Shown here: positions 1 to 26,067 of the stretch, piece after piece
How the letters are laid out: each line of letters opens with the position of its first letter
Position numbering within the stretch: the stretch's first letter is position 1
Virus record (IMG/VR): IMGVR_UViG_3300021519_000057
Location: 1-26,067 of that record
Length of the DNA stretch: 26,067 nt
Source of the DNA: a virus
Direction: 5' to 3' (one strand)
Translations under genes and position numbers: made by a program
The notes under the pieces: generated by a model
The model's database searches: none
Told to the model about the DNA's origin: nothing
Seen by the model: the letters and a program-made list of their open reading frames with translations, nothing else

Positions 1-1580
1 GAAACGGCAGGGGCAGTGGGGGAGATAACTTCGGGTGTAGGCAGAACCTCACCCTCGTAGTTTTCCCGTTCCCGCTCCAGTTCCCGCTTTTGCTCATACT
101 CGTACTGGCGCTCTTGGCGAGCCCCTTCGTCCTCGTCGCGTATATACGGGATACCCTTGATTGGCGGGGCTTCTGCGACTTGGTTTATAACGTTCTTTAC
201 GGGTTCTACAGCGACTTCATCTAGTGCACGCGGGACGTTAACTTCTCCAGTTCCAGCCTGCTGAGCAGCCCCACTAGGAACTCCCAGTCCTGCTCCCGGA
301 GTTCTTGCAGCTGCGTCGGCAGCTCTTGCATCGACACCTTCCCCGCTAGGAGGAGAAACGCTAGGTTCAGGTCTGACATCTCCAGATTCCCCAGCTGGCC
401 GCTGGTCAATTTGTTCAGGTCCACGCGGTGCCTCTCTTCCTAGGTTCGTCCTCGCAGTAACAAGGGCCGTATCGGGGTCTGTGTTGCGCGACGCAAGCCG
501 GTCAAACTCAGCTTTAAGTGCCGGATCACTTGCGGCTTCCGTAGCTACTTCCTCATAGGAGCGAGGCTTAGGGGCACCCGCTTCCGCTGTTTTTTCTGCG
601 GCAAAGCCACTAGGCGGCGCACTGGGGGGCGGCGGGGGTTCTTCCCCACCAAACCCTGCTTCAGTTTTGGCTTTTTCTTTAGCTTTAGCCCGCGCCTCTA
701 GCGCCGCTTGGGTACCGCCAATGGGACCGCCGAGCAACGCACCGCCGATACCGGCCTGTATAAGTTCATTCCTCCACTGGTCTGTAGGAACACCAGCCTG
801 CCAAAGTTCCAGTGCTTGCTGCGCCACTTCCTGCGGCGCTTCAAACGCGACACCCTTACCAACACCACGGGCGACTTTACCAGAAAAGCTCCATTTGCCG
901 TTTTTTGCGGCGTCGGCCATTACGTCTATGGCTTCTTGGGCGGGCTTACCCCCGATAGCAAGGTTCTTAAACAACGGGAACCGGCTAAGCAGCGGGCCAA
1001 AGACTTTACCACCAACAAGGTCCAACGCAGTTTGCCCCGCAGTGGCGGCAGTAGTTTTAAGTAGAGAAAGCTCTTGGGGTGTACGCCCAGCATCTAGGGC
1101 GGCTTGCTGCTCTTGCGCCGTCCTTGCAAGGTTTTGAATTTCGTATTGTGCAGCTGCCGTGCCGTAGCCACCGACGCCACCAGTAAGTGCGCCCACAGCG
1201 AGGGACGGGGCAATAAAGCCCAACGAGCCACCAATCATTTCCTTGGCAGCTTCCACGTTGCGCCCAAAGGTAGATAGGTCTTCCGTAGGCGACAGGCCGA
1301 AATCAGCAGATTTATACTTAGACTTCCTAGCCTCAATCAGCGCTTTCCGGGTTTCCGGCGTCTGGTTAACGGCAAAAGCCGCAGCCTCAGGGGTCGCACC
1401 AAGCGTAGTAAACTGCTCACCAAAGCTCCCTGTAAGACCCGCATATTCCTTGGGGGCTTCTTTGGGTGTGGCAGCGGCTCGTTCAAGGGTAATCCGTTTA
1501 CCCGCGCTTAACATAATTGCGTCGGGTGTGTTATCCGGGAACTCTAATATTGTGCCATCCGCGAGCTCTACTTCGCGCAT
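1..1580 (-). CDS. Very large internal virion / polyvalent protein, 3' truncated by window
   Basis: Open from the ATG at 1580 (TAATG overlap) to the window edge: 526 codons without a stop. N-terminus MREVELADGTILEFPDNTPD, a short beta motif common at the start of phage ejection proteins. Gly-rich hydrophobic helices occur at residues about 115-140 (IGGSLGFIAPSLAVGALTGG) and 275-295 (AGIGGALLGGPIGGTQ). A Pro/Ala-rich linker (EEPPPPPSAPPSGFA) leads to disordered Ala/Pro/Glu-rich sequence and a strongly charged helix (RQERQYEYEQKRELERERE). Layout and position as the last and longest ejection gene suggest a giant multi-domain protein like T7 gp16 or phage 'polyvalent' proteins; any enzymatic domains would lie beyond the window. 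Confidence 0.75.
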   Translation of the reverse strand, partial: MREVELADGTILEFPDNTPDAIMLSAGKRITLERAAATPKEAPKEYAGLTGSFGEQFTTLGATPEAAAFAVNQTPETRKALIEARKSKYKSADFGLSPTEDLSTFGRNVEAAKEMIGGSLGFIAPSLAVGALTGGVGGYGTAAAQYEIQNLARTAQEQQAALDAGRTPQELSLLKTTAATAGQTALDLVGGKVFGPLLSRFPLFKNLAIGGKPAQEAIDVMADAAKNGKWSFSGKVARGVGKGVAFEAPQEVAQQALELWQAGVPTDQWRNELIQAGIGGALLGGPIGGTQAALEARAKAKEKAKTEAGFGGEEPPPPPSAPPSGFAAEKTAEAGAPKPRSYEEVATEAASDPALKAEFDRLASRNTDPDTALVTARTNLGREAPRGPEQIDQRPAGESGDVRPEPSVSPPSGEGVDARAADAAARTPGAGLGVPSGAAQQAGTGEVNVPRALDEVAVEPVKNVINQVAEAPPIKGIPYIRDEDEGARQERQYEYEQKRELERERENYEGEVLPTPEVISPTAPAV

Positions 1581-3292
1581 TATTCTGGAAGTCCTTGAGC
1601 GTTCAAACGTATACGGTTAGTCGGAGTATCAAGTCTTTCGGCAGCATTAGGGTACAAAAGGTTCAAGACATCCATCGCGGCTCTTTTATCTTTGTTGAGC
1701 TGAGCTAACTTAGTTGTGTCCTTTGCCAGCGTTGCCCGGTGTATGTTTGTGTCAAACTGCACGTCAATTTTAGCTTTTTGGACTGCATAGTTGTTTGCCT
1801 GAGTATTACCACCCGTCACCATAGCACCAGCAGCTCTGTAGTCACTCAGTGCTTTTGCGGCTGCTTGTTGCGCTGGGGTTGCATTGGGTCCAGCCCCCGC
1901 AAGTATAACGGCCTGAGCGTTGTCCTCGGCGCTCCGCTTATTAACCTGAGCCATACCAACATGCTCGGTAATATCCTGACCACGGGTTTGTACTTGACGG
2001 TTCAGCTGGTTGTCCAACGCATCCTGCCTATCCTTACTAGCGTTGTGGTACATCGTATAACCGGCGTTGACTGCGCTCACATTATCAGTGTGCGCGGCTA
2101 TCTTAGCGGCAAAGGCTTGGGCCCTTTCTTCCTTCTCATCAGCACGACGCTCCTTAAGCGAAGCCTGCATGGTGGGCATAGCCGCCTTAAGCCCTTCACC
2201 AATGTTAGTTAGTGCGTTCTGCGACGTACCAGCCATCATACTAAACCCGGCTTGAGCCAGAGCAGACCATAAGTCTTCCTTCTTACGTGCGGCCTTGTCT
2301 TCAGCAGAAGTCTTATCCGGGGTAGGTGTTTCTCCGTACAACCCTTTTAGACGGGCAGCGGCGCTTTCCAGAGTTTCAACCGGAGTGGCGGCAGCATCAG
2401 TCGGCAGATCAGGTCTTGGAGTAGGAGTCGGGGTGTTTTTAGCTTTAGCTGTAGCAGCAGCAAGGGTAGCAAGGTTTGGGCGCGGGGTCGCAACGGGCGG
2501 GAGCACAGCAGGAGCCGCGATAGGAGCCGCAACAGGAGCGGTTTGTTCCTCCTGCCCCTGAGCATATATCGCCCGCCGTGCTTCGTTTTTCTGCTGGTCC
2601 GTGGCGTTCGGGTCAGTTGCTGCTGCATACATACCAGCCAAACGGTTTGTATTTTCTGTAGCGGGGGGTAGGTCGGGGGCAACGTAAGGCTTGCTTTGCT
2701 TCGTTTGGTAGTCCCGCATCCATGCCGCTGCCATAGCACGAGTAGCTGGGTCAGAACTATTTATGCCCCTGCTAGCGTCTTGGTAAGTATACCCGCCTAC
2801 TTCATTGCCCGTAGAAAAAGCCACAATGCCGCCGCCAGCGAAGGTATGCTCGTCGAACATATAGTCCGGTACGGGCAACGTCGTGAGACCACCGCCAGCC
2901 ATGCCAACGGGACCCTGAGGAGGCGGACCACCCTGAGGGGGCGGGGGAGGCGGAGGACCACCCGGAGGAGGACCACCCTGAGGACCACCCGGAGGAGGAC
3001 CACCCTGAGGACCACCCGGAGGAGGACCACCCTGAGGACCACCCTGAGGCGGAGGACCACCCTGAGGACCCTGCGGTCCAAGGACCTGCTGTGCTACGGT
3101 CTGGTGTGGTGCCTGCTCCTGTACCTGTGCAGCGCGCATCCGGTCAATAAACATACCAGCCATAAGGCCAGACGTAGGGTCAACAAGCCCTGACTGGACC
3201 GCCTGAGCGATCTTCTGCTTATTACCACCGTACTCCATAGCAATGTGCTCGGGAGACTGCATGCTAAACGGTTTGGGGGAGGATGCTGACAT
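1580..3292 (-). CDS. Internal virion protein with collagen-like Gly-Pro segment
   Basis: 570 aa. N-terminus MQSPEHIAMEYGGNKQKIAQ, AVQSGLVDPTSGLMAGMFID is typical of a phage internal protein family. Residues 72-130 are Gly/Pro/Gln-rich (PQGGPPPGGP units), then GMAGGGLTTLPVPDYMFDEH, TFAGGGIVAFSTGNEVGG, a pattern widespread in these proteins. Pro/Thr/Ala-rich linkers follow (residues about 240-310), then a helical C-terminal half (KEERAQAFAAKIAAHTDNVS, QDALDNQLNRQVQTRGQDIT). The flexible N-terminal part and helical end fit a DNA-ejection protein. TAATG overlap with the next, larger internal protein. Confidence 0.75.
   Translation of the reverse strand: MSASSPKPFSMQSPEHIAMEYGGNKQKIAQAVQSGLVDPTSGLMAGMFIDRMRAAQVQEQAPHQTVAQQVLGPQGPQGGPPPQGGPQGGPPPGGPQGGPPPGGPQGGPPPGGPPPPPPPQGGPPPQGPVGMAGGGLTTLPVPDYMFDEHTFAGGGIVAFSTGNEVGGYTYQDASRGINSSDPATRAMAAAWMRDYQTKQSKPYVAPDLPPATENTNRLAGMYAAATDPNATDQQKNEARRAIYAQGQEEQTAPVAAPIAAPAVLPPVATPRPNLATLAAATAKAKNTPTPTPRPDLPTDAAATPVETLESAAARLKGLYGETPTPDKTSAEDKAARKKEDLWSALAQAGFSMMAGTSQNALTNIGEGLKAAMPTMQASLKERRADEKEERAQAFAAKIAAHTDNVSAVNAGYTMYHNASKDRQDALDNQLNRQVQTRGQDITEHVGMAQVNKRSAEDNAQAVILAGAGPNATPAQQAAAKALSDYRAAGAMVTGGNTQANNYAVQKAKIDVQFDTNIHRATLAKDTTKLAQLNKDKRAAMDVLNLLYPNAAERLDTPTNRIRLNAQGLPE
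2903..3079 (-). repeat. Collagen-like GPQ/GGP repeat
   Basis: Residues 72-130, tandem 27-nt units encoding PPGGPQGGP, three near-identical copies and flanking diverged units, ending in a run of seven prolines. Confidence 0.9.
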
Positions 3293-3301
3293 GGTTATTT
3301 C

Positions 3302-5308
3302 TTACCTTGACATCTGGTAGAGGCTAGCGGCACCGAGGCCCGCACCACCTATCTGGCTCGCTAGGGACGGAGGCGGCGCATACGCAGTAGCCGTAGACCC
3401 CATCGTAACCGGTAGACCGTGGATCATATTGCTAAGGTAGCTAAGCTGCTCCATTGGGAAGTTCTGCTGACGTAGGAAGTCCGCATAGCTTGTGTCGTAC
3501 CGCTGCTGCTGGAGCCCCTGCTGTTCCTTACCCGCTGCCGCCATTGCTTGCATACGCTGCATATCTGAAGTCTGCTGTGCGGTACCGAGATTACCAAGGT
3601 TCTGAGCCGCTTGGTTAGCCGCCTGATAACCCTGTAGACCAAGGTTAGCCCCGAACTGACGGGACTGTTCAGCTTGCTTCTGGGCATCCATATCATACTG
3701 CTGGTTAGCCAGCTGAGCCTGCATATTCTGGCCCGAACCAAGCTGCTGGGTCTGAAGGTTAGCCTGAAGGTTCTGGTTACCAACGTTGTAACCCATAGTC
3801 TGGTTAGCCAGAGCAGCCTGTAGGGCCTGCTGCTGATTAAGCCCTTGCTGCTGGAGCCGAGCAGCTTGGTTCTGAACGTTAGCCTGCTGCTGGGCACTAA
3901 GGTTAGCCAGTGCGGTCTGCGTACCAGTGGTGGTACGAAGGTTTTGAGTCTGTAAGTTAGCACCAAGGTTCTGCTGGCCCGTGGTAAGACCCGACTGCTG
4001 GTTAGCCAGAGCAGCCTGAAGCGCCTGAGCAGAGCCAAGACCCTGAGTCTGTAGGTTAGCAGCAAGGTTCTGGTTACCGACATTGTAACCCATATTCTGG
4101 TTAGACGTAGCAGCCTGAAGCGCCTGAGCAGAACTGAGGCCCTGAGTCTGGAGCTGCGCCATGAGGTTCTGTTGGGCTGTAGTGAGGCCCGCCTGCTGGT
4201 TAGCCAGAGCCGCCTGCATATTTTGGCCGGAACCCAGTTGCTGGATACCAAGCCGCGCTGCAAGGTTCTGCTGACCCGTGGTGAGGCCCGCCTGCTGATT
4301 TAACTGCTGGGCTTGTAGATTCTGCCCTGAACCCAGTTGCTGGATACCAAGTCGTGCCGCGAGGTTTTGCTGGTTTGCCCCCTGCTGCGCCTGCTGCTGT
4401 GTATTGAACTGCTGCTGGGCGTTCTGGAAGGCGTTCTGGGACCCAGTGGCCTGAATCTGCCCTAACTGCTGTCCAAGGTTACGCTCGCGCTCTGCGCCAG
4501 CAAGTAACTGCCTTGCGCCGCCATAAGTACCCTGACGCGCCGCAGCAAGATTACCGGAAAGCTGCCCTATTTTGGCGTCACGAACTGCCTGCTGCTTTTG
4601 AACGTCAACGACGTTCTGCATATAGGGCGACATATACTGTTGAGCTTGGGCGCTATCAAATCTATCCGGCCCCTGCATCTGGTAGTCTTGCAGCTGGGGA
4701 GCAGATACGTTTGCGGGTCCCTGCATCTGGTAGTCTTGGAGCTGGGAAGCAGCTACGTTTGCGGGTCCCTGCATCTGGTAGTTCTGGAGTTGGGAAGCGG
4801 CTATGTTTGCGGGTCCCTGCATCTGGTAGTTCTGGAGTTGGGACGCAGATACGTTTGCGGGTCCCTGCATCTGGTAGTCTTGCAACTGCGGGTTGTAGTC
4901 AGTCTGGGCAGTGCGCATCTGGGGTGCATTATACTGCTGCGCAGCAACGTTCTGAGGACCCCGCATCTGGTAATTCTGGAGCCCGGGTCCCTGAACCTGA
5001 TTGGAACTAAACTGCCCCTGCTGAAAGTTCTGACCCGCATTTAGCGCACCGAGGCCAGCCTGCGTAGCCATATTAGACGCAGTGCCGTACTGATCCGGCT
5101 GCTGCATATTCGTCGCCATATTCTGGGCGTTTGTCTGCGCGCCGGAGAACCCAGCAATGCGCTGACCTTCGTAGGGGGTATACTGCCTATTAGACTCTGC
5201 TTGCCCACGCTGGAGCATGTCCATCATGTACGGCTCTACGTACTTAGGCAGGTTGGTGGTAGTCTGTTCTACCTTCTGTACTTGAGGTGCGCCGCCGCCG
5301 CTGCCCAT
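3302..5308 (-). CDS. Gln-rich repetitive internal virion protein
   Basis: 668 aa, very rich in Gln/Asn/Ala. The N-terminus (APQVQKVEQTTTNLPKYVEP, YMMDMLQRGQAESNRQYTPY, EGQRIAGFSGAQTNAQNMAT) matches a known family of phage internal proteins. Residues 142-221 hold five 16-aa repeats (LQDYQMQGPANVSASQ type). Residues 222-313 are helical (MSPYMQNVVDVQKQQAVRDA). Residues 314-544 hold seven 33-aa repeats (QNLAARLGIQQLGSGQ... type), a length of three hendecads expected to form a long helical rod. The C-terminus (FLRQQNFPMEQLSYLSNMIH, GLPVTMGSTATAYAPPP, GGAGLGAASLYQ) is conserved. Likely packed in the head and ejected with DNA. Confidence 0.8.
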   Translation of the reverse strand: MGSGGGAPQVQKVEQTTTNLPKYVEPYMMDMLQRGQAESNRQYTPYEGQRIAGFSGAQTNAQNMATNMQQPDQYGTASNMATQAGLGALNAGQNFQQGQFSSNQVQGPGLQNYQMRGPQNVAAQQYNAPQMRTAQTDYNPQLQDYQMQGPANVSASQLQNYQMQGPANIAASQLQNYQMQGPANVAASQLQDYQMQGPANVSAPQLQDYQMQGPDRFDSAQAQQYMSPYMQNVVDVQKQQAVRDAKIGQLSGNLAAARQGTYGGARQLLAGAERERNLGQQLGQIQATGSQNAFQNAQQQFNTQQQAQQGANQQNLAARLGIQQLGSGQNLQAQQLNQQAGLTTGQQNLAARLGIQQLGSGQNMQAALANQQAGLTTAQQNLMAQLQTQGLSSAQALQAATSNQNMGYNVGNQNLAANLQTQGLGSAQALQAALANQQSGLTTGQQNLGANLQTQNLRTTTGTQTALANLSAQQQANVQNQAARLQQQGLNQQQALQAALANQTMGYNVGNQNLQANLQTQQLGSGQNMQAQLANQQYDMDAQKQAEQSRQFGANLGLQGYQAANQAAQNLGNLGTAQQTSDMQRMQAMAAAGKEQQGLQQQRYDTSYADFLRQQNFPMEQLSYLSNMIHGLPVTMGSTATAYAPPPSLASQIGGAGLGAASLYQMSR
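3677..4369 (-). repeat. Seven 99-nt repeats (33-aa helical units)
   Basis: Residues 314-544: units starting Q-N-L-x-A-x-L and containing LGSGQN/LGSAQALQA and LANQ-x-x-GLTTGQ or GYNVGN. All seven are exactly 33 residues. Confidence 0.9.
4646..4885 (-). repeat. Five 48-nt repeats (16-aa units)
   Basis: Units L-Q-[ND]-Y-Q-M-Q-G-P-A-N-[VI]-[SA]-A-[SP]-Q, residues 142-221, the last one diverged at its end. A related LQNYQMRGPQNVAAQQ copy lies just upstream. Confidence 0.92.
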
Positions 5309-5309
5309 A

Positions 5310-5741
5310 TTAAGCTCCTAACCCTGAATCCGCGATAGGCAGCTCATATGTCTGCCACAAAGGTTTATACCCGTCTTCTTGAAAAATCTTGCTCCAACCC
5401 AGTCGGCCAGAGGACTCAATACCATCGCAGTGGTTGTCAAACGCCCAATGCTGCAAAATCTTCAGCATTTCCGCCTTCCACTCCATCCCGCTAATGCCTC
5501 CGCAGAACACCAAGTCCAAGTACTTCTTCTTAGGGTACTGCTTGAAATAAGTTACCGCCGCACCTTTAACGATCCCGTCTTCGTACGCTATCCATAAGTG
5601 GTGGTCGTATTGCAGGATAGAGTCCAGAATATCGTCGGTGTCGTAACGCCCGTAAGTGTATTCTGCGGCCTTTTGGAGGTGGGGCTTCACGTCGCCCCAA
5701 GCCTGTGTAACGTACTCCGTAGGTACCATAGTGACTTGCAT
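5310..5741 (-). CDS. GNAT-fold internal virion protein (T7 gp13-like)
   Basis: 143 aa. DDILDSILQYDHHLWIAYED, GIVKGAAVTYFKQYPKKKYL, DLVFCGGISGMEWKAEMLKI and CDGIESSGRLGWSKIFQEDG, YKPLWQTYELPI follow the layout of phage GNAT-like proteins related to T7 gp13. The GR-x-GW-x-[KR]-[IL]-[FL] motif near residues 116-124 is the most diagnostic. T7 gp13 is needed for virion assembly and is lost or sub-stoichiometric in virions; acetyltransferase activity is unproven in this family. It sits 2 nt upstream of the Gln-rich ejection protein, the same relationship as gp13 to the T7 internal-core genes. Confidence 0.8.
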   Translation of the reverse strand: MQVTMVPTEYVTQAWGDVKPHLQKAAEYTYGRYDTDDILDSILQYDHHLWIAYEDGIVKGAAVTYFKQYPKKKYLDLVFCGGISGMEWKAEMLKILQHWAFDNHCDGIESSGRLGWSKIFQEDGYKPLWQTYELPIADSGLGA

Positions 5742-5747
5742 AGGTGT

Positions 5748-7067
5748 TTACCGTGCGCCCAATAGACCTTTGAGACCCGTATCCTGCCCACGCTTAGCAG
5801 ACTGCCTAGCATCATGGGCCTTTGCCATCAGGGCATAAAGCCTATCGGAACCCTTTTTGGGGTCCCCTTTGCCAAGACGCTGGACCGCTTTGGGGTCAAA
5901 CTTAACTTCGTCCCGGGCAACCCGGGCTTCCTGCGTACCGCCTATATTAGCACGGATTGAGTCGCTGACACCGTCGCCGGGGCCCTTAATGGGCTTGCCA
6001 CCAAACCTAGCCAGAAGGTCCTGACCCGCGCCGCTGGAGCCGTTACCCAGTTCAGACACCGTGCGGGCATCGACCACGAAGGAGCCGTCTTTGAGGCCCA
6101 CACCGCCAGTAGCCATCCCAGTGGGGGTAACCGTGGGCTGGAAGGGTACTACGTTGGGTACAGGGTTGACAGTATCGAAGTTCTGGAACTCAGACGAGTC
6201 GTTGGGGTCCCGGTTTGTGGGGAACCGAGCCTTACGGGGGGCGGGTAGGTAGGGACCCTTGTAGGGGTACTTATCGACTTCCTCGGGCATTGTCTTCTGC
6301 TTGGGTTCCATCGCGCTAAGGAGCGGGAGGCCGACACCCAACCCCATCATTGCCTGCGTACCAGTAATGCCGGTTCCAAATAGACCCTTACCGGCAGTTT
6401 CCGCAGCGGCGGTAGCGGCATTGGGGGCACTTGAAGCTAAAGCTGCTTTGCCTACTAGGGGAGCAGCACGATTTACCGCAAGACCTGTAGCATCCGATAT
6501 AACGGGGTTTGTTAGCCCCATGTTTGCTTGCTGAGCCGCAGTTGTTATGAACGGGTTACTGCTAGCAGCGGCGGCCCCCGGAATAGCACCGACACCAGCA
6601 GCGGTAGTGGCAGCGGCATCTGATGCTAAAGTACTAGCTGAGTTAAGGAAAGAGCTCGCACTACCACCGGACAAAAGCCCTAAACCGCTACCTGCGTGTC
6701 CTGCAAGGGTAGCACCAGCCTCACCAGCCCCTAACATGCCACCAAGACCGGCACCGCCGTAGGCCCCAAGGCCAGCCATAAGGCCCGCTCCTAGGTCATG
6801 CTTAGCTACACCGGTAATCGCCCCCACCGCCGCTGCCGTAATCCAAGGCGGAATACCTACGAAAGTACCCGCAATACCGGCGACGATGGGCAGGATGGAA
6901 CTAAGAAAACTGGCTTCAGGTAGCCCCGTATGGGGGTTAATTGTCAGGGACCCACCGGCAGACTGGGCAAGGGCTTGGAGGCCACCAACTTCACCGGGGG
7001 TCATGTGGACCAGCACAGAGTCCCCGTTGCGTCCTTGGGCCTGAAGATGCTTGGCTACTGCGTGCAT
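5748..7067 (-). CDS. Internal virion / ejection protein (Gly/Ala-rich)
   Basis: 439 aa. N-terminus HAVAKHLQAQGRNGDSVLVH, MTPGEVGGLQALAQSAGGSL, TINPHTGLPEASFLSSILP is a distinctive signature of phage internal proteins. Residues about 55-130 are Gly/Ala-rich and hydrophobic (IVAGIAGTFVGIPPWITAAA, GLMAGLGAYGGAGLGGMLGA), with helix-packing glycine zippers suited to membrane insertion during ejection. Near residue 362 a KGPGDGVSDSIRANIGG ... ARDEV motif resembles a recurrent short motif of phage ejection proteins. The upstream codons (LGTKDNPA) stay open to a TAA eight codons before, but contain no usual start. It opens the ejection block. Confidence 0.75.
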   Translation of the reverse strand: MHAVAKHLQAQGRNGDSVLVHMTPGEVGGLQALAQSAGGSLTINPHTGLPEASFLSSILPIVAGIAGTFVGIPPWITAAAVGAITGVAKHDLGAGLMAGLGAYGGAGLGGMLGAGEAGATLAGHAGSGLGLLSGGSASSFLNSASTLASDAAATTAAGVGAIPGAAAASSNPFITTAAQQANMGLTNPVISDATGLAVNRAAPLVGKAALASSAPNAATAAAETAGKGLFGTGITGTQAMMGLGVGLPLLSAMEPKQKTMPEEVDKYPYKGPYLPAPRKARFPTNRDPNDSSEFQNFDTVNPVPNVVPFQPTVTPTGMATGGVGLKDGSFVVDARTVSELGNGSSGAGQDLLARFGGKPIKGPGDGVSDSIRANIGGTQEARVARDEVKFDPKAVQRLGKGDPKKGSDRLYALMAKAHDARQSAKRGQDTGLKGLLGAR

Positions 7068-7133
7068 AGCGGGGTTGTCCTTAGTTCCAAGGCGTTACGG
7101 CTGTTATAGTACCAAATAGGCTAAAACCAAAGG
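7068..7133 (-). promoter_or_regulatory. Largest intergenic gap, possible promoter for ejection genes
   Basis: This 66-nt gap is the longest in the window. On the minus strand it holds TTGGTT (7130-7125) and TATAAC (7108-7103) separated by 16 nt, a weak sigma70-like match, then AAGGA 10 nt before the ATG at 7067. I see no terminator hairpin. A promoter here would allow separate expression of the ejection-protein block; AT-rich matches of this quality can occur by chance. Confidence 0.3.
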
Positions 7134-7466
7134 CTAACCGTTACGCCAGTTAGTGCCATCTGAAAAAACAGGCAGGAAAATAGAACCCCCGCCAGCAACC
7201 ACAGCCCGGAAAACAGGGGCCGCAGCGGCATCCGTCACGAAGGTCCTAGCCCCCTTGTAGTCGGTGGCAGCCGGTAGGTCCGCAACGACAGAATAGCCAA
7301 TATTGTAGAAGTATTTAGCCGCGTAAGACTGTGCCTGATTTGGCGTCTGAGAGTCTAGCTGGTTAAAGTAAAGCTCTATAACCCGGACTAATTGTCGCAC
7401 GTACTGGGCATCGTAGTCTTGCGGCGGGCCGGGTAGGGGTGAGTGTTTGAAGTTTACTAGGGCCAC
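7134..7466 (-). CDS. Small conserved virion-associated protein
   Basis: 110 aa with a GTG start overlapping the upstream stop (TAGTG). N-terminus VNFKHSPLPGPPQDYDAQYV, RQLVRVIELYFNQLDSQTPN is a recognisable pattern seen after nozzle-type genes in many phages. The C-terminal half (ARTFVTDAAAAPVFRAVVAG, GGSIFLPVFSDGTNWRNG) resembles the short beta segment 'V-D-G-T-x-W' found at the end of phage structural proteins. Function unknown; probably a minor virion protein. Confidence 0.78.
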   Translation of the reverse strand: MALVNFKHSPLPGPPQDYDAQYVRQLVRVIELYFNQLDSQTPNQAQSYAAKYFYNIGYSVVADLPAATDYKGARTFVTDAAAAPVFRAVVAGGGSIFLPVFSDGTNWRNG

Positions 7467-9598
7467 TAGCGTTTACCATCCGGGCGGGCATCAAGACGGA
7501 GGGCACCCAACTGCCACTGGACCCCCAAGGTAGCCGAACTGACTTTCACCGCCATCTGGCGACCCCGGGCACGGATGAAGACCTGCCCTGTATACACACC
7601 AACCGAAGTCTCAATTACCCGCTGGGAATCCGATGCGTCCCCCGAGAACGCCACGCCCGGGAAGTTACGGGGGCGGATTGTAAGCGTAACTTCAGGTTGC
7701 GCTGCGGTAGAAGCTTCAAAACCAATGTCAGTTATAATGCGTCTGGTGAGCATGAACTGCTCCCCGTCTTCGATATCAAAGTCGTTAGACTGGATAGAGC
7801 TTTCCATAGCAATAGTGTCGTCGTTAACGCCGTCTTCGTGGTTATACAAATAGCCCAACGCACCAATAGAACCTGTAATAGTTGTAGTAAGCACAGTCTG
7901 AGATGGGCTGATCTCGTAGGTGCCCGTGCTACCCGTAGTGCCCGTCTTCTGCCCAATGACATAAGTATCCGCAGTCAGGCCATTCCCAGTAAGGACCATG
8001 CCGACCTGTATAGTCCCAGTCACAGCCGTGACGGTTAACGTGGTAGTAGCAATAGACCCAGTGATCGTCGCTGTAACCGGGTCTTCAGCCGTGTTCATTG
8101 CCTGCGGGTACAACCGAAGCGGGGTGTCCAGCCAAGCTGTACGCTCAATACTACCGTAGTACCAAATCTTGTCTGCGTAATTATAGATTACGTACTTGTT
8201 ATTATAGTTAGAGTCTTCGCTGGGGTACATCCACCAGACTTCGTTCCATTGTTCATTAGTACCACAAACAACTTGGTTTGCTTGATTGTAGTTGAGGTTT
8301 TCAAATACGTGGTTACGCAAGGTACAAGCCAGCGTTTCGATACGACCCGTGTACGCATAGAACTTATCTTGACCCATCCAGTAGGTGATATTCGCGGCGC
8401 TAATAGCGGCACGGGGCGAGATAATTGAAATATTGTCTGCGTATTCCTGCAAACTGAACACATCCGTAGTGCCAATAAACTGTAGCGTATAGAGGTGGGT
8501 ATCAGTCCAAACCAAAGTTTCTTGGCGAGTTGGTACGGCGCAAACGATCCGGGAACCACGGGATACCTTCAAGAAACCGGATGAGTTTGTAACATCAGGA
8601 TACCACTGACCGGGTTCATCTTGGTCTGACCAGCGGATAAGGAGCGGGTCAAAGTCGGCAGTGCTAGTACTGCCAAGGGGCACCGCACCAAAAGCAAGGA
8701 CGTGCTTATCTTGCTGAGACACAAGGGTCTGCATGATCTTAACGGGGACAGCGTTAGGGTCGAAACCCCCCGCAGACGCAATAGATTGCAGGGTAACAGC
8801 CCGAGTAGCCAGTGCCGTAGACGGGTCTGCCGTAGCACCGCGAGCCCAGTAGTAAGGTGCACCATTACGGATATTCATAATAAGGTCGTTGTCGAAGTTA
8901 TTGAACCACCAGTCTTCTTGCGGGAGATACACTGCGCCGGTAGTAGAACCGAGACCCCAAGAATCACGCCCCCAGCCGCCGATACCCCAACCATAACCTG
9001 CGGTGGCAATTGCGTTACCGGGTTCAATTTCAAAGTCAATAGTGATAGCCACGCCACCACCCCCTGCCACAGTAGAAGTAGCCGCCGTAGTAACCGGGAA
9101 ATAGAACGAGGTTGCGGAAGTAACAGTAATAAGATGGTTGCCGTTAACTTGAGCATTAGGCACGCCACCAACGGCACCCGTAACACCAGTAACGGTTACA
9201 TAAGACCCGGTAAGCGCGTTGTGCGCAGTGGCAAGGGTGATAACCAGCTTGAAAGACCCAGATACCGTATACACGCAATTATTTGTGTTGGGGTTAGACA
9301 GTGTAGGAACACTAGTACGTAACGGAGTGATATCGTAGTAAATGCCACCAGCTTCGATATAGACCTTCTTCTCAGTACCAAGAGATAGGAAGTCATCGGC
9401 GTAGGTCGTAATCCAAGCCCACATCTGGCGGCACACACCAACAAAGGTATTTGTAGTACCCTTCACCCAGCCACCAAGTTTCTCGGGGTACCCCGAACGA
9501 AAGCGTACCTTCTCGCTCTCGTACCAACCACCCTCACCGGAGTAGTCGGTCTGATCTCGGTTAATACCGGGTCGGAACTGAAGCTTGATAAATGGCAT
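7466..9598 (-). CDS. Large tail hub/nozzle-type structural protein
   Basis: 710 aa from the ATG at 9598, giving [20 protein letters not shown], a conserved start; 26 further in-frame residues upstream overlap the holin gene and are rejected. Early motifs [20 protein letters not shown] and repeated W-rich beta segments ([57 protein letters not shown]) suggest a beta-propeller-like fold comparable to P22 gp10 or nozzle proteins. Two Thr/Gly-rich beta insertions are present (around 9010-9250 and 7868-8076). The C-terminus ([18 protein letters not shown]) is also typical of the family. It probably closes the short tail beneath the adaptor rings. The family is recognised; the exact tail position is inference. 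Confidence 0.8.
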
Positions 9599-9602
9599 GG
9601 GG

Positions 9603-10013
9603 TTACTTCTTGCTAATGGCTTCGGCAACCGATGGCACGATCTTCTCGACTGACCGACCAATAACGTACCCGCCAAGACCCAGTTGCACGATATCCCAGA
9701 GCTTCAGGTACTCAGCTTCTTGCAAGTTAGGCGCAGCAAAGCCAAACCAACGGGCCGTAATCAAGGCGACAAAGACCAGCATGGTAATCGGACGCCAGCT
9801 AGAGGCCAGAAACCCGCCCGCAGCTTCAGTCTTAATGATGTCAGCCGCACCCTTGGCAAGGTCAGTCTGAGCCGCCATAACCGCCAGATCACCCGCTTGG
9901 TACAGGCGCATAAGCTCCAGCTTGGCAGCGTCCTTCTGGGCCGGATCGGGCCACACGCGGTCAATAACTTTGCCACCAATATCAAGAGCGGCTGAGACAG
10001 GATCAAACGACAT
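9603..10013 (-). CDS. GTA-type 3-TM holin family protein
   Basis: 136 aa. The N-terminus ([20 protein letters not shown]) and the helix [20 protein letters not shown] are followed by the hallmark [20 protein letters not shown] (membrane segment about 73-93) and [20 protein letters not shown] with a second hydrophobic stretch (about 105-121) then [15 protein letters not shown]. This matches the holin family named for gene transfer agents (GTA_holin_3TM), common in phages of Alpha- and Betaproteobacteria. It should form membrane lesions that release the endolysin. It lies more than 10 kb of transcription from the main lysis cassette. TTAGGAG precedes the ATG and includes the TAG stop of the adhesin gene. 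Confidence 0.85.
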
Positions 10014-10022
10014 TTATATCTC

Positions 10023-10757
10023 CTAAGACCAAGTAAACTTAACGTAACCACCGGCACCGCTGGCGCCCTGATCACCGGATCCGACGCCGCCATTACCGCC
10101 AGTGCTATAACTACTACCGCCCGTGCCGGGATAACCAGCGCCACCGCCGATGCCAGCATCACCGCTAGTATTGGATACATTGCCGCCAGAAGCCGTTCCA
10201 CCGGCACCACCAGCACCGTCGCCACTGGGGTATCCGCTGTTGCCCGGTTGACCCCCTCCACCAGACATGCTTGAGATCAGGGAGCCGGTGACGGTGGACG
10301 CCACGCCGGTAACGCCGTCTGTATAATTACCACCGCGCCCGACAGCCCAACTCAGGCTCTGCCCGCCGCCACTGGCACTGGCGCTGGTATTGGATTTAGC
10401 ACCGCCGCCACCACCGCCACCGCCGTAATCCTGATCTGCACCAAAATCTCTCGCGCCGTAGCCGCCTGCACCAGCACCGCCCACAATCTCGATGACAATG
10501 GTAGTCGTCCCGCTGGGTACGGTAAACGTGCCAGAACTACTTGTGTAGGTTATTGTGCCGGGTGTGAAAGCAGTCGTGCCATAGAAGTTCTGGATGCTGA
10601 TAGCACCAGAAGACGGGACAGCACCGTAAGTCCCTGACGTTCCGGGCGGGACATAAGACCCACCAGCGTAGTATTCGTCCAAGCCAATGGGGTTTGAACC
10701 ACCAAACTCACCCTGAATATCGCTCAGACTAAGAGGACCACTGCTGGGTAGCGTCAT
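10023..10757 (-). CDS. Glycine-rich tail-fibre tip adhesin
   Basis: 244 aa. The start (TLPSSGPLSLSDIQGEFGGS, NPIGLDEYYAGGSYVPPGTS) is a well-known N-terminus in phage fibre-associated proteins. After a GTFTVPSGTTTIVIEIVGG beta segment, residues about 94-240 are poly-Gly/Ser/Ala (GGGGGGGGAKSN, SMSGGGGQPGNSGYPSGDGA, GGAGYPGTGGSSYSTGG), typical of a polyglycine-II sandwich adhesin as in T-even gp38-like tips. It starts at a TAATG overlap with the S74 fibre, so it likely caps or accompanies that fibre and contacts the receptor. The C-terminal KFTWS is a typical end for these domains. Confidence 0.85.
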   Translation of the reverse strand: MTLPSSGPLSLSDIQGEFGGSNPIGLDEYYAGGSYVPPGTSGTYGAVPSSGAISIQNFYGTTAFTPGTITYTSSSGTFTVPSGTTTIVIEIVGGAGAGGYGARDFGADQDYGGGGGGGGAKSNTSASASGGGQSLSWAVGRGGNYTDGVTGVASTVTGSLISSMSGGGGQPGNSGYPSGDGAGGAGGTASGGNVSNTSGDAGIGGGAGYPGTGGSSYSTGGNGGVGSGDQGASGAGGYVKFTWS

Positions 10758-12823
10758 TAGACGTTGACCTTCGCGCTTAGGGCGTCGATCAGTATCTGCT
10801 GTTCCTTGATGGCCTCAACTAGTAGGGGTACGAGCCGCGCGTAGTCCAGCGTCAGGTACTGCGGGTCAATGGGGGCAGGGGCAATAACTTCGGGCATGAT
10901 AGCCTGAACATCCTGAGCAGACAGACCGACTTCGCGGACGGGTTCATAACCGAGTGCCTGAGCAGTCTCGTTGGCCTCGTAGTAGAAGCCCTTAAGAGAC
11001 ATGACCTTAGCCAGCGCACCGCTGATGTAACCCAGACGGGTCTTCAGGCGATCATCCGAGTAGTAGGCCGTAATGTTGCCTGTAGCCGTAATGGTTGTAG
11101 CCGTAACGGAGCCACCAGACAGGTTAGTGGCTGTGGTAGCTGTAGTAGCAGAGCTGGCACTACCAGCGGAAGTCGCATAGTTAACCGACTGACTGCCAAT
11201 ATTGCTGGACGTAATAAACGAGCCACCCGAAGCCGGGTTGGTGGCGTAGGTAGAGTTAGTCGCGTTAGTGGCGTTAGTGGCGTTGGTAGCGTTGGTAGCG
11301 TTGGTAGCGTTGGTAGCCGTCGTAGCCGTCGCAGCATTACCCGTGCAACTAGCAGACGAACCAGTGACGTTAATACCCCAGTTACCTGAGGCACCCGAAC
11401 CCGTAGTAGACGGCACACCAAGCGCGGACTGCGCCGTGCCCTGCGTCGTACCACCAGTACCACCGTTAGCAACTGGGAGAGTGCCAGACACCTGAGAGGT
11501 CAAGGAAACACCGGAAAGCGTGCCGCCCAGTGTTACGGTACCAGTAGAAGTGATTGTACCACCAGTCAAAGTAATGCCGTTCACACTTCCAGAAGTGGCA
11601 ACAGATGTAACTGTGCCGCCGGTTCCCGTGGCAGCAATAGTAATAGTACCAGCGCCGTTAGTGACTGTAACGCCCGAACCCGCAGTAATAGCCGCACGGG
11701 TGAAACCCGTGCCGTTGCCGATGTCTACGAAGCCGTTGGATGGTGTAGTGGTTAGACCCGTGCCGCCGTTGGCAACTGGCAGAGTGCCAGAAACCTGAGA
11801 GGTTAAGGCAACACCAGAGAGCGTACCGCCTAGGGTCAGGTTGCCAGACGAAGTAACGGTACCAGTCAGCGTGATGCCGTTCACGGTGCCAGCACCGCCG
11901 ACAGATGTAACTGTGCCGCCGGTTCCCGTAGCAGCAATAGTAATAGTACCAGCGCCGTTAGTGACCGTAACGCCCGAACCCGCAGTAATAGCTGCACGGG
12001 TGAAGCCCGTGCCGTTGCCGATGTCTACAAACCCGTTGGATGGTGTAGTGGTTAGACCCGTGCCGCCGTTGGCGACAGCCACCGTACCTGTAACATTGGC
12101 AGCATTGCCCGTGATATTACCGGTAATATTAGCCCCGCTTATGGTCGTGGACGCAGACAGTGGGCTTGTCCCGTTGCCATAAACATAGCCAGTCAGCGTA
12201 GTAGCACCCGTGCCGCCGTTAGCAACTGGGAGTGTGCCAGAGACACCAGTGGTCAGAGAGACACCCGTGCAGTTAGCCAAGTTACCGGAAGTGGGGGTGC
12301 CAAGGAGCGGGGTAGTAAACGACGGACTAGTGGACAGGACAGTGTTACCCGTCCCAGTAGAAGTCGTAACACCCGTACCGCCGCTAGCCACCGGAAGGGC
12401 CGCACCAAGGGTCAGCGAAGTCAAGTAGGTGGTCGCGTCTACGACGTTCGTGCCGTCATTGTAGACCCACATGGTCTTGCCAGCAGGGACCGCAGTGCCC
12501 GTGCCGCTGGCGTTCTTTACGGTGATTGCGTCGGCGCAACCGTTCTTGACGATGTAGACCTTCTCAATAGCGGGAACTATCAAGTTCTGTGCACCGCCCG
12601 AAGTGCCGATCAGGTTAAGACGCAGGTTACGCGCCGTCTGGGTTGCGTTCGTATCCGTCAACGTCAGGGTAACCGTGGCACTAGCAAAAGTTACATCTGC
12701 CGACCCAACGATAGCCTCTTCAATGGCTGTGCCTAGGTTAACATTGGTAACGTTGCCCCACGTGGTGGTGTTCTCACCCGTGGTCATCAACTGGAGTTTT
12801 AAGGTACTGTAGGTACTAGCCAT
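10757..12823 (-). CDS. Large tail fibre with anchor domain, tandem repeats and S74 chaperone
   Basis: 688 aa. Residues 1-150 (STYSTLKLQLMTTGENTTTW, GNVTNVNLGTAIEEAIVGSA ... VPAGKTMWVYNDGTNVVDAT) form the same anchor domain as in 16825-18633. The shaft is made of VANGGTGLTTT / FTRAAITAGSGVTVTNGAG / TLSGVALTSQVSGTLPVANG segments, with a tandem 100-residue duplication and a later run of A-T-N triplets. The S74 domain fills the last 100 residues: Ser589 in SDDRLK, GFYYEANETAQALGYEP, VREVGLSAQDVQAIMPEVIA, LDYARLVPLLVEAIKEQQ, ending in a short coiled coil. It probably trimerises and recognises the host surface. TAATG overlap with the downstream Gly-rich adhesin suggests they are made together. Confidence 0.9.
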   Translation of the reverse strand: MASTYSTLKLQLMTTGENTTTWGNVTNVNLGTAIEEAIVGSADVTFASATVTLTLTDTNATQTARNLRLNLIGTSGGAQNLIVPAIEKVYIVKNGCADAITVKNASGTGTAVPAGKTMWVYNDGTNVVDATTYLTSLTLGAALPVASGGTGVTTSTGTGNTVLSTSPSFTTPLLGTPTSGNLANCTGVSLTTGVSGTLPVANGGTGATTLTGYVYGNGTSPLSASTTISGANITGNITGNAANVTGTVAVANGGTGLTTTPSNGFVDIGNGTGFTRAAITAGSGVTVTNGAGTITIAATGTGGTVTSVGGAGTVNGITLTGTVTSSGNLTLGGTLSGVALTSQVSGTLPVANGGTGLTTTPSNGFVDIGNGTGFTRAAITAGSGVTVTNGAGTITIAATGTGGTVTSVATSGSVNGITLTGGTITSTGTVTLGGTLSGVSLTSQVSGTLPVANGGTGGTTQGTAQSALGVPSTTGSGASGNWGINVTGSSASCTGNAATATTATNATNATNATNATNATNATNSTYATNPASGGSFITSSNIGSQSVNYATSAGSASSATTATTATNLSGGSVTATTITATGNITAYYSDDRLKTRLGYISGALAKVMSLKGFYYEANETAQALGYEPVREVGLSAQDVQAIMPEVIAPAPIDPQYLTLDYARLVPLLVEAIKEQQILIDALSAKVNV
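11253..11317 (-). repeat. 9-nt tandem microrepeat encoding (Thr-Asn-Ala)n
   Basis: Plus-strand GTTGGTAGC/GTTAGTGGC units repeat about seven times, encoding A-T-N tripeptides in the fibre shaft. Unit length is a multiple of 3, so slippage would change fibre length without a frameshift. Confidence 0.8.
11461..12073 (-). repeat. Tandem ~300-nt duplication within fibre gene
   Basis: Bases 11601-11773 and 11901-12073 are exactly 300 nt apart and differ at about 6 of 173 positions; flanking parts of the unit (from about 11461 and 11761) are more diverged. The frame is kept (100 codons). Confidence 0.85.
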
Positions 12824-12832
12824 TTCCGGTCC

Positions 12833-13792
12833 TTACGTGGGAATCTCTACCCAAGTGACTGTGTTTCCATCGTTTACTTGCACCCAAGTGCTCGTCTGAG
12901 AGTCATCTATGGTCTGCCAGCTCGGCGTCTGATTATCGTTGATTATACCCCAAACTAGCACGCTTGTGATATAGCCAGTAGCCTGAACTCCGGTGGGGAA
13001 GACGTTAGCCTTGCCCGTAATAGTTACGGTGCCTATAGACCCAGTGGCCGAGACCCCGGTAACGGAGACGTTCACCCCAAGACTAAGGGTAACTGTACCA
13101 ACAGACCCAGTGGCCGAGACCCCAGTTAGGGTGACGTTACTCTTGCCTTGGACCGTAGCAGTACCGGTAGACGCAGTAGCCGAGACCCCAGTGGGGAAGA
13201 CGTTGGCCTTGGCAATGGTAGTTACCGTGCCTACAGACCCAGTGGCCGAGACCCCGGTAACTACAACAACTTCGTTTTCGTCTACCTCGACAGTGCCTAT
13301 AGACCCAGTGGCCGAGACCCCAGTGGGGAAGACGTTTGCCTTGGCCTGAACCGTAGCAGTCCCAATAAACCCAGTGGCCGAGACCCCAGTAGGGGTGACG
13401 TTTGCCTTGGCCCGAACTGTAACTGTGCCTACGGAACCAGTGGCCGAGACCCCAGTAACGGTAGTGTTTGCCTTGGCCTGAACTGTAACTGTGCCTACGG
13501 AACCAGTGGCCGAGACCCCGGTAACGGAGACGTTCACCCCAAGACTAAGGGTAACTGTACCAACAGACCCAGTGGCTGAGACCCCAGTGACGTTGGTATT
13601 TGCAGCTGCCTGAACGGTAACTGTGCCTATGGAGCTGACAGCCGAAACGCCAGTTACTGTAACGTTTGCAATGGCTTGGACGGTAACGGTGCCAATAGAC
13701 CCAACGGCCTCGACTCCAGTTACGGCTACTTGAACGGATGTAGAGCCAGAACCCGCAAAGGTATCTGCCGCAAAGGGGAAAAAACCGAACAA
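12833..13792 (-). CDS. Repeat protein with twelve 22-residue TGVSATG units and Trp-repeat C-terminus
   Basis: 319 aa from a TTG start at 13792, supported by AGAGGGGG 5 nt upstream. A short head (FGFFPFAADTFAGSGST) is followed by twelve tandem 22-aa units (residues 22-285) of the form V-x-x-TGVSATGSVGTVTV-x-x-x-AN, then a 34-residue tail with three 11-residue Trp repeats ending WVEIPT. The repeats should form stacked beta strands. Its tail is homologous to that of the protein at 18643-19281, and like it this gene sits just upstream of an anchored S74 fibre. Proteins with TGVSATG repeats are common but uncharacterised in aquatic phages. A fibre-associated structural role is inferred. Confidence 0.75.
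   Translation of the reverse strand: MFGFFPFAADTFAGSGSTSVQVAVTGVEAVGSIGTVTVQAIANVTVTGVSAVSSIGTVTVQAAANTNVTGVSATGSVGTVTLSLGVNVSVTGVSATGSVGTVTVQAKANTTVTGVSATGSVGTVTVRAKANVTPTGVSATGFIGTATVQAKANVFPTGVSATGSIGTVEVDENEVVVVTGVSATGSVGTVTTIAKANVFPTGVSATASTGTATVQGKSNVTLTGVSATGSVGTVTLSLGVNVSVTGVSATGSIGTVTITGKANVFPTGVQATGYITSVLVWGIINDNQTPSWQTIDDSQTSTWVQVNDGNTVTWVEIPT
12836..12952 (-). repeat. 11-residue Trp repeats (3 copies), second locus
   Basis: Residues 281-319: WGIINDNQTPS, WQTIDDSQTST, WVQVNDGNTVT, then WVEIPT; homologous to 18646-18762. Confidence 0.8.
12938..13729 (-). repeat. Twelve tandem 66-nt repeats
   Basis: Each unit encodes 22 residues with TGV-x-A at its core. Bases 13041-13114 and 13503-13576 are identical over 74 nt, exactly seven units (462 nt) apart, a sign of recent unit exchange or duplication. 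Confidence 0.92.
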
Positions 13793-13797
13793 TTTAG

Positions 13798-13805
13798 CCC
13801 CCTCT
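13798..13805 (-). promoter_or_regulatory. Ribosome binding site supporting a TTG start
   Basis: Minus-strand AGAGGGGG, then CTAAA, then TTG at 13792-13790. No closer ATG exists in this frame, so this site decides the start of the 319-aa repeat protein. Confidence 0.6.
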
Positions 13806-13807
13806 GG

Positions 13808-14269
13808 TTAGGTGTTCAGGCCCGGGGTGTATACCATTTTGCCGCCTACGACGGTAGCGGTTAGTGTTGCTTTGCGGTTGTCATAGACTTTGTAGCTGAC
13901 ATGGACCCACCCGCTGTTGAGTTGAGCCTTGCGGTAGCACTCTAGGATGACCTGATCGAAGTCTAGGTTAGCGACGATCCAAGCCGCCAAGTCCCCGTTA
14001 GGCACCCCGGGCACTTCGATATCTGCCGCCTGACCCAGACAGTGTTGCGAAGTAGACGCACCCCCAACGGCCTTATTCAGGTCAGGGCAACGGTAGCCTG
14101 AGTTAATAAAGACGGGCCCGTAGTGGGCACGGACAGGCTCTAGTACCTGTTCGCATAGCTCTTTGAGACAGTCCAGCTCGGCGGCACCGGGCACGTTGTC
14201 AATGCCCAGCCGGTCCCCGGTCTGAGACTTGGTAAGTTCCTCAAGGTCAAAGTGCTGGGTTAGCTGCAT
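13808..14269 (-). CDS. Peptidase M15A (murein endopeptidase / D,D-peptidase)
   Basis: 153 aa. N-terminal QHFDLEELTKSQTGDRLGI and NVPGAAELDCLKELCEQVLE lead into FINSGYRCPDLNKAVGG. Zinc ligands are visible as His76 and Asp83 (SQHCLGQAADIEV) and His123 (SGWVHVSYK), with a candidate catalytic acid Glu110 (QVILECYR). This is the M15A family layout; members cleave peptide cross-links or D-Ala bonds in peptidoglycan. No signal peptide. It could be a second lysis enzyme or a virion-borne cell-wall hydrolase; position among fibre genes and beside a secreted protein leaves both open. Confidence 0.88.
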   Translation of the reverse strand: MQLTQHFDLEELTKSQTGDRLGIDNVPGAAELDCLKELCEQVLEPVRAHYGPVFINSGYRCPDLNKAVGGASTSQHCLGQAADIEVPGVPNGDLAAWIVANLDFDQVILECYRKAQLNSGWVHVSYKVYDNRKATLTATVVGGKMVYTPGLNT

Positions 14270-14271
14270 GG

Positions 14272-14814
14272 CTACGGGAAATTACCACCAACCGGGTTCG
14301 GGAAGCCTTCAGGAGCCGCAGTGCCGATCTTAGCACCCGGAGGAACGGTGGTCGATGTCCACGGGCTTTCGTTCATGGGGCCTACGCAGTCGGCCAAGGT
14401 CGCGCCGTTTACTGGCTTGGGGCGTACTGTGCAGATCATCGACCACATATTGGAGAACCCGCCACCCGGCTTAGACGTGCTGGTAAAGGTGCGGACCACG
14501 ACGGCGGTGGGTGCCCACGTCGGAGCGACGGGGTAGGTTGTGGCGTTACTGAACAAGGACCAGACCTTGCCCTTGGGGGCCTTACAGGAGCCGTTCATCA
14601 AGCTCAGGTCAGCAATGCTGGCACCCTTGAGGACTGGACATACTGAGACACCCATAGGGAACGTGTTGCCGTTAACCTTTACCGTCTTACCGGGTACCGC
14701 CACCGTCGCACTGGAGGCGCAGAGGGCATAGGGCGTATGGCATATCGCCAAGGAGGGCGAGGCGTCAGCCGGGGTCGCGGCGAGAAGGGCTAGGACGATC
14801 AGGGTCTTTTTCAT
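14272..14814 (-). CDS. Secreted, six-cysteine hypothetical protein
   Basis: 180 aa with a clear Sec signal peptide: MKKT, hydrophobic LIVLALLAATPADA, probable signal peptidase I site after Ala18 (ADA-S). The mature part has six Cys (25, 32, 59, 77, 128, 143), likely three disulfides, and beta-prone segments (ATVAVPGKTVKVNG, APTAVVVRTFTSTS). It ends proline/glycine-rich (GFPNPVGGNFP). Export to the periplasm or beyond is unusual for a gene in a phage fibre region. Possible roles are host-envelope modification, superinfection exclusion or a virion protein maturing outside the cytoplasm; none can be chosen from sequence. It is coupled by ATGA to the upstream gene and is 2 nt from the M15A peptidase gene. 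Confidence 0.78.
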   Translation of the reverse strand: MKKTLIVLALLAATPADASPSLAICHTPYALCASSATVAVPGKTVKVNGNTFPMGVSVCPVLKGASIADLSLMNGSCKAPKGKVWSLFSNATTYPVAPTWAPTAVVVRTFTSTSKPGGGFSNMWSMICTVRPKPVNGATLADCVGPMNESPWTSTTVPPGAKIGTAAPEGFPNPVGGNFP

Positions 14815-14954
14815 ACAGCTTCCGGGGCAGGGTTAACCTGCGGCGCGGCCTGCTTCTGGATTTCGGCAATTACTGGGGCAACCGTGATGTAGGGGGCATT
14901 GCCCAGTGCCTGCATGATGACGTTGATCTGTTCGATAGTGAGTTCGAGGTTCAT
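14811..14954 (-). CDS. Tiny conserved phage protein (47 aa)
   Basis: MNLELTIEQINVIMQALGNA followed by PYITVAPVIAEIQKQAAPQV and NPAPEAV. It begins at a TAATG overlap with the DUF7936-like gene and its TGA overlaps the next ATG (ATGA, 14814-14811), accounting for all of the intervening DNA. Two short amphipathic helices (LTIEQINVIMQALG; APVIAEIQKQA) are predicted. Such small proteins with an L-x-L-T-x-E-x-[IV]-N-x-[IV]-[ML]-QAL pattern are frequent in phages near fibre genes; role unknown. Confidence 0.7.
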   Translation of the reverse strand: MNLELTIEQINVIMQALGNAPYITVAPVIAEIQKQAAPQVNPAPEAV

Positions 14955-15277
14955 TAAACGCTCCAAGGTAGGGGTGGGGTTACGACAGGGGGATTTACCT
15001 GATTGGCAATGCTAGTGGCAAGCGAGGCCTCTGTGGTCGCCTGATCGACGCCGTTGGCCCAGACCCAGCCCTGTACCTGATTTTCCGTCAGATCGGCATA
15101 CGGGGTGTAGGGGTCACCGGCAACGTAGGGGACGCTCACGGTGCCGTACTGGGTGGCATTAAAGGTGCCGTCCGTGGCGTTGCAGCGCCAGCCTACCGTG
15201 AAGACAACATCCGTCTCGCCTTCGGCCTGTGGGTAGCAGGACATATATTCGACAAGCCATGTGTATGTGTTAGCCAT
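14954..15277 (-). CDS. DUF7936-like phage protein
   Basis: 107 aa: TYTWLVEYMSCYPQAEGETD, VVFTVGWRCNATDG, YTPYADLTENQVQGWVWANG, then SLATSIANQVNPPVVTPPLP. The YADLTE-x-QV-x-GWV pattern and the proline-rich end fit the small DUF7936 family that commonly follows fibre or tail genes in phages. Function unknown; association with fibres is by position. Start and stop both form TAATG overlaps with neighbours. Confidence 0.8.
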   Translation of the reverse strand: MANTYTWLVEYMSCYPQAEGETDVVFTVGWRCNATDGTFNATQYGTVSVPYVAGDPYTPYADLTENQVQGWVWANGVDQATTEASLATSIANQVNPPVVTPPLPWSV

Positions 15278-16824
15278 TACTTATTCTCCAGTGCTGCGAG
15301 GCGGGCTTCCAGCGTTTCGATCCGTTCCAAGGCTTCGCCCAAGGCTTTGACGGCCTTCATGTAAACAATGGATGATTTGACAGACAAAGTTACTTCGCCC
15401 GTTTCTTTCCTTGTCTCTGGGTCAATATCGTTATTTTCTTCAACCAAACCGGGGCTTATTTTCTGCAAGTCTTGTGCAATGAAGCCAAGCAACAACGGGC
15501 CGGTTGGATCGTTCTTAAAACGATATTTCGACATAGAAGCGGCAATGGTTTTGATGTCGTCCCATTGCGATTTCGCCGGTACAATATCCTGTTTTAGCTT
15601 TAGGTCAGAAATAGTTCCGTAAGAACCATTGGTGTTTAGGGCGTTCCCGTTAGACGCGACAGAAAAAGCAAGTGTTCCGGCAGAGCCAGAAGTGGAAGAA
15701 TTATAACAAGCAAACATCGCTGATGCACCAGCGGCACTATAAGTAGATACATATAGTGTTGGTACGGCACCACGGTTTTGCGCCCAAAGAGCGGGACCAC
15801 CCCCGCTAACAGATATTGTGCTATGGTCGCCGGTAAATGGGGTTGAAATCCCCACCAGCAAATTGCCGCTGGCGTCGATGCGGGCGGCTTCGACAATAGT
15901 AGCACTATTACCCGCCGTGCCAGATGGAGCATTGTACCAAATATGATTTTGGGTTCCGACCTGATAAACAGTGCCGTAATCTGTATTGATATATTTATAG
16001 TTTGTTCCATCGTAATAAAGATTGCCGTAAATTAGCGCAGCGCCAGAATTTTTAGAACCACCAATGCCGCCGCCGATGCCGAATTGTATTGAAGGATAAT
16101 TAGCGCCCCACGCATTTGGCGATAGGCCGATGCCGAGGTTGCCAGCGGAAGTAAGCGTCATGCGGTCCGCAGAATTACCAAAGAACGTCAGATTATTAGA
16201 ACTGGTCGGCTGGTATATGATCCAGTCCGTGCCGCTTGTACCGCCGCTTAGCTGGAACGCCACCTGCCCGGTGGATTGCGTAGCCCTGCTCGAATATATG
16301 TACGAATTTCCAGATGCCGGGGCGAGCGTTATGGATGCGCCGGTAACGCCCAGAGTGCTAGAGAACGTAGCCGCAGCGCCGGTCAGGGTGCCCGAAAAGG
16401 TCGCATTGCGGCTTGTGTCGAAGGCAAGCATGTTGCCAACGCCATTCATTGCGATGGTAAATGCCTTCGCGTTGCCCGCGTAAATGTAGCCGGTATCGTC
16501 GTAGATGATCTGGTGGTGGTTGGTGCCAGCGCCAGTGAAGGTAAGGCCGCCACTCCACGAAGATTGAGCGCCGGTCAGGGTGCCGGTGAGTGTTGGTGAA
16601 GCAGACAGCACCATATTACCAGTGCCGGTAACTGCATTGGAAAGCGTCACGCCGCCGTAGGTGAGTGCGCCGCCAAGCGTAGACGCGCCACTAGCGCCAA
16701 AGGTACCAGTCACATCCAGTGTGCGCGTAGGACTAGCGTTAGCCACACCGATGCGGGTGTTGGTCGTATCCGGCGTCAGCACATCAACAAGCTGGCCTAA
16801 CTTTGTCGTGAGGTTCGCTACCAT
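15277..16824 (-). CDS. Second S74 tail fibre, without the anchor domain
   Basis: 515 aa beginning immediately after the previous stop. It lacks the TYS...GEN..TWG anchor; instead a short start (ANLTTKLGQLVDVLTPDTTN) leads to TRIGVANASPTRTLDVTGTF, a motif common in the shafts of S74 fibres. The body is Gly/Ser/Thr-rich beta (GNLGIGLSPNAWGANYPSIQ, AARIDASGNLLVGISTPF). The S74 domain covers the last 110 residues: Ser406 in SDLKLK, then YRFKNDPTGPLLLGFIAQDL, QKISPGLVEENNDIDPETR and a coiled coil (ALERIETLEARLAALENK). The central DNA near 15600-16050 is visibly more AT-rich than its neighbours, suggesting recent exchange. It may attach to another fibre instead of the tail (inference). The stop overlaps the next ATG (TAATG). 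Confidence 0.88.
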   Translation of the reverse strand: MVANLTTKLGQLVDVLTPDTTNTRIGVANASPTRTLDVTGTFGASGASTLGGALTYGGVTLSNAVTGTGNMVLSASPTLTGTLTGAQSSWSGGLTFTGAGTNHHQIIYDDTGYIYAGNAKAFTIAMNGVGNMLAFDTSRNATFSGTLTGAAATFSSTLGVTGASITLAPASGNSYIYSSRATQSTGQVAFQLSGGTSGTDWIIYQPTSSNNLTFFGNSADRMTLTSAGNLGIGLSPNAWGANYPSIQFGIGGGIGGSKNSGAALIYGNLYYDGTNYKYINTDYGTVYQVGTQNHIWYNAPSGTAGNSATIVEAARIDASGNLLVGISTPFTGDHSTISVSGGGPALWAQNRGAVPTLYVSTYSAAGASAMFACYNSSTSGSAGTLAFSVASNGNALNTNGSYGTISDLKLKQDIVPAKSQWDDIKTIAASMSKYRFKNDPTGPLLLGFIAQDLQKISPGLVEENNDIDPETRKETGEVTLSVKSSIVYMKAVKALGEALERIETLEARLAALENK

Positions 16825-18633
16825 TTATTTAGCTTCCAGTGCAGCTAGGCGGGTGGTGAGATCGTCGATGATTTTGTACAGGTCTTTGACGCCCCATAGA
16901 GAGAGATAGGCCATTGGCTCAGACGGGGCTTGCCACTTATCTGTTTCCTTTTCTGGACGCGCAAAACCAAACTGTTCGCCCAAGACGCCATAGGCTTGCT
17001 GCGCCCTTACACCAAAGCCGCGATGCGGTGTCCCGGCCTTGGTGAAATCGTCGTAAACGTCGAAGTCGCCAAGCCACACATCAGAAATCATCTGGCGCTT
17101 ATCCGACTGAACAATACCTTCCCAATCTTTCAGGCGTTCATCAGAAGTCGCGCTATATGTCGTGATGGAGCCGTTGTTGATGATGCTACCGCCAGTGCCG
17201 CCAGTGAAATTGGCGTAATAATAGTTGCCACCATTAGAGACTGCGTTCCCATTGATAGTATATCCACCTGCGCCGATATTTGATGCCGAGAACGTTCCTA
17301 TACCGTTTGTGACACATGAGATTGCGCCCGCGCCCGCGTTCGTCGTGGTGCCGACAAGGAAGCTGCCGTCAGTGCCGAAGCGGGCTTTTTCTGCGCTGTT
17401 GATGGTGAAATAAATAGGCTGTGCCGTGCCAGTTTCCAACGTCAGGCCACCAGCGCCGCCCGCATAAAGCATCGTGCCATTGGCGCGAACGGTGCCGGAA
17501 CTGTTCCCGGTGCCGAACTGCATAATCTGACCGGCACTCGTCCCATTCGACACGATAAGCCGAGACGATGCGGAAGCGCCTGCATCGCTGTTGGTAATCT
17601 TTATGGCCGAAAACGTATTTTGGTTCTGCGTAATATCCAGCACAAGGACCGGCGTCATGCCGATGCCGAGAAGGCCGCCCTGCGTCAGGCGCATTACTTC
17701 AGTGCCAGTTGCCTTGAACAGAAGCGGGAGGGCGCTACCAAAATCAATGTCGGCATTGCCTGTCGTATCTACACCGAAGAACGCACCGTTGGTTGATCCC
17801 GCGCCCGTGTTCGAGTTGCCTGCTTGGAACCCAGACTTTGTAGAGCCGGACGTATAGGCCAAGAAATTAAAGTTTGGTAGGTTGCCACCCGAAACACCGA
17901 AGCCGGTAGCTGTGAGGTTTGCAACAAGACCGCCACTGACGTTGAACATGAAGCCGGGGCCGTTGGGGTAGCCGCCAATGATTTCAGCGTACTTGGAACC
18001 TGCGGCGTAAAACCCAAGACTTGCAGAGGTGCCGCCACCGGAGCCAGCATTCTTTGCCGAAAGAACTTCAATGTTCGCGGCGTTTGAAGTTTGCGTGGCA
18101 ACTACTGTTCCGCTAAAATTAGCCGCAGCGCCGGTCAGGGTGCCGGTGACGCCAAGAGTGCTGCTGAAGGTACCGGTAGTACCGGAAAAAGCGCCGCCCA
18201 GCGTCAAAGCCCCAAGCCAATCAATGGCCTGCACGAAGTTGGTGCCGTCGCAATAGACAAAAGCCTTGTTGCCGTTTGGTACCGTAATACCCGTACCAGA
18301 CGAGCCGATAACCCGGATGGACTGGCTACCAGAAGTGGCGTTGTAGACTAGGTAAGTCTTGCCTGCGCGAAGGGGGCAGATGAGGTCACGGGTCGCCGTG
18401 AGCGAGCCAACCGACGTGCAGTTGAGGATGTAGTAGCGCCCAGTGCTGTCTACGCCATCCGTAATGGAGATGGTCAGGTTGGCGTCGGAAGTAAAGCTGG
18501 CCGTGGTACGCCCGCAGATGGAGGATTCAATAAGCGGGGAAAGGTTGGTGTTGGTCGTAGTGCCCCAAGTACCGGAGTTTTCCCCCGTAGCCATCAAGGC
18601 AAAACCTAATGTTGAAGAATATGTGGTAGCCAT
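16825..18633 (-). CDS. Tail fibre with N-terminal anchor domain and S74 intramolecular chaperone
   Basis: 602 aa. Residues 1-150 (TTYSSTLGFALMATGENSGT, WGTTTNTNLSPLIESSI ... VPNGNKAFVYCDGTNFVQAI) match the N-terminal domain also seen in the fibre at 10757-12823 and probably attach the fibre to the tail. The middle is Gly/Thr/Ala-rich beta structure (TGTFSSTLGVTGTLTGA repeats). The last 106 residues are a peptidase S74 chaperone: the autocleavage motif S-D-E-R-L-K starts at Ser497, then GFGVRAQQAYGVLGEQFG and a terminal coiled coil (LYKIIDDLTTRLAALEAK). Such domains fold the trimer and are then released. TTAGGAG precedes the ATG. Directly followed by another S74 fibre. Confidence 0.88.
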   Translation of the reverse strand: MATTYSSTLGFALMATGENSGTWGTTTNTNLSPLIESSICGRTTASFTSDANLTISITDGVDSTGRYYILNCTSVGSLTATRDLICPLRAGKTYLVYNATSGSQSIRVIGSSGTGITVPNGNKAFVYCDGTNFVQAIDWLGALTLGGAFSGTTGTFSSTLGVTGTLTGAAANFSGTVVATQTSNAANIEVLSAKNAGSGGGTSASLGFYAAGSKYAEIIGGYPNGPGFMFNVSGGLVANLTATGFGVSGGNLPNFNFLAYTSGSTKSGFQAGNSNTGAGSTNGAFFGVDTTGNADIDFGSALPLLFKATGTEVMRLTQGGLLGIGMTPVLVLDITQNQNTFSAIKITNSDAGASASSRLIVSNGTSAGQIMQFGTGNSSGTVRANGTMLYAGGAGGLTLETGTAQPIYFTINSAEKARFGTDGSFLVGTTTNAGAGAISCVTNGIGTFSASNIGAGGYTINGNAVSNGGNYYYANFTGGTGGSIINNGSITTYSATSDERLKDWEGIVQSDKRQMISDVWLGDFDVYDDFTKAGTPHRGFGVRAQQAYGVLGEQFGFARPEKETDKWQAPSEPMAYLSLWGVKDLYKIIDDLTTRLAALEAK

Positions 18634-18642
18634 AGTTAACTC

Positions 18643-19281
18643 CTAAGTCGGTATTTCGGTCCAAACAGTGGTTTCGCTGTCATCCACCAAGGTCCATACA
18701 GGCGTCTGAGTATCTGTTATTGGGACCCAAACAGGGGTCTGGGACTCGTCAATAACGCTCCAAACCATTACTGACCCAACATACCCATACCCTACTACGC
18801 CTGTAACGAAAACGCTAACAGATACTGCAACTACCATAGCCTGTCCAAGAGGCTGGGTCTGCGTACGGGGCAGAATTGGTAGGGGGTTCGGCCAGTTGGT
18901 TTGGAAGAAGGGCGGCTGCAGCCCGGGTAGCTCTAGGGTCTCCCCCAGAGGCTGTGTCTGCGTACGAGGTAGAATTGGTAGGGGGTTCGGCCAGTTGGTT
19001 TGGAAGAATGGGTATATAGTCTCTTCTTCGAGACTCTGCCCCAGAGGCTGGGTCTGCGTACGGGGTAGTATGGGTAGGGGGTTAGGCCAGTCCGTCTTGT
19101 TAAACGGAAGGCGGTCTTGCCCAATAAGTATGTTGCGAACACCCAGAGGCTGGGTCTGCGTACGGGGTAATATGGGTAGGGGGTTAGGCCAATCGTTCTG
19201 AGCGTTGGGGGTACCCGCGCCACCAAAAGAGTTAGCGCCCCAAGTAAGATCGCCCCAAGTTGTTAAACCATACGGGGTCAT
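18643..19281 (-). CDS. Repeat protein with WPNPLPILPRTQTQPLG units and Trp-repeat C-terminus
   Basis: 212 aa in three parts. Residues 1-30 (TTWGDLTWGANSFGGAGTPN) are a short head. Residues 31-147 carry four copies of WPNPLPILPRTQTQPLG spaced 32-34 residues. Residues about 155-212 end in three 11-residue repeats of the form W-x-x-[IV]-x-D-x-x-T-x-x (WSVIDESQTPV, WVPITDTQTPV, WTLVDDSETTV) and WTEIPT. The last ~56 residues align with the C-terminus of the protein at 12833-13792, so the two are modular paralogues. Both directly precede an anchored S74 fibre. A structural role in fibre attachment or tail decoration is inferred; no enzyme motif is present. The TAG stop is embedded in the next gene's ribosome site. 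Confidence 0.75.
   Translation of the reverse strand: MTPYGLTTWGDLTWGANSFGGAGTPNAQNDWPNPLPILPRTQTQPLGVRNILIGQDRLPFNKTDWPNPLPILPRTQTQPLGQSLEEETIYPFFQTNWPNPLPILPRTQTQPLGETLELPGLQPPFFQTNWPNPLPILPRTQTQPLGQAMVVAVSVSVFVTGVVGYGYVGSVMVWSVIDESQTPVWVPITDTQTPVWTLVDDSETTVWTEIPT
18646..18762 (-). repeat. 11-residue Trp repeats (3 copies) at protein C-terminus
   Basis: Residues 174-212: three 11-aa units beginning with Trp and containing an Asp-x-x-Thr core, then WTEIPT. A homologous array lies at 12836-12952. Confidence 0.8.
18844..19191 (-). repeat. Four 51-nt repeats encoding WPNPLPILPRTQTQPLG
   Basis: Copies at 18844-18894, 18943-18993, 19039-19089 and 19141-19191, with start-to-start distances of 99, 96 and 102 nt (all multiples of 3). 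The peptide is identical in all four while codons differ at several third positions, which points to selection on the protein sequence. Spacers vary in sequence. Confidence 0.9.
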
Positions 19282-19478
19282 GCACTACCCCATGCTGGAG
19301 GCCCAACGGGGAAGGGCCACAAAAAAAGAACTAGTTCCCCCACCCAACCACAGAAAACAGCTAAGATAGGGGAACTTATACGGCGATGGACTCTACGAAT
19401 TTGAACGCCGAGCCGCTGGATACCAGCCAATATTACAGTAGGGTTAAGCCCCGAAAGGCCGTTCTGCTGCATTGGCAT
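19278..19478 (-). CDS. Small hydrophobic protein of unknown function
   Basis: 66 aa. Basic centre (VQIRRVHRRISSPILAVF) then a Trp/Pro-rich hydrophobic end (GWVGELVLFLWPFPVGPPAW). GTGAGG lies 7 nt before the ATG, and the TGA overlaps the ATG of the next gene as ATGA (19281-19278). It fills the otherwise unexplained 221 nt between two confident genes. The hydrophobic part could insert in a membrane or form a packed beta hairpin. Function unknown; reality is supported by coupling rather than by a recognised family. Confidence 0.55.
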   Translation of the reverse strand: MPMQQNGLSGLNPTVILAGIQRLGVQIRRVHRRISSPILAVFCGWVGELVLFLWPFPVGPPAWGSA

Positions 19479-19502
19479 GGGGCAACCTCACGAAACCAGA
19501 CC

Positions 19503-20015
19503 CTAGTACATTTCGTAGATGATGTGGGACGAAACAGAAGACGTACCCGAACCCGTATTGTTCGATAGAGTTGTATCCTGATTTGCACCAGCACCGATCA
19601 GCCACCATTCTTCACCCGGGGCGGCAACCCAACGAACAATACCGCCGAAGCTATTCATTGCCAAATTAAGGCGCGCAAAAGTTGTGGTGTTGGATGGGAT
19701 GGGCTGGTTGGTAACGTAAGCAACCGCAGCCGTGGGGACTGTAGTAATTGCGGCAGCAAAGGTATTCAGGGGTCCGTCAGAGTTGGGCGAAGCCAGAGCG
19801 GAAGCGCCGCCAGTGCCCGCAGTACCCGTACGGCGAAACTGCATATTTTGAACCGCCGAAGCGGTAGCCGTACCGCCAATGTAGATTTCCTGAACCTGTG
19901 CAAGCTGCGAGGCCGCGACAGCAAGGGACTGGTACTGCGAAGCAGTGACCTGAGCATTATCGGCGGTACCAGTACCGGTGGTCCAGTTATTGGCAGCAAA
20001 TGCACGTTTAGCCAT
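19503..20015 (-). CDS. Putative virion structural protein
   Basis: 170 aa, Ala/Thr/Gly-rich and beta-prone. Recognisable blocks: QVTASQYQSLAVAASQLAQV, QEIYIGGTATASAVQNMQFR, SALASPNSDGPL, and a C-terminal WVAAPGEEWWLIGAGA segment. Similar proteins occur in many tailed phages near tail genes and are annotated as hypothetical or structural. Ribosome site AGGAG lies about 8 nt upstream. No catalytic motif. It opens the host-recognition region and may be a virion surface protein (inference). Confidence 0.7.
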   Translation of the reverse strand: MAKRAFAANNWTTGTGTADNAQVTASQYQSLAVAASQLAQVQEIYIGGTATASAVQNMQFRRTGTAGTGGASALASPNSDGPLNTFAAAITTVPTAAVAYVTNQPIPSNTTTFARLNLAMNSFGGIVRWVAAPGEEWWLIGAGANQDTTLSNNTGSGTSSVSSHIIYEMY

Positions 20016-20017
20016 AA

Positions 20018-20368
20018 TTAGCTCCTAAAAATAAGGGGGGAAAACAAATCAACCGGCTTATCGCTTCCCACTACAGCGTCAGCAAGGGCCTGAATAGGCC
20101 GACAATCTCCAATAACCGTACAGGGGTCACACACATACTTGTGGCACTTAGAGCAGTGCCCCCGGGTACGGGTACGATCCGGATTCATGACTACCACAGT
20201 ACCACAATGGGCGCAAGAACGAGTACCCAGTTCTAGCTTAGTACCTTCAGGCACTAGAGGGACCAGATGACCTAGCTTGCGAAGCCTGTCCCTATCCGCT
20301 TCCGAGATGCCGGGGGAGGCCCGGTGGTCAATTAAGAGGTACCCCTCCATGTCCTTCTGCAGCCGCAT
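20018..20368 (-). CDS. Zinc-ribbon phage protein
   Basis: 116 aa starting at a TAATG overlap with the endolysin gene. The N-terminus (EGYLLIDHRASPGI) is a well-known signature of a small phage family. Three CxxC pairs follow: Cys52/Cys55 (SCAHCG), Cys72/Cys75 (HCSKCH) and Cys80/Cys83 (VCDPCT), enough for one or two zinc sites. Function unknown; homologues normally lie in structural regions of phage genomes. Position right after lysis genes probably reflects shared late expression rather than a lysis role. Confidence 0.8.
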   Translation of the reverse strand: MRLQKDMEGYLLIDHRASPGISEADRDRLRKLGHLVPLVPEGTKLELGTRSCAHCGTVVVMNPDRTRTRGHCSKCHKYVCDPCTVIGDCRPIQALADAVVGSDKPVDLFSPLIFRS

Positions 20369-20886
20369 TAACTCTCCACAACAAGCTTTTTAGCTTCTTT
20401 TTCCACTGCTTCAACCCGGGTTTTCCAACCCTCCCCGAAAGTCTTCCAAGTCGAAAGCGACTCTAAGAAGGCCAAACGGACAGTAGTGTAAGAAGAAATT
20501 AGGGGGATAGTAGCATGGTGGGCAATGGCTCCCAAGGTCATAGGGCCGATCCTCCCATCCATAGGCATACCCAGAGCATCTTGAAGCAGTTTGACTGCTT
20601 GGGAAGGGCCTGAATTAACACAAGTATCAAAAAGGCAGTGGTCAAGACCAGCGGGAAGATCATCCCCATGAATGGCGTCCCAGTACCGGGCCTTGTATAA
20701 TGGTTCTACCACAGCAGGTGTAAGAGCCCGTATATCGGTTTCAGTGACCGGGTGACCTTTGAAAATCTCCCAAGTCTTTTTGGTAACCCCCAGATTGGTC
20801 ATACCGCCCGGGTCTTTGGGGTGGTTAACGAAGCCCCCCTCGTGGGCGAGGAGAAGCTTAAAAGAGTGAACGAACGTGTCTTTCAT
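20368..20886 (-). CDS. Endolysin: GH108 N-acetylmuramidase
   Basis: 172 aa. The N-terminus (FKLLLAHEGGFVNHPKDPGG, then MTNLGVTKKTWE) carries the HEGG motif with the expected catalytic Glu16 and the DPGG-x-TN-x-G-T signature of glycoside hydrolase family 108. The C-terminal half (CVNSGPSQAVKLLQDALGM, DGRIGPMTLGAIAHH) matches the peptidoglycan-binding domain usually paired with GH108. It hydrolyses the glycan strand of peptidoglycan. There is no signal peptide or SAR segment, so it should accumulate in the cytoplasm and depend on a holin. It sits between the tail-anchored coiled-coil protein (ATGA overlap) and a zinc-ribbon protein (TAATG overlap). Confidence 0.92.
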   Translation of the reverse strand: MKDTFVHSFKLLLAHEGGFVNHPKDPGGMTNLGVTKKTWEIFKGHPVTETDIRALTPAVVEPLYKARYWDAIHGDDLPAGLDHCLFDTCVNSGPSQAVKLLQDALGMPMDGRIGPMTLGAIAHHATIPLISSYTTVRLAFLESLSTWKTFGEGWKTRVEAVEKEAKKLVVES

Positions 20887-21167
20887 AGGCCGTGATGCTC
20901 AATAAGGTACCCAATACAGCCTAAAAGAAACAGGATAAGGCCGGAAGCCGTCGTCCAGATACGATTATAAATGCCATCTACAGACTTATTTAGTTTTTCC
21001 ATTCTGGTTTTTAGGTTGTCAGCCATATCTTCAATTTGCGCGGATGTAGCCTCATGCCATATTTGCCCGGCCTTAGCCCGTTCCTCACACACACGTTCGT
21101 GTACTTCAATTGCATTTAGCGCACGGTTGGCGGCGTCTCTGGCAATCTGATCTATAATTTCACTCAT
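20883..21167 (-). CDS. Coiled-coil protein with C-terminal TM (holin-accessory/XhlA-like candidate)
   Basis: 94 aa from the ATG at 21167, chosen because AGAGG lies 5 nt upstream; an earlier in-frame GTG at 21188 has no clear ribosome site. A long charged helix (SEIIDQIARDAANRALNAIE ... ADNLKTRMEKLNKSVDGIYN) precedes one C-terminal membrane segment (residues about 70-88, TTASGLILFLLGCIGYLIE). This tail-anchored coiled-coil architecture resembles XhlA-like lysis proteins. The stop overlaps the muramidase ATG (ATGA), so it belongs to the lysis cassette. The lysis role is inferred from architecture and position only. Confidence 0.65.
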   Translation of the reverse strand: MSEIIDQIARDAANRALNAIEVHERVCEERAKAGQIWHEATSAQIEDMADNLKTRMEKLNKSVDGIYNRIWTTASGLILFLLGCIGYLIEHHGL

Positions 21168-21189
21168 AATACCCTCTGAAATACCCACG

Positions 21190-21735
21190 TTAAAAAGGAC
21201 TAATATTATCTAAGAAAGTGCGCTTGTCCGGTGGCGGGGGCGGAAGAACTGGTGCAAGACTCCGAGTGTCGTCTACCTGCTTCTTGCAGATGTAGTACTT
21301 GTCGGCCCAGTCGGAGACGAGCAGGGTTGCAGCTTGAGACACTCTAATGTCGGAGGGCTCGCCATCAGACTTGCCGGGATAGGGGTCGGCGGCGAGGGAG
21401 CGGCTGGCAGCACGGTCGAACAAGCGGACAAAGCCAACAGGAAGAAAAGGGTCAGACTCGGCAGGTATAGTGACTGTGCGGACAATCTCGCGCGTGGTGT
21501 CATGGACAACTTGAACATTGGTTGCATGGTCCTCCCCTGCCTTGTTTGCAATCTGATTATTTTTCCCCGCGTCAGCCAACGCTTTATTGGCTTTCTTAAG
21601 CTCAACAGTGTTTTGGTAAGCGACTTGGTCGTCCTTACCTTGGATGTACATCAGAGTGCCGGTACCTACGGTAGAAAGCAGGAAGAAACCGACAAGACTG
21701 AGGATCACCCAAGGGTTAAGGAGACTAAGTGGCAT
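21190..21735 (-). CDS. Rz: Rz-like inner-membrane spanin (i-spanin)
   Basis: 181 aa from the ATG at 21735, which overlaps the upstream stop as TGATG; a longer in-frame start at 21804 lies inside that gene and is rejected. One N-terminal membrane anchor (residues about 8-29, PWVILSLVGFFLLSTVGTGT) is followed by a charged helical region (KKANKALADAGKNNQIANKAGEDH) and a periplasmic C-terminal domain ending in a PPPPPDK segment. This is the topology of i-spanins, which span the periplasm with the outer-membrane lipoprotein Rz1 and fuse the membranes at lysis. An Rz1 frame is nested inside (21273-21527), which makes the assignment firm and implies a Gram-negative host. Confidence 0.85.
   Translation of the reverse strand: MPLSLLNPWVILSLVGFFLLSTVGTGTLMYIQGKDDQVAYQNTVELKKANKALADAGKNNQIANKAGEDHATNVQVVHDTTREIVRTVTIPAESDPFLPVGFVRLFDRAASRSLAADPYPGKSDGEPSDIRVSQAATLLVSDWADKYYICKKQVDDTRSLAPVLPPPPPDKRTFLDNISPF
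21273..21527 (-). CDS. Rz1: Rz1-like outer-membrane lipoprotein (o-spanin), nested in Rz
   Basis: 84 aa in the +1 frame relative to Rz, wholly inside it. A hydrophobic signal (SLTLFFLLALSAC) ends in a lipobox L-S-A-C with Cys at residue 36; the 49-residue mature part carries 11 prolines (LPAAPSPPTPIPASL...), typical of Rz1. I prefer the ATG at 21527 because AGGGGAGG lies 3 nt upstream; in-frame ATGs at 21518 and 21503 are alternatives giving a shorter signal. Signal peptidase II would cleave before the Cys and sort the lipoprotein to the outer membrane, where it pairs with Rz. The open frame extends upstream to 21605 but without a better start. Confidence 0.82.
   Translation of the reverse strand: MQPMFKLSMTPRARLSAQSLYLPSLTLFFLLALSACSTVLPAAPSPPTPIPASLMASPPTLECLKLQPCSSPTGPTSTTSARSR
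21531..21538 (-). promoter_or_regulatory. Ribosome binding site for nested Rz1
   Basis: AGGGGAGG on the minus strand ends 3 nt before the ATG at 21527 (AGGGG core is 6 nt away). It falls within Rz codons for Gly-Glu-Asp, so it is a constraint on the Rz sequence and supports independent translation of Rz1. Confidence 0.6.
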
Positions 21736-21983
21736 CACACGACGGCCTTGGGGACCTTGACGCGCGCTAAATACGTCATGAGAGCCTGACCAATACCCAT
21801 CCACGTAGGGACGTTAATACCAATAAACTTCATATTCGCCATTTGAACCATCACATCCGGAGGGAGCTGGGCGTAAATAACCCAGATAGCACCCCAAGCA
21901 GCAATCATCTGCACGGAGGCCCACCGTAAGGAGGCCGTAAAATTTTCAATCAATCCGTTGGCAATCTCTCTAACCACACGCAT
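21735..21983 (-). CDS. Two-TM small membrane protein, holin candidate
   Basis: 82 aa. After a short amphipathic N-terminus (MRVVREIANGLIENFTASLR) come two hydrophobic stretches: residues 21-40 (WASVQMIAAWGAIWVIYAQL) and about 53-74 (FIGINVPTWMGIGQALMTYL), with a basic C-terminus (ARVKVPK). Size and topology fit a class II holin or antiholin. It is immediately upstream of the spanin (TGATG overlap) and three genes from the muramidase, the usual place for a holin. AAGGA lies 6 nt before the ATG. No sequence family is claimed; a second, clearer holin sits at 9603-10013. Confidence 0.6.
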   Translation of the reverse strand: MRVVREIANGLIENFTASLRWASVQMIAAWGAIWVIYAQLPPDVMVQMANMKFIGINVPTWMGIGQALMTYLARVKVPKAVV

Positions 21984-21992
21984 AGTAAATCC

Positions 21993-22475
21993 TTATGCGA
22001 ACTGTAGGATCGCAGTGTTGTAAACCGGGGCGGGTAGGATAATGGTAAAGTTGCCACCAAGAGCAACCTTGTCAGAGCCAAAGTCTAGGACAGCAACCGA
22101 AGGGTTGGTAAGGGCTGCACCTGCGTTATCATACGCCTTAGGCGTAGAGTTATAGATCAGTGCGCCGCGCGCGGTAATAGTCGTACCCGCCCAAGTAGGG
22201 TCAGAGAAGTCTACCCAGCCAACTCCAGTGGTGGTGGTCAACGAGGAGGTAGTTACCCCGAGGTTAGTAAGAGCTGTGCCACCAGCAGTATACCCAGTGC
22301 CTACTACTTCCCCGGTAGCTGTATACGCCGTGGTGTTTGCATCCAGTGATGCTAGCGAAGTGTATAACGCAATCTTAAAAATGCTTGCCCCTGACTGCGC
22401 GGACGGGCGGAAATCGTGGACACCCAGCAAGGCTTGAGCCTTAAACGAGGAAGTCATGACTTGAATGATAGCCAT
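21993..22475 (-). CDS. Putative virion structural protein (beta-rich)
   Basis: 160 aa. Pattern FKAQALLGVHDFRPS, FKIALYTSLASLDANTTAYT, EVVGTGYTAGGTALTNLGV, ARGALIYNS and VAVLDFGSDK is a common phage protein family found beside adaptor and tail genes. It is predicted all-beta and Thr/Gly/Ala-rich, consistent with a virion surface or decoration role, but no precise function is known. Start supported by GAGGTAGGCAA-ATG, the TGA of the preceding gene contributing to the ribosome site. Confidence 0.7.
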   Translation of the reverse strand: MAIIQVMTSSFKAQALLGVHDFRPSAQSGASIFKIALYTSLASLDANTTAYTATGEVVGTGYTAGGTALTNLGVTTSSLTTTTGVGWVDFSDPTWAGTTITARGALIYNSTPKAYDNAGAALTNPSVAVLDFGSDKVALGGNFTIILPAPVYNTAILQFA

Positions 22476-22479
22476 TTGC

Positions 22480-23142
22480 CTACCTCACTGGATACCGGAC
22501 CTGCTCGGTCCTATACATGTCCTGCCGATTTTTACCTTCAGCAAAGCTCTTCAGCATGACCATGGCGGAGTCAAACTGCTTCTGGTACTGGGCCATAACG
22601 TCGGCCTCGCTTTTCATGAAGGTAGCTGCCTCAAGTAGAGCGCCATACAAAAGAACACTGCTGAAGTTATCCCCAAGCCACGTAGTAGAAGCTGTTACAA
22701 TGGACGTAGGGTAGTAGAAATAATGAAGCTCCATCGTGTAGGCGGCATCGGGGGTCGGACCTAGAAGGTACGAGTTCTGGTCAAACATCGCGTAATGCGT
22801 GGGCACACCGGTAGTCGCTGGAAACGGAAAAGCTTCACGGATGTAATTCACATCCTTGTTCAGTAAGAAAGAATACGACCCCGTGATTGGGTCAACACAG
22901 GCCAACGAGAAGTTAGCCAGCCAGTCAGAGGGGACGGTAAGGTACTTGTTGCTAGCTGTGGTCGTGCCAGTCACGTTCTTCCGTAGGTCAAGAAGCTGGA
23001 TGTTGTTATAAATCCTCTGCTCTGACTGTTGGACAAACGTGCTAATCTGTTCCGCAGAGGTAAGATCGCCCGACCCCTCCGTGTCCGGAAAGTCGTTCTC
23101 GCAATATGCCTTGATGGTGTTTACGAGAGTTGCGTAGTTCAC
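22480..23142 (-). CDS. Phage adaptor protein (head-tail connector ring)
   Basis: 220 aa with a GTG start coupled to the upstream stop by GTGA. N-terminal helices (NYATLVNTIKAYCENDF, then SAEQISTFVQQSEQRIYNNI) and a central block (YLTVPSDWLANFSLACVDP, THYAMFDQNSYLLGPTPDAA, YTMELHYFYYPTSI) are characteristic of the SU10-type phage adaptor family; the C-terminus (LLYGALLEAATFMKSEADV, AQYQKQFDSAMVMLKSFAE) is a long helix pair. Such proteins form a ring below the portal and dock the nozzle or tail tube. This is one of the most recognisable structural genes in the window. Confidence 0.85.
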   Translation of the reverse strand: MNYATLVNTIKAYCENDFPDTEGSGDLTSAEQISTFVQQSEQRIYNNIQLLDLRKNVTGTTTASNKYLTVPSDWLANFSLACVDPITGSYSFLLNKDVNYIREAFPFPATTGVPTHYAMFDQNSYLLGPTPDAAYTMELHYFYYPTSIVTASTTWLGDNFSSVLLYGALLEAATFMKSEADVMAQYQKQFDSAMVMLKSFAEGKNRQDMYRTEQVRYPVR

Positions 23143-23300
23143 GGCTTGCCTTCACCCGGGGTGGGGTTAAACTTAGTACCCCGCGAAGCCAGCTTGGTCC
23201 CACGAGTCTTCATTGTCTGGGTGGACTTCACGTCGTTCGGGTAGCCGTTGTTTTTCTCAACAGGCACACTCTTAGGCTGTCGATAGGTGGTCATCGCCAT
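23139..23300 (-). CDS. Tiny hypothetical protein between connector genes
   Basis: 53 aa, beginning MAMTTYRQPKSVPVEKNNGY and ending RGTKFNPTPGEGKP. It fills the 158 nt between two confident genes exactly: its ATG directly follows the upstream TAA and its TGA overlaps the next gene's GTG start as GTGA (23142-23139). This tight coupling is the main evidence that it is real. Composition is basic with no hydrophobic segment. Function unknown. Confidence 0.6.
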   Translation of the reverse strand: MAMTTYRQPKSVPVEKNNGYPNDVKSTQTMKTRGTKLASRGTKFNPTPGEGKP

Positions 23301-23510
23301 TTATTTGCCCTTACCCTTGTAAGACTTCTTCTGGTTGGCAACCTTAGCCAATCCACGGCCCAGAGTCCGCATCTGCATGTTGGTCTTGCCGCCCTTAGCC
23401 AACTTAGTCAGCGGCTTACCCGGGTGGTCGTGCTTTTCGTGTTTATGGACCATGGCCTTAATCATAGCCTTGTCCTGCTTGATATCGCTCTTTGAAGATT
23501 CCTTAGCCAT
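23301..23510 (-). CDS. Small Lys-rich conserved phage protein
   Basis: 69 aa, MAKESSKSDIKQDKAMIKAM followed by VHKHEKHDHPGKPLTKLAKGG and a KKSYKGKGK tail. This is a widespread hypothetical family next to adaptor genes in aquatic phages; no function is known. Start supported by TTAGGAG-N6-ATG, again with the upstream TAG stop inside the ribosome site. Likely helical and DNA- or virion-associated because of its charge (inference). Confidence 0.75.
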   Translation of the reverse strand: MAKESSKSDIKQDKAMIKAMVHKHEKHDHPGKPLTKLAKGGKTNMQMRTLGRGLAKVANQKKSYKGKGK

Positions 23511-23519
23511 GACGTACTC

Positions 23520-23909
23520 CTAAGACGTTGTAACGGTTACAGTACCTACAGCACCTTTGCCCTGTAGAGTACTCACTAAATCAGGTAAAGCCAGCGGATT
23601 GTTAAGCCCTACTGGGTTCCAGCCCCACTGTATAACACGACTACCATCCGAGGGGTTACCGGTGGCATTGAGTCCAGAAGAAAAGTACGAGACATCAGGG
23701 CGCGGATTACGCACCGCTTGAGGGTCGTTGACGGGGTATAAACCAAGGGATAGTTGTGGTTGGTCAGGCTCCCAACAAGTCTTGCAAACTAAGATACTGG
23801 TATTCTTGGTCTTTATTACGAGGCTTTTCAGCTCGCTCAATTTATAACGAAACCCGCACCGATCACATTCCGCGATAGACTTCCGGCCAGAGGCGTAGTT
23901 ACTAGACAT
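23520..23909 (-). CDS. Cys4 zinc-ribbon phage protein
   Basis: 129 aa with two CxxC pairs (Cys15, Cys18, Cys42, Cys45) in ECDRCGFRYKLSEL and LVCKTCWEPDQPQL, a classic zinc-ribbon spacing. The following GLYPVNDPQAVRNPRPD stretch is well conserved in uncultivated marine/freshwater phages in my recollection. The C-terminal third (GWNPVGLNNPLALPDLVST ... GAVGTVTVTTS) is beta-prone and looks like a virion-surface type tail. The start is backed by an ideal AGGAGG 7 nt upstream, in which the stop codon of the previous gene is embedded (TAGGAGG). Function unknown; a minor virion protein is likely given its neighbours. Confidence 0.8.
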   Translation of the reverse strand: MSSNYASGRKSIAECDRCGFRYKLSELKSLVIKTKNTSILVCKTCWEPDQPQLSLGLYPVNDPQAVRNPRPDVSYFSSGLNATGNPSDGSRVIQWGWNPVGLNNPLALPDLVSTLQGKGAVGTVTVTTS

Positions 23910-23919
23910 AGGCTACCTC

Positions 23920-24642
23920 CTACCTAGTAAATTGCTGACGTGGAATAAAGCGCACGGGGGCCTTCTCCCGGTCCTCATCAGCGGCCATTTGGAACTGCTC
24001 GTCGTACATTGCCTTAAGCATTTCGACCCTTGGGAGGGCATCTGGTATCTTAATAGACAGGTAATAGGCCAGCCCAGCCACCATGGCGGGGAGGAAGCGG
24101 AACGGGATATCCGGGGTAGTTGTGCCGTTACCGGCGTCCTGAAGGCGGCGCAAACGCCAGTAAACAAAAGTGTAGTAGGAAGTCTGGTCCGGGGTGGGCC
24201 AGATATTGATCGTAGGGTAGTCTACCCCAACAGTGGGGGTAGCCGTGTAGTCGGCCCCGCTCTGGCGGTTAACCCAGACTTGAAGGGGACGCCCCTGTGC
24301 GTTCTTATTAGGGATAGTAGCGTAGGTACTTCCGCTAATACGAGACGCACTGATATCTATTTGATTGCTACCCGTCCCGGTACGAACCACCATGTCGAGA
24401 AGGTCGATAGTATCAGCGGGTAGGTTGTAGGAAATAGTCCCCTGAGTAAGGGCGATAGACCCCTGCTCCACCGTCCACAGATTTATCCCCTTATTTGCCC
24501 ACTCTATTGTCAACAGGTTAAGGCTACGCCGCGCCGTACGCATGTCATAACCCGTGCGCAGCTCAGCACCACACCGTTCGAAGGCTTCTTCGACCAGATT
24601 ATTTAAGTCTAGGTTGAAGGTGCTAGTGCCGGAAGTTGTCAT
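23920..24642 (-). CDS. Head-tail adaptor / tail-tube-type structural protein
   Basis: 240 aa. N-terminal helical segment (NLDLNNLVEEAFERCGAELR, residues 9-28) then RTARRSLNLLTIEWANKGINLW, a pattern typical of connector/adaptor proteins of short-tailed phages that sit under the portal. A central beta-rich part carries TPTVGVDYPTINIWPTPDQ and YYTFVYWRLRRLQDAG, followed by a helical C-terminus (PFRFLPAMVAGLAYYLSIK...). It overlaps the upstream gene by ATGA. Together with the gene at 22480-23142 it forms a likely pair of ring proteins between portal and nozzle. Family assignment is from pattern memory; adaptor versus other tail protein is not settled. Confidence 0.75.
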   Translation of the reverse strand: MTTSGTSTFNLDLNNLVEEAFERCGAELRTGYDMRTARRSLNLLTIEWANKGINLWTVEQGSIALTQGTISYNLPADTIDLLDMVVRTGTGSNQIDISASRISGSTYATIPNKNAQGRPLQVWVNRQSGADYTATPTVGVDYPTINIWPTPDQTSYYTFVYWRLRRLQDAGNGTTTPDIPFRFLPAMVAGLAYYLSIKIPDALPRVEMLKAMYDEQFQMAADEDREKAPVRFIPRQQFTR

Positions 24643-25034
24643 CTGTACCTTGCCGTTTTACTGGCGATAGTCTTTGGCTGCTTAACAAACTGCTTACCCG
24701 CAGCCGTACCTTCACGTTTAGCCCTAGTAGTAGCAGCGTACTCAGCCGAAGTCAGGGCCTTATTGGCTTTCTTAGGCAGGTACCGTTCACCCGTTGCTTT
24801 TGGACCCTGCGTCGAAGGTTTACCAGACCGGGTACCCCAGTCCTCCTTAGTCCACTTAGACAAGGACTTCTGGGCTTCAGTCTTGGGGCCTTTGTAGCCA
24901 CCACCAGACTTCTTGTACCGCTGGGTAGCAAGCTGTGCCTTACGGGCAGACCATTGGCCCGGTTTGCCGCCTTTGTCGCCAGCTTTTACATTAGCAACAA
25001 CGCGCTTCCACTTGCCTTCGTCCGTGTGGCCCAT
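24639..25034 (-). CDS. DUF5872-like basic phage protein
   Basis: 131 aa, highly basic. The N-terminus (GKWKRVVANVKAGDKGGKPGQWSARKAQLA) precedes a core containing KWTKEDWGTRSGKPSTQGP and TGERYLPKKANKALTSAEY, which I recognise as the DUF5872 signature found in phage and a few bacterial proteins. The domain is not assigned an activity. It is followed by the adaptor-type gene through an ATGA overlap at 24639-24642. Its position in a run of small basic proteins just ahead of the connector genes suggests a virion or packaging role (inference). Confidence 0.8.
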   Translation of the reverse strand: MGHTDEGKWKRVVANVKAGDKGGKPGQWSARKAQLATQRYKKSGGGYKGPKTEAQKSLSKWTKEDWGTRSGKPSTQGPKATGERYLPKKANKALTSAEYAATTRAKREGTAAGKQFVKQPKTIASKTARYR

Positions 25035-25035
25035 C

Positions 25036-25266
25036 CTACTTCTTCCTAAACCCTTTCAGAGTCTCAGCCAGACGAGCCCGCTGACCAAGTTTACCGGGGG
25101 CCTTAGCAGCTTTGGCAAGCTTCTTAGCCGGGATTTTCTGCCCCATGGGGACGCCAAGTTGCTTATGGAGAGCGCCCGGTTTACCGATAGCGTTCTTGAT
25201 CCAACCACCTTTAGCGCACTTCCTCTTGGCCGGGCTAATATCACCCATTCCCCGAGACGGTCTCAT
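25036..25266 (-). CDS. Small basic hypothetical phage protein
   Basis: 76 aa beginning MRPSRGMGDISPAKRKCAKG. The open frame extends upstream to 25380, but that extension runs inside the preceding gene, so I place the start at the ATG at 25266, one base after the upstream stop. An alternative Met at 25248 has its GGGGA only one base upstream, too close for a good ribosome site. The protein is rich in Lys/Ala (KKLAKAAKAPGKLGQRARLAE) and ends KGFRKK. The N-terminal MRPSRGMG...ISP pattern is familiar from small phage proteins downstream of capsid genes. Function unknown. Confidence 0.7.
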   Translation of the reverse strand: MRPSRGMGDISPAKRKCAKGGWIKNAIGKPGALHKQLGVPMGQKIPAKKLAKAAKAPGKLGQRARLAETLKGFRKK

Positions 25267-25267
25267 A

Positions 25268-25519
25268 TCAGCACTTGCCGCCCTTGCGGAACACCTGAGC
25301 CTTAGTCTTACCGCGAGCAGCAATACCGTTAGCGGAAGTGCGGAACGAACCACCCGAAGCCATCTTCTTCGCGGAGCCACCCTTCTTCATACCGGGAGGA
25401 GCGCCCATAGGGGCAGCGGCCATCGGAGCAGCGGCCATCGGAGCAGCACCGGCACGCGACAAGGCCTTAGCAATCAGCATCTTCTTCAACATCGGGGGCA
25501 GTCCAACTTTCTTCTTCAT
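25268..25519 (-). CDS. Small basic Ala/Gly-rich phage protein
   Basis: 83 aa. A basic amphipathic N-terminus (MKKKVGLPPMLKKMLIAKAL) is followed by three short AAAPM/GAPPG-type repeats, then KKGGSAKKMASGG and a C-terminal FRTSANGIAARGKTK motif ending RKGGKC. The last motif matches the C-terminus of the gene at 25790-26053 (FRSAANGIASKGKTKG), so these are probably diverged paralogues. The stop lies 1 nt before the ATG of the next gene. Function unknown; no membrane segment or catalytic motif seen. Confidence 0.75.
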   Translation of the reverse strand: MKKKVGLPPMLKKMLIAKALSRAGAAPMAAAPMAAAPMGAPPGMKKGGSAKKMASGGSFRTSANGIAARGKTKAQVFRKGGKC

Positions 25520-25535
25520 TTTGGTAGTCCTTTGG

Positions 25536-25790
25536 TTAACATTTCCAAGCCCTTAGGCTTTTGTTGATACGACTATCTGGATCACTAGCGGTCTTGGCGC
25601 TAGTAAGTTTCTTCTTCATCCCGGACATCCGGGCACAGAATGACTTCTTACGGGCACCACCTTCTGGTTGGGGGGCCTTGAGGCCGGGTTTCCCGGGGTT
25701 GGCAGCGTTATAGGAAGCACGGCCCTTGGCGTTCAGACCGCCCTTGGGGTTTTTACCTTCCTTACGCTGCCACGCCGGGGACTTAGCCAT
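25536..25790 (-). CDS. DUF6321-like small basic phage protein
   Basis: 84 aa, starting at a TAATG overlap with the preceding gene. It begins MAKSPAWQRKEGKNPKGGLN and continues with a KGRASYNAANPG segment, PEGGARKKSFCARMSGMKKK and a SDPDSRINKSLRAWKC tail. From memory this matches a very conserved small phage family (DUF6321) seen in many uncultivated aquatic phages; I cannot run a search here. Two cysteines (in SFCARM and the final residue) sit in a Lys/Arg-rich background, suggesting a nucleic-acid or scaffold interaction, but no function is established. Confidence 0.85.
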   Translation of the reverse strand: MAKSPAWQRKEGKNPKGGLNAKGRASYNAANPGKPGLKAPQPEGGARKKSFCARMSGMKKKLTSAKTASDPDSRINKSLRAWKC

Positions 25791-26053
25791 TAGACAAACC
25801 GCCCCTTGGTCTTGCCCTTGGAGGCGATGCCGTTAGCCGCCGAGCGGAAGCCCGAAGCCTTAACCGAGCCGCCCTTGGCGTACTTCTTTGCTTTAACAGC
25901 GCCGCCCTTGCGGAAGGGCTTAGGAGCAGCGGTCAGGGGAAACGTAGCCTGCGGTCCCGGATAGAGAGACTGTGCTATAGGACCTGCCGGACGCTGGGGG
26001 CCGGGCGACTGCAGAACAGCCGGGGGATTAGGGGCGACAGGAGCTGTCGCCAT
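25790..26053 (-). CDS. Small basic Pro/Lys/Gly-rich phage protein (start uncertain)
   Basis: 87 aa from the ATG at 26053. The N-terminal half is proline-rich (APNPPAVLQSPGPQRP) and the C-terminal half is basic with repeated KGG motifs (FRKGGAVKAKKYAKGGSVK) and ends in FRSAANGIASKGKTKGRFV. The reading frame stays open upstream (I-P-Q-P before the Met) to the window edge, so the true start may lie outside and the gene may be 5' truncated. The C-terminal motif recurs in the gene at 25268-25519, so the two look like paralogues. The stop overlaps the next ATG as TAATG. Small KGG-rich proteins of this type are common hypothetical proteins in aquatic phages; function unknown, possibly DNA-binding or head-associated (inference). 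Confidence 0.7.
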   Translation of the reverse strand: MATAPVAPNPPAVLQSPGPQRPAGPIAQSLYPGPQATFPLTAAPKPFRKGGAVKAKKYAKGGSVKASGFRSAANGIASKGKTKGRFV

Positions 26054-26067
26054 CGGCTGGGGTATGG

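Follow-up and report, generated by a model that had tools for sequence, protein, structure and literature searches.

The window analysed here is the whole 26,067-nt stretch of the IMG/VR virus record IMGVR_UViG_3300021519_000057, a 26-kb viral fragment with podovirus-like tail genes, all of which are encoded on the minus strand, as are the adaptor, PHROG 644, shaft, fibre and nozzle features given below. An earlier sequence-only reading had singled out, with no strand stated, two open reading frames of this strand, named here proteins A and B, as halves of a repeated gene module. A head–tail adaptor (22480..23142; Pfam SU10_adaptor, E=6e-25) places both modules in the tail operon. It is followed by a PHROG 644 protein (21993..22475), which lies directly upstream of a fibre in relatives that have no Trp-array protein at that place. 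A nozzle-like tail protein of PHROG 3287 is encoded at 7466..9676. Two different endolysins (peptidase M15, glycoside hydrolase 108) are found within this one tail operon, at 13808-14269 and 20368-20886. Beside the former, at 14272-14814, lies a 180-aa protein with a signal-peptide-like N-terminus and no family match, which is 94-98% identical in relatives versus only ~60-83% for the tail genes, pointing to a recent transfer.

Protein A (18643..19281) comprises 212 residues, as defined by translation, genome search and alignment. A motif scan places its N-terminal head, YGLTTWGDLTWGANSFG, at 19222..19272, with aromatic–Gly pairs recurring at a period of five residues. The translated body consists of four WPNPLPILPRTQTQPLG repeats with approximate limits (18844..19191). 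The C-terminal region, delimited by search and alignment (18646..18837), contains one TGV-like unit and an array of four Trp residues (W174, 185, 196 and 207), ending in WTEIPT. After a 9-nt gap (18634..18642), the gene of fibre A (602 aa; 16825..18633) begins, followed by that of a second fibre-like protein (515 aa; 15277..16824) with a C-terminal Peptidase_S74 chaperone domain. Protein B (319 aa; 12833..13792) starts with TTG, the start codon being ATG in relatives. The same kind of scan located its head, FGFFPFAADTFA, at 13754..13789; the body is built of TGV repeats of ~22 residues, and the C-terminal region (12836..13027, by search and alignment) holds the last TGV unit and W281, 292, 303 and 314, with the end WVEIPT. 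A further 9-nt gap (12824..12832) leads to fibre B (688 aa; 10757..12823), which also carries a C-terminal Peptidase_S74 domain.

Both fibres begin with an N-domain of the same class, termed TYS in this analysis, where the name VLADR was also coined for a second class (MALVLADRVKETT...). In fibre B this domain (12419..12823) was modelled as an N-terminal peptide, a helix (residues ~22-39) and an XD1-like sandwich. In fibre A, residues 1-135 (18229..18633) comprise the TYS..GEN..TWG..TN.N peptide, with a helix and an XD1-like β-sandwich predicted from the fibre B model.

An alignment of the C-termini of A and B spans 64 residues and scores 170, where shuffled sequences reach at most 58, and the genome search recovers the match at 46% identity across 63 aa (E=1.5e-14). 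About 56 common residues with three Trp repeats had been claimed at first; the sharing and the EIPT end hold, whereas the shared part is larger, at 63-64 residues, and each tail has four Trp spaced by exactly 11. As had been noted, the central repeats are unrelated, since a body-only alignment scores 35, below the shuffle maximum of 41. The fibres had been described as starting within ~10 nt and sharing an anchor domain, which agrees with ATGs at 18633 (A) and 12823 (B), each exactly 9 nt past the shaft stop, and with N-domains that are homologous (alignment score 235). At the DNA level only ~49 nt of A and B can be aligned, which argues that the C-terminal likeness is old. Missed by that reading was a further common element, the N-terminal motif [FWY][GANS]xxx[FWY][GANS]xxx[FWY][GANS], present as YGLTTWGDLTWGANSFGG in A and as FGFFPFAADTFAG in B.

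Relatives were taken from IMG/VR by single-sequence queries with protein B, protein A and the tail of one relative. The head motif, three pairs of an aromatic and a small residue at period five, occurs in 71 of 87 distinct N-termini, versus 0.1% of shuffles. A period-5 aromatic–Gly motif like that of the shaft heads is also found at residues 230-241 of the nozzle-like protein (window 8954-8989), and many nozzle homologues, in relatives and in HTVC023P and HTVC027P, carry it at a similar place; it may represent a second aromatic dock. Separately, in myophages, some proteins whose genes immediately precede those of fibres with a related N-domain (L142:2845-3522, which is Bcep781 gp32 of the DUF2612 family, L145 and L143) contain WGQAPFY or FNQAPFY, akin to the shaft heads YAQAPFA and WGQVPWG.

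The Trp array is borne by unrelated-looking bodies, namely the TGV repeats of B, the WPNPLPILPRTQTQPLG repeats of A (WPNP), the ASD/NEFA type (L149-L167) and the L228 and L246 types. These types were assigned by inspection, as BLAST clustering merged nearly all bodies because their low-complexity repeats match one another. The spacing between Trp residues is 11 in 431 of ~480 pairs, and the shaft C-terminus falls at a constant phase, shortly past W-x-x-[ILV]. Among the 87 representatives, arrays have 2 (18 proteins), 3 (12), 4 (35), 5 (1) or 6 (20) Trp, with a single Trp in one; none larger than six was seen. Since sizes are mostly even (2, 4, 6), pairs of 22 residues, about one TGV period, appear to be the main growth step.

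The association between array and fibre extends well beyond the window. For 62 distinct C-termini with a Trp array the sequence reaches far enough downstream to judge, and in 60 of them a fibre start lies within ~20 nt (51 TYS and 9 VLADR). The 61st (L035) is followed by a TYS-like start overlooked by the search pattern, and in the last (L022) another shaft protein comes next, and then a fibre. The direct linkage in viral metagenomes is thus 61 of 62, and the proposed two-gene module proves widely conserved, its linkage being near-total as counted by Trp array and common as counted by fibre domain. The finding that the earlier reading had named as refuting it, an absence of conserved linkage, was therefore not borne out. 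In L022 (5390-6040) the shafts stand in tandem: the first ends in a Trp array and its stop overlaps the GTG start of a second protein that has the head motif and its own Trp array, which suggests either chain building or a frameshift.

Reverse ascertainment, with loci gathered by the fibre domains alone, found a Trp-ended open reading frame upstream of 88 TYS and 70 VLADR distinct starts, counts from a script pattern that include a handful of false positives. In these loci, the gene immediately before the fibre ends in a Trp array for most VLADR starts and for over half of the TYS starts. The other fibres of both classes come after PHROG 644, an endolysin, another fibre or other genes, and the isolates CRP-901, CRP-902 and MinM2 have a TYS fibre and lack a Trp-array gene. 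Linkage is near-total in one direction and partial in the other; the array therefore needs an adjoining fibre, whereas the fibre does not need the array, and any dock it forms is not obligatory.

Other genes also occupy the position before these fibres. In many phages that have no array protein there, the PHROG 644 protein (window 21993-22475; L137, L274, L309, L310) directly precedes a fibre of either class, in many cases with the C-terminal AIIRIA, and it is possibly another fibre dock. In L263 and L270 a different Trp-rich protein (SWVLDEQTCLW...YQWDEDSTAWIE) lies directly before TYS fibres and is perhaps an analogous connector. In L166, L188, L205 and others, a Trp-array shaft is followed by a VLADR protein of ~150-210 aa and then a TYS-like fibre, with 9-nt gaps; these are perhaps three consecutive subunits of one appendage.

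The end of the array differs with the class of the next fibre. After removal of tails more than 80% identical within one class, the tail ends exactly five residues past the last Trp in 42 of 51 TYS-linked proteins and in none of the 38 VLADR-linked ones, which end 6-8 residues past it. Nine of the 51 TYS-linked tails break this rule; the Fisher p of 7e-17 is indicative only, as it ignores shared ancestry. Within the TGV-bodied proteins alone, the five-residue ending is found in 32/35 TYS-linked versus 0/29 VLADR-linked tails. In L254 the inner repeats are VLADR-like, the last repeat is of TYS type and the fibre is TYS. Because the few residues past the last Trp differ before TYS and VLADR fibres, they probably help to set which fibre class fits. 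A mirror-tree test in the TYS class found tail and fibre-domain distances nearly uncorrelated (r=0.11, p=0.10) and gave no sign of fine residue-level co-evolution between tail and fibre. As judged from these distances, tails and fibres appear to reassort within the class, and plain hitch-hiking is weakened as a cause of the class match. A tail length that tracks fibre class, combined with such reassortment, supports a fibre dock separable from its shaft.

It had been proposed that the module was duplicated and then diversified. A recent duplication of A and B within this genome is ruled out by the fibre tree and by synteny, and in-genome duplication as such is not supported. A tree built on the TYS domains separates fibre A, together with one close relative, from 47 others, fibre B among them, at a support of 98/96; A and B are not each other's nearest relatives. 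The syntenic relatives (G004, G007, G009 and G013) have B alone, in the order adaptor, small gene, PHROG 644, one fibre (often VLADR), DUF7936 and further genes, then B, fibre B, a glycine-rich protein and the nozzle. In their first fibre slot there is one fibre, where the window has A, fibre A and the second fibre. Another relative (G001) carries A and its fibre but lacks B, and 28 of 29 other records tested contain a single TYS domain. By tree and synteny, B is the resident module before the nozzle gene, and A was acquired or diverged long ago.

In the AlphaFold2 prediction, the TYS fibre N-domain opens with an N-terminal peptide, in which a Trp near residue 22 is conserved, and continues with a helix and then a β-sandwich. 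Its structural matches are CpaA (Z 5.5), TSP4 (5.4), StcE (4.6), gp10 (4.1) and gp9 (3.7), every Z being below 8. The same proteins, TSP4, T4 gp9, T4 gp10, CpaA and StcE, are named in a published XD1 comparison (PMC8825819). A structure search with the VLADR domain (VIA-align) gave only middling and unrelated matches. Monomers in which shaft and fibre were fused (70 and 59 sequences, four-residue linker), built on fused readthrough references, showed no interface, a result that says little either way. In these models the fibre domains were folded, and the Trp array had a pLDDT of ~42-65.

A structural precedent exists for docking through spaced Trp residues. In the fibre-dock loop of the SU10 nozzle, Trp 839, 847 and 857 adopt a pseudo-threefold arrangement, each packed on Ile24 of one short-tail-fibre chain; the trimer is formed by gp16, whose Tyr23-Ile24-Tyr25 clamp the dock chain (PMC9509320). 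Because of this precedent and of the XD1-like matches of the fibre N-domain, a single-chain Trp dock is proposed. A and B would be shaft or adaptor proteins of tail appendages, whose C-terminal Trp array docks the trimer of the next-encoded fibre, a reading to which we give a probability of about 60%. The aromatic–Gly head would anchor the shaft protein to the tail, the variable repeat body would act as a spacer, and the array, reaching the exact C-terminus, would serve as a dock in which one chain receives the N-terminal peptides of a putatively trimeric fibre. On this view, the Trp dock that SU10 has in its nozzle would here have moved to the C-terminal end of a shaft. Before the nozzle gene, B and fibre B would fill the place of the short fibre; after the adaptor, A and fibre A would fill that of the long fibre. 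For the fibre-adaptor pair suggested at the outset, the adaptor or docking role is the best-supported interpretation. The sequences directly show the shared ends, the linkage, the C-terminal length code, the portability between bodies and the synteny, whereas a place in the virion, a trimeric fibre and physical docking are inferred. Against the dock stand the even array sizes (2, 4, 6), which a simple dock of three Trp per trimer does not predict, as well as the nine TYS-linked tails that break the length rule, the fibres of both classes that lack an array protein, the fused-monomer models with their low-confidence array and the lack of sequence similarity to the SU10 dock.

Four other explanations have to be weighed. 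Shaft and fibre could act independently of each other, as receptor-binding or decoration proteins carried along in one host-range cassette, with an array that does not bind the fibre. The two genes do sit where the tail region is variable, and they are moved block by block; both fibre classes occur without the shaft protein, and the fused-monomer models predict no interface. Nevertheless, this explanation is rather unlikely, given that the C-terminal length tracks the downstream fibre class even inside one body type, that tail and anchor reassort within the TYS class and that the array is kept on unrelated-looking bodies.

The array could instead be the tip by which the repeat protein binds carbohydrate or a surface; sugar-binding modules often have repeats rich in Trp together with Asp, Asn, Gln and Thr. 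We regard this as improbable, because copy number is low, never above six, the array stands at a fixed phase at the very C-terminus with an ending that tracks the next gene, and no lectin family was matched. It is very improbable that the conserved stretch is a DNA recombination linker for swaps of fibre modules: there are variable modules on either side of a conserved boundary, but the DNA of A and B aligns over only ~49 nt, yet the Trp spacing, a protein feature, is kept. The weakest explanation, that shaft and fibre are made as one protein through stop-codon readthrough, draws on the in-frame 9-nt gap of both window copies and many relatives, and is excluded as a general mechanism by the common out-of-frame gaps of 8, 10 and 11 nt and by a second in-frame stop in the gap of L018, L019, L055, L076, L081, L082, L227, most of L149-L167, L170, L172, L193 and L201.

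A fuller scheme of the docking, put forward tentatively as a possibility, is that the period-5 aromatic–Gly head, which also occurs inside the nozzle, plugs the shaft into the tail, that the period-11 Trp array, grown mostly in pairs, takes the next fibre, and that the residues past the last Trp code for its class, making these proteins interchangeable connectors of environmental podoviruses. More generally, many uncultured short-tailed phages pair a repetitive shaft protein of this kind with a tail fibre as the almost invariable next gene, and this pattern suggests that the array is the socket of the fibre.

The closest known system is that of SU10, a Kuravirus. SU10 and the window share a SU10-type adaptor and the operon order adaptor, fibre, lysis, fibre and nozzle; in SU10 the first of these fibres is the long one, encoded by two genes, and the second is the short one. 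Both have one chain with spaced Trp residues (8-11 residues apart in SU10) and a fibre gene adjoining that of the docking protein. In contrast, the SU10 dock is a loop inside the nozzle with three Trp, whereas the window array forms the C-terminal end of a repeat protein of its own, encoded ahead of the fibre, and arrays of this type have 2-6 Trp spaced by 11 residues. Since the array is not in a nozzle loop, it can only be said to work like the SU10 dock; BLASTP of SU10 gp17 against the window proteins gave no meaningful match, and there is no sequence likeness to the SU10 dock. With its modest Z scores, the fibre N-domain appears to resemble the XD1 of CBA120 TSP4, G7C gp66 and T4 gp9/gp10, which are trimeric base or connector proteins that carry other fibres, with TSP4 and gp10 binding their partner spikes by XD2/XD3 jellyroll domains (PMC8825819). 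In A and B no Pfam, PHROG or NCBIfam match to such a jellyroll was found.

A second likeness concerns two-subunit long fibres. The long-tail-fibre proteins gp34-gp37 of T4 are successive proximal and distal subunits joined end to end. The SU10 proteins gp12 and gp13 are likewise proximal and distal subunits encoded in succession and joined end to end (PMC9509320), as proposed here for shaft and fibre. The order adaptor, proximal, distal is found in L245 (PHROG 644, shaft, fibre) and, with a VLADR protein in between, in L018, L020 and L027. What sets the present pair apart from these long fibres is a proximal part that is short and repetitive and ends in a Trp array, an ending that recurs on bodies that look unrelated and ahead of fibres of both classes.

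Profiles of the Trp array, the fibre N-domain and PHROG 644 retrieved nothing credible from PDB sequences, and the Trp-array proteins have no Pfam, PHROG, NCBIfam or PDB match, apart from one NCBIfam match for A far below the cut-off. A literature search for Trp repeats with fibre adaptors, covering openly readable papers, found no description. Trp-based fibre docking is already known; what appears undescribed is an array that is portable, sits at the C-terminus of interchangeable shafts and has an ending that fits the fibre class. How phages exchange fibres while keeping the joint intact is a central question for host range and the way it evolves. Should the array be the socket, it would be a swappable connector for host-recognition parts, and the Trp-based dock, so far known from one nozzle protein, would also be a portable C-terminal module. 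Sequence alone would then suffice to recognise such a joint in hundreds of phages, freshwater and marine, that have not been cultured.

Finally, the same gene pair is present in isolate or complete genomes, as gp68-gp69 of HTVC023P, gp68-gp69 of HTVC027P and WJZ48131-WJZ48130 of DSL-LC04. The pair is annotated there as a hypothetical protein and a tail protein, the latter in DSL-LC04 being an S74-type chaperone-domain protein; in the two HTVC phages the tails have diverged, their Trp being fewer or irregular. The isolate HTVC023P (W02; 35786-36241 and 44994-46367) has both a VLADR fibre that follows PHROG 644 and a TYS fibre paired with a divergent Trp-array shaft. If the proposed docking is true, the hypothetical proteins HTVC023P gp68 and DSL-LC04 WJZ48131 would gain a function, and the fibre that each of them mounts could be predicted.
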